Of a stretch of DNA of 64,000 nt, positions 1-64,000 are shown in pieces. The notes under the pieces were generated by a model. That model ran no database searches and was not told the origin of the DNA. It was given only the letters and a program-made list of their open reading frames with translations. The translations under genes and the position numbers were made by a program. How positions within the stretch are numbered: the first letter of the stretch is position 1; every line of letters begins with the position of its first letter. Origin of the DNA: Anaerolineae bacterium (lineage in GTDB: Bacteria; Chloroflexota; Anaerolineae; Aggregatilineales; Phototrophicaceae); the NCBI GenBank assembly GCA_022841825.1, contig JALHQT010000003.1:248001-312000 (forward strand), written 5' to 3'.

Positions 1-1
1 G

Positions 2-721
2 GCGGTGCGGCAGGCAGTGATCGATGGGCGGCTGCCGCTGGCGCGCGTCGAGGACGCGGTGCGCCGTGTGCTGACGCTCAAACATCAGTACGGACTGTGG
101 CATGATGCGCCGCCGCCCGTCTGGAGCGCGCGCGAGGTCGGCACTCCGGCGCACGCGCAGGTGGAATTGGAGGTTTCGCAGCATGCCGTCGCCGTCATCC
201 GCGACCGCGCCGGGCATGTGCCGCTCGCGCCGGATGCGCACATCACGCTGGTCAACGGGACGGCGCGCAGCGGTTACGCGCCGCTCGGCGCGACGCGCGG
301 CATCGGTCCCAACCAGACGACGCCTGCCTATGATGTATTCGCGGCGGCGCTGCGCGTTCACACGCCGTCGCTTGCGGAGCTGTCGGCGGAGGATGTGCTG
401 GGCGGCGCGCTGCCCGGCGCAGGCGTGATCGTCGTGGTGACGGAGAACTACCCGCTGCCCGGCATGGACTTTGAGCAGGCGAGCCAGCGCGCGGTCATCG
501 AACGGCTGCACACGCACGCTGCCGAGCGCCTGGTCGTCGTCGCACTGCGCGATCCGTATGAGCTGGCGGCGCTGCCGGATGTTGGCACGTATGTCTGCGC
601 GTTCAGCTTCCGCCCGTGCGCGGCGCAGGCGGCGGTCGATGTGCTGCGCGGCGTGGTGCCCGCGGCGGGGCGCTCACCCGTCAGCGTGCCGGGGACAGAA
701 GTCGCCGCGAATGACTTGTAG
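2..721 (+). CDS. Glycoside hydrolase family 3, C-terminal part (truncated by window start)
   Basis: The reading frame is open from the window edge, so this is the 3' end of a longer gene. The visible 239 residues begin with the helix pattern VEDAVRRVLTLKHQYGL that follows the TIM barrel in beta-N-acetylhexosaminidase/beta-glucosidase GH3 enzymes. After it comes the alpha/beta sandwich domain, with ALRDPYELA and ending near SPVSVPG as GH3 proteins do. The catalytic Asp lies upstream and cannot be checked. The probable role is removal of terminal sugars from oligosaccharides or peptidoglycan fragments. A four-hairpin repeat starts about 25 bp after the stop. Substrate cannot be inferred from this part. 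Confidence 0.8.
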   Translation, partial: AVRQAVIDGRLPLARVEDAVRRVLTLKHQYGLWHDAPPPVWSAREVGTPAHAQVELEVSQHAVAVIRDRAGHVPLAPDAHITLVNGTARSGYAPLGATRGIGPNQTTPAYDVFAAALRVHTPSLAELSAEDVLGGALPGAGVIVVVTENYPLPGMDFEQASQRAVIERLHTHAAERLVVVALRDPYELAALPDVGTYVCAFSFRPCAAQAAVDVLRGVVPAAGRSPVSVPGTEVAANDL

Positions 722-746
722 GGGCGCTGACGACAGCCGCAGGCGG

Positions 747-950
747 AACGCATCGAAACCACAGATGCGTTTTCGCGTCGCTGGAAGCTCAAAGCTTCCA
801 GCTTGAAGGGTGGAAAAGCCTCTCGAAGAGGCTCCAGAGATTTTCTCATGTCGAAAGTACGGGTTAGAGAGCCGCTTCAGCGGCTTTCGACTGGGCTTGT
901 AGCCTGAAGCTTTGAGCTTCAGGCGGCGAAACAGGTTTAATGCGGTTGCC
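747..950 (-). repeat. Four-hairpin intergenic element, copy 1
   Basis: About 200 bp of intergenic DNA (the 722-1052 gap holds little else) contains four short hairpins: CTGGAAGCT/AGCTTCCAG at about 781-801, AGCCTCT/AGAGGCT near 814-831, AGCCGCT/AGCGGCT near 870-886, and GCCTGAAGCT/AGCTTCAGGC near 902-924. A closely similar copy in opposite orientation lies at 15668-15875. One inner stem differs between the two by a base-pair swap that keeps pairing. Just downstream (about 945-1011) a short open stretch reads like a protein tail (GVTLEDYWQRGD then stop), possibly a gene remnant; I cannot assign it. Confidence 0.75.
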
Positions 951-1052
951 TTCGGCTTGGGCGTGACGCTGGAGGACTACTGGCAGCGCGGCGATACGCC
1001 TGACGCCTGAGCGCCGCCCCATGCTCATGATCGGTGCGCAGGTCCTGAAAAG

Positions 1053-1679
1053 TCATGGACACTCTCGTTGCAGCACCTCACCGACCGCGCGCAGCACATA
1101 GTAGACGGAAGTCGCGCCGGGGTCCTGCGTGCCCAGGCTGCGCTCTTTGAGCACGGCGGAACGCCCGCGCGCCGCCACCATGTCCTTTGTCGATTCCATG
1201 CCCGCGCGCCCTGCATCGAGTGCGCCGCCCCACGCTGCCGGGATGGTCGCGCCCGCGCCTGCCTGCGCTCCAAACGCCTCCGTGAACGGGATGAGCGTGT
1301 CGAGCATGGTCTTATCGCCGAGCTTCGCCTTGCCCAGCTTCATCAGCGCGTCCTGAGCCTTAACGAGGGCGCTATGCACCTGGATCGCGGTCGTCACGTC
1401 GCCTTGCAGCCCGCCGCCCAGCGTCATCAGGTACATGCCGACCAGCGCGCCGGATGCCCCGCCCGCCGCGTCCGAGAATGCCATGCCCGCTTTGGCGATG
1501 ACCTGCCCCGCCGTGCCTGTCCGGTCGGCGGCAGCAGCGGCGCGAAAGCCGCGCGCCATGCCCGCGCCATGATCGCCATCACCCGCGACCGAGTCCAACT
1601 GCGCGAGTTCCGGCTCTTTTTCGAGGATGATCGCCAGCGCAGCGTCAATGCATTGGGCGGCGAGGGTGGATTGATCCAT
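1053..1679 (-). CDS. dhaL: Dihydroxyacetone kinase subunit DhaL (nucleotide-binding)
   Basis: 208 residues, the usual DhaL length. DhaL is the all-helical ADP/ATP-binding subunit that phosphorylates the dihydroxyacetone held by DhaK. The diagnostic magnesium-binding motif VAGDGDHG is at residues 31-38, with Asp at 29, 34 and 36, followed by GAGMARG. It lies downstream of dhaK on the same strand with a 130-bp gap filled by an inverted repeat. No DhaM phosphotransferase subunit is in the window, so the phosphoryl donor (PTS or ATP) is open. Related split kinases acting on erythrulose or other ketoses cannot be excluded. Confidence 0.9.
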   Translation of the reverse strand: MDQSTLAAQCIDAALAIILEKEPELAQLDSVAGDGDHGAGMARGFRAAAAADRTGTAGQVIAKAGMAFSDAAGGASGALVGMYLMTLGGGLQGDVTTAIQVHSALVKAQDALMKLGKAKLGDKTMLDTLIPFTEAFGAQAGAGATIPAAWGGALDAGRAGMESTKDMVAARGRSAVLKERSLGTQDPGATSVYYVLRAVGEVLQRECP

Positions 1680-1725
1680 GTTGTAACTCCTGCATCCTGC
1701 AATAATCGATCAGGTTCTATTTCGA

Positions 1726-1807
1726 GTGCGAAGTGCGTGGTGCGAAACAACAGGCATCGAAATGTAGGGGCGCAATACATTGCGCCCCTACTTCGCACCA
1801 CGCACTC
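1726..1807. repeat. GTGCG inverted repeat with nested palindrome, copy 1
   Basis: Between dhaL and dhaK. The outer arms are GTGCGAAGTGCGTGGTGCG and its approximate complement TTCGCACCACGCACTC. Nested inside is an independent palindrome at 1764-1791 (GTAGGGGCGCAAT / ATTGCGCCCCTAC). Related outer arms recur at 10705, 20830, 35953, 42044 and 50038. Confidence 0.8.
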
Positions 1808-1809
1808 CT

Positions 1810-2802
1810 CTACACATTCGTCCACGCGGGCGTCTCGGTCGGGTAGTCGAGCAGCGCTTGCAGGTCGCTGTCGAGCCACATCAGCGTCAAGCCGCAGCCT
1901 TCCATGTTGAGCGAGGTCGCCAGCTCGCCGACGACGGGCTTGTAGAGGTCAATGCCCGCCGCCGCCAGCCGCTTGTGGATGTCGCCGTACATGACGAACA
2001 TCTCCTCGTACTTGGTCGCGCCCAATCCATTGACCAGCACGACCGCCTTTGAACCGGCACCCGCTGGCACGTCCGAGAGCACTTTATCGACCAGCAGCCC
2101 GGCGATCTCCGATGCGCTGCGCAGGTCGGACGTTTCGACGCCCGGCTCGCCATGAATGCCCAAGCCGAGTTCCATCTTGTCCTGCGCGACGGTGAAGAGC
2201 GGCTGCGGCTGCCCAGGGATGGTGCAACCGCCAAAGGCAACGCCGAACGAGCGCGTCATCGCGTTGGCATGGCGTCCCATCGCCTCGACCGTATCGAGGT
2301 TGTCGCCGCGCCACGCCGACGCGCCGAGGACTTTGAAGACGAAGAAGTCACCCGCCACGCCGCGCCGCGAGTCGAAATCTGCCGACGACGCCACGTCGTC
2401 GGTGACGAGCACCTGGCGCACGTCGATGCCTTCCATCTCCAGGCGCATCTCCGCCATGCCGAAGTTCATCACGTCGCCGCTGTAGTTGCCATACGAAAAG
2501 ACGACGCCCGCGCCGCCGTCGAGCGCCTTGCCACAGCGGTAGCACTGCTCGCCCGACGGGCTGGTGAAGATGTCGCCGATGACCGCGCCATGGGCGAAGC
2601 CCTTGCCGACCAGCCCGCAGAACAGCGGGTAGTGCCCGCTGCCGCCGCCGATCAGCACCGACACCTTGCCGGGCGTCGGTCCGCCCTTGACCATGACGCC
2701 AGCGGCATTCGGGATGCGTTCGACATAACGGCTGTAAGCGGCGGTGAAGCCTTTGATCATCTGTTCTTTGAAATCGACCGGGTTATTGAAGACTTTAGTC
2801 AT
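1810..2802 (-). CDS. dhaK: Dihydroxyacetone kinase subunit DhaK (substrate-binding)
   Basis: 330 residues. DhaK binds dihydroxyacetone covalently as a hemiaminal to a histidine and presents it to DhaL; the product is dihydroxyacetone phosphate for glycolysis. The family motifs are complete: GGGSGHYP with His57, NYSGDVMNF with the catalytic Asp110, and GIHGEPG with the substrate-binding His217. The start ATG at 2802 is the first in the frame. It is followed on the same strand by dhaL, as in normal dhaKL operons. The specific ketose substrate (dihydroxyacetone or a four-carbon ketose) is not decided by sequence alone. Confidence 0.92.
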   Translation of the reverse strand: MTKVFNNPVDFKEQMIKGFTAAYSRYVERIPNAAGVMVKGGPTPGKVSVLIGGGSGHYPLFCGLVGKGFAHGAVIGDIFTSPSGEQCYRCGKALDGGAGVVFSYGNYSGDVMNFGMAEMRLEMEGIDVRQVLVTDDVASSADFDSRRGVAGDFFVFKVLGASAWRGDNLDTVEAMGRHANAMTRSFGVAFGGCTIPGQPQPLFTVAQDKMELGLGIHGEPGVETSDLRSASEIAGLLVDKVLSDVPAGAGSKAVVLVNGLGATKYEEMFVMYGDIHKRLAAAGIDLYKPVVGELATSLNMEGCGLTLMWLDSDLQALLDYPTETPAWTNV

Positions 2803-3202
2803 CGTGGAAGTCCTTGAGTGGAATCGTAAAGAATCAAAAGCGCAGCATGTGGACTAACGATGACGAGGATCATAACGATGGCGGGCGTGGGGCGCAATAA
2901 AGGGGATCGCTTGGAACGGCTTTTCAACGTATTGCCCCCATACTCGCCGCTCCCTTTCGCGTTTCCGCTCCTCGAAACTGCACGACTGCTTGTTCGGTGA
3001 GCTGTAGTTGTCGTTTTGCCATTCCTCTATGTCACTTCATTTGGTTGTGTTTTCGGAAACATATTGTGATCTAACGCCCCCTAAAGCATTAAGGATAATG
3101 CAAGCTACAAGTCTTATGAGTTGAAAAATCAAATTTAAATTAATGTCAATGACAGGGCTGCAACTTACGCCCCTCATTCATCTGCTTTAGGAGACTCTGT
3201 TC
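2803..3202. other. 400-bp divergent intergenic region
   Basis: This separates the divergent dhaK (minus) and secreted repeat-protein (plus) genes and so should carry both promoters. The right half (about 3050-3160) is noticeably AT-rich for this window, with runs such as AAATTTAAATTAATG, and a purine-rich AGGAG lies just before the ATG at 3203. I see no convincing -35/-10 pair, hairpin or repeat, and no small gene. Confidence 0.4.
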
Positions 3203-4474
3203 ATGACGTACACCGTTCGTATTGTGGCTCTTCTCGTCGTTTTCGTATTGGCCAGCGTCAGCATGGCGTTCGCACAGGATTCTGCTGAAGGTGGCGATTA
3301 TTTCATCAGCGGGACTCGTCTGGACGGCTCAACCTACACGGGCGGCATGGAAATTATGCGCCATGCCACCCTGCCTTACTACACACTTTCCTGGCAGGTC
3401 GCAGAGCCATTTTACGGCCAGGGACTTCTCAACGGCAGTATTTTGACTGCGGGCTGGGGCATAAACTGCGTGGTTGCGGCTTTCGTCGCTGATGACAGCG
3501 GCAACCTGACGGGCCAGGTGGTGGACTCTTCCGCTGGTGCCGTGAACCCTCAGAATGCTGCCATCATCGAATCCGGCGCAATCAGCCGCTGGAACCTCAC
3601 CGGCACACTGACGGACGGCACGCCCTATGAAGGTGTGATGACGTTCACTCCGAATGAGAATGGTCAAAGCGGTGCCGTCGAACTGCAAGTGGGCGCGGGC
3701 ATCCTGTCTGGCGTTGCGCTGTTCGATGCCGGCGTCTTCTCAGTTGTTTATGGCAACGAAAACTGCGGTCTGGGGACATACGTGACCCAAGAAAACGGCA
3801 GCCTTGTGGGCCGTTGGACCCTTGTCGGACAGACCAACGTGGGCACCGAAAACGCGACTCTCATCGACATCAGCGGCGCGCACAACGTCACTGGCACCAG
3901 CCTCGACGGGACCCCATACGAAGGCACGGCGGCTGTGACGGCAAACAACCAGGTTCATACCTTCGATTACGGCATCGGCGAGACAGTGTTCCCCGGTGTA
4001 GGCATCCTACGTGGAAGCACTGTGGCCGTCGGCTATGGCAGCGAAACCTGCTCGGTTGCCTCCTACTTTGTCTACCCGAACGGTATGCTTTCGGGTCTGT
4101 GGTCGCGTGTGGGCAGCGACACCGTGGGCAGCGAAACGGCACTGCGCAATGAAGAAGCGGCAATCGCCGAAGGGGCGCTCATTCCCGATGTCGCGGGGAG
4201 CTACACGATTATCGGTACCAACGCCAGCGACGGCGGCCTCTACACGGGCACGCTCAATGTCATTCCGCAGGGAGATGTCTATCAGTTCTCGTGGACGTTC
4301 GAAAATGACGTCACCGATGAAGGCATAGGCATCCTATTCGGCAACACCATCACCGTCGCATCAGGCGGTGAAGGCTGCGCGGTGAATGCGTACCGCGTCC
4401 AGCCGAACAGCATGGAAGGCGTCTGGGCTGTGTACGGACAGAGCGTCCAGGGTACCGAGAATCTGTCCCGCTAG
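3203..4474 (+). CDS. Secreted protein with four tandem about 95-residue repeats
   Basis: 423 residues with a clear Sec signal peptide (hydrophobic residues 8-22, cleavage after A-F-A before QDS). The mature part is four copies of one module. Each begins with G-T-x-x-D-G-x-x-Y-x-G, has a central G-I-G-I-L or similar followed by G-x-x-x-x-V-x-Y-G and a single conserved Cys (NCVV, NCGL, TCSV, GCAV), and ends with a G-x-W/L...G...G(T/S)E segment. The pattern suggests a repeated beta-sheet unit, probably an extracellular adhesin-like or ligand-binding protein. I do not recognise a named family with certainty. Shine-Dalgarno AGGAG precedes the ATG, and a strong terminator follows. Confidence 0.8.
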   Translation: MTYTVRIVALLVVFVLASVSMAFAQDSAEGGDYFISGTRLDGSTYTGGMEIMRHATLPYYTLSWQVAEPFYGQGLLNGSILTAGWGINCVVAAFVADDSGNLTGQVVDSSAGAVNPQNAAIIESGAISRWNLTGTLTDGTPYEGVMTFTPNENGQSGAVELQVGAGILSGVALFDAGVFSVVYGNENCGLGTYVTQENGSLVGRWTLVGQTNVGTENATLIDISGAHNVTGTSLDGTPYEGTAAVTANNQVHTFDYGIGETVFPGVGILRGSTVAVGYGSETCSVASYFVYPNGMLSGLWSRVGSDTVGSETALRNEEAAIAEGALIPDVAGSYTIIGTNASDGGLYTGTLNVIPQGDVYQFSWTFENDVTDEGIGILFGNTITVASGGEGCAVNAYRVQPNSMEGVWAVYGQSVQGTENLSR

Positions 4475-4495
4475 TGCCTAGTCCCTGCAACACCG

Positions 4496-4524
4496 AAAGG
4501 GCGGCCCATGAGGTCGCCCTTTTT
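4496..4524 (+). terminator. Rho-independent terminator after the secreted repeat protein
   Basis: Stem AAGGGCG / CGCCCTT with a short loop, followed by a run of T, 22 bp after the stop codon at 4474. Confidence 0.8.
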
Positions 4525-4530
4525 GATTAT

Positions 4531-4639
4531 CGCTCGCGCCGTCTGAGCCGTGTATGGCTGGGACACGACGATCCTGGGCGACGAGGAGGCGATGCTGCGC
4601 GCGCTGCTGGCACTCAACGCAGCGCGCGCAGGGGGGTGA
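4531..4639 (+). pseudogene. 3' remnant of a type IIG/IIL restriction-methylase gene
   Basis: The last about 30 codons match the C-terminus of the intact restriction-modification gene at 11955-15065. Reading YGWDTTILGDEEAMLRAL then LLALNAARAGG and stop, it aligns with YGWDAAILADEEAMLRAL and LLALNAARAGA there. In the matching frame a TGA at 4544-4546 replaces a cysteine codon, so the fragment is not expressed as the old protein. Nothing upstream of about 4531 resembles the rest of the gene. This is either a decayed duplicate or the scar of a lost second restriction-modification gene. Confidence 0.8.
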
Positions 4640-4657
4640 GAGCAGGAGCGTAAAACG

Positions 4658-5410
4658 CTAGCCTTTCGTCGTATCTCCGCTCCCCGCCTTGCCGAACGTC
4701 CGGCGCAGCTTGCCGCGCGGGGCGGCGTCCGCCGAGTGCGCTTTGGGCGCGTCGTCGAGCGGTTCGACGCGCAGGCTGGACGCGACGGCACACTCGAAGA
4801 CGACCGTCTGCCCGGCGAGGATCTTGACCTCTTTCGGCTTCATCTCGCCGCGCCCAATCGTGACGGCGGTCGGCAGATCGGTGCGAAAGCGTGCGCGGGG
4901 GGCGGTACGGGCAGCGCGTGCCTCGCGCGGCTCGCGCTTTTCGACGACCGGCATATCGACGTGGATGATGCCGTCGATCTTGTTCGCCGGATCGGTGACG
5001 CGGTAGCGCCCTGGGCGCACCAGGGTGACAGCGAACAGATCGCCCGCCGGGATGCCCGCCGCGCTGTCGAGGACGGTCGCGCGTTCTTTGCCGGTGATGC
5101 GGTCGATGGTGACGGTGTACGCCGCCTCGCCGCTCCCTGCGAAGAAGCCGAGCGCCCCGGTCGGCGCGAGCGCGTAAGTGGAGTCGAACGCGCCCGCCAT
5201 GTCGATGTTGATCTGGAAGACGCCGCCGTCGGCGACCTGCACGGGCGCGCGGTGGATCAGCGATCCCTCGCGGCGGATGAACACCTCATACGTCCCCTCC
5301 GCCGGAAAGCGATGGATGAGCGTGGTCAGGGTCGTGAGCGCGGTCGCCTGGAGCGGGCGGCGGATGAAGATCGCCCGGTTGAGCAGGATTGGTTTTTTCT
5401 GAAAGCGCAT
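4658..5410 (-). CDS. Unknown protein, third gene of the unknown three-gene operon
   Basis: 250 residues starting MRFQKKPILLNRAIF. The start at 5410 is chosen because it lies 2 bp after the preceding stop and has a GGAG ribosome site overlapping that stop; an earlier start would overrun the neighbour. There is no signal peptide or membrane segment. The pattern FPAEGTYEVFIRREG...APVQVADGGVFQINIDMAG in the first half suggests beta-sandwich structure. The last 60 residues are basic and low in complexity, with a TIGRGEMKPKEV stretch. I do not recognise a family. Tight coupling to the two upstream genes argues for a shared complex or process. Confidence 0.6.
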   Translation of the reverse strand: MRFQKKPILLNRAIFIRRPLQATALTTLTTLIHRFPAEGTYEVFIRREGSLIHRAPVQVADGGVFQINIDMAGAFDSTYALAPTGALGFFAGSGEAAYTVTIDRITGKERATVLDSAAGIPAGDLFAVTLVRPGRYRVTDPANKIDGIIHVDMPVVEKREPREARAARTAPRARFRTDLPTAVTIGRGEMKPKEVKILAGQTVVFECAVASSLRVEPLDDAPKAHSADAAPRGKLRRTFGKAGSGDTTKG

Positions 5411-5412
5411 GA

Positions 5413-6336
5413 TTAGGCTCCTATATCTGCCTGGACGACCAGTTCGGTCGCGTCCACGCGGGCGACGACATTGCGGATAGGCACGGCGACCGGGATCAAG
5501 CCCTGCGGCGTGGCAGGCATGATCTCGAACGGGTCGGGCAGACGGAAGACGGGGATGCAGTGACCGAGGAAATCGGCGAGCGCCGTCAGGATGAAATCGC
5601 CCAAGCCGAACGAGATGTTGAAGATGTCGCTCAACCACTCGTCGAAATCGTCGCCAATATCGAGCACCGCGCGTATGACATCGCCGACGCCGCCGATGAT
5701 CGCCAGGATCAGGTCGCGCACGACGCCGCCAGGGATCAGGTCTTCTACCAGCTCGGTCAGCGAATCTTCGATCAGGTCGCCGATGATGTCCGGGAAGTCG
5801 AACAGGTCGAGGTCAATCGTCTCCGGGTCGAGGAAAAGCTGCCATTCATCGCGGTCGAACGGCTCAATCGTCCCGTTGGCGACCAGTTGATTGCGCACGA
5901 GCTGACAGAGCGCGTTCAGCGCGGGTGGGTTATCGACATCGAAGTAACGCGGGATGACGCGCCCGATGATGCTGACTTCCTGGGCGACCAGCGCAGCGAA
6001 ATCCGGCGCGATCGAGACATCCGGGTCACCGTCGAAGATGCAGGTGCGCGGCAGGCAGAAGGGACCCAGGCAGCCGCCGCCGACGCAGACCGCCGGGATG
6101 TCCAAGCCCAGGCGGACTTCCAGCGTGTCCCACTTGAGATCCAGTTCCTTGATCTCGACGGTGTTGTCGGCGCGGAAATCGATGGTGCCGCCTTCCAGAT
6201 GGCACTTGACGGTGTAGCCCGTCGTGAGCGCGCCGTGATCCTGGTCGTCTGATTTCTCGAAGACGAAGTTATCCGTCAGCACCTTCATGGCGCGCTGAAC
6301 GACCGTCTCGCGTGCTGCAACAGTCATATGAGCCAT
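5413..6336 (-). CDS. Unknown protein, second gene of the unknown three-gene operon
   Basis: 307 residues. The ATG at 6336 is preferred over GTG 6342 because GAGGAGG lies 7 bp before it; the gene follows directly on the stop of the upstream gene. There is no signal peptide. The first third alternates polar and hydrophobic residues (VEIKELDLKWDTLEVRLGL) like amphipathic beta-strands. A four-cysteine patch (CVGGGC...C...C) follows at roughly residues 90-105. The middle is strongly acidic and hydrophobic (IDLDLFDFPDIIGDLIED) with Ile/Val/Gly-rich helices that could bind lipid or a membrane surface. A lipid-binding beta/alpha fold is possible but unproven. I do not recognise the family. Confidence 0.6.
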   Translation of the reverse strand: MAHMTVAARETVVQRAMKVLTDNFVFEKSDDQDHGALTTGYTVKCHLEGGTIDFRADNTVEIKELDLKWDTLEVRLGLDIPAVCVGGGCLGPFCLPRTCIFDGDPDVSIAPDFAALVAQEVSIIGRVIPRYFDVDNPPALNALCQLVRNQLVANGTIEPFDRDEWQLFLDPETIDLDLFDFPDIIGDLIEDSLTELVEDLIPGGVVRDLILAIIGGVGDVIRAVLDIGDDFDEWLSDIFNISFGLGDFILTALADFLGHCIPVFRLPDPFEIMPATPQGLIPVAVPIRNVVARVDATELVVQADIGA

Positions 6337-6338
6337 GA

Positions 6339-7367
6339 TCACGCCTCCTCGATCACGAGATTGATGAACGCTTTAAGCTGGTCGCCTTCGATGGCGGGGT
6401 TGAACGGGAGTTGTGGGGTGATCGGCGCGGGGCGGAGCGAGACCTTCTCCTCGATGGTTACGTTGTTGTCCGACAGCATCGAGGTGATGTCGAGGATCAT
6501 CGTCTCCATCGGCACGACCAGACGCGGCAGGATGCCCAGGCGCAGGGTCGTTTTGATGAAGCATTCGATGGCGTCTTCCATCGGCGTTGGCTGGAGATCG
6601 ACGATCTCGATCCCGTCGAGGCGCGGCTTGAGATACTGCTTGCCATCGTTGCCGATGGTGCCCCACTCAAAGTGGGCGGTGGCGAACACTTCCAGGCAGA
6701 CGCAGATCAGGCTGCGCGTGGGGAGCGTACGCGGTTCGTTGCTGCCGGGATCGAGCACCAGATCATCGAGATCGATCGCAATGTCGTCCAACGGGAAGCG
6801 GCGGCGAATGGGCGTGGCAAGGGTGACCGGCGAGGCAAGGCGCGTTACGTTCGCCAGCACCGGGCGCACCGATTGGGCAGCCATGCGGCGGGTGCGTGGA
6901 CGCGGCGCGGGGGCGAACAGATCGCCCTGGCGCACGGCGGCGAGTTCCATCTCGCGGATGTGCTCGGCGATCACGTCGTCAGACGGGCAGTCGATGCCGA
7001 CGCAGGCGCGGAAGCGCAGCGCCAGCCGCTGGGGGGGCAGTGCGCCGAGCTGGGGCGGCAGGGCGATGGTGTTGCCAGGGTGAAAGTCGATTTGAAAGTC
7101 GGTGAGCTGAACGCAGAAGTTCAGCCCGATCTTGACGGACGCGCCGAGGATGGGCAGCGGGTCCTGCACGGTGAAGAGCGGGTTGCCCGCATCGATGACG
7201 CGCTGATCGGCTTGGATGGGAGTGCAGAGGAGATCCGGGCGGCGGCGGAAGAACGGCGTGGCGTAGTTGAAGAGCGAGGGACGCTGGCGCATGACGTGAC
7301 GCACCACGCGGTTGATCCCTTCCTCATGGACTGCGCCGAACAAATCACTGCGGTCTGTAAACGGCAT
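6339..7367 (-). CDS. Unknown protein, first gene of the unknown three-gene operon
   Basis: 342 residues, starting at ATG 7367 with a purine-rich AAGGATAGAG upstream. No signal peptide. The N-terminal 60 residues are helical with a pattern EEGINRVVRHVMRQRPSLFN. Then come two beta-rich parts: one around FCVQLTDFQIDFHPGN with conserved-looking Pro/Cys positions (residues 75-125), and one around YLKPRLDGIEIVDL (residues 245-300). A basic, proline-rich linker (about 150-190) joins them. The last codons overlap the next gene. Alternating hydrophobic strands also occur in the neighbour, so the two may be distantly related or form one assembly. I know of no family name for it. Confidence 0.6.
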   Translation of the reverse strand: MPFTDRSDLFGAVHEEGINRVVRHVMRQRPSLFNYATPFFRRRPDLLCTPIQADQRVIDAGNPLFTVQDPLPILGASVKIGLNFCVQLTDFQIDFHPGNTIALPPQLGALPPQRLALRFRACVGIDCPSDDVIAEHIREMELAAVRQGDLFAPAPRPRTRRMAAQSVRPVLANVTRLASPVTLATPIRRRFPLDDIAIDLDDLVLDPGSNEPRTLPTRSLICVCLEVFATAHFEWGTIGNDGKQYLKPRLDGIEIVDLQPTPMEDAIECFIKTTLRLGILPRLVVPMETMILDITSMLSDNNVTIEEKVSLRPAPITPQLPFNPAIEGDQLKAFINLVIEEA

Positions 7368-7471
7368 TTTTCTCTATCCTTTGATAACACCGGATCAACG
7401 TCGCCCTTGTTGGCAACATATTGAATCATGCAGGGTCTGGGCAGATGTTCTACAAAGGGCGGAATACTCAA

Positions 7472-7488
7472 CCCCCATTCGATGGGGG
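7472..7488. other. Perfect 7-bp hairpin between divergent genes
   Basis: CCCCCAT and ATGGGGG are separated by a 3-base loop in the 189-bp gap between the unknown operon and the nitroreductase-like gene. It has no T-run, so it is not an obvious terminator. It could be a regulatory dyad or a residual repeat. Confidence 0.4.
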
Positions 7489-7556
7489 ATCGCCGCGCGA
7501 AAAGGCGTGATACGTTGAGGATAATGGTACGCATAGCGCTCAGGAGTTTGCCTGCT

Positions 7557-7979
7557 ATGACTACGCGCGTGCAGCATCACCGATCACGGGGACTGCTTGA
7601 CATCATTCGGCAGTTCAACAAACACATCCTGAATCCGACCGTTCTGCGGGTCGTTCGGTTTATCCCCTTCTACGGCGTGGTCGAGCATGTTGGTCGCCGC
7701 TCCGGGAAGCACTACCGTACACCCATCCTGGTCGGGCGGGTCGCAGATGGCTTTTATGCCCCGCTGCCATATGGCGATCATGTCGATTGGCATCGCAACA
7801 TTCAGGCGATGAATCACTTTACGCTGATGTGGCGCGGGCGGCGCTACCCTGTGGATTACACTGGGTTGGTCGATGCGGAGGAGGCGATCCCGCAGATGCC
7901 GAAGATGGCACAGCGCAGCCTGCGGGGAATGCACGTCGACCTGTACATCCGGCTGCACGACGCGCAGATCGGCGGCTGA
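7557..7979 (+). CDS. Deazaflavin (F420)-dependent nitroreductase-family protein
   Basis: 140 residues. The ATG at 7557 is chosen because AGGAG lies about 11 bp upstream; earlier in-frame starts give a non-conserved tail. The core YGVVEHVGRRSGKHYRTP followed by DGFYAPLPYGDHVDWHRNI is typical of the split-barrel Ddn/DUF385 family, which binds the deazaflavin cofactor F420 or related flavins and reduces varied electrophiles or quinones. The C-terminal part (WRGRRYPV) also fits. It stands alone and divergent from the unknown operon; the physiological substrate is unknown. Confidence 0.8.
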   Translation: MTTRVQHHRSRGLLDIIRQFNKHILNPTVLRVVRFIPFYGVVEHVGRRSGKHYRTPILVGRVADGFYAPLPYGDHVDWHRNIQAMNHFTLMWRGRRYPVDYTGLVDAEEAIPQMPKMAQRSLRGMHVDLYIRLHDAQIGG

Positions 7980-8034
7980 AGACCCCTACGCGGGGCGCGC
8001 GCCAAGGACATACACGCATCGAGCATCCTGCGTT

Positions 8035-8040
8035 TATAAT
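8035..8040 (+). promoter_or_regulatory. Candidate -10 element for the glycosyltransferase gene
   Basis: A perfect TATAAT 30 bp upstream of the ATG at 8070 in otherwise GC-rich DNA. No good -35 is visible at 17 bp. Similar isolated TATAAT hexamers precede the genes at 10785 and 11955. Confidence 0.4.
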
Positions 8041-8069
8041 CGGGCAGCGTTCGTACTGCTGAGGCGCTC

Positions 8070-9881
8070 ATGTCCCGCACTCCCGCCCGCTTGCTCCCCC
8101 TGCTGCTCGTCGTGCTGGCGCTCCTGCTGATCGCCGCCAGTCGCGTCGAGCCGATGCGCAGCGTCCCGCCGGAAGCCGACGAGATGAACAACCTGTATTT
8201 CAGCCTCGGCAGCCCGGCGGAGATCCTGGCGCGCACGCCTTACGACTGGGTGCCAGGTGGTTTTCTGATCATGGGCGGTTGGTCGGCGCTGGTCGGACTG
8301 CATCCGTTTGTGCTGCGCTGGCTTCCGCTGCTGACCTTTCTGATCGGCTGCGCCTTCGTCTATCGTCTGTTGGGGCGGTGGCGCAGGCGGGCGGCGGCGC
8401 TGCTGGGGATGCTGGCGTATGGCGGCTTGGGCTTACACGTTTTCCTCAGCATCTATATGCGCGGTTACGCCTATCCTCTGGCGCTGCTGCCGTGCGCCTT
8501 CTGGCTGACCGCCCGCTACTTCGACCATCCGTCGTGGCGGCGCGCGCTGCCCCTGGCGCTGGTGATGGTCGCCATGTTCTATACCCAGCTCACCAGCGCC
8601 GTCGCCTTCGCCATGCTCGGCTTGTTCACCCTCTTCGTCTATCGCGCCCGCGTTTGGCGCTGGTGGCTGCCGGGGGTGATGGCGCTGCCGCTGGCACTGC
8701 CGGAAATACTGCGTCAGCGCGATATCCTCGCCGGGCGGCTGCAAGGTATCCCCGCCCGCGACCTGCCGCCGCTCGGTCAGGCGCTGGCGGATCTGTTCGT
8801 CAATTACGCAGGCTCCGCTTTCGCCGTCTGGGCGATCCTGCTGCTGGTGGCGGCGGGGGGAGTCGTGGTCACCCTGGTGCGCGGGCGGGGCGCGTCCGCC
8901 ATCTCGCTCTCCCTCCTGGTGTGGGTCTTCGGCGCGCCGGTCGCAATGTATGTGCTGAATGACAATCTCGGCTTCTTCAGCGGGCGCTATTCGTGGTGGA
9001 TCGCCCTCGGCATCGCGCTGTTGATCGCCTGGGGGCTTGCCCTGCTGCCGCGCCTGGGGCAGATGGGCGCGGGGCTGCTGCTGGCGGCGCTCGTGCTTGC
9101 GCCGCTGCCGCCGACCGGCTATTACATGCCGACGCTGCCGCTGCTGGAGAACTTCCGCTGGCTGGCGGGGCAGTGGCGGGCGGGCGATGTCCTGGTGCGC
9201 GACCCGGGTGTGGACTGCGGTACGCCGGAAACCTGGGAGATCGCGCTCCGCGTCTTCTTCCCCAACGGCGTGGTATTCGACAGCGCCGCCCGCGACCACG
9301 CGCGCATCTGGTATCTGGCACGCGATGGCGCGGAAGACCCGATGTTGCGCGCATCGATCCGTGCCGGGCGTGCTGCCGGACGCTTTGTGGGTCCGCCCGA
9401 CTGTCTGTTCCGCCTGTACGAAGCGCCGCCGGATGCGGCGGGCGTGCGCTTCGAGAACGGGATGCGCTTTCATGGGATGCAGGTGCTGGACGAGCGCGGG
9501 TTGGTCTGGAATGCGCCGGTTGTTCGCCGCGAGCGGGATAGCCTGCGCGTGCGGCTGTGGTGGTCGGCGGACGCGCCGATTGACCGCGATTACAGCGTCG
9601 GCGTCTTCCTGAGCGGGAGCGACGGTGCTGTTCTGGCTCAGACGGACAGCTCGCCACAGGTCATCCTTCCGGAAGGCGCGCCGCAGGAGACAAGCCGCTG
9701 GCAGCCTGGCACCTTCTATGTCGAGGAGCGCGTCCTGACGACGCCGGATGCCCTGAGCATGGGGGCGGCGCGGCTGGCGCTGGCGGTCTATGGCTGGTGG
9801 GATGGTGTGCGTTTGGGCGCGCCGGGTCTGGACGAGACAGGGCTGCTGCCGCTGGCGGAGATCGCGCTTGCGGCGTGGTGA
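8070..9881 (+). CDS. Membrane glycosyltransferase-like protein (GT-C fold)
   Basis: 603 residues with about ten predicted membrane segments in the first 360 residues. The first extracytoplasmic loop has the acidic signature EADEMNN (about residue 36), as in lipid-linked-sugar-dependent GT-C transferases of the ArnT/PMT type, where an Asp or Glu in this loop is catalytic. The C-terminal 240 residues are soluble and probably face outside. It most likely moves a sugar from a polyprenyl carrier to a protein, lipid or polysaccharide. It stands as a single gene with a candidate -10 at 8035. Acceptor and donor are unknown. Confidence 0.75.
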   Translation: MSRTPARLLPLLLVVLALLLIAASRVEPMRSVPPEADEMNNLYFSLGSPAEILARTPYDWVPGGFLIMGGWSALVGLHPFVLRWLPLLTFLIGCAFVYRLLGRWRRRAAALLGMLAYGGLGLHVFLSIYMRGYAYPLALLPCAFWLTARYFDHPSWRRALPLALVMVAMFYTQLTSAVAFAMLGLFTLFVYRARVWRWWLPGVMALPLALPEILRQRDILAGRLQGIPARDLPPLGQALADLFVNYAGSAFAVWAILLLVAAGGVVVTLVRGRGASAISLSLLVWVFGAPVAMYVLNDNLGFFSGRYSWWIALGIALLIAWGLALLPRLGQMGAGLLLAALVLAPLPPTGYYMPTLPLLENFRWLAGQWRAGDVLVRDPGVDCGTPETWEIALRVFFPNGVVFDSAARDHARIWYLARDGAEDPMLRASIRAGRAAGRFVGPPDCLFRLYEAPPDAAGVRFENGMRFHGMQVLDERGLVWNAPVVRRERDSLRVRLWWSADAPIDRDYSVGVFLSGSDGAVLAQTDSSPQVILPEGAPQETSRWQPGTFYVEERVLTTPDALSMGAARLALAVYGWWDGVRLGAPGLDETGLLPLAEIALAAW

Positions 9882-9952
9882 AGGGCGCGCTTATCGCCAT
9901 CCGCAGGGGTCTTCGGCATAATCTGCGGCGCGCGGCGTAACGGAGACTCGCG

Positions 9953-10699
9953 ATGAAACTCACCCCTCATGTCCATGTCGTCGGCGGCGGGCGCTTCGGC
10001 TTCGGCATTTCTGGCGCGCTCGATTGTCATGTCTATCTGCTGGATGGCGGCTCCGAACTCGCGCTGGTCGATCCGGGTCTGGGGCTGCGCGGCGATTTCG
10101 ACCGTATCCTCGACAACATTCGCGCCGATGGACACGACCCCGCCCGCATCCGCAAGCTGATCCTGACGCACTACCACTGCGACCACATCGGCGCGGCGGC
10201 GGAAGCGGCGGCGCGTCTGGACGTTGAGGTGGTTGCGTCGCAGTTTGCCGCGCCCGCCATCCGGTCGGGGGATGCGCAGGCGTCCGCGCTGGACGTGGCG
10301 CAGGCGGCGGGTTTTTATCCGGCGGATTTCGCCCTGCCGCCCTGCCGGGTAGACCGCGAGCTGCGCGAGGGCGATGTCGTGCGTGTGGGCGACCTGGCGC
10401 TGACGACTTACGAGACGCCTGGTCACTGCGAGGGACATCTCTCGTTCCACTTCGCGGGGGCAGACCGCGTTTACCTACTCGGCGCGGATCTCGTCTTCTG
10501 GGGCGGGCGCATCCTCTTGCAGAACATCCACGACTGCCACATCGACCGCTACGCCGCCAGCGTCGCCAAGATCGACGCGCTGGTGTTCGACGCGCTGCTG
10601 CCGGGGCATTTGCAGATCTCGCTTGGCGACGGGCATGGGCATGTCGCGGCGGCAGCGGCGGCGTTCCGCCAGTTGGCAGTGCCGCCGAATTTGACGTAA
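9953..10699 (+). CDS. Metallo-beta-lactamase-fold hydrolase
   Basis: 248 residues. The zinc-binding signature THYHCDHIG gives His73, His75, Asp77 and His78. Further metal ligands are His158 (TPGHCEGH), Asp179 (LGADL) and a late His in LLPGHLQ. This is the glyoxalase-II/lactonase-like branch, which hydrolyses thioesters, lactones or phosphodiesters in the cytoplasm. No signal peptide. It lies 71 bp after the glycosyltransferase gene and 85 bp before the aminotransferase gene, so co-transcription is possible but not tight. The substrate is not predictable. Confidence 0.85.
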   Translation: MKLTPHVHVVGGGRFGFGISGALDCHVYLLDGGSELALVDPGLGLRGDFDRILDNIRADGHDPARIRKLILTHYHCDHIGAAAEAAARLDVEVVASQFAAPAIRSGDAQASALDVAQAAGFYPADFALPPCRVDRELREGDVVRVGDLALTTYETPGHCEGHLSFHFAGADRVYLLGADLVFWGGRILLQNIHDCHIDRYAASVAKIDALVFDALLPGHLQISLGDGHGHVAAAAAAFRQLAVPPNLT

Positions 10700-10704
10700 T
10701 GGGC

Positions 10705-10737
10705 GTGCGAGGTGCGAACAAGCGCACCCCGCACTCC
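10705..10737. repeat. GTGCG inverted repeat, short copy 2
   Basis: A minimal version of the GTGCG inverted repeat: GTGCGAGGTGCGAA opposed by GCGCACCCCGCAC, starting 6 bp after the stop of the metallo-hydrolase gene. Confidence 0.6.
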
Positions 10738-10749
10738 CTATATTCTCGT

Positions 10750-10755
10750 TATAAT
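10750..10755 (+). promoter_or_regulatory. Candidate -10 element for the aminotransferase gene
   Basis: TATAAT 30 bp before the ATG at 10785, with Shine-Dalgarno CCAGGAG between. No clear -35 is visible. Confidence 0.4.
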
Positions 10756-10784
10756 CCCGCGTCTCGTCACCCAGGAGTCGTCCT

Positions 10785-11903
10785 ATGAAGCCGCCGCGCC
10801 TGCTCATCCCCGGACCTGTTGAACTGGAAGCCGAAGTGCTGGCGGTGCTGGCACAACCCGTCCAGGCGCATTATGGCGCTGCCTGGGTCGAGGTCCACAA
10901 TGAGACCATCGCGCTGCTGGCGCAGGTCTACGAGACGCAGGGGCGCGTCTTCATGCTGCCCGGTTCCGGCTCGCTGGCGGTCGATGCGGCGGTGCATTCC
11001 GCCTTCCTGCCGGGCGAGAAGGTCGTGGTGGGCAACAACGGCTGGTTTGGCGAGCGCCTGCGCGACATCCTGCGCTCCAACGGCGTGAGCGTCGTGCTCG
11101 TCGAGTGCGACCCGCGCCAGCCGCTCGACCCGGACGCCTTCGCCCAGGCGCTGCGCGCGCATCCCGACGCGGTGGGCGTGGCGGCGGTGCATCTCGAAAC
11201 CTCGACCGGCATCCTCAACCCCATTGACGAGATCGCGCGGCGCGTGCATGAAGCGAGCGACGCGCTGATGATGGTCGATGCGGTCACCGGGCTGGCGGGC
11301 GCGCCGCTGGAGACCGACGTCTGGGGCATTGACCTGTGCGTCTCCGCATCGCAGAAGGCGCTGGGCGCGCCGGCGGGCTTGGGGCTGGTCGCCGTCAGCG
11401 AGGCGGCATGGGCGAAGATCAGCGCGCGCGGCGAGGATGTGCCGCGCAGTTGGTATCTCGACCTCAAACGCTGGGGCTGGTACGTCGAGAATTGGGCGGA
11501 CTGGCATCCTTTCCCGGTCACCATGCCGACTTCGGTGGTGCTGGCGCTGCGCCAGGCGCTGCGCTCGCTGCTGGGCGAAGGCGTGGCGGTGCGGCGCGCG
11601 CGTTACGCGCGGATGGCGGGGACGCTGCGGGCGGCGCTGGTCGAGCTGGGGATGCCGCTCTTCGCGCCGCCGGAACAGACCGCGCCGACCATCACCGCCG
11701 CCTACTGCCCGCCCGGCGTGCCCAGTGCCGCCATCCGCGACACCCTGCTGCGCGAGTGCGGGCTGCAAATCACGACGGGCTTTGGTCCCTTTAAGGAGAA
11801 CGTGATCCGCGCGGGCATCATGGGCGGCGCGCTGACCGACGCGGACATCGATGCGCTGGTGGCGGGGCTGCGGGCGTTTGTGGGGCAAAGCGTATCCCGG
11901 TAA
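10785..11903 (+). CDS. Class V PLP aminotransferase (alanine/serine-glyoxylate type)
   Basis: 372 residues, a standard length. It opens with the family hallmark LLIPGPVELEAEV. The PLP-ring-binding Asp165 is in MMVDAVTG, and Lys191, which carries the cofactor, is in SASQKALGAPAG. The reaction is transfer of an amino group from alanine or serine to glyoxylate or a similar keto acid. A role in photorespiration-like glyoxylate or one-carbon metabolism is usual for this family. Shine-Dalgarno CCAGGAG is 8 bp before the ATG. 2-aminoethylphosphonate or purine-derived substrates are alternatives within the same fold. Confidence 0.85.
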   Translation: MKPPRLLIPGPVELEAEVLAVLAQPVQAHYGAAWVEVHNETIALLAQVYETQGRVFMLPGSGSLAVDAAVHSAFLPGEKVVVGNNGWFGERLRDILRSNGVSVVLVECDPRQPLDPDAFAQALRAHPDAVGVAAVHLETSTGILNPIDEIARRVHEASDALMMVDAVTGLAGAPLETDVWGIDLCVSASQKALGAPAGLGLVAVSEAAWAKISARGEDVPRSWYLDLKRWGWYVENWADWHPFPVTMPTSVVLALRQALRSLLGEGVAVRRARYARMAGTLRAALVELGMPLFAPPEQTAPTITAAYCPPGVPSAAIRDTLLRECGLQITTGFGPFKENVIRAGIMGGALTDADIDALVAGLRAFVGQSVSR

Positions 11904-11910
11904 ATCACGT

Positions 11911-11916
11911 TATAAT
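11911..11916 (+). promoter_or_regulatory. Candidate -10 element for the restriction-modification gene
   Basis: TATAAT 39 bp upstream of the ATG at 11955, just after the aminotransferase stop. It would give the restriction-modification gene its own promoter. Confidence 0.35.
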
Positions 11917-11954
11917 AAAGCTCTACGTCCGCCGGAAACGATTTACTATTGCTT

Positions 11955-14900
11955 ATGCCATTCACCCTCAGCACCCCGACTCTGACGCCCGAAGCCTTTG
12001 TGCAGCGCTGGCAGAACGCCAGCCTGAGCGAACGCGCTTCATATCAGCAGCATTTCGCCGATGTCTGCCGACTGGTCGGCGCGCCCACGCCCGCCGAGTT
12101 CGATACGACGGGCGAGGAGTACACCTTTGAGTACGGCTTGAAGAAGACCGATGGGCGGCAGGGCTACGCCGATGTCTTCCTGCGTGGGCACTTCGCCATC
12201 GAGTACAAGCAGCAGGGCAAGTACAAAGACCTGAGCGATGCTTATCGCCAATTACAGCAGTACCGCGAAAACCTGAACAACCCGCCGCTGCTGGTCGTCT
12301 GCGACATCGACACCTGGGAGATCCACACCAACTTCACCAACGCGCCGACCGTCAAGCACACGCTCAAGCACGCAGACCTGACGAAGGTGCATGGGCGCAA
12401 TCTGTTACGGCGGATGTTCGCCGACCCCGCCTCGTTCCATCCCGAAAAGAACAAAGAGGACATCACCAAAGAGGTCGCCGCGCAGTTCAAGGATGTGGTG
12501 GACGATACGCTGGAATGGCAGAACGACCCGGAGCGCGTCGCCCGCTTCATGACGCGGCTGGTCTTCTGCATGTTCGTCGAAGACATCGGGCTGCTGCCCA
12601 AGCGCGCCTACGACGGCATCCTGACCGAGATCATCCGCATGACGCGGGGACGCCCCGACTTCCGCGACACCTTCCCGCGTTACATCGGCGAGCTGTTCAC
12701 GGCGATGGCGCGCGGTGGCAACGTGCAGATGCTGGACATCCCGTACTTCAACGGCTCGCTGTTTGACGACAGCGCGGCGGACATCGTGCCGATGGGGCGT
12801 TACGCCCTGAGCGCGCTGGACGGCGCGACCGACCGCGATTGGTCGCATGTCGAGCCGACGATCTTCGGCACGATCTTCGAGCGCACGCTCGACCAGAAGA
12901 AGCGCGGGCAGCTCGGCGCGCACTACACCAGCCCCGACGACATCCGCCTGATCCTTGAACCCGTCCTGATGCAGCCGCTGCGCCGGGAATGGGAGGCGGC
13001 GAAGCTGGAAGCCGCGCCACTGCGCGAGCGCTGGCTGGCGGCGACCACGACGGCGGATCGGATGGCGGCGGCGTCCGCCCTGCTGACTGCCCGCGAACGC
13101 GCGCTCTACCCCGTGCGGGCGATCCGCGTGCTCGACCCGGCGTGCGGCAGCGGCAACTTCCTCTACATGAGCCTGCGCCTGCTGCTCGACCTGGAAAAAG
13201 AGATCATCAAGCATCCGCTGTGGGCGGGCTTTCTGGAGGACGACCTCAAGGTCAACCCGACGCAGTTGTACGGCATCGAGATCAACGAGATCGCGCACGC
13301 GCTGGCGAGCGTGGTGGTGTGGATCGGCTATCTGCAGTGGCGCTACGAGAACGGCTACTACACCTTCTCGCAGCCGATCCTGCGCGACATGCGCGAGAAC
13401 ATCCGGCATATGGACGCGATCCTGGCACACGACGCGGCGGGAAAGCCGACGGAGCCGGAATGGCCCACCGTCGATGTGATCGTGGGCAACCCGCCGTTTT
13501 TGGGCGGCAACCGCATCCGCGCCGAGTTGGGCGACAAATATGTCGATACGCTGTTCCGATTCTACGAGGGGCGCATCGGCGCGACTGCCGATCTGGTCGC
13601 ATACTGGTTTGAGCGGGCGCGGGCGCAGATAGAAGCGGGCAAGGCGAAACGGGCGGGCTTGTTGGCGACCAATTCGATACGCGGCGGTGTTAACCGCGAA
13701 GTGCTGAACCGCATCAAAGAGAGCGGTGACATTTTTATGGCATGGTCGGATAATCCCTGGGTGCTGGAAGGTGCAGCGGTACGGGTGTCGATTGTCGGGT
13801 TTGACGGGAACGAAGAGACGACGCGCACGCTGGATGGAAAGACGGTCAGCACTATCAACGCGGATTTGACAGGGATAAGCGTTGACATCACGAAGGCGAT
13901 TCAACTCCCTGAAAACACCGGAATTCAATTTGAAGGAACTAAAAAAGGTGCCGAATTTGAGATTTCTGACACTGTAGCCAGCAATATGCTCCGCACCGAA
14001 AGAAACAAAGAAGTTGTCAAACCATGGTTGAATGGTGAGGACTTCACGGGTGTTTCACGCAAAATGTGGATTATCGATTTCGGCGCAGATCGAGCACTTG
14101 CCGATGCTCAAACATATGCGGAACCGTTCGCATATGTCAAAGAGAATGTTATGCCAAAATACGAAGCCACTAGACGCAAATGGTGGCTGCATGAGCGCCC
14201 GCGACCTGAGATGCGTCTAGCGCTCGCTCCATTGTCGCGGTACATCGCGACCGTTCGCCATGCAAAGTATCGCTTATTCATTTGGTTGCAATCGGAAACG
14301 CTTCCCGACTCAGCGCTGATCGCAATCGCCCGCGACGACGACTACTTCTTCGGCGTCCTGCACTCAAAGTTGCACGAGGTCTGGTCGCTGCGCATGGGGA
14401 CTTGGCTCGGCAAGGGCAACGACCCCCGCTACACGCCAACCACGACCTTCGAGACGTTCCCGTTCCCGTTCCCGCCCGGCAAAGAAGATATGTCCGACCC
14501 GCGCGTGCAGGCGGTCGCCGCCGCCGCCAAGGCGCTCCACGAAGAGCGCCACGCCTGGCTGCACCCCGGCGATCTCGCCGCCGACCTGAAAGAGCGCACG
14601 CTGACGAATCTGTATAACGCGCTGGCGGCGTGGCGGGGGAGTGCCCTCACCCCCCAGCCCCCTCTCCCACACGATGCTGCCCACACGCTATTCGGCGCTG
14701 CTGTCGAAAACGTATCGGGGGCGAGGGGGAGCCAGAGCGATCCACAGGTGGCGGATGTTGGAGAAACCTCGGAAGTTGGTGACGCGACTCCGGCTCCCCT
14801 CGCCCCCGTCGCGGATATCGCGTCCCCCGTGTCGGAAGCCTCGCCGCGACGAGTGGGAGAGGGGTTGGGGGTGAGGGCGATCTGGGCTGAGGGCAAGCGT

Positions 14901-15065
14901 CTCAAACCCGCCGCCGTCGCCTTCGCCCCGCGCCTCGCCGTGCTGCACGACGCGCTCGACCGGGCGGTCTGCGCGGCGTATGGCTGGGACGCGGCGATTT
15001 TGGCGGACGAAGAGGCGATGCTGCGCGCGCTGCTGGCGCTCAACGCGGCGCGGGCGGGGGCGTGA
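11955..15065 (+). CDS. Single-chain type IIG/IIL restriction endonuclease-methyltransferase
   Basis: 1036 residues. ATG 11955 is taken rather than the TTG two codons earlier. The N-terminal PD-(D/E)XK-like nuclease has Asp near 73 and the E-Y-K triplet near 83-85. A helical linker follows, then the adenine-methylase domain with SAM motif DPACGSGNF at about 394-402 and catalytic NPPF at about 512-515. The target-recognition region follows (about 600-780). This is the MmeI-like layout in which one polypeptide cuts and methylates, normally acting against foreign DNA. Two oddities stand out. The recognition region (about 13,880-14,170) drops to about 45% GC, suggesting domain replacement. A palindromic repeat of about 78 codons is inserted in frame near residues 897-975, making the protein longer than usual. 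Confidence 0.88.
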   Translation: MPFTLSTPTLTPEAFVQRWQNASLSERASYQQHFADVCRLVGAPTPAEFDTTGEEYTFEYGLKKTDGRQGYADVFLRGHFAIEYKQQGKYKDLSDAYRQLQQYRENLNNPPLLVVCDIDTWEIHTNFTNAPTVKHTLKHADLTKVHGRNLLRRMFADPASFHPEKNKEDITKEVAAQFKDVVDDTLEWQNDPERVARFMTRLVFCMFVEDIGLLPKRAYDGILTEIIRMTRGRPDFRDTFPRYIGELFTAMARGGNVQMLDIPYFNGSLFDDSAADIVPMGRYALSALDGATDRDWSHVEPTIFGTIFERTLDQKKRGQLGAHYTSPDDIRLILEPVLMQPLRREWEAAKLEAAPLRERWLAATTTADRMAAASALLTARERALYPVRAIRVLDPACGSGNFLYMSLRLLLDLEKEIIKHPLWAGFLEDDLKVNPTQLYGIEINEIAHALASVVVWIGYLQWRYENGYYTFSQPILRDMRENIRHMDAILAHDAAGKPTEPEWPTVDVIVGNPPFLGGNRIRAELGDKYVDTLFRFYEGRIGATADLVAYWFERARAQIEAGKAKRAGLLATNSIRGGVNREVLNRIKESGDIFMAWSDNPWVLEGAAVRVSIVGFDGNEETTRTLDGKTVSTINADLTGISVDITKAIQLPENTGIQFEGTKKGAEFEISDTVASNMLRTERNKEVVKPWLNGEDFTGVSRKMWIIDFGADRALADAQTYAEPFAYVKENVMPKYEATRRKWWLHERPRPEMRLALAPLSRYIATVRHAKYRLFIWLQSETLPDSALIAIARDDDYFFGVLHSKLHEVWSLRMGTWLGKGNDPRYTPTTTFETFPFPFPPGKEDMSDPRVQAVAAAAKALHEERHAWLHPGDLAADLKERTLTNLYNALAAWRGSALTPQPPLPHDAAHTLFGAAVENVSGARGSQSDPQVADVGETSEVGDATPAPLAPVADIASPVSEASPRRVGEGLGVRAIWAEGKRLKPAAVAFAPRLAVLHDALDRAVCAAYGWDAAILADEEAMLRALLALNAARAGA
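14644..14877. repeat. CCTCACCCCC palindromic element inserted in frame in the restriction-modification gene
   Basis: It begins CCCTCACCCCCCAGCCCC and ends with the complement GGGGTTGGGGGTGAGGG. Its length of about 234 bp keeps the reading frame open. The encoded stretch is low-complexity (ALTPQPPLPHDAAH and so on) and interrupts otherwise family-like sequence between AAWRG and KRLKPAAVAFAPRL. The same family lies at 29697, 40762, 44308, 51262, 53211, 57856 and 61134. Confidence 0.8.
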
Positions 15066-15068
15066 GCG

Positions 15069-15575
15069 CTACGCCTTCGCCTCATTCATGTAATGCTGCG
15101 CCCACTCCACGCCGTCCCAGGTGATCAGCTTGTGCTGCTCGGTCGGCGCGATGCGGATCAGATAGCGCGGGCGATCCATCGTCGGCACCAGGTATTCGGG
15201 TCCGCGCGGACCCAGGTAGCGCACGGACATGCGCTGCCCGATTTCCAGGCATAAGCCCTCCATCGGCGCGGGACCAAACAGGATTTCCGCGCGCCCGCGC
15301 ATGAGCATCCGCGTATAGGTGCCGGTATCCAGCGCGCACGACACGGCGACCTTTGGGTTGCCGCGCAGGTGTTTGACGAAGACGGTCTTTTCGCGCGGGA
15401 TGACATACATCGCCCCATCGCGCCACTCCTGCCAGACGGGCGTGATGTAGGGGAAGCCGTCTTCGTCCACGGTGGCGATGCGCGCGACGACCGGACCCGC
15501 CAGGAACTCGGCGAGTTCGTCCGCCGTCAAACCGCGCATCTTGCCCATCCATTCGGGGTGCTGCTGCTCAGACAT
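15069..15575 (-). CDS. Pyridoxamine-5'-phosphate-oxidase-like split-barrel protein
   Basis: 168 residues. The ATG at 15575 is selected by AGGAG 8-12 bp upstream. The N-terminal half LAEFLAGPVVARIATVDEDGFPYITPVW is typical of flavin- or F420-binding split-barrel proteins. The later KTVFVKHLRGNPKVAVS segment fits the phosphate-binding part. Members reduce flavin-linked substrates or handle haem or F420; exact function is unknown. It is convergent with the restriction-modification gene, the stops being 3 bp apart. Confidence 0.78.
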   Translation of the reverse strand: MSEQQHPEWMGKMRGLTADELAEFLAGPVVARIATVDEDGFPYITPVWQEWRDGAMYVIPREKTVFVKHLRGNPKVAVSCALDTGTYTRMLMRGRAEILFGPAPMEGLCLEIGQRMSVRYLGPRGPEYLVPTMDRPRYLIRIAPTEQHKLITWDGVEWAQHYMNEAKA

Positions 15576-15667
15576 CGCATCTGCTCCTGTGTGCGCCGGA
15601 TAAGCCCTGGGGCACCATTGTCGCGCGCGGGGCTGCGATGCGCAATCATTGCGCCAATATTCGCACG

Positions 15668-15875
15668 GCAAACGCATCAAGCTTATTTCGCCGCCTGAAG
15701 CTCAAAGCTTCAGGCTACAAGCTCAGTCGAAAGCCGCTGAAGCGGCTCTCTAACCCGTGCTTTCGGCATGAGGATGGTCTTTGGAGCCACTTCCAGTGGC
15801 TTTTTCCGTCCTTCAAGCTGGAAGCTTTGAGCTTCCAGCGACGTGAAAACGTGGCTGCGGTTTTGCTGCATTCGC
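15668..15875 (+). repeat. Four-hairpin intergenic element, copy 2 (inverted relative to copy 1)
   Basis: This fills most of the gap 15576-15972. Stems are GCCTGAAGCT/AGCTTCAGGC (15692-15714), AGCCGCT/AGCGGCT, AGCCACT/AGTGGCT and CTGGAAGCT/AGCTTCCAG (15818-15838). It is highly similar over about 200 bp to copy 1 at 747-950 but in the opposite direction, so the two bracket a 14.7-kb segment as inverted repeats. Confidence 0.8.
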
Positions 15876-15972
15876 CCTGTTTCATAATCCAAAACGGACG
15901 CTAAAATCGGTCGTCGTATGATATCGTTGTAGGCGCGCGACAGATTGCGCCGCACCCTGACGGTTGTAATTC

Positions 15973-17127
15973 GTGGAATTCTTGACCAACACCCCCTCCA
16001 TCACCGCCTGGCTGACACGCCTCGTCCAGATCCCCAGCGTGGGACCTGCCAACGCGGGCGCGCGTTCCGGCGCGTCCAGCGAGGCGCGCCTTGCCGCCCA
16101 GCTTGCGGAGTGGTTCGCCGCCTTCGGCGCGCAGGTCGAAACGGAAGACGTCTACCCCGGTCGCCCGAACGTCTATGGCATCTGGCGCGGCGCGGACGAC
16201 CCAGCGGCGGGCTGGCTGGCGGTCGATATTCACATGGACACGGTCAGCGTCGAATCGATGCCGGGCGATCCGTTTGATGGACGCAGCGAAGGCGGGCGCG
16301 TCTACGGGCGCGGGGCGGTCGATACCAAGGCGACGCTGGCGATCCTGCTGGCGCTGCTGGAAGCGCTGCATCAGCAGGGGCGGGCGCTGCCCTGCAACCT
16401 GGTCGTCTGCGCCAGCGCCGACGAGGAGACGGGCGCGCAGGGTGCTGCCGTCTTCCGCGATTGGGTGCGGCGCAAGGCGCTGCCTCTGCATCAACTGATC
16501 GTGGCGGAGCCGACGCTGTGCGCGCCGCTCTACGGGCACAAGGGCGCGCTCGGCGTGGTGGTCGAAATCGAAGGTGTGCCCGTCCACTCGTCGCGCCCGG
16601 AAGCGGGAGCGAACGCTATCCACGCTGCCGCGCCCGTCATCAGCGCGCTGGCGGCGGAGCATGAGCGGCTGCGCGCGTCGCCCGCCGCGACCGCGCTCGG
16701 CACCGGCACGTTGAGCGTGACGATGATCCGGGGCGGGCAGGCGCACAACATCATCCCCGACCGCTGCGCCATCAGCATCGACCGCCGTCTGACCTTTGGC
16801 GAAGACCCGGATGCCGAGTATGAGCGCATCGTTGCGCTGACGCGCGCAAGCTGCCCGCTGCCCTTCACGGCGCAGCGCCTGCACGCGCTCACGCCGTTTT
16901 ACCAGTCACCGGAGACGCCGTTCATCGACCAGCTTTGCGTGTGGGCGGGCAGCGCGCCGGACGTGGCGGCGTATGCCTCGAACGCCTGGGCGTACAGCGG
17001 CTTGGCGGACGAGGTCGTGGTCTTCGGTCCCGGCTCGATAGACCAGGCGCACCGCGATGTCGAGTGGGTCGAGATCGCCGAGCTGGAGCGCGCGGCACGG
17101 GTGTACGAGCGCTGGTTGGGGGTGTAG
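15973..17127 (+). CDS. M20-family metallopeptidase/deacylase (ArgE/DapE type)
   Basis: 384 residues from a GTG start; no ATG in frame fits the conserved N-terminus. The two-zinc site is intact: His87 and Asp89 in AVDIHMDTVSV, Asp117 in GRGAVDTKA, and the catalytic Glu pair 151-152 in ADEETGAQG. The dimerisation domain follows around 190-290. Enzymes of this fold remove acyl groups from amino acids or cleave small peptides in the cytosol (acetylornithine or succinyl-diaminopimelate deacylation are examples). It is a single gene downstream of a four-hairpin repeat; substrate not resolved. Confidence 0.85.
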   Translation: MEFLTNTPSITAWLTRLVQIPSVGPANAGARSGASSEARLAAQLAEWFAAFGAQVETEDVYPGRPNVYGIWRGADDPAAGWLAVDIHMDTVSVESMPGDPFDGRSEGGRVYGRGAVDTKATLAILLALLEALHQQGRALPCNLVVCASADEETGAQGAAVFRDWVRRKALPLHQLIVAEPTLCAPLYGHKGALGVVVEIEGVPVHSSRPEAGANAIHAAAPVISALAAEHERLRASPAATALGTGTLSVTMIRGGQAHNIIPDRCAISIDRRLTFGEDPDAEYERIVALTRASCPLPFTAQRLHALTPFYQSPETPFIDQLCVWAGSAPDVAAYASNAWAYSGLADEVVVFGPGSIDQAHRDVEWVEIAELERAARVYERWLGV

Positions 17128-17210
17128 CCAGGAAGTAGCCAGGTCTCGACAACTACGATCTCACCTTCATTAGATTTTTTGTAGCACGCAAGGTATCTGA
17201 CTTAAGATCT

Positions 17211-19637
17211 TTGTTAATCGACAAAGATAATGGGGCTTATCTCTTGACTGATGTATTCATCTCGTATTCTCGCCAGGACGGAGATTTTGTTCGCAGGTTA
17301 TTTGACATTATTCAAGCCAAAGGACGTGATGCCTGGGTCGATTGGCAAAGTATCGATTATTCAACTAAGTGGTGGGAAGCGATTTGTGAGGGGATTGACC
17401 AGGCTAACAACTTTGTGTTCGTTATCAGCCCTCACTCTCTAGACTCGAAATACTGTCATGATGAACTTGTCTACGCACGCTCCAAGGGCAAGCGTACTAT
17501 TCCACTCTATTTTCAGACAATTGATGAAGCGCAGTGGCTCAGGCAGCCACTTTCTGAACAAGCCAGGGAAAACTGGAAGTTTCTGAACACTATTCAGTTC
17601 ATTAACTGGGACCCTGATCAGAGTCTTGATCGTGTCGCTAACGCCTTAATCGCAACAGCTGACATCAACCCTGAGTATGCTCAATCTCACACCGATTTGC
17701 TGCTTGCGCATAAGGCTTGGAAAAAGGCAGGCAAGAACCAAGGCTTCTTATTGCGGGGTGCGCGTCTTGTTGACGCAGAGCAATGGTTGATCAACTCCGC
17801 TTACAAATCTCCGGCTCCTACAGACGAGCAAAAGGACTTGATTGCCACAAGTCGTACATTTGAAGATGCAGAAAAATCCAGGCTGCGTAATTTGCAGGTG
17901 GTCAGTATCCTGGCGGCGATTACTGCACTCGCAGCTTTTGTCGGGGCTTTCTTCTTCGCTCAAAGCGCATCTGAAGCATCGAGTCGAGAGAGTGCTGCCA
18001 ACACTCAAATAGCCGTGCTTGCCACTGATAGGCAGATTGCACTTGAGGCAGCAGCGACGGCGACCATTGCGCAGGGAGTCTCAATCTATGCTGAATCAAC
18101 AGCGAGTGCGCGAGTTGCGACAGCAACGGTTGCACAAGGGGCTGCTCGCAATGCCGAGTCTACCGCCATTTCACAGGTTGCGACCTCGACATGGGTTCAG
18201 GGGCAAGCGCAGGAAAGCGCCGCCATTGCTATGACCGCCGAAGCTAGTGCACAGGAACAGAGTAGTAATTTTGACCAGATTGTCGAGACGGTATTGCTGA
18301 TTTCAGATGGGCGTTCTATCGAGGCTTTAGACATTATTGATGCTATTCTTGCTCGACGCCCTAATGAAAGTAGAGCACTAATCGCACGCGCATTAGTACT
18401 TGAATCACTTGGGCAGTTTGATGAGGCAATTGAAGTATTTTCGGAAGCGATAGCGATTGATCCGACATCCGCTAGCGCGTACCTCAATCGTGCTAAGTTG
18501 TTCAGATCGACAGGTGACTTGAACAATGCACTTGACGATTACAACCGCGCCGCAGAATTGGATGAATCTACTGCCTGCTTCATATGCAGGGGCGGTTTAT
18601 ATGAACAAATCGGTGATCTTCAAGCAGCCGCCCGCGATTACCAACAAGCTCGAGTTCTGGATGACCAAGACTTCCGTTCTTACGTAGCACTGGCGAACTT
18701 GGCAGTGCAGCGTGGTGACTTTTCAGCTGCGATTCGAATGCTAGATGAAGGTATCGCAACAGTAAGACTAGACTCGGGACTTGTAATACTATACATTTCA
18801 CGCTCAAATCTCCTGACTGACCCGCGCAATCCTAACCCCGACTGGGATAAAGCAGTGTCAGATCTGGAAACGGCTCGACTTGTCCAACCTGAAAACCCAA
18901 CGGTCCTGATTGGTTTGGTCGCACTTCACACTAGTGAACGGACAGTAACTCCAGATTTTCAGGCTGCATTAGAAAATCTCGACCGAGTGATTGAGCTCTA
19001 TCCTCGTAACTACAATTACTATACAGCTCGTGCTGATGCTCTTACGCATGTGCGAAATGAGACTCCAGATTTCGCGAGAGCTATTGAAGATGTGACAACA
19101 GCCATCTCCTTGAATCCTCGCAACGCTGATCTATACCTTGCTAGGGCTAATCTTTATATTGATCAGCGCAACCCCGATCAAAACACGACACTTGCAGATA
19201 GCGATTTCACTACCGCAATAGAGTTCAATGATCGGTACGCGATAGCCTATTATCTTCGCGGAAGTTTTTGGGCTTCGCAAGGCAATTTTCCTGACGCCAT
19301 CAATGATTTATCAAGGATCGTTGAGGTCGATCCCAATGGGTATCAAGGTTACACCGATGCAGCGTTTGAATCTCTCTTCAGCATCTTTCAGGGGTCAAAT
19401 CAACTTCAGCAGGGTATCGAACAGTTTACGCGTCTCATCACACTGACGCCTGAACGCCCTGCAGGTTACATGCTGCGAGGCGCTTTATACTATTTGTCGC
19501 GGGACTTCGAAAATGCCAAAGCAGATTGGGATACGGTCACTCTGACTCTTGGGGTTCCCGTTCAGATAAGATTTCAGGGCTTATATGACGAACTCAATCG
19601 ACGGTTTCCGCCAGCAACAACGACTCTAAGTCCATAA
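17211..19637 (+). CDS. TIR domain - transmembrane - TPR protein
   Basis: 808 residues. The start is TTG at 17211 or TTG at 17244; no in-frame ATG precedes the conserved TDVFISYSRQD. Residues 13-145 form a TIR domain. Glu85 in SKYCHDELVYA is at the position of the catalytic glutamate of NAD-cleaving TIRs. A membrane helix follows at about 230-249. Then comes a roughly 100-residue Ala/Thr-rich repetitive stalk, and at least eight TPR units (about 355-790, such as GQFDEAIEVFSEAIAIDP). The gene is clearly poorer in GC (about 47% in sampled stretches) than its neighbours (about 65%), suggesting transfer. It may be an immune-type NADase or a signalling adaptor. A defence role is inferred from the TIR and the nearby restriction gene. 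Confidence 0.82.
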   Translation: MLIDKDNGAYLLTDVFISYSRQDGDFVRRLFDIIQAKGRDAWVDWQSIDYSTKWWEAICEGIDQANNFVFVISPHSLDSKYCHDELVYARSKGKRTIPLYFQTIDEAQWLRQPLSEQARENWKFLNTIQFINWDPDQSLDRVANALIATADINPEYAQSHTDLLLAHKAWKKAGKNQGFLLRGARLVDAEQWLINSAYKSPAPTDEQKDLIATSRTFEDAEKSRLRNLQVVSILAAITALAAFVGAFFFAQSASEASSRESAANTQIAVLATDRQIALEAAATATIAQGVSIYAESTASARVATATVAQGAARNAESTAISQVATSTWVQGQAQESAAIAMTAEASAQEQSSNFDQIVETVLLISDGRSIEALDIIDAILARRPNESRALIARALVLESLGQFDEAIEVFSEAIAIDPTSASAYLNRAKLFRSTGDLNNALDDYNRAAELDESTACFICRGGLYEQIGDLQAAARDYQQARVLDDQDFRSYVALANLAVQRGDFSAAIRMLDEGIATVRLDSGLVILYISRSNLLTDPRNPNPDWDKAVSDLETARLVQPENPTVLIGLVALHTSERTVTPDFQAALENLDRVIELYPRNYNYYTARADALTHVRNETPDFARAIEDVTTAISLNPRNADLYLARANLYIDQRNPDQNTTLADSDFTTAIEFNDRYAIAYYLRGSFWASQGNFPDAINDLSRIVEVDPNGYQGYTDAAFESLFSIFQGSNQLQQGIEQFTRLITLTPERPAGYMLRGALYYLSRDFENAKADWDTVTLTLGVPVQIRFQGLYDELNRRFPPATTTLSP

Positions 19638-19753
19638 TGATGCGTGTCTACGGATGGAAAACCCAAAGATATTCTATCGTTTTAGCTAGTCCAACAACAA
19701 CAATTATACAGAATATGTCGTTCATAAGTCCGCGCTCTACTTTGACGAGTCAA

Positions 19754-19993
19754 TTAGGGTATTCGCACTTTCGACTTCAGAAGAGTCATGAACTGTTCCA
19801 TTCGCATGAACTCTTCCATCTCCGTACGATCGGACTCGGAGAGGCGGTTCTGCTGATTGAGATCGAGCAGTTCCAGCGCGCGCTGCTCCAGGCTTTCCGG
19901 CAAGCGATAGTCAATGATCGCTTGCGGGGTAGGATTTCTGGCGAGGAAGTCGGTGATCGTGTTGATCAACTGGCTTGTGGTCGCAACAGCCAT
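19754..19993 (-). CDS. Small antitoxin-like conserved protein
   Basis: 79 residues beginning MAVATTSQLINTITDFL. The layout, with a helical start, a middle LPESLEQRALELLDLNQ, and an end EMEEFMRMEQFMTLLKSK, resembles small proteins that I recall being encoded just before HNH-type nucleases or as antitoxin partners in cyanobacteria and Chloroflexota. No such partner follows here: the 116 bp downstream lead only into the end of the TIR gene. It is probably an orphan left after loss of its partner. Assignment rests on remembered family style. Confidence 0.55.
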   Translation of the reverse strand: MAVATTSQLINTITDFLARNPTPQAIIDYRLPESLEQRALELLDLNQQNRLSESDRTEMEEFMRMEQFMTLLKSKVRIP

Positions 19994-20067
19994 ACTCGTC
20001 TTGCCTAAGGATAGTCTACCGACAATTGCCCATTATACGCCGGAAATCGGCACACGTTCCGCTGCGG

Positions 20068-20811
20068 CTACATCATCACCACGCCGCCGTTGACGTCCAG
20101 CGTCGCGCCCGTCACCCACGTCATCTCTGGCGTGCAGAATGGCAGGATGCCCTGCGCAATCTCCATCGGCGCTGCCATGCGCTTGAGCGGCACCGTCTCG
20201 ACATACGCCGCCAGCTTGTCCGGCGGCACCGCCTCGAACATGCGCGTATCGACCGCGCCCGGCGCGACCGCGTTGATCAGGATGTTCCAGGGCGCGTAGT
20301 GGCGCGCCAACGACTTGGTCATCGAGAGCACGCCCGCCTTCGTCGCGCTGTAGACGGTCGCGTTGTGGACGCCGCCGACGCGCCCGCCTGTCGAGCTGAC
20401 GTTGACGATGCGCCCGAAGCCGTGCGGCTTCATCGCTTCCGCCGCCGCGCGCGACAGAAAGAAGACCGATTTCATGTTGATGTTCGTGATGCGGTCGAAC
20501 CACTCCTCGGTCATGTCCTCGACCGGGATGCGCGGGCAGATGCCTGCGTTGTTGACCAGGATGTCCAGTTTGCCCCAGCGCGCCACGACATCCGCCACGA
20601 GCTGATCGACCTGGGCAGGCTTGGAGACATCGCACGGCAGGTTCGCCGCCTCGCCGCCCGCCGCGTTGATTTCATCGACGACGGTCTGCGCGACCTGCGC
20701 GTCTATGTCGGACAAGGCGACTTTCGCGCCGTGCTGTGCCAGCAGCGCCGCCGTCGCCGCGCCGATGCCGCGCGCCGCGCCGGTCACGATAGCGATTCGA
20801 TCTTTTAACAT
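20068..20811 (-). CDS. Short-chain dehydrogenase/reductase (SDR, FabG-like)
   Basis: 247 residues, a classical SDR. The cofactor motif TGAARGIG is at 10-17 and NNAG at 87-90. The catalytic triad is Ser140, Tyr154 (YSATK) and Lys158. Asp35-Asp37 after the second strand favour NAD(H). Enzymes of this type next to sugar-acid dehydratases commonly oxidise a sugar, or an alcohol group of a sugar acid. It lies upstream of the Gfo/Idh/MocA gene's 3' end on the same strand, separated by a GTGCG repeat. The role in sugar locus 1 is inferred from context. Confidence 0.88.
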   Translation of the reverse strand: MLKDRIAIVTGAARGIGAATAALLAQHGAKVALSDIDAQVAQTVVDEINAAGGEAANLPCDVSKPAQVDQLVADVVARWGKLDILVNNAGICPRIPVEDMTEEWFDRITNINMKSVFFLSRAAAEAMKPHGFGRIVNVSSTGGRVGGVHNATVYSATKAGVLSMTKSLARHYAPWNILINAVAPGAVDTRMFEAVPPDKLAAYVETVPLKRMAAPMEIAQGILPFCTPEMTWVTGATLDVNGGVVMM

Positions 20812-20829
20812 GGACTATCCTTTTCTGGT

Positions 20830-20908
20830 GTGCGAAGTGCGTGGTGCGAACAAGCTTCTAAACGGCGAAAGACCCTGTTTTTTCGCACCACGCACCTCGC
20901 ACGGCGCA
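20830..20908. repeat. GTGCG inverted repeat, copy 3
   Basis: Left arm GTGCGAAGTGCGTGGTGCG at 20830, right arm TTCGCACCACGCACCTCGCA near 20882-20901. It fills the gap between the SDR and oxidoreductase genes. Confidence 0.8.
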
Positions 20909-20930
20909 CCCGCAATGTCGAAAATGACGC

Positions 20931-22013
20931 TTACACGTACAGATCCCGCACCTGCACCGGCATCCCACCCTGCGCGGCGGAGCGTGCGGCGGCGTCCAGC
21001 AGTTCGACCGTGTACAAGCCATCGACCGCGCCGGGGAAAAGCGGCTCCGCGCCGTCGAGCAGAATGCCGACGAACTGATCGACCGGGATGGCAGCCGGGT
21101 AGCCGGGGCTGTGACGCGCGATGTGTTCCTGCCGCCCGTCGTGCAGATGCATGAAGAACTCGCCCGTGAAGCCATCGACCAGGATGCGCCCCTTGCTGCC
21201 GTGCAGATGCACCTCGACCGACCCCGGATCGCCGGGGCGCAGGTTGCCGCTGCTGCCGAGGGTCGCCAGCGCGCCCGTGGTCATCCGCACCGCCATCGCA
21301 TCGATGACATCGACCTTCGCCTTCAGGTTGTTCATGAAGGCGGTCACCGTCTCGGCGCGCAGCCCGGATGCCAGATGGAACATCATCGCCGCCAGATGCG
21401 TCACTTGCAGCACGCCCTGCCCGCCGCCCGCCACCGCTGGCTCGCTGTACGTCGCGGGCGTCGGACCCGTAACGGCATAGCCGCCCGCAGGCTCGAACTT
21501 TTCCGGGTGCCCCAGCAGCAGATCATACGTGACGGACGACATGCTGCACGCCACGTACTCGACATCGCCGATCAGCCCGTCGTCGATATAGCGCTTCGCC
21601 TGGGCGACGGTCGGGAGATAGGGGAAGGTGTAGCCCATCAGGATCTTCAGCCCGCGCGCCGCCGCCAGATCGACCAGCGCTTTCGCCTCGCGCGCGTAGA
21701 TGGTCATCGGCTTCTCGATCAGCACATGCAGCCCGGCATCCAGCGCGTCTTTGGCGGCGGGGGAGTGGGCATGATGCGTGGTGGCGATGATCGCGCCCTG
21801 CAAATCGGGATGCGCGGCTTTTGCCTCGGCGACGCTGGTGAAGCAAAGCGCAGTGGGAATGTTGTATTTCGCGGCGGCGGCGCGTGCGGCGTCCGGGTTG
21901 CGGTCAACCAGGATCGTTTTGCCAACACGGGGATGTTCGATCAGCGCCGGGATATGGGCAGTGGTCGCCCACCAGCCAGTCCCGACGACGGCGATAGCTG
22001 CTTTGTCCGACAT
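20931..22013 (-). CDS. Gfo/Idh/MocA-family oxidoreductase
   Basis: 360 residues. The start ATG at 22013 has GGGAG upstream; a much longer open frame continues but is only antisense to the next gene. The N-terminal Rossmann fold AIAVVGTGWWATTAH binds NAD(P). The EKPMT motif (about residue 98) carries the catalytic/cofactor lysine of the family. The C-terminal alpha/beta domain is normal. These enzymes oxidise or reduce hydroxyls of sugars and inositols. It diverges from the enolase-superfamily gene, and its promoter region carries TCRACAA repeats also found at the importer promoter, indicating joint control. Confidence 0.87.
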   Translation of the reverse strand: MSDKAAIAVVGTGWWATTAHIPALIEHPRVGKTILVDRNPDAARAAAAKYNIPTALCFTSVAEAKAAHPDLQGAIIATTHHAHSPAAKDALDAGLHVLIEKPMTIYAREAKALVDLAAARGLKILMGYTFPYLPTVAQAKRYIDDGLIGDVEYVACSMSSVTYDLLLGHPEKFEPAGGYAVTGPTPATYSEPAVAGGGQGVLQVTHLAAMMFHLASGLRAETVTAFMNNLKAKVDVIDAMAVRMTTGALATLGSSGNLRPGDPGSVEVHLHGSKGRILVDGFTGEFFMHLHDGRQEHIARHSPGYPAAIPVDQFVGILLDGAEPLFPGAVDGLYTVELLDAAARSAAQGGMPVQVRDLYV

Positions 22014-22029
22014 AATAATCTCCCGGAAT

Positions 22030-22066
22030 TTGTTGATTCTTGTTGAATTTTTTCTATACTTGTCGA
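22030..22066 (-). promoter_or_regulatory. Helically phased TCRACAA operator array B
   Basis: Read on the minus strand, TCGACAA (22066-22060), TCAACAA (22046-22040) and TCAACAA (22036-22030) are spaced exactly 20 and 10 bp apart. The missing second slot holds a degenerate TAGAAAA. The array lies just downstream of the candidate -10 and ends 16 bp before the start codon, a repressor-like place. It matches array A at 28541. Confidence 0.6.
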
Positions 22067-22094
22067 AGTTAACCCGCAATTTATCTTTTGTCAA
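22066..22094 (-). promoter_or_regulatory. Candidate sigma-70 promoter of the Gfo/Idh/MocA gene
   Basis: Perfect -35 TTGACA on the minus strand (22094-22089), 17-bp spacer, weak -10 TAACTT (22071-22066). The arrangement with the operator array immediately after it is the same as at 28510-28577. Confidence 0.5.
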
Positions 22095-22121
22095 AGCATT
22101 TTTCCCGCAAAGGTCATCCCC

Positions 22122-23255
22122 ATGAACTGGCAAAAACCCGGATCGCTGACCATCCAGGCGATTGAGACGGAGGCAATTCGCGTGCCGCTCAACCGTGTCT
22201 ATCGCGGCAGCAAGTATTCGATGCAGAACCGCTGCACCATCATCACGCGCATCCTGACGCATCAGGGCGTCGTCGGCGAAGTCTACACGGGCGATACGGA
22301 TGACGAGCAGCCCGTCATCCTGAAGATCATCCACGACGAACTCGCGCCCGCGCTGGTTGGCATGGATGTCTTCAACACCGAAGGCTGTTGGGAGGCGATG
22401 AAGCCCGCCACCTATGACATCCTGCGCGACCGGGGCGTCGTCATGCAGGCGATCTCGGCGGTCGATACCGCCATCTGGGACACCGTCGGCAAAGCGCTCA
22501 ACATGCCGCTCTACCGCCTGTGGGGTGGCTACAACAACGTGCTGCCGATGACCGCGATTGGCGGCTACTACGGGCAGACGCGCGACGAGCTGGCGCGCGA
22601 GATCGCGGATTATGTCGGCTATGGCGTGATTGGCATGAAGTTCAAGGTCGGCGGGGCGACGCCGGAAGAAGATCTCGAACGGCTCAAGGTGGCGGTCGAA
22701 GTTGGGGGTCCCGGCTTCCGGCTGATGGTCGATGCCAACCAGGGCTACGACCTCCAGCAGACGATCCGCTTCGTGCGGCTGGCGCAGGGCGCAGGGATTG
22801 ACCTGGAGTGGTTCGAGGAGCCGGTGCGCTGGTACAACGACAAGCGCTGGCTGCGGGATGTGCGGTTGGCGACCGGGCTGCCTATCACCGCCGGACAGAG
22901 CGAATACCGCATCGACGGCGTGCGCGACCTGATCGAAGGCGGCAGCATCGACTTCTGCAACTTCGACTCGTCGTGGGGCGGCGGTCCGACGATCTGGCGG
23001 CGCGTGGCGGCGATGTGCAGCATGTACGGCGTGAAGATGGCGCATCACGAAGAGGCGCAGGTCTCGGCGCATCTGCTCGGCAGCGTGGCGCACGCGGCGT
23101 ATGTCGAGTGTTTCCACCGCGACCGCGACCCGATCTTCTGGGACATCCAGACCGAGCGGCGCCCGCTCAAGGACGGCTACTACACGATTTCCGATCAGCC
23201 CGGCTTGGGCATCGAGCTGGATCGCGAATACGTGAAGCGATACAAGGTGTCGTAA
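22122..23255 (+). CDS. Enolase-superfamily sugar-acid dehydratase-like enzyme 1 (mandelate racemase subgroup)
   Basis: 377 residues. An N-terminal capping domain is followed by the (beta/alpha)7-beta barrel. Key residues are Lys173-x-Lys175 in GMKFKVGG, metal ligands Asp204 (VDANQG), Glu232 or Glu233 (FEEP) and Glu261 (GQSEY), and a His pair near 310 in KMAHHEE as general base/acid. The usual reaction is abstraction of the proton next to a carboxylate and loss of water, giving a 2-keto-3-deoxy sugar acid. The plus-strand gene diverges from the oxidoreductase gene and is followed by a second enzyme of the same superfamily. Substrate cannot be named. Confidence 0.85.
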   Translation: MNWQKPGSLTIQAIETEAIRVPLNRVYRGSKYSMQNRCTIITRILTHQGVVGEVYTGDTDDEQPVILKIIHDELAPALVGMDVFNTEGCWEAMKPATYDILRDRGVVMQAISAVDTAIWDTVGKALNMPLYRLWGGYNNVLPMTAIGGYYGQTRDELAREIADYVGYGVIGMKFKVGGATPEEDLERLKVAVEVGGPGFRLMVDANQGYDLQQTIRFVRLAQGAGIDLEWFEEPVRWYNDKRWLRDVRLATGLPITAGQSEYRIDGVRDLIEGGSIDFCNFDSSWGGGPTIWRRVAAMCSMYGVKMAHHEEAQVSAHLLGSVAHAAYVECFHRDRDPIFWDIQTERRPLKDGYYTISDQPGLGIELDREYVKRYKVS

Positions 23256-23270
23256 TTTCAATCAGCAAGC

Positions 23271-23338
23271 AACCGCGAAGACGCAGAGGGCACGAAGATC
23301 AAGCACATATACCTTCGCGTGCTCGCGTCTTCGCGGTT
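23271..23338. repeat. AACCGCGAAGACGC inverted repeat
   Basis: AACCGCGAAGACGCAGAGGG and the opposing GCTCGCGTCTTCGCGGTT form a 68-bp imperfect palindrome between the two enolase-superfamily genes. I see one copy in the window. Confidence 0.75.
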
Positions 23339-23365
23339 CAATCCAAACATCTCAAAGGCTTCACG

Positions 23366-24499
23366 ATGATTATCAAAAAGCTGGATGTATATCCGCTGGA
23401 ATTTCTCGAAGCGGTCGATAACTATTCGACGCGCTATGTCGTGCTGGTGCGCGTCGAGGCGCAGGATGGCACGGTCGGCTGGGGCGAATGTTTCAGCCTG
23501 TTCCGCGAGGCGACCGCCGCCATCGAGGCGCTGATCAAAGCGGGCTTGGGCGATCTCGTCGTCGGCAAAGACGCCTACGACATCGAGACGCACTGGCAGG
23601 CGATGCGCGAGCGCGCCTGGTGGTACGGCGACGCGGGTGGCATCGCGGCATTCGCCATCAGCGCCATCGACATGGCGTTGTGGGATCTCAAAGGCAAGCT
23701 GCTTAAGCTGACCCTGTCGCAGATGCTGGGTGGCAGGCAGGTCGAAAGCCTGCCCGTCTGCGCCAGCAGTCACCCAAAAGCCTCGAAGATCGACGACATG
23801 GCGGATGAACTGGCGGGGCATATCAAAGCTGGCTTCAAGTTCGTCAAGGTCGGCTTCGGTAAGAAAGGCGAGTCGAACCTGGGCGTCGATGCCGAGCGCG
23901 ACATCCACTTCGTCAGGACGGTGCGCGCGGCGATTGGCGCGGAGGCAGGTTTCATTGTCGATGTCGGCGCGCGCTGCCGCTGGGATATTCCACGCGCGGT
24001 CTACACCGCCCAGGCGATGCATGAACACAGGCTGACGTGGCTGGAAGACCCGTTTCATCCCGATAACTTCAACGCTTTTCATCACCTGCGCGCTGCCGTG
24101 CCAGGGATGCGCGTCGGGTTTGGCGAGCGGCTCTACAACGTCTACGACTACCAGCGCGCGTTGGAGGCGGACATCTGCGATGTGCTGCTGATCGACGCCG
24201 GGCGTGCCGAGGGCGTGACTGGGATGTGGAAGGTGATCCAGATGGCGGCGCGGCGTAACGTGGCGATCAACGCCCACTCGTTCAGCAGCGCGATCAACAC
24301 GGCGGCGAGCATTCATCTGTCGATGTGCGCGCCGCTGCGCCTGCTCTTCGAGCTGAAGCCGATGGAGACGGCGATGCATCACGAGCTGGTGCGCAACCCC
24401 GTCTGGCATGTCGATGGGCAGATTTCCGCGCCGGAGGGCTACGGCTTGGGCGTGGACGTGATGGAGGACGCCGTCAAGCGGTTCACGATCCGGTTCTGA
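23366..24499 (+). CDS. Enolase-superfamily sugar-acid dehydratase-like enzyme 2
   Basis: 377 residues. ATG 23366 has AAAGG upstream; a longer open frame upstream only shadows the previous gene. Metal ligands are Asp199 (IVDVG), Glu227 (WLEDPF) and Glu254 (GFGERL). Lys158/Lys161 (KFVKVGFG) and His in INAHSFSS supply acid-base groups. It is only distantly similar to the preceding paralogue, so the two probably act on different sugar acids or in sequence. The same strand and 110-bp spacing suggest one operon, although a repeat lies between. Confidence 0.85.
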   Translation: MIIKKLDVYPLEFLEAVDNYSTRYVVLVRVEAQDGTVGWGECFSLFREATAAIEALIKAGLGDLVVGKDAYDIETHWQAMRERAWWYGDAGGIAAFAISAIDMALWDLKGKLLKLTLSQMLGGRQVESLPVCASSHPKASKIDDMADELAGHIKAGFKFVKVGFGKKGESNLGVDAERDIHFVRTVRAAIGAEAGFIVDVGARCRWDIPRAVYTAQAMHEHRLTWLEDPFHPDNFNAFHHLRAAVPGMRVGFGERLYNVYDYQRALEADICDVLLIDAGRAEGVTGMWKVIQMAARRNVAINAHSFSSAINTAASIHLSMCAPLRLLFELKPMETAMHHELVRNPVWHVDGQISAPEGYGLGVDVMEDAVKRFTIRF

Positions 24500-24571
24500 A
24501 CGAGTCCTCATGCCCTTCCCATTTTGCTGGGCTAATCTGCGCATATCTATAACGGTTTTGGATGGTTCATC

Positions 24572-24979
24572 ATGAGCGCAAAATTTGACGATAAGCAGTC
24601 TGCCGTCATCGCGAGTGCCGAGTACATGTGGCTGACCACCGTTCGCGAGGATGGGATGCCGCAGCCGACTCCTGTATGGTTCATCTGGGACGGCGAGACT
24701 TTCCTGGTCTTTTCCACCCCCAATGCTCAGAAGGTCAAAAACATCCGCGCCAACCCCAAAGTCGCACTCAACTACACCGATAGCGCAGACGCCGAGACTT
24801 ATCTGGTCATCATGGGTGAGGCGAAGATCGTTGACGATGGGGTCAATGTCATGACGCACTCGGCGTATCTGGAGAAGTATCGTGAGGGGATAAAGGGGAT
24901 TGGCATGACGCCGGAGAGCATGGCGGCGGAGTATTCAGCAGCGATCCGCATTACTCCAACGCGCGTGCGACACGAATGA
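24572..24979 (+). CDS. F420/FMN-binding split-barrel protein (PPOX class)
   Basis: 135 residues, the length of TIGR03618-like F420-dependent enzymes. The core EYMWLTTVREDGMPQPTPVWFIWDG is followed by AQKVKNIRANPKVALNY, the two strands that hold the flavin phosphate. It is a cytosolic redox enzyme with unknown substrate. It follows the dehydratase pair by 72 bp on the same strand. It is distinct from the split-barrel protein at 15069. Confidence 0.8.
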   Translation: MSAKFDDKQSAVIASAEYMWLTTVREDGMPQPTPVWFIWDGETFLVFSTPNAQKVKNIRANPKVALNYTDSADAETYLVIMGEAKIVDDGVNVMTHSAYLEKYREGIKGIGMTPESMAAEYSAAIRITPTRVRHE

Positions 24980-25033
24980 GGCTGTCAACAGCAGATCACC
25001 CTGCTGCATCACGGAATCAGCGCCCGAAGCGCC

Positions 25034-25543
25034 TCACGATCCGGCTTTAGCGCGTTTGTTCAGGAAGATCGTGAAGTCGATCTCGCCCGGCGAATGCCCG
25101 TAACTCGTCAGCAGATGCGCGCATTCGGCGCGATGCTGCATCCCGTGATTGACCACGTGATAGAGGCAGTGCCAGATCAAGCGCTCGCGCACGATTGCTC
25201 CGCCATCAACTTCATAGCGGATGATGCTTGTCAGGTCAGTGTCGCTCAGGCTGCCGATGTATGCGCGCATCGCCACTTCCTCCTCGCGCCAGCGTGCACG
25301 GACTGCGGCGAGCGTCGGCAGATCGTCCGCCGTCATGTCAGTGCTAAAGACACTGGATTGGAGCAGCGTCCGCCAGCCGTATTCGGTGTCAAGCGTATGG
25401 ATGAGGGTCGCATGGAGGCTGCCGAAGCTGTGAGTGGACGGTGCCATATACTGCTCCGGGGTCACCTGCTCGCTGTGGTCAAGGATGCGCGCGTTCGCCC
25501 AGTAGTTGTACTCGTACATGAGGTGAATATCGGCAAGGTTCAT
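25034..25543 (-). CDS. DinB-family protein
   Basis: 169 residues. The start at ATG 25543 (MNLADIHLMYEYNYWANARIL) is the conserved N-terminus; longer versions add unrelated residues. It is a four-helix bundle with the DinB metal triad: a His near 49 (HTLDTEYGW) and two more in YHVVNHGMQHRAE. DinB/YfiT proteins bind zinc or nickel and several act as thiol-dependent S-transferases (bacillithiol or mycothiol). Its stop lies 80 bp from the regulator's side of the locus on the same strand; function unknown. Confidence 0.82.
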   Translation of the reverse strand: MNLADIHLMYEYNYWANARILDHSEQVTPEQYMAPSTHSFGSLHATLIHTLDTEYGWRTLLQSSVFSTDMTADDLPTLAAVRARWREEEVAMRAYIGSLSDTDLTSIIRYEVDGGAIVRERLIWHCLYHVVNHGMQHRAECAHLLTSYGHSPGEIDFTIFLNKRAKAGS

Positions 25544-25623
25544 AGCGTTGCTCTTTTCGTGGTGCTCGTGACGGCGGTTGACCACCGCATCAGATTGTAC
25601 CGCCGCGACGCCTGGTTCACACC

Positions 25624-27342
25624 TCACCGCCCGCCGTTCTCGTTCGGGTAATGCAAATCGACGTTGCTGGGCGAGATGAAGGTGTGTTCGACATATGCGG
25701 CAGGCGGCACCGGCTCGCCGCTCAGAATTTTCAGCGCGATGTCGATCAGCCGCTCGCCGTAGCGTTCGGGATGGAACGCCGTCGAGCCGACAATGCGCGT
25801 GTGCTCATTGCGCAGCTCGTCGCGCATCCGTCGGTCCGCCCCCTGACCGACGATCAGCACCTCGTGCGCGCGGTAGGTCTTGCGCGCTGCCTCCAGTGCG
25901 CCGAGCGCCGCGTCGTCGTTGAAGCAGATGACGGCGATGCGGCGGTTGCGCGGCAGTCCATCCAGAGCACTGGTCATCACCGCCTCGCTGATGCCGCTGG
26001 TGTTGCCGCTGTCGAGCGTGATGATACGCGCCGGATCAATCGTGCCGATGATCGACTCGACGCCGTCGCGCTGCCCCTGCATCCGGCTGGCGGGGAGCTG
26101 CCCGGCGCGCGGGTGTTCCAGGACGATCAGCGTATCAATTTCGCCGCTCCATTCGCGCTGAATTGCCTTGCCGAGTTCCTCGCCCGCGACAAAGCCGGTC
26201 TTGTAGTTATCGACGCCGAAATGCGTCGCGCCGACCATCGGAATATCGACCGCGATCACGGGAATCGCGTGCTGCGAAAACAGGTGCATGAGCTGGCTGC
26301 CGACCGTCTCGTCGATCTGGAACTCGATCATCAGGTCGATGCCCTGGGCGATGAAATCATCCGCCAGCGTCAGCGCCTGCGAGCCGCTTAACTGGTTATC
26401 GGCGATGATCAGTTCGATCTGCCCGTGGGGCTTCGCCGCCAGTTCCAAGCCGCGCCGCACATCGCGCCCGAAGGAGATTTCCTCGGTCAGGTTGGCGAAG
26501 CCGATCCGGTAGCGCGTCGCCTGGGTGTTTTCCGGCGTGAAGGTGGTGGTCGTGTGGTCGCTGCACACCGTGACGGTCAAGCCCGCTTCGCAGGCGCGCT
26601 GGACGTTGTCCGTCGAGACTTCGCTGTCGGTCAGCAGGTGGCTGATGGCGGCGGTATCGGCGAACGAGGTCAACGCGACGCGGTCGAACTTGGTGTGATC
26701 GACCAGCGCGACCACGCGCTGTGCGCTGCGCACCATCAGCGCCTTCAGCTCCGCCTGCGCGATGTCCGTCTCCATCAAGCCCGCCTCCAGCGAAAAACCT
26801 GCACAGGAGACGAATGCCGTCCGCACGTACAGCCGTTCCAGCATCTGCTGCCCCAGCAAACCCGTGATGACGTTGCCATCCTTGCGGACGATCCCGCCCA
26901 GCAGGATGACCGTGTTCAGGCGCTGTTCCGCCAGCCGCCGCGCGACCTCCATCCCGTTGGTGATCACGGTCAGGTCACGGCGCGTCGAAAGATAGCTGAC
27001 CATATGTAGAACGGTCGTGCTGGCGTCGAGCAGGATCGTATCGCCATCCTCGACCATCGTCGCCGCCCACTGGGCGATGCGCGCTTTGGCATCGGCATTG
27101 GCGAGTGTGCGCTCTTCGATCAGTTGGGCTGAGAAGGCGCGCTGTGTACGCGCGACCGCGCCGCCGCGCACGCGCTTGATCTGGTTTTCGTCGTCGAGCA
27201 CCGCCAGGTCGTTGCGAATCGTGCCTTCGGACACGTTGAGCATCTCTGCCAGATCGGTGACTTTGATGCCGGATTGTTCTTCCAGGATGCGCACGATCAT
27301 CTGGCGGCGCTCATAGGTAGTCAGTGTCTTCACGACGCTCAC
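25624..27342 (-). CDS. DeoR repressor fused to a periplasmic-binding-protein sensor domain
   Basis: 572 residues, about twice a normal DeoR protein. Residues 8-62 are the DeoR winged helix (ERRQMIVRILEEQSGIKVTD...VSEGTIRNDLAVLD). Residues 78-255 are the usual DeoR phosphosugar-sensing domain (ILLDASTTVLHM, VITNG, ILLGGIVRKDG). Residues 278-565 are a type-I sugar-binding-protein domain without signal peptide. That last domain is plainly homologous to the importer's binding protein at 28667: RIGFANLTEEI against VIGFANLTEDI, and PVIAVDIPMVGATHFG against PVIAIDIPMPGATFFG. It probably represses the neighbouring import and catabolic genes and may respond to both free sugar and sugar phosphate. The dual sensing is inference. 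Confidence 0.88.
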   Translation of the reverse strand: MSVVKTLTTYERRQMIVRILEEQSGIKVTDLAEMLNVSEGTIRNDLAVLDDENQIKRVRGGAVARTQRAFSAQLIEERTLANADAKARIAQWAATMVEDGDTILLDASTTVLHMVSYLSTRRDLTVITNGMEVARRLAEQRLNTVILLGGIVRKDGNVITGLLGQQMLERLYVRTAFVSCAGFSLEAGLMETDIAQAELKALMVRSAQRVVALVDHTKFDRVALTSFADTAAISHLLTDSEVSTDNVQRACEAGLTVTVCSDHTTTTFTPENTQATRYRIGFANLTEEISFGRDVRRGLELAAKPHGQIELIIADNQLSGSQALTLADDFIAQGIDLMIEFQIDETVGSQLMHLFSQHAIPVIAVDIPMVGATHFGVDNYKTGFVAGEELGKAIQREWSGEIDTLIVLEHPRAGQLPASRMQGQRDGVESIIGTIDPARIITLDSGNTSGISEAVMTSALDGLPRNRRIAVICFNDDAALGALEAARKTYRAHEVLIVGQGADRRMRDELRNEHTRIVGSTAFHPERYGERLIDIALKILSGEPVPPAAYVEHTFISPSNVDLHYPNENGGR

Positions 27343-27368
27343 ATTCTTTCCTGTGACGACTTACGATG

Positions 27369-27376
27369 CGAAACGA
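27369..27376 (+). promoter_or_regulatory. CGAAACGA motif before the regulator gene
   Basis: ATGCGAAACGAAC lies 27 bp upstream of the regulator start. The core CGAAACGA also occurs upstream of the importer (28493-28500, opposite strand) and twice before the mutarotase gene (36074 and 36090). It is a possible autoregulatory operator. Confidence 0.4.
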
Positions 27377-27485
27377 ACTCTTGTAGGTTTGTAATCCACC
27401 AAATTATACTGATTGTCCCGCTCCCCGTTGCACATAATCCACCCGAAGAGAACCATCGCAACGATACCTGAACGTGAGAAACTTC

Positions 27486-28433
27486 ATGAGTGAGACCCAT
27501 CGTCAGCCGTCCGCGTCGTACCCGCCAGACTTCGCTGCCAACTATCGCCGGCAGTACAATCTGTCGCCCGACAGCCAGGTCACGGAAGCGATGATGGCGG
27601 AGCATTTTGAGACCGAAAAGGGGTATCGTATCCGCCTGCTGGCTGCTCCGCCCGACCAGCGGGCGGCAGTCTTTGAAGCATGTTATTCGGAACTCTATGT
27701 GCGCTTTCCTTGGTTGTATCAGGGCGCAGATCCAGCCGACCGAAAGATGGATTATGTGACCTGGGGGCATCTGCTGCCGCAGGAGCCGCAGGACATTTAC
27801 GAGATCGGGTCGGGCAACGCGGGGCTGGCGCGTTATCTGGCAAGCCTGGGACATCACGTCACCGCGACCGAAGTCTCGTCCGAGCGCCGGGAGAAATCGG
27901 CACTGGATACCCCTGGACTGCGATGGGCGACGACGGATGGCGTCCACTTGCTGCATTACGAGACTGCGGAGTCGTATTCGGCTGTGATCTCGAACCAGGT
28001 GATCGAACACCTGCATCCCGAAGACCTGCCGATCCACCTCGAACATGCGCAGCAGCTCCTCAGGCGTGGGGGCTGCTATATCCTCTCGACGCCGCACGCA
28101 GCCGTCGGTCCTTCCGATATAGGGCGTGTGTTTGAAGCCGATACGCTGGTCGGGATGCACCTGAGAGAATACAGCTACGCAGAGCTTGAGCGGCTGGGCA
28201 TCGCAGCCGGATTCGTGAGCGCCAGCGCGGTGCTGCGCATCCCACGCAAGGTGCGCGCGCTGCTGCCGCATGTGGCAACCTCTGTTGCCAGCAGGCGCTA
28301 CTTTCAGTATCTCAAGCTGCTTGAGCGTCAGCTTGCCTCGCTGCCGACGCAGAAGCAGCGCCGTTCGCTGGGGCGCAGGGCGCGCGCCATACTGTTCTCG
28401 GACAATCTCTTCATCGTTCTGCGCAAAGCCTGA
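27486..28433 (+). CDS. Class I SAM-dependent methyltransferase
   Basis: 315 residues from ATG 27486; a GTG four codons earlier is an alternative. SAM motif I is DIYEIGSGNAGLARYLASLG (about residues 105-124). Motif II acidic is TATEVSSE, and VISNQVIEHLHPED with LLRRGGCYILSTPH follows. This matches the Methyltransf_11/23 group that acts on small molecules, lipids or glycans. It diverges from the regulator gene and precedes the importer operon by 233 bp. The C-terminal basic tail (KQRRSLGRRARAI) could contact membrane or nucleic acid. Substrate unknown; it may be unrelated to the sugar locus. Confidence 0.82.
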   Translation: MSETHRQPSASYPPDFAANYRRQYNLSPDSQVTEAMMAEHFETEKGYRIRLLAAPPDQRAAVFEACYSELYVRFPWLYQGADPADRKMDYVTWGHLLPQEPQDIYEIGSGNAGLARYLASLGHHVTATEVSSERREKSALDTPGLRWATTDGVHLLHYETAESYSAVISNQVIEHLHPEDLPIHLEHAQQLLRRGGCYILSTPHAAVGPSDIGRVFEADTLVGMHLREYSYAELERLGIAAGFVSASAVLRIPRKVRALLPHVATSVASRRYFQYLKLLERQLASLPTQKQRRSLGRRARAILFSDNLFIVLRKA

Positions 28434-28492
28434 TCTCAGGGTCATCGGTTGCACCGTTTATCCACCCGCAGGGATTTTCAGCTCCCGGCGGG

Positions 28493-28500
28493 TCGTTTCG
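28493..28500 (-). promoter_or_regulatory. CGAAACGA motif before the importer promoter
   Basis: TCGTTTCG on the plus strand, 10 bp upstream of the -35 hexamer of the importer promoter. Confidence 0.4.
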
Positions 28501-28509
28501 TTTTGCTAT

Positions 28510-28538
28510 TTGACATTCATTGTGTGCCATGTTACGTT
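28510..28538 (+). promoter_or_regulatory. Candidate sigma-70 promoter of the ribose-type importer operon
   Basis: Perfect -35 TTGACA (28510-28515), 17-bp spacer, -10 TACGTT (28533-28538). The phased operator array starts 3 bp later, where a repressor would block transcription. Confidence 0.55.
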
Positions 28539-28540
28539 AT

Positions 28541-28577
28541 CCGACGAATTTCAACAAATATCGACAAATTTCAACAG
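28541..28577 (+). promoter_or_regulatory. Helically phased TCRACAA operator array A
   Basis: Four related heptamers in register at exactly 10-bp steps: CCGACGA (28541), TCAACAA (28551), TCGACAA (28561), TCAACAG (28571). A regulator would meet one half-site per helical turn on one face of the DNA. The same core and spacing occur at 22030-22066 upstream of the Gfo/Idh/MocA gene. Confidence 0.65.
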
Positions 28578-28666
28578 AAAGGAATCGACACCAGCGTAAA
28601 ATCCACGATTCGGTTCGTTCCGACAAAAACGCTTGCGAAAGATATTACGAATCAGGAGACCCTCTC

Positions 28667-29674
28667 ATGAAGTTTTCTCGCAAACTGTCCCTCGTCTTCG
28701 CTCTGGTTGTCATGCTCCTCGTCCCGTTGTTCCCCATGGTCAAAGCACAGGACTGCCCGACCGCCCAGGACGAATATGTCATCGGCTTCGCCAACCTGAC
28801 CGAAGACATCGTCTTCACCCAGCTCGTGCGTGAAGGCATCCTCGCCGCCGCCGAAGAAGCGGGCAATGTCGAAATCGTGCTGGCGGATAACCGCCTCGAC
28901 GGCGCGACCGCGCTCGCCAACTCCGATAACTTCATCGCGCAGGGCGTGGATGGTGTCATCCACTTCCAGACCGACGAAGCGTTCGGTAACGTCATCATGA
29001 GCCGCTTCCGCCGCGAAGGCATCCCGGTCATCGCCATCGACATCCCGATGCCCGGCGCGACCTTCTTCGGTGCCGATAACTACAACGCCGGTCGCCTGGC
29101 GGGCGAAGCCCTCGGCGAGTGGGTGAACGAGAACTGGGACGGCGAAGCGAATGCCATGCTCGTCCTCGAACTGCCGCAGTCGGGTCCCATCCCGGCAGCC
29201 CGTATGCAGGGTATGGAAGAAGGCTTCCAGGAAACTGTCGAGACCCCGGTCGCGGACGATATGATCTTCCGTCTGGACAGCAAGAACACCCAGGAAGAGT
29301 CGTTCCAGGTCGTCAGCGATACGCTGCCCACCATCCCCGACGCTGAGAAGATCGTCGCCATCACCATCAACGATGGTACGGCGCTGGGCGTGATCGCGGC
29401 GGCAGAAGCGGCGGGACGCGCCGAACAGATCATGGTCGTCGGTCAGGGTGCTGATCCGTCGGGTCAGGAAGCCATCGTGGCAGAGAACAGCCGCTACCTG
29501 GGCGCGACGGGCTACTTCCCCGAACTGTACGGCTTCCAGATCATCCCGGCGATGATCGACCTGCTCGAATGCCGCGCGGTGGCACCCGCCATCTACGTCA
29601 ACCACGTCTTCATCAACCAGGAGAACGTCTGCGAGCTGTACGCGGAAGCCTGGCCCGATTTCTGCGCGGAGTAG
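28667..29674 (+). CDS. Ribose-type sugar ABC importer, binding protein
   Basis: 335 residues. ATG 28667 has AGGAG upstream. A Sec signal peptide (KFSRKLSLVFALVVMLLVP, cleavage near KA-QD) leads into a type-I periplasmic-binding fold: VIGFANLTEDIVF, LADNRLDGATALAN, PVIAIDIPMPG, MVVGQGADPSG. It captures a sugar outside the membrane and delivers it to the permeases encoded next. The same domain reappears as the sensor of the DeoR-type regulator at 25624. An SGNH esterase, an isomerase and a mutarotase downstream suggest a deoxy- or pentose-type sugar. Confidence 0.92.
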   Translation: MKFSRKLSLVFALVVMLLVPLFPMVKAQDCPTAQDEYVIGFANLTEDIVFTQLVREGILAAAEEAGNVEIVLADNRLDGATALANSDNFIAQGVDGVIHFQTDEAFGNVIMSRFRREGIPVIAIDIPMPGATFFGADNYNAGRLAGEALGEWVNENWDGEANAMLVLELPQSGPIPAARMQGMEEGFQETVETPVADDMIFRLDSKNTQEESFQVVSDTLPTIPDAEKIVAITINDGTALGVIAAAEAAGRAEQIMVVGQGADPSGQEAIVAENSRYLGATGYFPELYGFQIIPAMIDLLECRAVAPAIYVNHVFINQENVCELYAEAWPDFCAE

Positions 29675-29696
29675 TAACTCAGGTACCACGCACGCG

Positions 29697-29836
29697 CCCT
29701 CACCCCTGCTTGCCCTCACCCTAAATCCCTCTCCCGAACGGCGAGTACGCCTGGGAGAGGGACTTTGAGACGAGTCCTTTGGCTCCCCTCTCCCAGCGGT
29801 ACTCCGCGTTCGGGAGAGGGGATGGGGGTGAGGGCG
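29697..29836. repeat. CCTCACCCCC palindromic element, intergenic copy
   Basis: Starts GCCCTCACCCC and ends GGGGGTGAGGGC, with inner arms CCCTCTCCCGAACGG and CGTTCGGGAGAGGGG. It lies between the binding-protein and permease genes, a position where a strong hairpin could hold the binding-protein mRNA at a higher level. Confidence 0.8.
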
Positions 29837-29894
29837 GGCACCGTGAGGGCGATTTAGAAATAATCATTCTTGGCAGCATAGAAGGTCTTTTCTC

Positions 29895-30908
29895 ATGCAG
29901 AACACCGCGACCGCAGCCCCGTCCAGAGGCATGATGCCGCAGCTTGGGCGCTGGCTGCGCGGCGAACGGCTGACAACGCTCAACCTGTTCGTCACCTTTG
30001 TCATCATCTGCATTATCTTCGCGTCACAGGCGCAGTTCTTCCTGACGCTGGAAAACTTCGTCAACATCGGGCGCACGCTCGGCGTGGTCGGCATTGTCTC
30101 GATTGGCATGACGCTGGTCTTGATCACGGGCGGCGTCGATATTTCGGTCGGTTCGGTCGCGGCGCTTTCCAGCGTCGTCGCCAGCATCCTCTGGCTGCAA
30201 GCAGATGTGCCGCTGTTCCTGGCGACTGTGATCGGTTTGCTCGCCTGTACATTCGTCGGCTTCCTGAATGGCTACCTGATCGCCGTCGTGCGCATCAACC
30301 CGCTGATTACGACACTCGCCTCCTTTTCGATAGTGCGCGGGCTGGCGTTCGTGCTCTCCAATGGGCAGACCAACCAGCTCAACGACGAGGCGTTCAAGTT
30401 TCTCGGTCGCGGCGAAATCGCGGGCTTTCCCGTCTCGCTGCTGCTGATGATCGCCCTCTATATCCTCTTCTTTTTCATCATGCATTTCACGCAGTTCGGG
30501 CGCAACCTCTACGCCATCGGCGGCAGCCCGGATGCCAGCCGTCTGGCGGGCATCGCCGTGCGCCGCCACCTGCTGATCGTCTATACGCTCTCCGGCTTCC
30601 TGGCGGGCTTGGCGGGCATCATCATCGCCTCACAGCTCGCGTCCAGTGCGCCACGCGCGGCGACCGGGCTGGAATTCACGGTCATCGCGGCAGTCGTGCT
30701 GGGTGGCACCAGTCTGAGCGGCGGCAAAGGCTCGCTGATCGGTACGCTGGTCGGGGTTTTCATCCTGCGCGTGCTCGATAACGGCTTGGTGCAGACGCGC
30801 GTCTCGTCGTTCTACCAGGACGTGGTCAGTGGGGCGGTGCTGCTGCTGGCGGTCGGTTTCGACCAGCTTCGCCTCAGGCTGACCTCCACCTTCGGAGGCA
30901 AGTCATGA
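29895..30908 (+). CDS. Ribose-type ABC importer permease 1
   Basis: 337 residues with about nine or ten membrane helices and the BPD_transp_2 signatures SIGMTLVLITGGVDISVGS, NGYLIAVVRINPLITTLA and GGTSLSGGKGS. It forms one half of the channel of a ribose/xylose-class importer. It overlaps the ATPase gene by the 4-bp ATGA, showing translational coupling. Confidence 0.92.
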   Translation: MQNTATAAPSRGMMPQLGRWLRGERLTTLNLFVTFVIICIIFASQAQFFLTLENFVNIGRTLGVVGIVSIGMTLVLITGGVDISVGSVAALSSVVASILWLQADVPLFLATVIGLLACTFVGFLNGYLIAVVRINPLITTLASFSIVRGLAFVLSNGQTNQLNDEAFKFLGRGEIAGFPVSLLLMIALYILFFFIMHFTQFGRNLYAIGGSPDASRLAGIAVRRHLLIVYTLSGFLAGLAGIIIASQLASSAPRAATGLEFTVIAAVVLGGTSLSGGKGSLIGTLVGVFILRVLDNGLVQTRVSSFYQDVVSGAVLLLAVGFDQLRLRLTSTFGGKS

Positions 30909-32422
30909 GCGCGCCGCTGCTGGAAATGCGTCATATCGACAAGAGCTTTTACGGCGTCAAGGTGCTTGACGACGTGTCGATTGATCTGTTCGCGGGCGAG
31001 ACCGTGGCGCTGCTGGGCGAAAACGGCGCGGGCAAATCGACGCTCATCAAGATCCTCAACGGCGATTACACGCGCGACAGCGGGGATGTCATGCTCGATG
31101 GGCAGCCCGTCCACTTTGCCGAGCCGCGCGACGCCGAAGCGGCGGGTATCCGCATGATCTATCAGGAGCTGCATTACGCGCCGGAACTGAGCGTGGCGGA
31201 GAATCTGCTGCTCGGTCGCCTGCCACATCGTCAGGGCGCGTTCGGCTGGATGGTCGATTGGAACGCCACGCGCGAAAAGGCACGTGAGGCGCTCAAGCTG
31301 CTCAACGTGGATATCGACCCGATGACGAAGATGCGCGACCTGAGCGTGGTCGAGCGCGAAATCATCGAGATCGTCAAGGCGCTCAGTCGCAAGGCGCGCA
31401 TCATCGTGATGGACGAGCCGACCGCCGCGCTGACGCCACCGGAAGTTCAGCGCTTGTTTGGCATCATCCGCGACCTGTGCAAGCAGGGCATCGGTATTAT
31501 CTACATCTCGCATCGCCTTGACGAAGTGTTTCAGATCGCCCATCGCGTGACGGTGCTGCGCGACGGTAAACACGTCGGCACGCATCCGATTGCCGAGGTG
31601 ACGCACAAGGCGCTGGTCAAGATGATGGTTGGGCGCGACATCGAAGAGCGCGCCGAAGTCCGCAAAAACGCCGCCGCCATCCAGTTGGGCGAGGTCGTGC
31701 TGGATGTGGAAAAGCTAAGCAAGCAGGGCGCATTCGAGGACATCAGTTTGCAGGTGCGCGCCGGGGAAATCGTCGGCTTGTTCGGATTGCTCGGTGCGGG
31801 GCACAACATCCTGACGCAGACGATCTTCGGCGTCGAAAAGGCGGACAGCGGGCAGGTGCGTATCGGCGGGCAGGTCGTGCAGATCGCCTCGCCGCAGGAC
31901 GCCAAGCGGGCGGGCATCGGCTTCGTGCCGCTGGATCGCAAGGTGAACGGGTTGGTCATGGGCATGAGCGTGCGCAAGAACATCACGCTTTCCAACTGGC
32001 GGACGCTGGCACCGCTGGGCATCTTCAGCCAGGGCAAAGAGATGCAGAACACACATCACTGGGTCGATCAGCTCGGCATCCGGATGGCGGGCGGCGTCGA
32101 GACGCATACGCGCTACCTGAGCGGCGGCAACCAGCAGAAGGTCGTGCTGGCGCGCTGGCTGGAAGCGAATGTGCGCGTGCTGCTGCTGAATGAGCCAACC
32201 TGGGGCGTGGACGTGGGCGCGCGCTCCGATATTTATGACCAGCTTGAAGCGCTGGCGGCAAAGGGGTTGGCGATCCTGATGGTGTCGTCCGACATCGAAG
32301 AGGTGCTGACCGTCTCGCATCGCATCCTGACGATCTATAAGGGGCGGCTGACGGGTGAGTTCATGCAGGGCGATGCGACGCAGGAAAAGCTGCTGCATAC
32401 GGCGGCGGGAGGGGTGTCATGA
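30905..32422 (+). CDS. Ribose-type ABC importer ATPase (two nucleotide-binding domains)
   Basis: 505 residues, RbsA/MglA length. The first domain has Walker A GENGAGKST at 38-46, signature-like LSVVEREIIEI and Walker B IIVMDEPTAAL. The second has a degenerate A loop (GLFGLLGAGHN), a clean LSGGNQQK signature and LLLNEPTWGVDVGA. Such asymmetry is normal in this family. It powers uptake of the sugar bound by the protein from 28667. It overlaps both flanking permease genes by 4 bp. Confidence 0.94.
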   Translation: MSAPLLEMRHIDKSFYGVKVLDDVSIDLFAGETVALLGENGAGKSTLIKILNGDYTRDSGDVMLDGQPVHFAEPRDAEAAGIRMIYQELHYAPELSVAENLLLGRLPHRQGAFGWMVDWNATREKAREALKLLNVDIDPMTKMRDLSVVEREIIEIVKALSRKARIIVMDEPTAALTPPEVQRLFGIIRDLCKQGIGIIYISHRLDEVFQIAHRVTVLRDGKHVGTHPIAEVTHKALVKMMVGRDIEERAEVRKNAAAIQLGEVVLDVEKLSKQGAFEDISLQVRAGEIVGLFGLLGAGHNILTQTIFGVEKADSGQVRIGGQVVQIASPQDAKRAGIGFVPLDRKVNGLVMGMSVRKNITLSNWRTLAPLGIFSQGKEMQNTHHWVDQLGIRMAGGVETHTRYLSGGNQQKVVLARWLEANVRVLLLNEPTWGVDVGARSDIYDQLEALAAKGLAILMVSSDIEEVLTVSHRILTIYKGRLTGEFMQGDATQEKLLHTAAGGVS

Positions 32423-33459
32423 AATCTGCGACCAGTCGCAGCCTGGCGGAGATCGCCAGCCTCGTCGTGATGCTGGCGGTGATCGTGATTTTCTTCGCGC
32501 AGGCATCGCCCGTCTTCCTGACGCAGCGCAACCTGGATAATACACTGCTCGACATCACCACCATCGGCATTCTCGCCGTCTTCACGACCATGCTGATGAT
32601 CGGCGGCGGTCTCGACCTGTCGATCGGCTCGACAGTCGCGCTGTGCGGCGTGGTGATCGGCGCGCTGCAGAGCACCTGGGGCATCCTGCCCGCTGCCGGG
32701 TTCGCCATCGTGGTGGGGGCGCTGGTTGGCTTGCTCAACGGCTTCCTGGTGACGTATGTCGGCATTAACCCGCTGATCACCACGCTGGGGATGCTCTCGA
32801 TTGCGCGCGGTCTGGCATTCGTCTTCTCGGACGGGCTGACGATCCCGGTTTTCGACCTGGAAGGCACGCAGATCGACGCCTACAACACCTTCACGCAGTT
32901 CGGCGAGGGGCAAATCCTGGGCTTCGCCACGCCAGTCTTCGTCATGTTCACGCTGTTCATCGTCGGCATGCTGGTGCTGCAATTCACCTCCTACGGGCGG
33001 GCGATGTACGCCATCGGCGGCAACGACAAGGCGAGCCAGCTCGCGGGCTTGTCCGTCCGCCGCTATCGCATGACTGCCTACATGCTGTCCGGCTTGAGCG
33101 CGGGCATCGCGTCCGTGCTGCTCACGTCGCGTCTGTACGCCGCCGACCCGCGCGCCGCGCCTGCCATGGAGCTGACGGTCATCACGGCGGTCGTCCTGGG
33201 CGGCATCAGCTTGGCAGGCGGCAAGGGCACGCTGATCGGTACCGCGCTCGGCGTGCTGATCCTGACGACGCTGCTCAACGGCATGAAGCTCCTCAGCACC
33301 TCGACCGACGCCCAGAACATCGCCCAGGGCATTGTCCTGCTGGTGGCGGTCGGCTTGGATCAACTGCGCACGCGCAACATTAACTGGTCGCGCTGGCTGC
33401 GTGGCAGCCGCGTCGTGCCGGGCGGGGCAGGCGCGAAGACGGCGGCGGGAGGCGATTGA
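32419..33459 (+). CDS. Ribose-type ABC importer permease 2
   Basis: 346 residues, second BPD_transp_2 permease: TTMLMIGGGLDLSIGSTVALCG, NGFLVTYVGINPLITTLGM and GGISLAGGKGTLIG. The presence of two different permeases points to a heterodimeric channel. It starts inside the ATPase stop (ATGA) and ends 3 bp before the SGNH gene. Confidence 0.92.
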   Translation: MKSATSRSLAEIASLVVMLAVIVIFFAQASPVFLTQRNLDNTLLDITTIGILAVFTTMLMIGGGLDLSIGSTVALCGVVIGALQSTWGILPAAGFAIVVGALVGLLNGFLVTYVGINPLITTLGMLSIARGLAFVFSDGLTIPVFDLEGTQIDAYNTFTQFGEGQILGFATPVFVMFTLFIVGMLVLQFTSYGRAMYAIGGNDKASQLAGLSVRRYRMTAYMLSGLSAGIASVLLTSRLYAADPRAAPAMELTVITAVVLGGISLAGGKGTLIGTALGVLILTTLLNGMKLLSTSTDAQNIAQGIVLLVAVGLDQLRTRNINWSRWLRGSRVVPGGAGAKTAAGGD

Positions 33460-33462
33460 GAG

Positions 33463-34296
33463 ATGGGACTTACCACCGACCAGCAGTTCGCCATCGACTT
33501 CAACCTGCACGAGCTTTCCGCCCAGGCGGGGCTGCACATCCCGCCGAATGCCGAAGCGCAGATCTACGGCGTGCCGGAGGACGAGATCGCCGCCTATCAG
33601 GCGGGGGTCGATGCGCAGAACGCCGCGACCGCGCGCGACATTGAAGCGCTGCCGGAAGCGGCAGCGTTTCTGGCGCGCTTCAGCGCCGGGCAGCGTGTGC
33701 TGTTTCTGGGCGACTCGATTACGACCTATCGCTACAGCTATGCGCGTGTGCTGCGCCACCTGCTGGAGCCGCGCGGCGTGAGCGTGAGCAACCGCGCCTA
33801 TTCGGGCTATACCTCGATGCATGGCGTGGAGCTGACGTACACGCAGTGCATCGATGCGCAGCCGGATAATGTTTTCGTCAAGTACGGCGTCAACGACAGC
33901 AAGCGTTTTGGCGCAGCCGACTCCCCGTTCTTCGTGGGCGTGGACGAGTACGCCAGCAACATCCGCATGATCGTGCGTGGCTTCCAGCAGCATACGAAGG
34001 CACGCATCACGCTGCTGACGCCGACTCTGCTTGTCGAGCCTGTGGTCGCGGCGGATGAGGTCATTCGCTCGCTGCGCATTCACTGGTTCAACCGCGATCT
34101 GAGCGCGCGTGGCAGCGTGATCGCGGAGATCGCGCAGGCGATGGGCGTCGAATGGGTCGATCTGCGCGCCTGCCTGGGCGATCCACCGGAGGTGTCGCTG
34201 TACTGCGCGGACGGGCTGCATCCGAACGTCGAAGGCGAGAAGCGTATGTTGATAACGATGATGAACGGGACTCGCCATGCGTCCTCCCACCCATGA
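33463..34296 (+). CDS. SGNH/GDSL-family hydrolase
   Basis: 277 residues, cytosolic (no signal peptide). GDS with Ser85 (FLGDSITTY), block III Asn144 (YGVNDSKRF) and block V Asp250-x-x-His253 (ADGLHPN) give the complete catalytic set. It probably removes acyl groups from the imported sugar; its gene sits in the importer operon with only 3 bp spacing. The last residues, HASSHP, and the stop codon are encoded inside a four-hairpin repeat beginning near 34284, so the natural C-terminus has been altered slightly by that element. Confidence 0.85.
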   Translation: MGLTTDQQFAIDFNLHELSAQAGLHIPPNAEAQIYGVPEDEIAAYQAGVDAQNAATARDIEALPEAAAFLARFSAGQRVLFLGDSITTYRYSYARVLRHLLEPRGVSVSNRAYSGYTSMHGVELTYTQCIDAQPDNVFVKYGVNDSKRFGAADSPFFVGVDEYASNIRMIVRGFQQHTKARITLLTPTLLVEPVVAADEVIRSLRIHWFNRDLSARGSVIAEIAQAMGVEWVDLRACLGDPPEVSLYCADGLHPNVEGEKRMLITMMNGTRHASSHP

Positions 34297-34452
34297 AATG
34301 GGCGGGCTACAAGGACAACGCCTGCTGCGCAGGCTGAGTCGCGTAAGAGTGGAATCAGCCCCCACAGGGGGCGTTCCCGTAGCCGGGGCATTTCATGCCC
34401 TGGCTGAGCGAGAGACGACAACCGAATGTAGGGACGAGGCACGCCTCGTCCG
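34284..34452. repeat. Four-hairpin intergenic element, copy 3
   Basis: Hairpins CCCACCCATGAAATGGGCGGG (near 34287-34307), GCCTGCTGCGCAGGC, GCCCCCACAGGGGGC and AGCCGGGGCATTTCATGCCC. A GTAGGGACGAGGC palindrome follows at about 34428. The first loop's TGA is the stop codon of the SGNH gene. Stems are unrelated in sequence to copies 1 and 2, but order and spacing are similar. Confidence 0.7.
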
Positions 34453-34491
34453 GGGTGCGCGGGCAATAATGGTTACGAGGGAGAACAGACA

Positions 34492-35949
34492 ATGCCGCTG
34501 CGTAAACAGGCGAAAATTGGCGTTTTTGGGATTGGGCTGGCGGCGTACTGGCCGCAGTTTGAGGGATTGAAAGCGCGCCTGGAAGGCTACCAGCGCGATG
34601 TCGAGGCGAAGCTGGTCGGCATGGGCGCGGAGGTTGTCTCCGCCGGGTTGGTCGATGACGCGCCGGGCGCGGTCGCTGCGGGCGATCTGTTCGCGCGCGA
34701 AAACGTGGACATGATCATTTGCTACGTCGGCACCTATTCCACCTCGTCGCAGGTATTGCCCGCTGTCCAGCGCCGCCGCGCGCCCGTGCTGATCCTCAAC
34801 CTTCAGCCGGTGCCCGCGCTCGACTACCTGGAGACGGACACGGCGGAATGGCTCGCCAACTGCTGCGCCTGCTGCGTGCCGGAGATTAGCAACGCTTTTG
34901 CGCGGGCACGCATTCAGTTCAACGTCGTGTCGGGCTTGCTGCACGAGGTCGATGGACACGCCGGGCAGTACTATCAACGTGCCTGGGCGGAGATCGCCGA
35001 TTGGGTGGGCGCGGCGTCGGTCATGCGCGACCTCTCGTACAGCCGCATCGGCTTCCTGGGGCATACGTACCCCGGCATGCTCGACATGTACTCGGATTTC
35101 ACGATGCATCATGCGCAGTTGGGCGTACACATCGAAGTGCTGGAAATGGACGACCTGCACAAGCGCGTCCAGGCGGCGAGCGAGGCGGAGATCCAGGCGA
35201 AGATCGCCGAGATACAGGGCACCTTCGAGATTGTCGGGCGCGGGCGCGACAAGATTTCGCAGGACGTGACACCGGAAGCGCTGCACTGGACGGCGAAGGT
35301 GGCGGTCGGGCTGGATAAGCTGACGGACGATTTCGCGCTCAACGGGCTGACCTACTACTATCGCGGCTTGGATGGCAACGCCAACGAGGAGCTGGGCGCG
35401 AGCCTGATCATCGGCAATTCGCTGCTGACCGGGCGCGGCATCCCGGCGTCGGGCGAGGGCGACCTGAAGACCTGCATCGCCATGCTGATGATGGACAGGC
35501 TGAACGCGGGCGGCTCGTACACCGAGTTCTACGCCATGGACTTCAACGAAGACTTCATCCTGATGGGGCACGATGGTCCCGGTCATGTCGCCATCGCGGA
35601 AGGCAAGCCGGTGCTGCGCGGGCTGGGCTTGTATCATGGCAAGCGCGGCTATGGGCTGTCGGTTGAGATGAAGGTCAAGACGGGACTGATCACGATCCTC
35701 GGCTGCACACAGACTGCCGAGGGTAAGCTCAAGCTGCTCGCCTCTGAAGGCGAATCGCTGCCGGGCGACACGATGCAGATCGGCAATACCAATTCGCGCC
35801 TCAGATTCAGCCTCGACCCGGCGACCTTCATGGATCGCTGGTGCGAGCATGGTCCGACGCATCATGTCGCGCTCGGCGTCGGGCATCAGTTGGGGCGCAT
35901 CCGCAAGCTGGCGCGCTTGCTCGGGTTGGAGTTGGCGGTGGTGGGCTGA
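34492..35949 (+). CDS. L-arabinose/L-fucose isomerase-like sugar isomerase
   Basis: 485 residues, the length of AraA-type isomerases. The N-terminal Rossmann-like half begins IGVFGIGLAAYWPQFEGL, with VDMIICYVGTYSTSSQVLP and PVLILNLQPVP, as in arabinose-isomerase relatives. The C-terminal beta-barrel carries metal/substrate residues (GEGDLKTCIAMLMMD, EDFILMGHDGPGH, and the C-terminal HGPTHHVALGVGH). It most likely interconverts an aldose and a ketose after uptake through the adjacent importer. The next gene resembles rhamnose mutarotase, so a 6-deoxy or L-sugar is plausible. Confidence 0.8.
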   Translation: MPLRKQAKIGVFGIGLAAYWPQFEGLKARLEGYQRDVEAKLVGMGAEVVSAGLVDDAPGAVAAGDLFARENVDMIICYVGTYSTSSQVLPAVQRRRAPVLILNLQPVPALDYLETDTAEWLANCCACCVPEISNAFARARIQFNVVSGLLHEVDGHAGQYYQRAWAEIADWVGAASVMRDLSYSRIGFLGHTYPGMLDMYSDFTMHHAQLGVHIEVLEMDDLHKRVQAASEAEIQAKIAEIQGTFEIVGRGRDKISQDVTPEALHWTAKVAVGLDKLTDDFALNGLTYYYRGLDGNANEELGASLIIGNSLLTGRGIPASGEGDLKTCIAMLMMDRLNAGGSYTEFYAMDFNEDFILMGHDGPGHVAIAEGKPVLRGLGLYHGKRGYGLSVEMKVKTGLITILGCTQTAEGKLKLLASEGESLPGDTMQIGNTNSRLRFSLDPATFMDRWCEHGPTHHVALGVGHQLGRIRKLARLLGLELAVVG

Positions 35950-35952
35950 AGT

Positions 35953-36047
35953 AGGTGCGAGGTGCGTTGTAGGGACGGCATGAATGCCGTCCCTACAAGA
36001 CTCGTGTTTTGCGTATTTTCGCACTACGCACCACGCACTACGCACCT
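35953..36047. repeat. GTGCG inverted repeat with nested palindrome, copy 4
   Basis: Left arm GTGCGAGGTGCG, right arm CGCACCACGCACTACGCACC. It encloses a separate palindrome GTAGGGACGGCAT / ATGCCGTCCCTAC near 35970-35996. Confidence 0.75.
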
Positions 36048-36066
36048 CATTGAGGATATTTCCTCT

Positions 36067-36098
36067 TAACATACGAAACGAGTAACATACGAAACGAG
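36067..36098 (+). promoter_or_regulatory. Perfect 16-bp tandem repeat carrying two CGAAACGA motifs
   Basis: TAACATACGAAACGAG occurs twice head to tail with no gap. The second copy overlaps the GAGG ribosome site of the mutarotase gene (ATG 36106), so a bound regulator could block both transcription and translation initiation. The core is shared with 27369 and 28493. Confidence 0.55.
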
Positions 36099-36105
36099 GT
36101 CAACG

Positions 36106-36426
36106 ATGAAACGTATAGGCTTTCTCTTGCAGGTGAAAAAAGACCGCATCGCCGAGTACAAGAAGCATCACGAGGCGGTGTGGCCCGAGATGCTGGCGGC
36201 GCTGCGGCGCACGGGCTGGCGCAACTATTCGCTCTTCATGCGCGATGATGGGCTGCTCTTCGGCTACTTTGAGGCGGAAGAGAGCTTCGAGGCGTCACTG
36301 GCGGGCATGGCGCAGGAAGCGATCAACCTGAAGTGGCAGGAGTTCATGGGTCCCTATTTCGAGTCGATCAGCGGACGCCCTGACCAGAACATGATCACGC
36401 TTGAAGAGGTGTTTCACACCGATTGA
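36106..36426 (+). CDS. rhaM: L-rhamnose-mutarotase-like protein
   Basis: 106 residues, the exact size of RhaM. The family pattern is present: the start MKRIGFLLQVKKDRIAEYKK, then HHEAVWPEML with the active-site His21/His22, YSLFMRDDGLLFGYFE in the middle and WQEFMGPYFE at the end. It interconverts the alpha and beta anomers of a sugar so that the isomerase or dehydrogenase receives the right form. It follows the isomerase gene, with a repeat and a tandem operator-like site between them. Confidence 0.88.
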   Translation: MKRIGFLLQVKKDRIAEYKKHHEAVWPEMLAALRRTGWRNYSLFMRDDGLLFGYFEAEESFEASLAGMAQEAINLKWQEFMGPYFESISGRPDQNMITLEEVFHTD

Positions 36427-36587
36427 CGTTCCTTCGTCATGCGAGATGCCCCAGCGCCGGCAGCGGGGCTGGGATTAACGCTGGAGGTCAATCTTTACGC
36501 AGAATTCATAAATCCTATCCGCGCGTCGCCTCGATTACTTGGGACAATTTTCATATCTGGTCTCATAGACGTAATCAAGGAAATAAA

Positions 36588-37172
36588 ATGATGCGACGTA
36601 TGTTTTGGGTAGCGCTTATGCTGGTGCTGGCATTCGCGATTTCTGCAGTGGGCATTGCTGGCGCACAGGACAGCGAGCCGGTCGATAATTTGTGCGACGC
36701 AGGGCAGGCATGGGGCGACGGCAGATGCAATATCCCTGGTCATGATGGGGCGAGCGCCCTGGCGTGGGAATGCGGCTTCTATATGGCGCGTGTTCTTGAC
36801 GGTCGTCTGTCGCAAAGCGATCTGCCGACGCAGTGCCGGCATCTGTTGGAAAACGGCGGTGTGGGCGGTCTCTGTGTCAGCGGCTACGAAGAAGAAGGCG
36901 GCTACAACTGGGAATACTGCTTCTTCAGCGATCAGACGGGTTACTATGCTGAGGAGTATGACGGCGAGTGGTATACCCTGGAACTCTTTCGCTTCATCAG
37001 CGAAGACCCGGATCCGTCCCAAGGCGCAGTCTGCCCGGAAATCGATGGCTGGTTCCCCAGCTACGGTGGTCCACTCGATGACTGGGTGTGGGATGAAGGC
37101 TACACGGAGGAAGAGTTGTCCTCGCTCGGCTTGCTACCGTTCTACTGCGCATATGGAAATGAAAACTCCTAA
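36588..37172 (+). CDS. Small secreted Cys-containing acidic protein of unknown function
   Basis: 194 residues. ATG 36588 is chosen by AAGGA upstream and because it gives a proper signal peptide (MMRRMFWVALMLVLAFAISAVG, cleavage near GA-QD). The mature part is acidic, aromatic and has about eight cysteines (NLCDAGQAW, GRCNIPGH, WECGFY, QCRHLL, GLCVSGYE, EYCFFSD, AVCPEID, FYCAYGN), so it is probably disulphide-bonded. I recognise no family. A terminator follows at 37200. Confidence 0.7.
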   Translation: MMRRMFWVALMLVLAFAISAVGIAGAQDSEPVDNLCDAGQAWGDGRCNIPGHDGASALAWECGFYMARVLDGRLSQSDLPTQCRHLLENGGVGGLCVSGYEEEGGYNWEYCFFSDQTGYYAEEYDGEWYTLELFRFISEDPDPSQGAVCPEIDGWFPSYGGPLDDWVWDEGYTEEELSSLGLLPFYCAYGNENS

Positions 37173-37199
37173 CCAGCAAGCAACCTCCTAAACTGCGGC

Positions 37200-37231
37200 A
37201 AGGGCGCGCCAGAAGGCGCGCTCTTTGTTTT
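37200..37231 (+). terminator. Rho-independent terminator after the secreted protein gene
   Basis: Stem AAGGGCGCGCC / GGCGCGCTCTT (one G-T pair) with loop AGAA, followed by TGTTTT, 28 bp after the stop. Confidence 0.75.
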
Positions 37232-37301
37232 GGAGCAGCTAGGGGTGAGCTTGGGGATGCAGCCGGGGTGACGCCAAAAGCCGAGTCGCTGTATCGCGTC
37301 C

Positions 37302-37403
37302 GCCCACCCATGAAATGGGCGGGCTATTATGCGCCCTCTGCGAGGGCTTGGCGAGACACCGTCGTAGGGGCAATCGTGTAGCCGGGGCATTTCATGCCTC
37401 GGC
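37302..37403. repeat. Four-hairpin intergenic element, copy 4
   Basis: Outer hairpins GCCCACCCATGAAATGGGCG (37302) and GCCGGGGCATTTCATGCCTC (37381) are almost those of copy 3; the inner hairpin is GCCCTCTGCGAGGGC. The TGA in the right outer hairpin is the stop codon of the convergent PmoA-family gene. Confidence 0.7.
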
Positions 37404-38267
37404 GGACGGGGATGGTCTGCTGCCCACAATAATCGAATGTTCGAGACGAAATGTCGTTCCGGGCGCAACCTCGACCGCCTGATCGAACGCGAAGCTGAAG
37501 GCGACGCCGGGGTATTCCTGCGCGCGGACGAACCATTTAGTCGGAAAAGTATCGTAATTGTCCTTCCAGAATGACAGGCTCATGTCTGGTCGTTGATTCT
37601 CAGGACGAACCCACATGGATAGATGAGGCGCGTCCGAGCCGTTGTAATCGGCAGGTGGGGAACTGACGCTGTCTTCTGTGCTGTCTGCGGCGACCGCATA
37701 CTGAAATTCCGGTGCTCCACGCCAGAACAAGCCTGTGTAGCCCGCGCCCGCGCGCCCCTCTGTCGCAGGCGATCCGAGACGCAGCACCTGCCCACTCACG
37801 TTCTCAAAAGCCATTTCCCACCTAACCGACCAGAACGGGGAATGATCTGTATGAACGACAAACCAAAGATTGCGCTGCTCCTTAAACCACATCTCACCAG
37901 ACGCTGTAAGCCATGAAAGATGCTGCTCTGCGTAGACGTCCTCTTCCCATGTATTAAAGAGACCCCACCCCTCGTGTCGCACTTCGCCGACGTTGTCGAG
38001 CTGCACGTACTGCCCGTCGCGGTAGGTTGGTCCGCCCCAGAAGTTCTGGTCGTTGACCACGCTCATCGTCATCGAGATGCCCTTGTGCCAGGGATGATCC
38101 GCCGGGTGTACGTCGGTGACGAGATCGCCATCCAACGTGTACACGGGATGCAGATACGGGCGGCGGAAGAGATGGGGCGGGTCGTCATCGCGCAGCACGT
38201 AGGTGCAGAGCGGGCGACCCTCCCAGGTGATGTCGAGGCGGTCGGGGTGTTGGGTGAGGGCGAGCAT
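37392..38267 (-). CDS. PmoA-like (DUF6807) family protein
   Basis: 291 residues. The pattern DPPHLFRRPYLHPVYTLDGDLVTDVHPADHPWHKGI with a later NFWGGPTYRDG is characteristic of the family misnamed methane oxygenase PmoA (DUF6807). These proteins have a galactose-mutarotase-like beta-sandwich and commonly sit beside Gfo/Idh/MocA oxidoreductases in sugar-degradation clusters, as here. No signal peptide. It is the last gene of a four-gene minus-strand operon. Its final residues (SPSAEA) and stop codon lie inside a four-hairpin repeat. Confidence 0.8.
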   Translation of the reverse strand: MLALTQHPDRLDITWEGRPLCTYVLRDDDPPHLFRRPYLHPVYTLDGDLVTDVHPADHPWHKGISMTMSVVNDQNFWGGPTYRDGQYVQLDNVGEVRHEGWGLFNTWEEDVYAEQHLSWLTASGEMWFKEQRNLWFVVHTDHSPFWSVRWEMAFENVSGQVLRLGSPATEGRAGAGYTGLFWRGAPEFQYAVAADSTEDSVSSPPADYNGSDAPHLSMWVRPENQRPDMSLSFWKDNYDTFPTKWFVRAQEYPGVAFSFAFDQAVEVAPGTTFRLEHSIIVGSRPSPSAEA

Positions 38268-38280
38268 AGGGACTCCGCTA

Positions 38281-38401
38281 GTGCCAGATGCTCAAGCATC
38301 TGGCAAAACGCGCCTCGTAAACGAGGCAATTTGCTGACGACAAAATGACCTTCGCCCGCTTTAGCGGATGCTTGGGTTGCCGGATGCTTGAGCATCCGGC
38401 G
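38281..38401. repeat. Four-hairpin intergenic element, copy 5
   Basis: Hairpins GCCAGATGCTCAAGCATCT (38282), GCCTCGTAAACGAGGC, CCGCTTTAGCGG and GCCGGATGCTTGAGCATCC (38378). It sits between two genes of one operon. The TAA in the third hairpin ends the upstream oxidoreductase gene, adding a tail of about 12 repeat-encoded residues. Confidence 0.75.
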
Positions 38402-39473
38402 TGTTCCCTCGCATACTCGCATAAAACGGGTCGCCCGGCAGGATCGTGCCGCGCTTGACGGGCTGTCCGGTTGCCGCCGATTTGTAGAGCGCGGCGAGGA
38501 ATTCGTAGGTCGGGCGTACTGACCAAAGGACATTAGATCGCTGACCACTTTGCAGCATTTCGAGATTTGAACGCCATTGCGTCGCTATCTCTGCCGGGAG
38601 TGTGTGTGGCTTTTTCCGCCAGGCTTGCAACCTGGAAACGAGGGGGCTGCTCGGAGGCACATCGGGCTGAATATAGAAGCGCCAGTCTTCGTTCACGTAA
38701 CGATAGAGATGAGTCAGCTCCAGGGTGATGTGATCGAAGTCGAGGCGAACATAGGATTCCTGGCGCGGGGAAAGCGTGCTGTTATTGAACGAACCGAGCG
38801 CACCACTGGCAAAGCGTACCTGCGCTAGCGCAAGCGCATCGATCTCAAGTGCCTGCCCCAGAGATGCAGTAATCGCGCTGACGTCATCCCATTCGCCCAT
38901 CAACCACAGCACCATGTCCATCGCATGAATGCCCATCGTCATTGCCACGCCGCCGCCAGATGTTTCCCACCGTGCGCGCCAGGGCGCAGCGGCATAGTAA
39001 TTTGCTCCGCGATACCAGAGCGTATTGCAGATGGCAAGGCGAGGCTGCCCAAATTCTGACATCAGATTGCGCAGATGCGAGGCTGCCCCGTAGCGCCATT
39101 GAAATACTCCGATACAGGTGCGCCCGGTCTCCCCCTCGACGGCGGCGATCTCGTCCAGCTCCGCCAGCGAGAGGACGAGCGGCTTTTCGCACACCACATG
39201 CGCGCCCGCCCGCAGCGCCTCGATGGTCAGCGGGGCGTGGGTGTGCGGCGGCGAGCAGATCGCCACCACGTCCGGCTGTTCCGCACGGAGCATGGTTGTC
39301 GTGTCGGCGTAGGCGGCGGGGACAGCGTGCGCCGCGCAGAACGCCCGCGCCCGCTCCTGCGTTGGATCGACGACGGCGACCAGCCGTGCGAACTGCGGCA
39401 GGGCGGTGATGCTCCGTGCGTGCTCATGGGCGAAATCGCCCGCGCCGACGATGGCGATGCGGAGTGGGTTCAT
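38361..39473 (-). CDS. Gfo/Idh/MocA-family oxidoreductase 2
   Basis: 370 residues. Start ATG 39473 with AAGGAGAGG upstream; it overlaps the preceding stop by 4 bp, so the two genes are translationally coupled. The Rossmann motif is [14 protein letters not shown] (6-19), the family lysine is in CEKPLVLS, and the C-terminal domain has [19 protein letters not shown]. It is an NAD(P)-dependent oxidoreductase for sugars or derivatives. The C-terminal [14 protein letters not shown] is encoded by the four-hairpin repeat and is not expected in relatives. Confidence 0.87.
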
Positions 39474-40981
39474 CGCTGCCTCTCCTTGATCTCCTTCTTG
39501 ACCGCTGCCACCGCTGCCGCTTCCGGGCGGGCGGCGTAGAACGGGTCGAGCGGGAAGCAGCCGCTGACCATGCCGTGACGCGGCGCGGTCGTGCACTCGC
39601 TGAAGGTGCGGCAGATCAGCTTGCGCTGCAAAGTGCGCCCCGCCAGCACGTCGGCGGGCAGCGTCGGGTACGAGAGCGCCATCCGCCCCAAGCCGACGCT
39701 GTCCACCATGCCCGCGCGCACGACCGCCTGCGCCACGTTTGGCAGCCATTCCTGCAAATACGAATACCCCGACCCGACGACGATCAGCTCCGGGCGATGC
39801 TGTTTTAGCTCCGCTGTCACCGCGATCTGCCGCGCCACGCCGACCAGCGGGTCTTCCGGCGGCAGGTAGCCATCGGACGGCGGGAAGAGCGCCGGGCGCT
39901 GGATGTGCGGCACGTAGTACGGGCTGCCCGCCGTGATGCAGACGAGCGGGATATGGAGTTCATGCAGCAGGTCGAGGAAGCGTTTCGGCTCGCTCAGGTC
40001 GATGCCTGTGCCGCTGCCATCGCCGCCGAAAGCGTAGCGATATGCGCCCTCGTGTGCGACAGGGATGCCAACGCCGCCCGCGCCTGGCTGATGGGGAATC
40101 CAGTCGAAGGCGCTCAGACGCACGCCGATGCCCAGCCCTGGCGCTGCCGCCCGGATGCGGGCGACGATTTCGCGCAGGAAGCGCGTGCGGTTCTCGAAGG
40201 AGCCGCCGAATTGCCCGGGGCGGTCGTGCGCGCTGAGGACTTCGTGCAGCAGATAGCCGTGGCAGTGCTTGATGTCCACGAAGGCGAAGCCCGCCTCCTG
40301 CGCCAGCACTGCCGCGCGTGTAAAGGCGTCGAGCAGCATATCGAATTCGGCGTCGGTCAGCAGCGCGGCGTCGTCTTTGACGCCGAACTTCGCATCCAGC
40401 AGCGAATGGCGATAGGCGATGCGTGGTTGCAAGCCTGCGCGCGTCGGGCGTGAGAAGCGCCCGGAATGCGTGAGCTGCAAGCCGACTAGCAGATCCGCGC
40501 TTGTCCCGAACGCCGCCTCGTGTTCGCGGTCAAGCTCCAGCCGCAGGTCGCGCAGTCCGGCGACCGTGTTGTCGTTGATCAGAAGCTGATTGGGGTTGGC
40601 GCGCGCCTCCGGCAGTACGGCGACCGCCTCGCCGCCCCAAATCAGCTTGGCACCGCTCGCGCCGAAGCGCCGCCAGCGCCGCCGCGTCAGGTCAGACGGC
40701 TGCCCATCTTCTGTGCCGTCCCAGCCTTCCATCGGCAGGATGCAAAAGCGGTTGCCGATGGACCTCACCCCGTCTCCAGCGACCTCACCCCCAGCCCCCT
40801 CTCCGTAGACGGAGAGGGGGCTGGGGGTGAGGTCGCTGGAGACGGGGTGAGGTTTTCCCAGTGGTGCGTCCTCGCCGACCGCGACCTGCGCATCGACGGG
40901 CAGGCTGACGCCGAGCGCGTCCAGATGTGCGCGGAACTGTTCGACGGTGCGCAGTTGGGCGACGTGGCGATAATCGGTCAT
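39470..40981 (-). CDS. Old-Yellow-Enzyme-family NADH:flavin oxidoreductase with in-frame repeat insertion
   Basis: 503 residues from ATG 40981, which follows the DHDPS-family stop by 4 bp. The FMN barrel shows [36 protein letters not shown], the [14 protein letters not shown] loop, GVRLSAFD and [10 protein letters not shown] near the end. The CxxC-containing extension ([12 protein letters not shown]) points to the 2,4-dienoyl-CoA-reductase/trimethylamine-dehydrogenase branch. Residues 43-74 ([16 protein letters not shown] and onward) are foreign: they are translated from a perfect 92-bp palindrome. Removing them joins PLGKP directly to IGNRF. Whether the enzyme still folds is open. Confidence 0.85.
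40762..40853. repeat. Perfect 92-bp palindrome inside the Old-Yellow-Enzyme gene
   Basis: Two 45-bp arms (40762-40806 and 40809-40853) are exactly complementary around a 2-bp centre, beginning ACCTCACCCCGTCTCCAGCG. It belongs to the CCTCACCCCC family and keeps the host frame open. The lack of any mismatch suggests recent arrival or active homogenisation. Confidence 0.95.
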
Positions 40982-40985
40982 GACC

Positions 40986-41945
40986 TCACTCCCACTCGCT
41001 GACACGGTCGATGATGCCGCGCAGCACTTCGATGTCGCTGTCCGGGCGGCGTGGCGAGCGCGGGTGCGTCTCGTCGCTGGCGAGCCAGCCGCGCAGCTTC
41101 AGGAACTGCGCCGCGCTGTGCTTGTACGCCGGGACGGGTGCACGGAAGGCGAATTCGCCCAGGTATTGCAGCAGATCGTTCAGCGCGTAGAAGTCCGGGT
41201 CGCCCACTTCCCACAGGTGGTCGCGGCGGGCGAACAGGTCGGGCGCGAAGGTGCTCAAGCCGAGCAGGTAATCGCTGCCGTACATGACCATGTCGATGGC
41301 GAGGTCGTTGCCCGTGAAGACCTTGAAGTCCGGGCGCTGGGCATCGCGCAGTGCCAGCCGCTGCCATTCCAGCGAACGGCGCAGCGACGAGTGTTTGACG
41401 CCGATGCACTGCGGGATCGCCATCAGCCCGGCGAAGGTCTCCAGGTCGTAGATCCTGCCGAAGGGCGCGAACATCGCCCCCAGCTCGAAGCCGATGAACC
41501 TATCGCAGCGCGCCGCGAGGGCACCGTATGCCGCGAGGATGGCGTCGTTCGTCCCGCCCGTCAGTCCATAGGATTGAAAAACGATAGGAAGCCCGTTTCT
41601 GGCATGGATGTGGTCGATTTGGCGCGCGTAGGCGTCCAGGTCGAACGACGCGCCGGGCGAGTCGCCAACGAAGGCTCCCGCCACGAAGTCTCCGCCGCCC
41701 AGCACCGCGCGCGTCTCGTCCAGCACGCGCTCTCGCGTCGCCTGGTCGATCAGGTTGGCATAGCCCGTGTCCATGTTGACGGCAGGTGTGATGCCCGCCT
41801 GGGCGGTGCGCGTGACGTGGGTACGCAGTCCGTCCCAATCGATCTCGTGCGCGCTCGTAAAAGGCAGCAGGATCGCCGAGATGCCGGTGATGCGCCGCTG
41901 AGGACGCAGCATGGCGATGGGGTCGATAGGGAGTGGTGCTGTCAT
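40986..41945 (-). CDS. Dihydrodipicolinate-synthase-family aldolase/lyase
   Basis: 319 residues from ATG 41945. TIM barrel of the DapA/NanA family: the start [22 protein letters not shown], a Tyr near 126, and Schiff-base Lys184 in CIGVKHSSL. Members split or join pyruvate and an aldehyde, for example 2-keto-3-deoxy sugar acids. It is first in the operon with two oxidoreductases and the PmoA-like protein. Together with the enolase-type dehydratases it could complete a non-phosphorylating sugar-acid pathway. The substrate is not given by sequence, and this branch is divergent from true DapA. Confidence 0.8.
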
Positions 41946-42043
41946 GATACAGACTCGTGGCAACAGGGGACGGAAGATGCCACAATGATAGTGAACGTCT
42001 GTTGCCGGAGCAATAAGTGGAATGAGCGACGGCTGGCGCGGAA

Positions 42044-42112
42044 GGTGCGTGGTGCGAGGTGCGAACAAGCAGGAATGTGTCTTTCCGCACCACCCACTGC
42101 GCACTACGCACC
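42044..42112. repeat. GTGCG inverted repeat, copy 5
   Basis: GTGCGTGGTGCGAGGTGCGA opposed by CCGCACCACCCACTGCGCAC, in the divergent region between the DHDPS-family and monooxygenase genes; it ends about 10 bp before the ribosome site of the latter. Confidence 0.75.
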
Positions 42113-42135
42113 CTCATTCAAACAAGAGGCTCATT

Positions 42136-43287
<1,152 letters not shown>

Positions 43288-43296
43288 GAGAAGAGC

Positions 43297-46131
43297 ATGG
43301 AAATGCGCGATGTTGATGATGTCTTTGTGGAGAACACCATGTTCCTTGAAGATTCATTGGATACGAAGGGCGGCGTCACGCGCTGGCTGTCCGGCGGGCT
43401 GATCACCTCGCCGCTCGACCTCGAAAAGACGATGGCTCCCGACGCGCCCGCCTGGGGTGACGATGGGCGCTGGGTGCTGAACTACTGGGCGTGGGACGAA
43501 CGCTCCAAGCGGCTGAAGCAGCGCGTGTATGAGAGCCTGACGCCTCCCTCTGAACCTCCGGGCGACATTGCCTGGAAGTACGCCGTCACCGACGAAGACG
43601 GCGTGATCGACTTCAGCGCGTTCAACTTCACGCCGACGCTCATGCAGGGCTGGCTGCGCACGTTCATTCGTGCCGAGGCGGATTGCGTCGTGAAAGCGAT
43701 GCTGCTGACGATTGGTCCTGCGCGCCTGTATGTGAATGGCGTGCTCGTCACACATTTTCATCAGCCGTTCAGCTATGTCGCCATTCAGTACGTACCGGTT
43801 GAACTCCCGCTGCGCGCAGGCATCAATGCTCTCCAACTCCATGGGGAGATGTTGGGCTGGCGCGAGGCACGGCTGGCGCTGGGGCTGCGCTATGTAGATG
43901 TCGCATCTCCCTCTATCTCGACCATGCTTCTGATGCCGGAATTTGCAACAGGTGTCTTTGGTACTGCGCTCACGCCGCGCGCTCAGGCGGAAATTGACGC
44001 CAATATTCAGCGCTGGCGTGATGCTGAGATCGCGCTCTCGCACGTCGAGGTCAGACAGTTCGCCTTTCCGACGCTGCCGGGCAAGGTCTACTACGACGCG
44101 GCAGCACCCGCGTCTGCCGAGTTCGATGTCGAAATCGAGCTGCCGATCCCGGAAAACGTCTTCGCGCAGCTTTCCGCCCTCAAGCGTCCGAAGGTATCGG
44201 CACGCATCCGCCTTGTACCCGGCGGCAGCGCTGACCTGCCGATCCTCCCCGATCTGACGGCGGGCATGAGCGGCATGCCCGGCGAGAACAGCCTGACGCT
44301 GACGATTAAACCTCACCCCCCAGCCCCCTCTCCGTTGACGGAGAGGGGGAGTCGAGCGGAGCGAGACGGGGGTGAGGTTTCTGCCGATGATGAGGCTGTA
44401 GGGACGAGGCATGCCTCGTCCGAGGCTGCGTCTCTCCTCCTCAAGCGCGAGATCTGGGCGGGGCGCAACACTTTCAGCAGCGCGCCCTATGGCGACTATG
44501 AGTCCCGGCGCATCGAGGCGCTGCGCCATCTCGCCGCCATGCCCTACGATGTGCCCGCCGCGCTGGCGGCGCTGGAGATCGGCGCGGTGGATCGTGTGCC
44601 GTCGGAGGCGGTGGCGCTGGCGTGTCACTTTATGGAAAACCGCTACGACTGCGCCGACTTTTACGCCATCGGCTTGCTGGCGCTGCTCTATCGCTACGGC
44701 GATACGCCCGCGCTGGCGGCGGACGACCGCGCGCGCATCGAGCGGGCGTTCCTCGGCTTCAAGTACTGGCTGGATGAGCCGGGCTTGGATGCGATGTGCT
44801 ACTTCACCGAGAATCATCAGATCCTCTTCCATGTCGCAGCGTTTCTGGCGGGGCAGCACTGGCGCGATGCGGTCTTCGCCAACAGCGGGAAGACCGGGCG
44901 TGAACAGATGACGATCAACCGCCCGCGCATCGAGACGTGGATTCTTAATCGCCTGCGCGGCGGCTTCTCCGAATGGGACTCGAACGCCTACATGACGCTC
45001 GACGCCTTCGCCATGCTGGCGCTGGTCGAATTCGCCGAGACGGCGCGCCTGCGCGAGATGGCGACCGCGCTGCTCGACAAGCTGTTCTTCATGCTGGCGT
45101 GCCAGTCGTTCCGGGGCGCGCTGGGCAGCACACACGGGCGCTGCTATGTGTCGGCGCTCAAGTCGGCGCGGGTCGAAAACACGTCGGCGCTGGGGCGGAT
45201 CGCCTGGGGAATGGGCATCTTCAACGGCGAGACGCGCGCGACCGGGCTGCTGGCGACGGCGCGGCGCTACACAGTGCCGGAGGTCATTCAGAAGATCGGC
45301 GCGGACACCGAACGCACGCTGGTGACGCGGGCGCGCTCGTATGGGACGTTCCTGCTCTATTCGGACATGCGTGATGACGCCTGGTCGGTCGATACGCTGA
45401 CGTACCGCACGAGCGAGGTGATGTTGTCGGCGGCGCTCGATTACCGCCCAGGCGAGATGGGCATTCAGGAGCATCTCTGGCAGGCGACGCTGAGTCCGGA
45501 GGCAAACATCTTCACCACCTATCCCGGCAACAGCCAGGAGCATGGCAACGCCCGCCCGAACTTCTGGGCGGGGTCGGCACGGCTGCCGCGCGTGGCGATG
45601 CACGACCGCAGCGTGATCTGCCTCTATCGCCTGGAGCCGGAGGTGGGCTTGGGCATCAGCCATGCCTACTTCCCGACGGCGATGTTCGACGAATGGCACA
45701 TCGACGGGCAGTGGGCGTTCGCGCGGGTCGGCGAGGGCTACGTGGCGCTGTGGGGCGATGGCGACCTTGTGCTGGCGGCGCGCGGTCGTCATGTGGCGCA
45801 GGAGCTGCGCAGCAGTGGAGCGGGCGCGGCGTGGGTCTGCCGCGTCGGGCGGGCGGCGGACGACGGCAGCTTCGGCGATTTCCAGCGCGCGCTCATCGCC
45901 CATCCGCCGACGGCGCAGGGCACGTCCGGACAGTGGGCGACGCCGGAGGGGACGCATCTCGCGTTCGCCTGGGAAGGCGCGCTGCATGTCGATGGCGCGG
46001 CGGTCGTTTGGGCGGACGTGCCGCATTACGACAACGCCTACACGCGCACCGAGGTTGGGGCGGACATGATGACGATTGAATATGCGGGCGAGCGGCTGAT
46101 GCTGGATTTGCGGGCGGGAAGAAGGGGCTGA
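43297..46131 (+). CDS. Large unrecognised protein, probable carbohydrate-active enzyme
   Basis: 944 residues, starting 9 bp after the monooxygenase stop (ATG 43297 or 43303). No signal peptide. The N-terminal about 330 residues look like beta-sandwiches (a sugar-binding or lid domain; LLTIGPARLYVNGVLVTHFH). From about 400 a helical toroid-like domain follows with FTENHQILFHVAAFLAGQ, GGFSEWDSNAYMTLDAFAML and LGSTHGRCYVS, a style seen in polysaccharide lyases and unsaturated glucuronidases. A C-terminal beta domain begins around 800. I cannot name a family. Residues about 338-375 are repeat-encoded (two palindromes inserted in frame). Operon context suggests glycan breakdown. Confidence 0.6.
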   Translation: MEMRDVDDVFVENTMFLEDSLDTKGGVTRWLSGGLITSPLDLEKTMAPDAPAWGDDGRWVLNYWAWDERSKRLKQRVYESLTPPSEPPGDIAWKYAVTDEDGVIDFSAFNFTPTLMQGWLRTFIRAEADCVVKAMLLTIGPARLYVNGVLVTHFHQPFSYVAIQYVPVELPLRAGINALQLHGEMLGWREARLALGLRYVDVASPSISTMLLMPEFATGVFGTALTPRAQAEIDANIQRWRDAEIALSHVEVRQFAFPTLPGKVYYDAAAPASAEFDVEIELPIPENVFAQLSALKRPKVSARIRLVPGGSADLPILPDLTAGMSGMPGENSLTLTIKPHPPAPSPLTERGSRAERDGGEVSADDEAVGTRHASSEAASLLLKREIWAGRNTFSSAPYGDYESRRIEALRHLAAMPYDVPAALAALEIGAVDRVPSEAVALACHFMENRYDCADFYAIGLLALLYRYGDTPALAADDRARIERAFLGFKYWLDEPGLDAMCYFTENHQILFHVAAFLAGQHWRDAVFANSGKTGREQMTINRPRIETWILNRLRGGFSEWDSNAYMTLDAFAMLALVEFAETARLREMATALLDKLFFMLACQSFRGALGSTHGRCYVSALKSARVENTSALGRIAWGMGIFNGETRATGLLATARRYTVPEVIQKIGADTERTLVTRARSYGTFLLYSDMRDDAWSVDTLTYRTSEVMLSAALDYRPGEMGIQEHLWQATLSPEANIFTTYPGNSQEHGNARPNFWAGSARLPRVAMHDRSVICLYRLEPEVGLGISHAYFPTAMFDEWHIDGQWAFARVGEGYVALWGDGDLVLAARGRHVAQELRSSGAGAAWVCRVGRAADDGSFGDFQRALIAHPPTAQGTSGQWATPEGTHLAFAWEGALHVDGAAVVWADVPHYDNAYTRTEVGADMMTIEYAGERLMLDLRAGRRG
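44308..44380. repeat. CCTCACCCCC palindromic element inserted in frame
   Basis: AAACCTCACCCCCCAGCCCC to GACGGGGGTGAGGTTT with inner arms CCCCCTCTCCGT/ACGGAGAGGGGG-like, inside the 944-residue gene. It is translated as PHPPAPSPLTERGSRAERDG. Confidence 0.85.
44399..44421. repeat. GTAGGGACGAGGC palindrome inserted in the same gene
   Basis: GGACGAGGCATGCCTCGTCC at 44402-44421 is a perfect 20-bp palindrome preceded by GTA. It lies 18 bp after the previous element and is likewise translated. The same palindrome type is found intergenically at about 34428 and, with other stems, nested in GTGCG repeats. Confidence 0.8.
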
Positions 46132-46221
46132 AACCTCACCGTTCTTAACATGCCCATCGCTTGCGCCCTGCTCCCAAACGCGCCATAATCAACCTCATGA
46201 TGACTATTACGAAGTATTGTG

Positions 46222-47562
46222 ATGCTCGGATCTAAAATCGCTTTTGTCTCGATTATACGCACCACGTTTGATGTCCCGCTTGCCGAGCAGATGGCGTCCC
46301 AGGCGCGCGCGCGCCTGGGCGAGATGGGCTATACACTCGTCGGCGATGCCGCGCCGCTGACCACGCTCGAAGACGCCCAGACCCGTGCCGCATCCCTCTC
46401 GGACGAAACTCCTGACCTGCTCGTCATCTTCCAGGCGACCTTTGCCGACAGCCAGTTGACGATGACGCTGGCGCACGCCATCGACGCGCCGATCCTGCTG
46501 TGGGCGGTGCCGGAGGAGCACACGGGCGGTCGCCTGCGCCTCAATTCGTTGTGCGGCATCAACCTCGCCGGGCATGCACTGACCCGCGCGGGCATTCCGT
46601 ATGCCCATGTCTACGGGCTGCCGTCGGACGCCGATGTCGTCGAAGTGGTGCGCGTCCATGCGTTGGCAGGCGCGGTCAGGCGCAAACTGCGGCGCGCGCG
46701 CTTTGGGCGGGTGGGCGAAAACCCGGCGGGGTTCGATACCTGCCTGGTCGATCACGCCGCGCTGCGCGAACGTCTGGGCGTGGAAGTCGTGCAGGTCGAT
46801 TTGCAGCGGGAAATGTTCGCAGGGATGCGTGCCGCCCCGCAGGCGGACATCGAGGCGGTCGGGGCAGGGCTGGCGACGCGGGTCGCCGGGCTGGAGACGA
46901 TGGACGCGGATGCCACGCATGGGACGTTGAGCGCTTATGTCGCGCTCCGGACGCTGGCGAAGGCGCGCGAGCTTCAGGGCTACGCCGTGCGCTGCTGGCC
47001 CGAATTCTTCACCGAGATGGGCTGCGCCGCCTGCGGTGCGATGTCGATGTTGAGCGACGAGCAGATCCCGGCAAGCTGCGAGACAGACGTGAACGGCACG
47101 ATCACGCAGTACATCCTGCAAAGCCTGAGCGGCGAAGCCGCCTTCGGCACCGATGTCGTTTCGGTCGATCATCTGGCGGATGCATTGGTCGTCTGGCACT
47201 GCGGTCTGGCACCGCTGTCGATGGCAGACCCCGACGCGCAGCCCGGCGTGACGATCCACTCCAACCGCAAGCTGCCGCTCCTGATGGAATTCCCGCTCAA
47301 ACCGGGACGTGTGACGGTTGCGCGTCTGAGCGCGGCGACGGGTGAACTGCGGCTCGTGATCGCGGGCGGCGAGATGGTGCGCGGCGACAAGCCGTTCAGC
47401 GGAACCTGCGGCTTCCTGCGTTTCGAGCGCCCGGCGCGCGTTGTTCTGGATACGATACTTTCCGAGGGGTTGGAGCATCACATCTCCCTCACCTATGGCG
47501 ACCATCGCCCCGCGCTGCGGGCACTGGCGCAAATGCTGCGTTTGCCGATACTGGAATTGTGA
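46222..47562 (+). CDS. L-fucose/L-arabinose isomerase-family protein 2
   Basis: 446 residues from ATG 46222. It is a Rossmann-like start (KIAFVSIIRTTFDVPLAEQM) with DLLVIFQATFADSQ and LLWAVPEEHTGGRLRLNSLCG, then a middle domain with CWPEFFTEMGCAACGAMSML and a C-terminal beta domain (GRVTVARLSAATGELRLVI). This is the broad family of fucose-isomerase-like proteins found in sugar operons of Chloroflexota and Firmicutes. It is only remotely similar to the isomerase-like protein at 34492. It lies directly upstream of a MalEFG-type importer, suggesting aldose-ketose conversion of its cargo. Confidence 0.75.
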   Translation: MLGSKIAFVSIIRTTFDVPLAEQMASQARARLGEMGYTLVGDAAPLTTLEDAQTRAASLSDETPDLLVIFQATFADSQLTMTLAHAIDAPILLWAVPEEHTGGRLRLNSLCGINLAGHALTRAGIPYAHVYGLPSDADVVEVVRVHALAGAVRRKLRRARFGRVGENPAGFDTCLVDHAALRERLGVEVVQVDLQREMFAGMRAAPQADIEAVGAGLATRVAGLETMDADATHGTLSAYVALRTLAKARELQGYAVRCWPEFFTEMGCAACGAMSMLSDEQIPASCETDVNGTITQYILQSLSGEAAFGTDVVSVDHLADALVVWHCGLAPLSMADPDAQPGVTIHSNRKLPLLMEFPLKPGRVTVARLSAATGELRLVIAGGEMVRGDKPFSGTCGFLRFERPARVVLDTILSEGLEHHISLTYGDHRPALRALAQMLRLPILEL

Positions 47563-47634
47563 GGAGGGAGACGTTACAAAACCCCTTAACCGTACAGAGT
47601 ATTCGTCAGTCCATAGATTTGAGGAGAATGATCG

Positions 47635-48921
47635 ATGAAACGTTTCGCAATACTGTTTGTCCTGGCGCTCGTGTTGATGGGCGCGTTCGCAGTTCAGGCG
47701 CAGGATGCCGTCGAGCTGCGCATCACCTGGTATGACGATGGCAGCGAAGGCGTCGTCCTGCGCGATCTGCTGGATCGCTTCGAGGCGGAAAATTCTGACA
47801 TCCGCGTCGTGGTCGATACCGTCGCCTATAACACCGTGCTCGAACAGCTCCCGCTTCAGGTGGAAGCGGGTGAAGGTCCCGACATGGCGCGCGTCACCAA
47901 CTTCGACGCTTTCAAGGGCTTCTACCTCGATATGCGTCCGCTGGTTGCCGACGCGGCGTACTGGGAAGCAAGCTTTGCGCCCGCCGTCCTCGCCGCACTG
48001 CGTACTGGCGAAGAGGATGCCGACGCCATCTACGGCTTCCCGAATCAGTTCACCGTGACGGGTCCCTACATCAACCGCACGCTCTTCGAGCAGGCGGGCA
48101 TCGAAGTGCCGAGCGACAGCAGTGACGCCGTGACCTGGGCGGAATGGACTGAGGCAGCGCGCGCGGTCGCAGAGGCGACCGAGACTCAGTATGCCATCGC
48201 CATCGACCGCAGCGGTCATCGCTTTGCGGGTCCCGCCTTCAGCGAAGGCGCGACCTTCTTCAATGAAGACGGCAGCATCACCATCGACACCCCTGGGTTC
48301 CGCTCTTTCGCGGAAACCCTGGTGGGCTGGCACACCGACGCCATCACCCCGGCGGAAGTCTGGATTGGTTCGGGCGGCTCGTATGCAGCAGCAGCCGACT
48401 TCTTCATCAACGGTCAGTTGGTGATGTACATGAGCGGTAGCTGGCAGATCGGTCGCTTCTCGAACGACATCGGCGATACCTTCGACTGGCAGGCAGTCCC
48501 GAACCCGACCGGTGAGGGCGGCAGCACGGGCATGCCCGGCGGTACGATGATGGTCGCTTTCGGCGACACCGAGCATCCGGCAGAAGTCGCCCGCGTCATG
48601 GATTACCTGGCGTCGGTCGATGCGCTCAAGGAATTCAGCGAACGCACGCTCTTCATCCCGGCGCACCTCGGCTTGGGCGAACTCGACTTCCAGACCGATG
48701 TCGCAGCGGCGCAGAACGCACTGCTGACCTTCGCGGCGGAAGTGCCGAAACTGAGCGAGCAGGCGTATGAACTCCAGTTCGGTGGTCAGGCGTTCGCCAT
48801 CAATAACCCGATCCGCGATCGTCTGACGCAGGTGCTGACGGGCGAACTCTCGCTCGACGACGCCATCGCCCGCATCCAGCAGGATGTGGACGACGCGCTG
48901 GCAGCCGCAGCGGCAGGGTAA
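47635..48921 (+). CDS. Carbohydrate ABC importer, MalE-type binding protein
   Basis: 428 residues, GAGGAG before the ATG. The signal peptide is MKRFAILFVLALVLMGAFAV with cleavage near QA-QD. It has the type-II solute-binding fold (SBP family 1): LRITWYDDGSEG, FEAENSDIRVVV, LPLQVEAGEGPDMARV, and the aromatic sugar-stacking region (AVPNPTGEGGSTGMPGG). It delivers an oligo- or monosaccharide to the two permeases that follow. It is unrelated to the binding protein of locus 1. Confidence 0.92.
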   Translation: MKRFAILFVLALVLMGAFAVQAQDAVELRITWYDDGSEGVVLRDLLDRFEAENSDIRVVVDTVAYNTVLEQLPLQVEAGEGPDMARVTNFDAFKGFYLDMRPLVADAAYWEASFAPAVLAALRTGEEDADAIYGFPNQFTVTGPYINRTLFEQAGIEVPSDSSDAVTWAEWTEAARAVAEATETQYAIAIDRSGHRFAGPAFSEGATFFNEDGSITIDTPGFRSFAETLVGWHTDAITPAEVWIGSGGSYAAAADFFINGQLVMYMSGSWQIGRFSNDIGDTFDWQAVPNPTGEGGSTGMPGGTMMVAFGDTEHPAEVARVMDYLASVDALKEFSERTLFIPAHLGLGELDFQTDVAAAQNALLTFAAEVPKLSEQAYELQFGGQAFAINNPIRDRLTQVLTGELSLDDAIARIQQDVDDALAAAAAG

Positions 48922-48935
48922 CCACATCTATCGTG

Positions 48936-48962
48936 TAGGGGCGACCCATGGGTCGCCCCTAC
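48936..48962. repeat. GTAGGGGCGACCC palindrome
   Basis: GTAGGGGCGACCC and GGGTCGCCCCTAC around an AT centre, 15 bp after the binding-protein stop and 19 bp before the first permease gene. A hairpin here could lower permease expression relative to the binding protein. Confidence 0.85.
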
Positions 48963-48981
48963 AATATTCCAGGACATTCCT

Positions 48982-50031
48982 ATGGCAACACCGACCACGT
49001 ATGTACCGGGCAAGCGATCCGGATCGCCGCTCAAGATGATCACCGACCCTTTCGAAAAGTTCTTTTCGGCGATCTATAACGGCATCATCAATGTCGTCGA
49101 TTGGATCATGCATCCGTTGCAGGATCGCGTCGGCGTGCGCGGGATGGCGTATATTTTTGTGCTGCCCAACTTATTGATCTTTGGCATCTTCATCCTGCTG
49201 CCGATGCTGCTCAACTTTTACTACGCCTTCACCGGCAGCACCGAACTTTTTCCACAAAATCGCCCGTTCGTGGGCATGGAAAATCTCAACACGCTTTTTA
49301 CCTGTCAGAACTTTTTGGATCCCAATAGCTGCCGCGAAGACCTGTTCTGGCGCGCGGTGTTCAATACCCTGGGCTATGTGGCACTGCAAGTTGGGACGAT
49401 GGTCGTCCTCGCGCTGATCACGGCGCTGGCGCTCAACGCGCAGATCGTGGCGCGCGGCTTCTTCCGCAGCGTCTTCTTCTACCCCGTGCTGCTTTCCCCC
49501 GTTGTCGTCGCCGTCATCTGGCGCTGGATCTTGCAGCAGGATGGTTTGCTCAACGGCATCATCGTCTCGCTCGGGGGCGAGCGCGTCTCGTTTCTGACCA
49601 ACGCAGGTTGGGCGCAGACGTGGGTGATCGTTATCAGCGTCTGGGCGCAGATGGGCTTCTTCACGCTGATCCTGCTGGCGGGATTGCAGGCGATCCCTGG
49701 CGAATTTTATGAAGCGGCGCAGATCGATGGCGCGAGCCGCTGGCAGTCGTTCTGGCAGGTGACGCTGCCGCTGCTGATGCCGACGATGGTCGTGGTGCTG
49801 GTGCTGGCGCTCATCCGCGCGGTGCAGGTCTTTGACCAGGTGTTCCCGTTCACAGGCGGCGGACCCGGCACGGCGACGCAGTACCTGGTGCAGTACATCT
49901 ACCAGACGGGCTTCTCGAACCAAACGAAGGAATACGGTCTGGCGGCGGCGGCATCGCTGGTGATGGCGATGTTCCTGCTGGTGCTGACGGCGATCCAACT
50001 GCGGATGGGACGGCGCAATGAGGCGGCATAA
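48982..50031 (+). CDS. Carbohydrate ABC importer permease 1 (MalF-type)
   Basis: 349 residues, about six membrane helices after a soluble N-terminal 50 residues. The EAA loop that docks the ATPase is YEAAQIDGASRWQSFWQVTLP. It pairs with the permease at 50200. No ATPase gene of the MalK/MsiK type occurs anywhere in the window, so a shared ATPase encoded elsewhere is expected. Confidence 0.92.
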   Translation: MATPTTYVPGKRSGSPLKMITDPFEKFFSAIYNGIINVVDWIMHPLQDRVGVRGMAYIFVLPNLLIFGIFILLPMLLNFYYAFTGSTELFPQNRPFVGMENLNTLFTCQNFLDPNSCREDLFWRAVFNTLGYVALQVGTMVVLALITALALNAQIVARGFFRSVFFYPVLLSPVVVAVIWRWILQQDGLLNGIIVSLGGERVSFLTNAGWAQTWVIVISVWAQMGFFTLILLAGLQAIPGEFYEAAQIDGASRWQSFWQVTLPLLMPTMVVVLVLALIRAVQVFDQVFPFTGGGPGTATQYLVQYIYQTGFSNQTKEYGLAAAASLVMAMFLLVLTAIQLRMGRRNEAA

Positions 50032-50037
50032 TGAAAT

Positions 50038-50178
50038 GTGCGACGTGCGTGGTGCGCAGTGCGAACATACACGACCTTGTGCGGACGGCATTCGTGCTGT
50101 CCATCCCTTGGCGGACGCCATGAATGGCGTCCCTACAGCCGGCATTCTTGCGCACCACGCACTGCGCACCACGCACTC
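50038..50178. repeat. GTGCG inverted repeat with nested sequence, copy 6
   Basis: Left arm GTGCGACGTGCGTGGTGCGC, right arm GCGCACCACGCACTGCGCAC near 50151-50170, enclosing a GGACGCCATGAATGGCGTCC palindrome. It lies between the two permease genes and ends 21 bp before the second one starts. Confidence 0.8.
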
Positions 50179-50199
50179 AAGTATGGAGAGGCTGCGGTC

Positions 50200-51252
50200 A
50201 TGACCACAGTGCTACGGTTCCTCAGCAACACGCGCGGGCGAAAGCGCCTGCACATCACCGACGCGCTGACGTATCTCTACCTGCTGCTCGGCACGGTCAT
50301 CATGTTCGGTCCCGTGCTGTGGCTGGTCATGTCGTCGTTCAAGCCGCAGGCGGAGCTGGTGCGCTTCCCTCCGCGCTTCCTGCCCTATCGCCAGGAGACG
50401 GTCGTCGTCGAAGGGCATGATGAGCCGCTCCAGTTGTTCAACGTGACACTGGAAGATGGCAGCGTGCGGCAGTTGGCGCAGGTGCGGCGCATCGGCATCG
50501 AGGCGCAGATGATCGACCCGGCGAACCCGGACGAGATCATCCCGGTGAACATCAACGCGCGTACGCCGGTCGAGTCGGTCTACATCGGCTTGGAGAATTA
50601 TACGGAGGGCATCGCCCGCTTCAACTTCTGGCGCTACTTCTTCAACAGCGTGGTCGTCACGGTCGCCGCGACGCTGGTCACGCTGCTGATCAACAGCATG
50701 GCGGCGTTCGCGTTGAGCAAGTATGAGTTTCGCGGGCGCGATGCCGTGCTGCTGATCACGATCAGCACGCTGATGGTGCCGCTGTCTGTCATCCTGATCC
50801 CCGTCTTTCTCGTCATCACCGAGGTCGGCTGGAACAACAACCTGCTCGGCATCATCATCCCGGCGGCGGCGACGCCGACCGGCGTCTTCCTGCTGCGCCA
50901 GTACATGCTGACGATCCCTGACGAGCTGCTCGACTCGGCGCGCATCGACGGCGCGAGCGAGTGGCGCATCTACTTGCAGATCATCCTGCCGCTGGCGCGC
51001 CCGGCGCTGGCGGTGCTGGCGATCTTCTCGGTCATGTGGCGCTGGAACGACTTCCTGTGGCCCCTGATCGTGCTGAGTCGCAGTGAGCTGTTCACGCTGC
51101 AAGTCGGGCTGAATTCGTTTCAGGGCGAGTTGCAGGTGCAGTGGAATCTGATCCTGGCGATGACGGTGCTGACGCTGCTGCCGATCACGCTGGTGTTCGC
51201 CTTTTTGCAGCGGTATATCACGTCGGGCATTGCGACGACGGGGATGAAGTAA
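50200..51252 (+). CDS. Carbohydrate ABC importer permease 2 (MalG-type)
   Basis: 350 residues from ATG 50200 (GGAGAGG upstream); earlier in-frame codons lie in a repeat. Six membrane helices. A large extracytoplasmic insertion after the first helix (about residues 60-140) is a common trait of Chloroflexota-type permeases. The EAA loop is LDSARIDGASEWRIYLQIILPL. Partner of the permease at 48982. Confidence 0.92.
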   Translation: MTTVLRFLSNTRGRKRLHITDALTYLYLLLGTVIMFGPVLWLVMSSFKPQAELVRFPPRFLPYRQETVVVEGHDEPLQLFNVTLEDGSVRQLAQVRRIGIEAQMIDPANPDEIIPVNINARTPVESVYIGLENYTEGIARFNFWRYFFNSVVVTVAATLVTLLINSMAAFALSKYEFRGRDAVLLITISTLMVPLSVILIPVFLVITEVGWNNNLLGIIIPAAATPTGVFLLRQYMLTIPDELLDSARIDGASEWRIYLQIILPLARPALAVLAIFSVMWRWNDFLWPLIVLSRSELFTLQVGLNSFQGELQVQWNLILAMTVLTLLPITLVFAFLQRYITSGIATTGMK

Positions 51253-51261
51253 AGAAAGAAA

Positions 51262-51358
51262 ACCCTCAACCCCCTGCCCCTTCTCCCTCAGGGAGAAGGG
51301 GAGCCAGAGGACTCGTTTTTAGCCCCTCGCCCTGAGGGAGAGGGGTTGGGGTGAGGGC
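51262..51358. repeat. CCTCAACCCC palindromic element, intergenic copy
   Basis: Starts ACCCTCAACCCCCTGCCC and ends GGTTGGGGTGAGGGC, with an inner CCTCAGGGAGAAGGGG hairpin. It lies between the permease and transaldolase genes. Confidence 0.8.
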
Positions 51359-51377
51359 TCGAGGCAGGAGTAGATTC

Positions 51378-52043
51378 ATGAAGTTCTTTCTCGACAGCGC
51401 GATTGTCGATGAGATTCGCGTCGCGCTCGACCTGTGGGACATCGACGGCATCACCACCAACCCGCGCCATGTCCAGGCGTCCGGCAAGCCGTTCCTGGGC
51501 GTCGTACAGGAGATCGGCGCGATGGTCGCGGGCACGGACAAGACGGTCTCGGTGCAGACCAACCCCGCCCATCACAACAACTGGCAGGCGATTGTCGAAG
51601 AGGGGCGGCGGTTGGCTCCGCTCTGCCCCAATTTCGTCATCAAGATGCCTTCAACCGAGCATGGTTTTAAGGCGTGCAGGGTGCTGACCGACGAGGGCAT
51701 CCGCTGCAACCTCACGTTGTGCTTCTCTGCCGTGCAGGGCTTGCAGGCGATGCGGATGGGCGCGCACTACATCTCGCCCTTCATCGGCTGGAAAGAGGGC
51801 AACGGCGAGGATACCGACCAGTTCATCGAAGACCTGGTAGACATCCGCGACAACTTCGACTTCGACACCGAAGTGCTGGTCGCGGCGGTGCGCAATGGGC
51901 GGCAGATCGCGTTTGCGGCGTCGGTCGGCGCGGACATCGTGACGGCAGCATACGCAGTCTATCAGGAGGCGTTCGCGCATCCTTACACCGACCTGGGACT
52001 GCATCGCTTCCAGGAGTTCTGGGATAAGACGCAGTATGAGTGA
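51378..52043 (+). CDS. Transaldolase / fructose-6-phosphate-aldolase-type enzyme
   Basis: 221 residues from ATG 51378 (GGCAGGAG upstream). It has the short transaldolase form: MKFFLDSAIVDEI, GITTNPRHV, Schiff-base Lys89 in NFVIKMPST and GADIVTAAYAVYQEA. Such enzymes either move a three-carbon unit between sugar phosphates or split fructose-6-phosphate to dihydroxyacetone and glyceraldehyde-3-phosphate. In the latter case dhaKL could use the dihydroxyacetone. Within this operon it may process the ketose produced by the isomerase-like protein. Confidence 0.87.
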   Translation: MKFFLDSAIVDEIRVALDLWDIDGITTNPRHVQASGKPFLGVVQEIGAMVAGTDKTVSVQTNPAHHNNWQAIVEEGRRLAPLCPNFVIKMPSTEHGFKACRVLTDEGIRCNLTLCFSAVQGLQAMRMGAHYISPFIGWKEGNGEDTDQFIEDLVDIRDNFDFDTEVLVAAVRNGRQIAFAASVGADIVTAAYAVYQEAFAHPYTDLGLHRFQEFWDKTQYE

Positions 52044-52079
52044 TGCAAGAAGGTGATGAGGGTGTTGGGGCATAGCGGC

Positions 52080-52205
52080 GACGCCTCAGGTTCAAAACCT
52101 GAGGCTGATATCGATTGGTAAGCCCGTAAACGGGCTGTTTCGGCTTTCTTCAGCCCGTTTACGGGCTTTTGCACAGAATAATAGCCCACAGTTTTGAACT
52201 GTGGG
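52080..52205. repeat. Four-hairpin intergenic element, copy 6
   Basis: GCCTCAGGTTCAAAACCTGA (52084), AGCCCGTAAACGGGCT, AGCCCGTTTACGGGCT and GCCCACAGTTTTGAACTGTG (52183). The loops of the two outer hairpins (TTCAAAA and TTTTGAA) are in opposite orientation, as in the other copies. It ends 10 bp before the next start codon. Confidence 0.8.
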
Positions 52206-52215
52206 CGAAAGAAAT

Positions 52216-53199
52216 ATGAGTTGTACGCATCATTTGGAGCGTATGGGGCAAATAGTGACTCTTAACAGGGACGATCTTCGCACGCAGCTCTGGCAACTCC
52301 TGGGCGAAATGCCGCCGCACTTCACGCCGGAGGTGACGATCCTCGAACGCGAAGAGCGGGAGGGCTGCCTGGTCGAGCGCATCGCCTTCGATAACGGCGC
52401 AGGCGCGACCGTCTATGGCTATTTCCTGCGTCCGCCCGACCTGAGCGCGCTCGCGCCCGCCATCCTCTATCACCACATGCACGGCAATAAGTACGACCTG
52501 GGCAAGCATGAGCTGTTCCAGGATTGGCTGATCGAAGGCGTCATGCCGGGACCGACGCTGGTGAAAGCGGGGTTCGTCGTGCTGGCGATTGACGCCTACT
52601 GCTTCGGCGAGCGCACCTCGCAGGGACCGGCAGGCGACGCCGAAAGCGGCGCGCAGACCGAGCAGGCGCTCTTCAAGCATTTCGTTTGGCAGGGCGGCAC
52701 GCTCTGGGGCATGATCGTGCGCGATGATCTGCTGGCGCTCAACTACCTGCTGTCGCGCCCGGAGGTCGATCCGGATCGCGTCGGCGTGACGGGCATGAGC
52801 ATGGGTGGCTCGCGCACGACCTGGCTGTGCGCGCTCGACGACCGTCCCAAGGCGCTCGTGCCCGTGGCGCAGATGACGCGCTACGCCGATTTCGCGGCGA
52901 CCGGGCGCTACAATCTGCACGGTATTTACTACTACCTGCCGGGGATGCTCCGCAGCGGCATCGACATGGAGCATCTGGTCGCACTGCCCGCGCCTGCGCC
53001 GCAGCTTGTGCTGATCGGTGACAAAGACCCGCTTTCGCCGATGGAGGGTATTGAGAAGGTTAGGCGCTACGCGGAGAGCGTTTATGGGCGCTATGGTGAG
53101 CGCGGCATCATCCGCTTCGACGTGACGGCGGGGCTGGCGCACAAATACACCCCCGCGCAGTTTGAGAAGATGGTACGTTTTTTCCAGCAAGAGTTGTGA
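52216..53199 (+). CDS. Alpha/beta hydrolase (dienelactone-hydrolase / acetyl-esterase type)
   Basis: 327 residues from ATG 52216; ATG 52243 with GGAG close by is an alternative. The nucleophile elbow GMSMGGSR gives Ser195. The acid is in IGDKDPL and the base His in TAGLAHKYTP. The oxyanion region YHHMHGNKYDLGK near residue 85 resembles 7-alpha-acetyl-xylan-esterase-like DUF1100/AXE1 proteins. No signal peptide. It probably removes ester groups from imported saccharides, in line with the adjacent GH4 gene. Confidence 0.8.
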   Translation: MSCTHHLERMGQIVTLNRDDLRTQLWQLLGEMPPHFTPEVTILEREEREGCLVERIAFDNGAGATVYGYFLRPPDLSALAPAILYHHMHGNKYDLGKHELFQDWLIEGVMPGPTLVKAGFVVLAIDAYCFGERTSQGPAGDAESGAQTEQALFKHFVWQGGTLWGMIVRDDLLALNYLLSRPEVDPDRVGVTGMSMGGSRTTWLCALDDRPKALVPVAQMTRYADFAATGRYNLHGIYYYLPGMLRSGIDMEHLVALPAPAPQLVLIGDKDPLSPMEGIEKVRRYAESVYGRYGERGIIRFDVTAGLAHKYTPAQFEKMVRFFQQEL

Positions 53200-53210
53200 A
53201 GTTTCGTGGT

Positions 53211-53349
53211 TAACCCCTCCCCCAACCCCCTCCCCACTCCGCAGGCTTCGTATGGAGGGGGAACCAGAGGATTCGACGTACATGATGAGTCTTCTGGAAG
53301 TCCCTCTCCACGTAGCTTGCGGAGTGGGGAGGGATTTAGGGAGGGGTAG
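53211..53349. repeat. AACCCCTCCCCC palindromic element, intergenic copy
   Basis: TAACCCCTCCCCCAACCCCC opposed by GGGGAGGGATTTAGGGAGGG, with inner CCCCACTCCGCAGGCT / AGCTTGCGGAGTGGGG. A variant of the CCTCACCCCC family between the hydrolase and GH4 genes. Confidence 0.75.
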
Positions 53350-53371
53350 AAAGTAGGAATTAAGGTCAATC

Positions 53372-54802
53372 ATGTCCAAGAAACCGAAAATTGTCATGAT
53401 CGGCGCGGGGAGCGCGATCTTTGGGTTGGGCGCGCTGGCGCGTGTCATGCAGTCGCCGCGCCTGCACGGGTCGGAGCTGGCGCTGGTCGATATTGACGCC
53501 GACGGGCTGCGCACCATGCACCGTCTCGCCGACAAGATGAACCAGGCGTGGGACGCGGGAATGACGATCACCAGCTCGACCGAGCGCACGGAGTTGCTGC
53601 CCGGCGCGGACTTCGTGATCGTCTCGATCCAGGTCGGTCCGCGCGAGACCGTGTGGGAGATGGACTGGCAGATCCCACTGCGGCATGGCGTGCGCCAACC
53701 GTATGCCGAAAACGGCGGACCCGGTGCGTTTTCGCACACCGCCCGAAACCTGCCCGTCATCCTCGACATCGCCCGCGACATGGAACGGCTATGCCCGGAT
53801 GCCTGGTATCTCAACCTGACCAATCCGCTGATCCGCCTGACCTATGCCGTGCATAAGTATACGAAGATCAAGGTGCTGGGCTTGTGCCATCAACTGCTGT
53901 GGGGCTACGCGATGGCGGGCGCGGTGCTGGCGGATCGCTTTGGCATCCAGGTGCCGCAACACTTCCATGTCCATACCGACGCCGACAACATGCCCAACTT
54001 CATTCCGGTGGCGATGGCGGCGGTCGAACATCTCGACATCAAGGCGGCGGGCATCAACCACTTCTCGTGGGTCTACGACATCCGCGATAAGGCGACGGGC
54101 GAAGACCTCTATCCGCTGCTGCGCGACCGCTGGCTGAACCACTATCGCAAGGACTTCGAGCCGCTCTCGCGCGAGATGTTCCAGATCTTCGGCATGATGC
54201 CGACGGCGGGCGACAGCCACATGTGCGAGTACCTGTCGTACGTCAGCGACCCGATCACCAAGCCGTGGGAGAAATACGAGCTGCGCCTACAAAGCTGGGA
54301 CGGCAACCGCCGCCGCCGCGCCGAACGCTGGCGCATCGCACACGCGATTGTCGATGGCTCGATGGCGGTCGATGAGCTGAAGAACCTGCGCCGCTTCTCG
54401 ATCCTCGAAGAACCGGTGCCGGAAATCGTCGAGGCGATCACCTTCAACGACACCTACTACAACCACCAGCTCAACATCCCGAACAACGGCGGCTTGATCC
54501 CCAACCTGCCCGCCGACGCGATTGTGGAGGTGCCGGGCATCATCAGTGGGGCGGGCATCCAGGGCTTGGGGTCGCCCGCTTTGCCAGAGGGCATCGCCGA
54601 GCTGTGCCGCCGCGAGCTGGCGCGCAGCAAGATCGTGGTCGAGGCAGCGGCGACGGGCGACCGCGACCTGGCGCTGCAAGCGCTGCTGCTCGACCCGATG
54701 GTGACGGACATCGACACGGCGCGGGCGATGCTGAAGGACATGCTGCACGATTTCGCGGAGTACCTGCCGCAGTTCGCGCGCGACAAGGAGTTCGTGGCGT
54801 AG
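53372..54802 (+). CDS. GH4 family glycosidase (NAD+/Mn2+-dependent, alpha-galactosidase/glucosidase type)
   Basis: 476 residues. The NAD-binding start is PKIVMIGAGSAIFG, then SELALVDID, ending with the GH4 hallmarks NLTNP (Asn152) and GLCHQ with metal-ligand Cys172, and His230 in AGINHFSW. GH4 enzymes oxidise C3 of the sugar, eliminate the aglycone and rehydrate, working on alpha- or beta-glycosides and often glucuronides in the cytosol. It is last in the plus-strand catabolic run. It likely cleaves the imported disaccharide; the exact glycoside is unknown. Confidence 0.9.
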   Translation: MSKKPKIVMIGAGSAIFGLGALARVMQSPRLHGSELALVDIDADGLRTMHRLADKMNQAWDAGMTITSSTERTELLPGADFVIVSIQVGPRETVWEMDWQIPLRHGVRQPYAENGGPGAFSHTARNLPVILDIARDMERLCPDAWYLNLTNPLIRLTYAVHKYTKIKVLGLCHQLLWGYAMAGAVLADRFGIQVPQHFHVHTDADNMPNFIPVAMAAVEHLDIKAAGINHFSWVYDIRDKATGEDLYPLLRDRWLNHYRKDFEPLSREMFQIFGMMPTAGDSHMCEYLSYVSDPITKPWEKYELRLQSWDGNRRRRAERWRIAHAIVDGSMAVDELKNLRRFSILEEPVPEIVEAITFNDTYYNHQLNIPNNGGLIPNLPADAIVEVPGIISGAGIQGLGSPALPEGIAELCRRELARSKIVVEAAATGDRDLALQALLLDPMVTDIDTARAMLKDMLHDFAEYLPQFARDKEFVA

Positions 54803-54868
54803 GGGATACGCCTTAGGGGCATCTTCGGGCAGACTGCACAATATTACAAAGCGCATTTCAGGTGTAGG

Positions 54869-54902
54869 ATCGAATGAATTGAGCAGTAGCGCATTCGATC
54901 TT
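54869..54902 (+). terminator. Possible terminator after the GH4 gene
   Basis: GATCGAATG and CATTCGATC separated by 14 bp and followed by TTCT. The T-run is weak, so this could also be a simple dyad. Confidence 0.4.
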
Positions 54903-54960
54903 CTGATGTCATGCGCTGTTCGCCAGCGTAATCCTTCGATTGCCAGATATGGGCGCAACC

Positions 54961-54996
54961 GAGCGTTACCGCGCAGCAGCGGGTAACGCTCTTTTG
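54961..54996 (+). terminator. Stem-loop with T-run before the secreted esterase gene
   Basis: GAGCGTTACC and GGTAACGCTC form a 10-bp stem, followed by TTTTGTT. It probably ends the sugar-locus transcript and isolates the next operon. Confidence 0.7.
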
Positions 54997-55027
54997 TTAT
55001 TCGTCGTGCCTCAGAAGGGTACAAATC

Positions 55028-56278
55028 ATGAAAAGTAGAATTGTGTTTTGGCTGTTTTTGTTGAGCCTGCTGACGTTCGCGTTCGCGCTGCCGCTGGCGG
55101 CGCAGGACACTACTATTCCTGAACCCGTTGGTCTGCGCCCGGATGCACCACCTTATGCCCTGCGTGGACCGCACTGGGTGGGGTTCCGTACCCGCATCGT
55201 CGAGTCTGGCAGCTATCCACTGTCGGTGGCGATCTGGTATCCCGCCCTGAATCCGGAGGGCTTGGACGAGGACATCACCTATCCGGCAGTACCTGCCAAG
55301 TTCGAGGGTATGCCCGCTGACTATACCTTGCCGTCCTACGGTCACGCGCTGACGGACGCAGCCCCAGATGCGCAGGGCGCGCCATATCCCCTGGTGATCT
55401 TATCGCATGGTTTCGCGGGGTATTCTTATGGCTTTGCCTATCTGACCGAGCATCTTGCCTCCCAGGGCTTTGTCGTACTCGCGCCGGATCATCCGGAAAT
55501 GTGGGACCCTACCTACCGGGATATACCCACAACCAGCGTCCAGCGCCCGCTGGATATTCAACGCACGATTGCGTTGGCTGAGGCGCTGACCGCGGAGGAT
55601 GGGGCACTCGCTGGGATGATCAATACAGACACTATTGCGGTTGCGGGGCACTCGTATGGCGGCTTTACGGCTTTGCTGATGGCGGGTGCGCGCTTCGACT
55701 TTGACGCATTGCGCGAAACCTGCGCACCATTGCCTCCTGAGCACACGATTGGCGCGTTGTGCGTGCCGCTGCTGGCGGAGGAAGCCGAAATGGCGCGCTT
55801 AGCAGGTCTCGATAGTCCCCTCGAAGGGCTATGGCCCTCCTGGAGCGACCCGCGCATCAAGGCTGTCATTGTCTCTGCTGGGGAAACCGAGCTCCTGGGA
55901 GCCGATGGGCTGGCAGAAATCGATATCCCTGTACTGCTGATTAACGGAAGCGGGGATCAGACGGTACCGATGGAATGGGGCGTCACACCGACGTGGGACA
56001 ACATCACGAGTGACATAAAAGCTTCGGTGCTGCTCGATAACGCTGATCAAAGTGTGTTTACGGAATCGTGCGCCAATTTCCCCTGGCCGCTGGAAATCGG
56101 TTGGTATGCGGGTTGTTCAGATCCAGTTTGGGACTTGGCGCGCGCCCATGATCTGATGAACCATTTTTCCACGGCTTTTCTGCTCGACACCCTGACTGGC
56201 GATGTGGACGCACATGCTGCGCTCGCGCCGGACGCGGTGAGTTTCCCCGGCGTCACTTACCAAGCGGAGGGGTTCTGA
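55028..56278 (+). CDS. Secreted PAF-acetylhydrolase-like esterase
   Basis: 416 residues. Signal peptide residues 1-26 (ending LPLAAQ-DT). The alpha/beta hydrolase core has VILSHGFAGYSYGFAYL as oxyanion region, nucleophile Ser209 in GHSYGGFT, and an acid in LINGSGDQTVP. The closest style is platelet-activating-factor acetylhydrolase/lipase-like proteins exported by Chloroflexota and actinobacteria. It acts outside the cell on esters or lipids. Its stop shares one base with the next start (TGATG), so the two secreted hydrolases are coupled. Confidence 0.8.
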   Translation: MKSRIVFWLFLLSLLTFAFALPLAAQDTTIPEPVGLRPDAPPYALRGPHWVGFRTRIVESGSYPLSVAIWYPALNPEGLDEDITYPAVPAKFEGMPADYTLPSYGHALTDAAPDAQGAPYPLVILSHGFAGYSYGFAYLTEHLASQGFVVLAPDHPEMWDPTYRDIPTTSVQRPLDIQRTIALAEALTAEDGALAGMINTDTIAVAGHSYGGFTALLMAGARFDFDALRETCAPLPPEHTIGALCVPLLAEEAEMARLAGLDSPLEGLWPSWSDPRIKAVIVSAGETELLGADGLAEIDIPVLLINGSGDQTVPMEWGVTPTWDNITSDIKASVLLDNADQSVFTESCANFPWPLEIGWYAGCSDPVWDLARAHDLMNHFSTAFLLDTLTGDVDAHAALAPDAVSFPGVTYQAEGF

Positions 56279-57843
56279 TGAAAGCAAAACCTTTGTTCTT
56301 GTTGGCTACGTTGGTACTCGCATGTTTTGCCCTTGCCGTCCCGCTGGCGGCGCAGGAGGCGATCTACTTCCCGACGACCGGCTGGCGCACCTCCTCACCG
56401 GAGGAGCAGGGGATGGACTCGGCAAAACTGCGGGAAGTGCTTGACCAACTGCGGCTGGGCACGGAGTCTGTTCACAGCCTGCTGGTCATCCGCAACGGCT
56501 TTGTGGTGCTGGATGCTTCCAGCTATCCCTTCCGAACAGATCAGCCTCACTGGCTTTATTCGGGCGTGAAGAGCATCACGTCCACGCTCGTGGGCATCGC
56601 CATTGACAAGGGGTTCATCGAGAGTGTCGATCAGTCGATCTGGGATTTCTTTTCCCAAGCGGACACCGCCAACATGGATGAGCGCAAAGCTGCAATCACT
56701 CTCCGGCATCTGCTGACGCATACCTCCGGACTGATGATGTGGTCGCGCGAGGATTCCGCAATGTTTGACCTGACGGCGGACGATCAGAGTTGGGTGCAGT
56801 ATGTTTTGGACATGCCTATGGCGGCAGCACCGGGTACACAGTTCAACTACCTTGAAGCCAACACCCAGCTTCTATCCGCCATCATCGGGCAGGTGACCGG
56901 GATGAGCGCCGCCGATTTCGCCCAGGAGGTGTTGTTCGCACCGCTGGGCATGACGCCTTCGGCTTGGCGTGCCGATCCACAGGGTGTGAGCTGGGGCGGA
57001 AATGGACTTGCCCTGAGTCCGTATGACATGGCGAAACTGGGCTATCTCTATCTGCATCACGGCGAGTGGGATGGGCAGCAGGTTGTTTCGCCGGAATGGA
57101 CTGCTGCCGCAACTGCTGATCAGACGAGTACCCAGATTGCCAATGGTGAGAGTTACGGGTATCTGTGGTGGGTGGGCAACTTTGAGGAACATCCCAACTT
57201 CGTCGCGTGGGGGTATGGTGGGCAGGAGATCTGGGTCGTCCCGGATCAAGACCTGATCGTGGTGCTGACGGGGGACACTGCGTCGGCGGGACCGACATGG
57301 ATCGATGCGTTCATCATGCCCGCGATCGTGAGCGACGAGGCGCTGCCTGCCAATCCCCAAGCCTACGCGGAGCTGACCGCCAGGGTCGATGCGATGGCAG
57401 AGCCTGCTGCCGCAGAAGTGCCGGCGCTGCCCGCCGCCGTCGCAGATGTCGCCGGACGGCGGATCGTGTTGGCGGAGAACCCACTGGGATGGGAGTCGCT
57501 GTCACTTTACTTTGCGGAGGACGAGGCAGTCCTTTCGGTCACTGTCGCGGGGGTCCCGCTGGAACTGCCGTTTGGGTTAGACGGCGTCTACCGCACGTCG
57601 AGGGAGGGTGTCCTCGCGGAAACGGCGGGGCTGCCCACCGGTCCGTTCTCGCAGTCGCTGCCGGATGCCGCTGTCGCCGGACGCCTGTCGCAGATGCGCG
57701 AGAATGGCATGACACTACGCTTCTGGGATCTGTCGGGCGGACAGGCTTGGGATATCCGACTGCGGATTGACGATAGCATCCGTATACAGGTCATGCCCAG
57801 CCTGATCGATGGATCTGTGCAGTTGGAGGGAGCCGTCGAATAA
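56278..57843 (+). CDS. Secreted serine hydrolase (class C beta-lactamase family)
   Basis: 521 residues with signal peptide (LATLVLACFALAVPLAAQ). The catalytic S-x-x-K is Ser95-Gly-Val-Lys98 (YSGVKSITS). The Tyr motif region is FNYLEANTQLLSAIIG, and a GYGGQE box replaces the usual KTG-type motif. These are esterase or D-alanyl-peptidase relatives (EstB/PBP4*), not necessarily drug-hydrolysing. An extra about 130-residue C-terminal beta domain follows. It is translationally coupled to the secreted esterase before it. Confidence 0.85.
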   Translation: MKAKPLFLLATLVLACFALAVPLAAQEAIYFPTTGWRTSSPEEQGMDSAKLREVLDQLRLGTESVHSLLVIRNGFVVLDASSYPFRTDQPHWLYSGVKSITSTLVGIAIDKGFIESVDQSIWDFFSQADTANMDERKAAITLRHLLTHTSGLMMWSREDSAMFDLTADDQSWVQYVLDMPMAAAPGTQFNYLEANTQLLSAIIGQVTGMSAADFAQEVLFAPLGMTPSAWRADPQGVSWGGNGLALSPYDMAKLGYLYLHHGEWDGQQVVSPEWTAAATADQTSTQIANGESYGYLWWVGNFEEHPNFVAWGYGGQEIWVVPDQDLIVVLTGDTASAGPTWIDAFIMPAIVSDEALPANPQAYAELTARVDAMAEPAAAEVPALPAAVADVAGRRIVLAENPLGWESLSLYFAEDEAVLSVTVAGVPLELPFGLDGVYRTSREGVLAETAGLPTGPFSQSLPDAAVAGRLSQMRENGMTLRFWDLSGGQAWDIRLRIDDSIRIQVMPSLIDGSVQLEGAVE

Positions 57844-57855
57844 TTCGCGCCTTCC

Positions 57856-58030
57856 GCCCTCACCCCCAACCTCTCTCCCAAACGGTGAGTACACCTGGGC
57901 GAGGGGCTTCCAGACGAGTCTTCTCTCGCCCCCTCGCCCTAATCGCGCGCGAGACCTTAATGGAGTCTCCTGCACGATGTATGGCACCCAGGCGCAAGGC
58001 GGCGAGGAAGGGGGCTGGGGGGTGAGGGCG
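57856..58030. repeat. CCTCACCCCC palindromic element, intergenic copy with extra insert
   Basis: GCCCTCACCCCCAACCTCTC at one end and GGGGCTGGGGGGTGAGGGCG-like sequence at the other. The middle (about 57945-58005) is unlike the other copies, suggesting a second insertion within the element. Confidence 0.7.
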
Positions 58031-58051
58031 TTGCATTATCGAAACTCAGGT

Positions 58052-59026
58052 TCATTTCGGCTGCATCGTGCCCGTCTCGGCAAGCGTTCGCCGCAGCCAA
58101 TCGCGCGCGCGCGACAGATACGACTGAGCCAGCGCGGTGTTCCTGGCGATGGTTTCAAACCCGTGCGGCGCGCCCGCCACGACATCGAACGTGCAGTCCA
58201 CACCCGCTGCCGTCAGGCGGTCAGCATAGGTCTTGTCTTCCTCATAGAACAGCTCAATATCGCCGACCCCGATCCATGCGGGGGGCAGTCCTCGGACATC
58301 CTGGCGGCGCGCGGGCACCGCGTAGTCCGGAACCTGAGCGGCTCCAGGTTCGGCTGCAAGAAAGGCGCGCCAGCAGTAGCGGTTTTGCCGATTGTCAAAG
58401 ATTTTATGCCGGAGGGCATCCAGTTCATGTCGTGCGGCGGTTCGATCATCTAGCATCGGGCAGATGAGCCATTGGGCAGCAGGCTGTACACCGTCAATGT
58501 CGTGTAGGCGTTGGGCGAGGCTGGCGGCAAGCCCGCCCCCGGCGCTTTCGCCGCCGACCGCGACGCGTGTCTTGTCGATGCCGAGTCGCGCTGCCGAGTC
58601 TTGCAGCCATGCCCAGGCAGCATAACAATCGTCGAGCGCAGCCGGAAACGGATGCTCCGGCGCGAGGCGATAGTCTGTCGAGACCACGATGATGCCCAGG
58701 TCGCGCGCGGTTTCAACGCAGAACAGGTCATCCTGCGCGGCGCGCCCGACGACCATGCCGCCGCCGTGTATCCAGAGGAGCGCCGCGCCCGTCAGCGCGC
58801 GTTGGGGTGTATAAATCCGCAGTGCGACCCCCTGCCTGGTCGTCTCTTTGTCAATCGATACCCCATCATAGTGTCTGTCACGAAACAGGAGCCACATCGC
58901 CCGGCGGACAAACCAACGCTCCAGGGCGCTCGTAACGGACAGATTGGGCATTCTTCCGATGCTTTCTCGCAGTTCTGGCGCAATGTCCGCGAGGCTCATG
59001 GGAGATGGCTGGCTGCCTGTATTCAT
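58052..59026 (-). CDS. Hormone-sensitive-lipase-family esterase
   Basis: 324 residues. The oxyanion motif HGGG at 87-90 and the nucleophile GESAGGG with Ser161 are diagnostic. The acid Asp lies in YEEDKTYADRL and the base His in AGAPHGFE. It is a cytosolic carboxylesterase for short acyl chains or related amides. It is convergent with the beta-lactamase-family gene, with a repeat between them. Substrate unknown. Confidence 0.87.
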   Translation of the reverse strand: MNTGSQPSPMSLADIAPELRESIGRMPNLSVTSALERWFVRRAMWLLFRDRHYDGVSIDKETTRQGVALRIYTPQRALTGAALLWIHGGGMVVGRAAQDDLFCVETARDLGIIVVSTDYRLAPEHPFPAALDDCYAAWAWLQDSAARLGIDKTRVAVGGESAGGGLAASLAQRLHDIDGVQPAAQWLICPMLDDRTAARHELDALRHKIFDNRQNRYCWRAFLAAEPGAAQVPDYAVPARRQDVRGLPPAWIGVGDIELFYEEDKTYADRLTAAGVDCTFDVVAGAPHGFETIARNTALAQSYLSRARDWLRRTLAETGTMQPK

Positions 59027-59078
59027 GTGACTTTATGTGCCATTTCTGTGATGTTTGCGCATTGGAGTATTGCAGGTC

Positions 59079-60320
59079 TCACTCCCACGTCCAGACCCAG
59101 ATTTCGCGTCCTTCGCAGCGTGCCTCCGGCGTCGTGCTCAGAAGCCCGATGCCGAATGAGCCGCTGCGCGTTTCGATCTTGACCCTGTCCATGAGTCGTT
59201 CGCCATCGACAAACAGCGTCGCCAGCCCGCCCTGAAGGACCATAAGGACGTGAGCGCTGTCACCAGACGTGAAGCGCACTGGCTCGTAATAGGCGTCGAA
59301 CAGGTCATCGCGGAAATCGGCATCGAAGACGTAAGTCTCGCCGAAGCTGGTGACGCCAAACTCGGTCTGCGTGGTGGTGGAGCCGTTGGCGTCGGTGTTG
59401 ACGCGCGTCATCAGCCCGCACGCCTGGAACTCGTCGCTTTCGCCGTAGGTGAAGGTCAGCTCGCCGCCCATCACGACGTTTTGCCGGGACTGCTGGCGTG
59501 CCAGCGGGGTGAACCAACTGCCTGTGCCTTCAAACCAGGCGTAATCTTCGCGGAACAGCACGTAACCGCCGCTTTCGACCAGATCCTGCGCCGCCAGCTC
59601 CGCCATCACGTCCTCAGGAGCGCCCGCGAAATCGACGACGCGCGCGTCTGCATTGCTCGTCGTCTCGACTGTGCGACCGCCGCCTGCGCTCGCCGTCTCG
59701 CCGAGCGCCGTCACGCGCAGATCGGCAAGGTCGAGTGTGCCGCCCTTGCTGCCTTCCGCCTCGAAGTACAGCAGCAGATCACCTTCCGAATAGGTGTCAT
59801 CTTCGCCGCTGATCACCTGCTCGCCATTCACGAAGACGGACAGGCTTTCGCCGACAAATTCCATGGCAAAGGTCACCCACTCGCCTGGGTCAAGCACGGG
59901 GTCGCTGTAGTCGCCGAAGTCCCGCAGATACTCGCAGTCGGCGTCGACACTGCTGAAGAAGATTTCGCTCTCCGATGTGAAGACCAGATCGTAGCCTTCG
60001 CAGCTTGAGCCGCTGCCACTGCGCCCGGTGATATAGAGGGTGCCGTTCTGGATGCGCGTGGTCAGTTCCAGGCGATAATCGCCCCAGATTTCGAGGGTTT
60101 CGGGTTCAATCCAGAGGGCTTCAGGGACGATCAGGCGCGAGAACGGGTCGCCCTCGCCGGTGATCAGTTCCGGCTCGTAATAGTCCTCCGCATCGAAGTA
60201 GACCAACGCAGTACGGCTGCTGTCGAACGACTCTTCAAAAAGGATATCGCCCTGCGCACGCGCCCCACCAAACGTCAGCAAGGCGAGGGCGAACGCGAGG
60301 GATGCAAACCAGCGCACCAT
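59079..60320 (-). CDS. Secreted protein with two lectin-like beta-sandwich regions
   Basis: 413 residues. ATG 60320 is chosen by AGGTG upstream and a better signal peptide (MVRWFASLAFALALLTFGGA, cleavage RA-QG). Two similar concanavalin-like domains seem present. The first, about residues 25-200, has YRLELTTRIQNGTLYITGRSG and WVTFAMEFVGESLSVFVNGE. The second, about 255-413, has VVMGGELTFTYGESDE and HVLMVLQGGLATLFVDGERL. This is the LamG/DUF1080-like style of carbohydrate- or surface-binding modules. There are no catalytic residues I can name. Confidence 0.7.
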   Translation of the reverse strand: MVRWFASLAFALALLTFGGARAQGDILFEESFDSSRTALVYFDAEDYYEPELITGEGDPFSRLIVPEALWIEPETLEIWGDYRLELTTRIQNGTLYITGRSGSGSSCEGYDLVFTSESEIFFSSVDADCEYLRDFGDYSDPVLDPGEWVTFAMEFVGESLSVFVNGEQVISGEDDTYSEGDLLLYFEAEGSKGGTLDLADLRVTALGETASAGGGRTVETTSNADARVVDFAGAPEDVMAELAAQDLVESGGYVLFREDYAWFEGTGSWFTPLARQQSRQNVVMGGELTFTYGESDEFQACGLMTRVNTDANGSTTTQTEFGVTSFGETYVFDADFRDDLFDAYYEPVRFTSGDSAHVLMVLQGGLATLFVDGERLMDRVKIETRSGSFGIGLLSTTPEARCEGREIWVWTWE

Positions 60321-60397
60321 CAGAACACCTGTATGCATGTTTTCGGTTGCTCGTATGATAGAACAGCCTGTTGGATTGTGCAGTTAAGGGTTGGTGA

Positions 60398-61117
60398 TCA
60401 TGGCAGGGCGATTATTGCCGTCACTCCCGACATGACGATCAACATCTGCGCGGGTCCGTACGTCAGCCAGACGACATCGCCGATGCGCCGGAACGTCGCC
60501 CCGTTGAAGAGCTGCGCTGCCAGGATCAGGTCGCTGGCGAGGAAGAGGACAGCGCCGAGCGCGAGCGGGATGAAGCGCCCGTCCTGGATCGCCATGCCGA
60601 GCGCGAACCCGGCGGTGCTGGCGAGCAGCAGCGCATAGGGCAGCGCGGCGATGTGGAGCGGTGACCGCTTGCCTCCCTTCCAGACGACGACGTACCACGC
60701 GACCGCGCCGACCAGCAGTAGGGCGATCCATGCACCCAGGCGGAGGGGGGTATCGTTGATGGCGAGCCTGTCGCCCAAGCCGAGGATGGCGGCGATATAG
60801 ACGATATGACCGAGCGCGAACGCGCCCATGCCGCCCAACACATGCTGCTGTACGGGGATCAGGCGCGCCATGAACAGATCGCCCAGGAAGCCGAGCGTCA
60901 TGCCGAGGGCGATCAGCAGGCTGTAGGGCGCGATCTGGTCGCCATGCAGGACATGGATGTCCCACGCCAGCGCGACCAGCACGAACGAGGACGCCATGCG
61001 CGCCCAGGTCGGCATTCGGTGCGTCTCGTCGGCGTTCCAGCGCCCGAAGAGCGCACCGCCGAACAGCAGTGCCGCCCACAGGATGAGCAGCGTCCAGATG
61101 GAGATATGGAGGTTCAT
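60398..61117 (-). CDS. YhhN-family membrane protein (lysoplasmalogenase-like)
   Basis: 239 residues. Start ATG 61117 with AAGGA upstream; a longer frame starts inside a repeat. About eight membrane helices. Characteristic pieces are LGMTLGFLGDLFMA, GGMGAFALGHIVYIAAI and FLASDLILAAQLF, where the conserved Asp and His residues fit the YhhN/TMEM86 family. Animal members hydrolyse the vinyl-ether bond of lysoplasmalogens. Bacterial members probably act on ether or lysolipids in the inner membrane. Confidence 0.8.
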   Translation of the reverse strand: MNLHISIWTLLILWAALLFGGALFGRWNADETHRMPTWARMASSFVLVALAWDIHVLHGDQIAPYSLLIALGMTLGFLGDLFMARLIPVQQHVLGGMGAFALGHIVYIAAILGLGDRLAINDTPLRLGAWIALLLVGAVAWYVVVWKGGKRSPLHIAALPYALLLASTAGFALGMAIQDGRFIPLALGAVLFLASDLILAAQLFNGATFRRIGDVVWLTYGPAQMLIVMSGVTAIIALP

Positions 61118-61133
61118 TCCGTCCTTATTGGTA

Positions 61134-61206
61134 GACCTCACCCCCTGAATCCCCCTCTCCGTGTACGGAGAGGGGGAAGTGAGCGAAGCGAGCAGAGGGT
61201 GAGGTC
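61134..61206. repeat. CCTCACCCCC palindromic element, intergenic copy
   Basis: GACCTCACCCCCTGAATCCC and its opposing AGAGGGTGAGGTC, with an inner CCCCCTCTCCGT/ACGGAGAGGGGG stem and a GAGCGAAGCGAGC motif. It is closest to the copy embedded in the gene at 43297. Confidence 0.85.
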
Positions 61207-61212
61207 AAAAGT

Positions 61213-61746
61213 TTACTGTTGTGCGCGCTGTCCTTCATCATGCCGCAGCAGCATCCACACGCCGATCAGCAGCAGGATGACGGGCCAGAAGCGCCCGATC
61301 TGCTCCAGCAGGTTCATCGAGTCGCGGGTGTCGATGGTCAGCAGCGCGCCGATCATGCCCAGGATGACGCCGGGGATCAGCGGCCACCAGAAGGTTTTCT
61401 TCTCGAACAGCACGTTCATCAGCGCGACGCCGATGAAGCCCGCCGCCAAGCCCAGCACGATGATGCCGCCTTCGACATTGCCGGTCAGGTCATTTCGCGT
61501 TTGGGTGAACAGCACGCCAGCTCCCAGCCCCGTCATGATCGACCCAGCGACGGTCGCGCCATATTGCCAGGTGAACAAGCCATAGGCGAGCACCACCACG
61601 CCGATGACAGGCAGCACGTAGGGACCAATATCCGGCACTGTGACGATGTTGGGGACAAGCGCCAGCAGTCCGACCACGATCAGGATGAGGGCGAGGAAGC
61701 GGCGGTCACGCCGTTCGACGCGCTCGTCTTTCAGTTGCTCTGACAT
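61213..61746 (-). CDS. Small integral membrane protein of unknown function
   Basis: 177 residues, with a charged N-terminus (SEQLKDERVERRDRR) and then about six closely packed hydrophobic helices (FLALILIVVGLLALVPNI and so on). The pattern is like DUF5668/LiaF-type membrane proteins in Firmicutes and Chloroflexota that accompany stress or envelope regulators. Same strand as the YhhN gene, 96 bp away. Function unknown. Confidence 0.7.
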   Translation of the reverse strand: MSEQLKDERVERRDRRFLALILIVVGLLALVPNIVTVPDIGPYVLPVIGVVVLAYGLFTWQYGATVAGSIMTGLGAGVLFTQTRNDLTGNVEGGIIVLGLAAGFIGVALMNVLFEKKTFWWPLIPGVILGMIGALLTIDTRDSMNLLEQIGRFWPVILLLIGVWMLLRHDEGQRAQQ

Positions 61747-61861
61747 GAGATTTCCTCCTCATGTACAAGACCATCCTGCCCTCATCGTATGACAGTTGAC
61801 AGGGGGCAGTCAGTGTCGTTTGACACATGCGGAGGCGAATGTTTGTCATGCGAGTTGTAAT

Positions 61862-62581
61862 CTACCCCACCAGCAGCCTCGCGCCGATCACCAGCAGCAG
61901 CACGAGGATGATCTTGCGGAAGCGCGTCTCATCGATGTAGCGATCTAGCCAGAAGCCCACGCCCGCGCCGAGCAGGATCATCGGCAGCGCGATGGCGTAA
62001 TCGCGCAGTACAATCGGCGTGTAATGCCCGGCGACCAGATGCGCGAACACCACGCTTACGCTGTTGACCATCAGCAGCACCTGCAAGTTCGCCTTGAAGA
62101 CCGTCGTCTCCCAGCGCTGGCTGCTGCCGTAGATGACGAACGGCGGACCGCCCGTGTTGTATGCCCCGCCCAGCAAACCCGACGCGAAGCCGAAGACGTA
62201 GCCCCAGTTGGCGTTCTTGATCATCGGCAGCGGCGGCGCGAACAGGCTGTACAGCGCGTAGCTGACGAGGATCACGCCGAGTACGAACAGGATCACGTCG
62301 CTTTCCAACTGCGAAAGGGCGATCACGCCAATTGGGATGCCGACCAGCGAGCCGACCATCAGCCGCCAGAGCGGGCGCAAGACCAGCGCGCGGCGGTAGC
62401 GCAGCAGCATGATGACCTGCGTCGTCACCGCCATCAGCGCGACCAGCGACGCCGCCTCGACCGGCGCGATGATCTCCACCAGCAGCGGCATGGCGATCAG
62501 CGCCAGCCCGAAGCCGGAGACCGCCTGCGTGAGGATGGCGAAGAAGACGACGGCGGCGAGGATGAGCAGTTCAGGGGTCAT
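61862..62581 (-). CDS. TSUP (TauE/SafE)-family membrane transporter
   Basis: 239 residues from ATG 62581, one base after the stop of the GH31 gene, so both are probably in one transcript. About eight helices. The TSUP repeats are recognisable: FFAILTQAVSGFGLALIAMPLLV near the N-terminus and GFASGLLGGAYNTGGPPFVIYG in the second half. TSUP proteins carry sulphite, sulphonates, thiosulphate or other small organic acids. Next to a glycosidase, and in a window with an SsuD-like monooxygenase, export of a sulphur compound is conceivable, though unproven. Confidence 0.85.
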   Translation of the reverse strand: MTPELLILAAVVFFAILTQAVSGFGLALIAMPLLVEIIAPVEAASLVALMAVTTQVIMLLRYRRALVLRPLWRLMVGSLVGIPIGVIALSQLESDVILFVLGVILVSYALYSLFAPPLPMIKNANWGYVFGFASGLLGGAYNTGGPPFVIYGSSQRWETTVFKANLQVLLMVNSVSVVFAHLVAGHYTPIVLRDYAIALPMILLGAGVGFWLDRYIDETRFRKIILVLLLVIGARLLVG

Positions 62582-62582
62582 G

Positions 62583-64000
62583 TCACGACGACACCTTCCG
62601 CGCAAATACCCTGATCTCCTGCACCCCGTCCACATCGAGCGGGATCGCGCCGCCATCGCGCACGAAGAGCGGGATGCGGTCGAGCGGTGCAGCGACCTCG
62701 ACCGTCTGCCCGCCGTCATGCCATGTGCCCGTGTGCCAATCGCACCACGCTGTCCCTGCTGGGAGATAGACGCGCCACGTCCGCGCACCCGGCTCCAGCA
62801 CCGGCGCGACCAGCAGATGCGCGCCGAGCATGAAGGTAAACGACTCGGTCGTGCAGCGCGGATCGTCGGGGAATTCGTAGACCAGCGGGCGCATGATCGG
62901 CGCGCCTGTCTCATGTGCCTCGACCATCAGCGCGTGCAGATACGGCAGCAGACGATAGCGCAAGCGGAACGCCTCACGGATGATCGGCAGCACCTCAGGG
63001 TGCATCCAGGGTTCGTTGACCGTGCCGTCGGTGTTCCACGAGTGGATCGTGAAGCGCGGCAGGAAGATGCCACACTGCACCCAGCGCACAAACAACTCCG
63101 CATCCGGCGCGGGACCGAAGAAGCCGCCGACATCATGCCCGACATTCGGGATGCCGGAAAGCGACATGCCCAAGCCCATTGGGATGTTCCAGCGCAGCGT
63201 GTGCCATGACGTTTCGTTATCTCCTGACCACGTTTGCACATAACGCTGTATCCCCGCCGTACCGGAACGCGACAGCACGAACGGAAGCTCGTCCGGGCGA
63301 TGTTCCAGCGCCGCCTCGTAGGATGCGCGCGCCATCAGCAGGGTCTGCAGCGGACGCGCCAACGCCATGCGGATTGGGCTGCCGAAGCCCGCGCAGACCG
63401 CCTCATCATCCCACAGCTCGAATTCGTTATTGTCGTTCCAGGGCGCATCGATGCCGTAGTCAAAGAGCGCCTCTTTGATCTGCGCCTTCCACCAGTTGTA
63501 GCCCGCCGCGCTGGTGAAGTCGATGTACGCGCCCTCGCCGCTCTCGAACGCGCCGCCGCTCCAGAAGCGGCAGAGCGCAGGTTCGCTCGTGTCAGGGTCT
63601 TTGATGAAGCCGCCCGCCGCGCGCACCGCTTCATACTTGGGATGTGTCGTCAGCAGGTAGGGCTTGATGTTGGCGGCGATGCGGATGCCCGCGTCGTGGA
63701 ACGTCTGCGTCATGGCGTGCGGGTCGGGCACGCGCGCGCGGTTCCAGGTGAAGACGTTGCGCCGCCCCTGCGCGTCGGTCGTATAGCCGGACGACAGATG
63801 GAAGCCATCGCACGGGATGTCGTGCTCCTGGCAGAGCGCCACGAAACGCTTGAGCTGTTCCTGGGCGTCTGGCGCTTCGGTATAGCTCATGGTCGATCCG
63901 AGATAGCCGAGCGCCCAGCGCGGCAGCAGCGCCGGTCGCCCCGTCAGCCGAGTGAACTTGTCGATCACCTCACGGATGCTGGGTCCGTAGATCAGATAGT
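62583..64000 (-). CDS. GH31 alpha-glucosidase/alpha-xylosidase-like enzyme (5' end beyond the window)
   Basis: About 472 residues visible; the reading frame stays open to the window edge (SIREVIDKFTRLTG), so the N-terminal beta domain is missing. The GH31 barrel shows LPRWALGYLGSTMSY, the nucleophile Asp in PWNDNNEFEL, the acid/base Asp in TWSGDNETSWHTL, and the HDVGGFFGPAP loop. After the barrel come the two C-terminal beta domains. It hydrolyses terminal alpha-linked glucose, xylose or similar units; no signal peptide can be judged. It is followed directly by the TSUP gene. Confidence 0.9.
   Translation of the reverse strand, partial: YLIYGPSIREVIDKFTRLTGRPALLPRWALGYLGSTMSYTEAPDAQEQLKRFVALCQEHDIPCDGFHLSSGYTTDAQGRRNVFTWNRARVPDPHAMTQTFHDAGIRIAANIKPYLLTTHPKYEAVRAAGGFIKDPDTSEPALCRFWSGGAFESGEGAYIDFTSAAGYNWWKAQIKEALFDYGIDAPWNDNNEFELWDDEAVCAGFGSPIRMALARPLQTLLMARASYEAALEHRPDELPFVLSRSGTAGIQRYVQTWSGDNETSWHTLRWNIPMGLGMSLSGIPNVGHDVGGFFGPAPDAELFVRWVQCGIFLPRFTIHSWNTDGTVNEPWMHPEVLPIIREAFRLRYRLLPYLHALMVEAHETGAPIMRPLVYEFPDDPRCTTESFTFMLGAHLLVAPVLEPGARTWRVYLPAGTAWCDWHTGTWHDGGQTVEVAAPLDRIPLFVRDGGAIPLDVDGVQEIRVFARKVSS

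Follow-up and report, generated by a model that had tools for sequence, protein, structure and literature searches.

Repressors of sugar genes are generally assumed to possess a single effector site. Proteins of the DeoR family are commonly about 250-280 aa long and end after their effector domain, DeoRC, a length that is typical and not strictly defining, and those of the LacI/GalR family have another helix-turn-helix, palindromic operators and no DeoRC domain. Chimeras have been described as well: AraR of Bacillus subtilis joins a GntR head to a LacI-type domain (PMC4218819), and regulators have been engineered by fusing a binding protein to a DNA-binding domain (PMC6079105). The closest characterised relative of the protein described here is the DeoR-type RhaR of Chloroflexus aurantiacus, which binds a 38-bp fragment carrying four tandem TCGAAA sites; of the unphosphorylated sugars assayed, 2 mM L-rhamnulose releases it from DNA, and L-rhamnose and glucose do not (Rodionova et al. 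2013, PMC3870299).

We analysed a window of 64,000 nucleotides (the whole stretch of DNA under study) from an Anaerolineae bacterium. It encodes a regulator that, with 572 aa and a further domain, exceeds the usual DeoR length and belongs to an old family of predicted DeoR-type repressors with a complete additional domain, probably sugar-sensing, whose relative is the binding protein of the importer. As in LacI/GalR proteins, a binding-protein fold stands as probable cytoplasmic sugar sensor on a DNA-binding head, but the helix-turn-helix and the predicted operator type differ and DeoRC is present. Like AraR, the regulator is a natural chimera of a winged helix and a sugar-binding fold; AraR, however, has two domains and lacks its own family's effector domain, while the regulator keeps DeoRC. 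The engineered regulators are synthetic, whereas this one is natural, old and provided with an additional third domain. Ribose-type binding proteins (2ioy, RbsB; PF13407) share the fold and key cleft residues with that domain, but they are secreted and serve transport, whereas that of the regulator forms part of a cytoplasmic fusion. The layout was not found described in the open-access full text of PMC, the corpus searched, and the earlier note on this DNA likewise knew of no example.

Architecture of the regulator

In a Pfam scan the regulator matches HTH_DeoR at its N-terminus (PF08220, 47.6 bits, cut-off 21), DeoRC (PF00455, 162.4 bits, cut-off 31.8) and Peripla_BP_4 (PF13407, residues 280-543, E 2.8e-24, 86.5 bits, cut-off 35.1), and no HTH_LacI head was matched (Table 1). 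The N-terminus is thus the DNA-binding domain, and by eye the protein shows no signal-like stretch. Its DeoRC profile resembles the effector domain of E. coli DeoR (7l6l, E 1.2e-19), and the DeoRC motif (LDASTT, TNG, LLGG and DHTKF) is entirely present. Confidence in the AF2 model is high inside each domain (mean pLDDT 89.6), but the inter-domain angle is uncertain (pTM 0.70). In a fold search spanning residues 276-568 only, the third domain aligned with sugar-binding proteins, many of which were ligand-bound, at a Z of about 29 over about 285 residues. Furthermore, 127 of 290 residues (44%, E 3e-79) are identical between this domain and the partner binding protein of the importer. The Pfam scan and this identity confirm what the earlier note had read here, a complete DeoR protein followed by a binding-protein domain of about 290 residues, and the strings it listed as shared with the importer's protein (IGFANLTE, FIAQG, IPVIA) are present.

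The possibility that a sequencing or assembly error had joined two genes, which that note had named among its refutations, has nothing found in its favour and is refuted: a full-length relative (L095) is 88% identical and the same single frame recurs in 77 distinct three-domain sequences, which excludes a sequencing join. Between the window copy and L095, dN/dS is 0.006, 0.053 and 0.051 domain by domain, values that are approximate as dS exceeds 1, and this shows that purifying selection acts on all three domains.

Table 1. Coordinates of the regulator, its domains, the predicted operators and neighbouring genes in the window.
Feature	Position	Strand	Remarks
Three-domain regulator	25624..27342	-	one open frame, GTG start, 572 aa; AF2 model
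HTH_DeoR winged helix, residues 12-67	27142..27309	-	Pfam PF08220, E 1.4e-12
DeoRC effector domain, residues 82-240	26623..27099	-	Pfam PF00455, E 1.1e-47
Sugar-binding-protein domain, residues 276-565	25648..26517	-	Pfam PF13407 and structural match
Predicted operator, importer promoter	28541..28580	+	four 10-bp direct repeats: CCGACGAATT TCAACAAATA TCGACAAATT TCAACAGAAA
Predicted operator, divergent promoter	22027..22066	-	four 10-bp direct repeats: TCGACAAGTA TAGAAAAAAT TCAACAAGAA TCAACAAATT
Partner binding protein of importer	28667..29674	+	N-terminal signal-like stretch by eye
Importer permease, AraH-like	29895..30908	+	
Importer ATPase, AraG-like	30905..32422	+	
Second importer permease	32419..33459	+	resembles first permease in BLAST of relatives
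GDSL esterase-like protein	33463..34296	+	
Isomerase, arabinose/fucose isomerase kind	34492..35949	+	weak matches
MR_MLE sugar-acid dehydratase-like enzyme 1	22122..23255	+	
MR_MLE dehydratase-like enzyme 2	23366..24499	+	start codon picked by eye
GFO/IDH/MocA oxidoreductase	20931..22013	-	
SDR dehydrogenase	20068..20811	-	
Methyltransferase-like gene	27474..28433	+	recognised by eye; Pfam scan at 1e-10 gave no match

Distribution of the family and origin of the third domain

Of 61 genomes sampled from the same genus, family and order, 18 have a near full-length copy and at least two more a copy cut by a contig end; in 400 genomes drawn from the phylum the number is 4, the window's own included. 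From 84,980 species genomes 80 loci were obtained, nearly all of them full or contig-cut three-domain copies and the last a binding protein alone, from Paenibacillus; once duplicates were removed, 77 distinct three-domain sequences remained. The layout is no single oddity: there are at least 77 members, many of them beside rhamnose operons.

Nearly all hosts belong to the Chloroflexota (Anaerolineae and relatives, Caldilineales, Roseiflexaceae, Ktedonobacteria), and a few to the Deinococcota; the other phyla named in some record titles may reflect misbinning. The family is present in 3 of 111 Deinococcota genomes, and these three copies nest inside the Chloroflexota copies in both the third-domain and the DeoR-half trees, which suggests transfer. 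In 149 Paenibacillaceae genomes no fusion was detected at the threshold used, and one held a related binding protein. Two sets of candidates were set aside, namely frames of 780-950 aa (L177, L178), which are binding proteins behind a spurious open frame, and a 576-aa frame (G000:C13), in which DeoR lies at the C-terminal half and Pfam matches no other domain.

In the third-domain tree the 21 partner binding proteins form a single clade (99/90) and every fused domain lies outside it, so the gene now next to the regulator was not the source of its fused domain. The origin proposed in the earlier note, fusion with a duplicated binding-protein gene, therefore holds as a fusion, while a local duplication of the neighbouring gene is rejected by this tree, which gives no support to a recent one. 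The split between fused domains and partner proteins is old. The data are compatible with one clade uniting all fused domains (p-AU 0.168), and the split may have run in either direction, a transport protein being captured into a fusion or released from one.

Most fusions cluster in the tree of the DeoR half, and two genuine standalone DeoR genes (L189 and L012) fall among them; no trace of a third domain was found near either, and they may represent losses of it. A further standalone DeoR in the fusion clade (L190) is cut by a contig end. In a Roseiflexaceae genome a standalone DeoR gene (L173, 4997-5770, minus strand) lies divergent to a three-domain gene.

Gene neighbourhood and predicted operators

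L-rhamnose genes (RhaS, RhaA or RhaI, rhamnulokinase, by NCBIfam models) adjoin 34 of the 77 family loci, a sister binding protein with its importer adjoins 20, the window among them, both adjoin 2 and neither adjoins 21 within the flanking DNA examined. The partner gene is divergent to the regulator in 21 of the 22 loci with a sister importer. In most of these relatives regulator and importer operon are directly divergent, unlike in the window, where the methyltransferase-like gene sits between them. Two members (L082, L085) adjoin sulfatase and oligopeptide-type importer genes, a hint of sulfated sugars. The window also holds an 808-aa frame (17211-19637, plus strand) with, by eye, a TIR domain and then many tetratricopeptide-like repeats.

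The predicted operators, of the tandem direct-repeat type looked for in DeoR proteins, are built of the 10-bp unit TCRACAAATT. One array ends 86 bp before the first start codon of the importer operon; the other sits between the divergent oxidoreductase and dehydratase genes and is kept at the dehydratase promoter of three close relatives (L067, L095, L100). The two-repeat pattern has 6 matches in the window against 0.08 expected, and across the 5.9-Mb genome arrays were found at these two promoters only, at the threshold used, the control giving 0. In the family, arrays lie upstream of 28 of 74 genes compared with 0 of 74 when shuffled, and in 20 of the 22 loci with a sister importer; the strict pattern is missing from 24 of 32 testable rhamnose-type loci and from all 20 testable loci of unsorted type. 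Since the methyltransferase-like gene parts the array from the regulator, self-regulation is not evident in the window.

RhaR (Caur_2290, DeoR family) is represented in our set by a 274-aa protein recognised by gene order (L185, 10654-11478). It is 42% identical to the regulator over the DeoR half and a 10-bp array stands in front of its gene; being two-domain with such an array, it is a relative that shares the predicted operator kind without the third domain. Both proteins have a DeoR head and DeoRC, and both are accompanied by arrays of four direct repeats of about 10 bp, which in our case are predicted operators, and by a local regulon, likewise predicted here, that comprises a sugar ABC importer together with genes of catabolism. 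RhaR differs in its two domains, with no binding-protein domain, and in its inducer, L-rhamnulose. An orthologue would have two domains and stand beside L-rhamnose genes, whereas the regulator has three and adjoins an AraGH-like importer, and in the DeoR-half tree the RhaR proteins of Chloroflexales group in a separate clade. In the same C. aurantiacus-like operon, the rhamnose-type binding protein (L185, 4838-6970, minus strand) is a tandem double with near-identical halves in a 710-aa frame.

Proposed effector sites

Our main reading, to which we give a probability of roughly 0.6, is that the regulator acts in the cytoplasm as repressor of a local, two-promoter sugar regulon and uses both its third domain and DeoRC as effector sites; that there are two such sites is most likely. 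The winged helices would bind the arrays, one helical turn per repeat, at the promoters of the AraGH-like importer operon and of the divergent oxidoreductase and dehydratase genes. The imported sugar would then close the C-terminal binding-protein domain inside the cell and loosen the grip on DNA, as is the case for the same fold in LacI. DeoRC would be the second effector site, probably for the ketose from the isomerase, and the two sites would act jointly.

Across 71 fusions, twelve residues in and around the expected cleft of the third domain hardly vary, and the same twelve occur in nearly all partner proteins. Four of them (F291, D366, R420, N475) align with residues through which ribose-binding proteins contact their sugar. 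Between fusions and partners 42 positions are conserved in both groups and none is conserved but different. This argues that the extra domain is probably a second sensor, as the earlier note had proposed, although such conservation could also reflect the needs of folding or another ligand. It also makes improbable a domain that no longer binds sugar and serves dimerisation or importer contact: binding-protein folds do dimerise in LacI, but such a role sits poorly with a cleft almost invariant and nearly identical to that of the transport proteins.

DeoRC is more variable, its mean pairwise identity (0.439) being the lowest of the three domains (0.489 and 0.500 for the others). Its motif is complete in most copies besides that of the window, lost in the Roseilinea-like and Roseiflexaceae groups, where the third domain is intact, and altered in part elsewhere. 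With the near-invariant cleft, the picture is of a constant sensor in the third domain and an optional one in DeoRC. These losses and the low conservation would also suit a binding-protein domain that is the sole working sensor, with DeoRC structural or oligomerising and the whole protein a LacI analogue with a DeoR head. We consider this unlikely, as the motif is complete in most copies, the window copy is under purifying selection and the two-domain RhaR would sense through its only effector domain. Doubtful to a similar degree is the proposal of the earlier note that DeoRC reads the phosphorylated product and the third domain the free sugar. DeoR proteins often bind sugar phosphates and many family members adjoin rhamnulokinase-like genes, but an FGGY kinase was looked for and not found around the window's copy or beside most of its sister-importer group, and RhaR answers to free, unphosphorylated L-rhamnulose (PMC3870299).

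Within the two-site reading we tentatively see these proteins as natural two-input repressors, in which the captured binding domain reads the imported aldose and DeoRC its ketose, sensing having passed from DeoRC to the captured domain in some lineages; this may well be so but falls short of probable. With two effector folds, both complete, in one natural protein, the joint use of two signals in one pathway becomes directly testable, the array sites being ready DNA for the purpose, and lineages whose DeoRC is worn form a series in which sensor replacement can be followed. Five related members (L115, L119, L124, L127, L129) share an altered DeoRC motif in which LVGSNKIG or LVGANKIG replaces DSSK.
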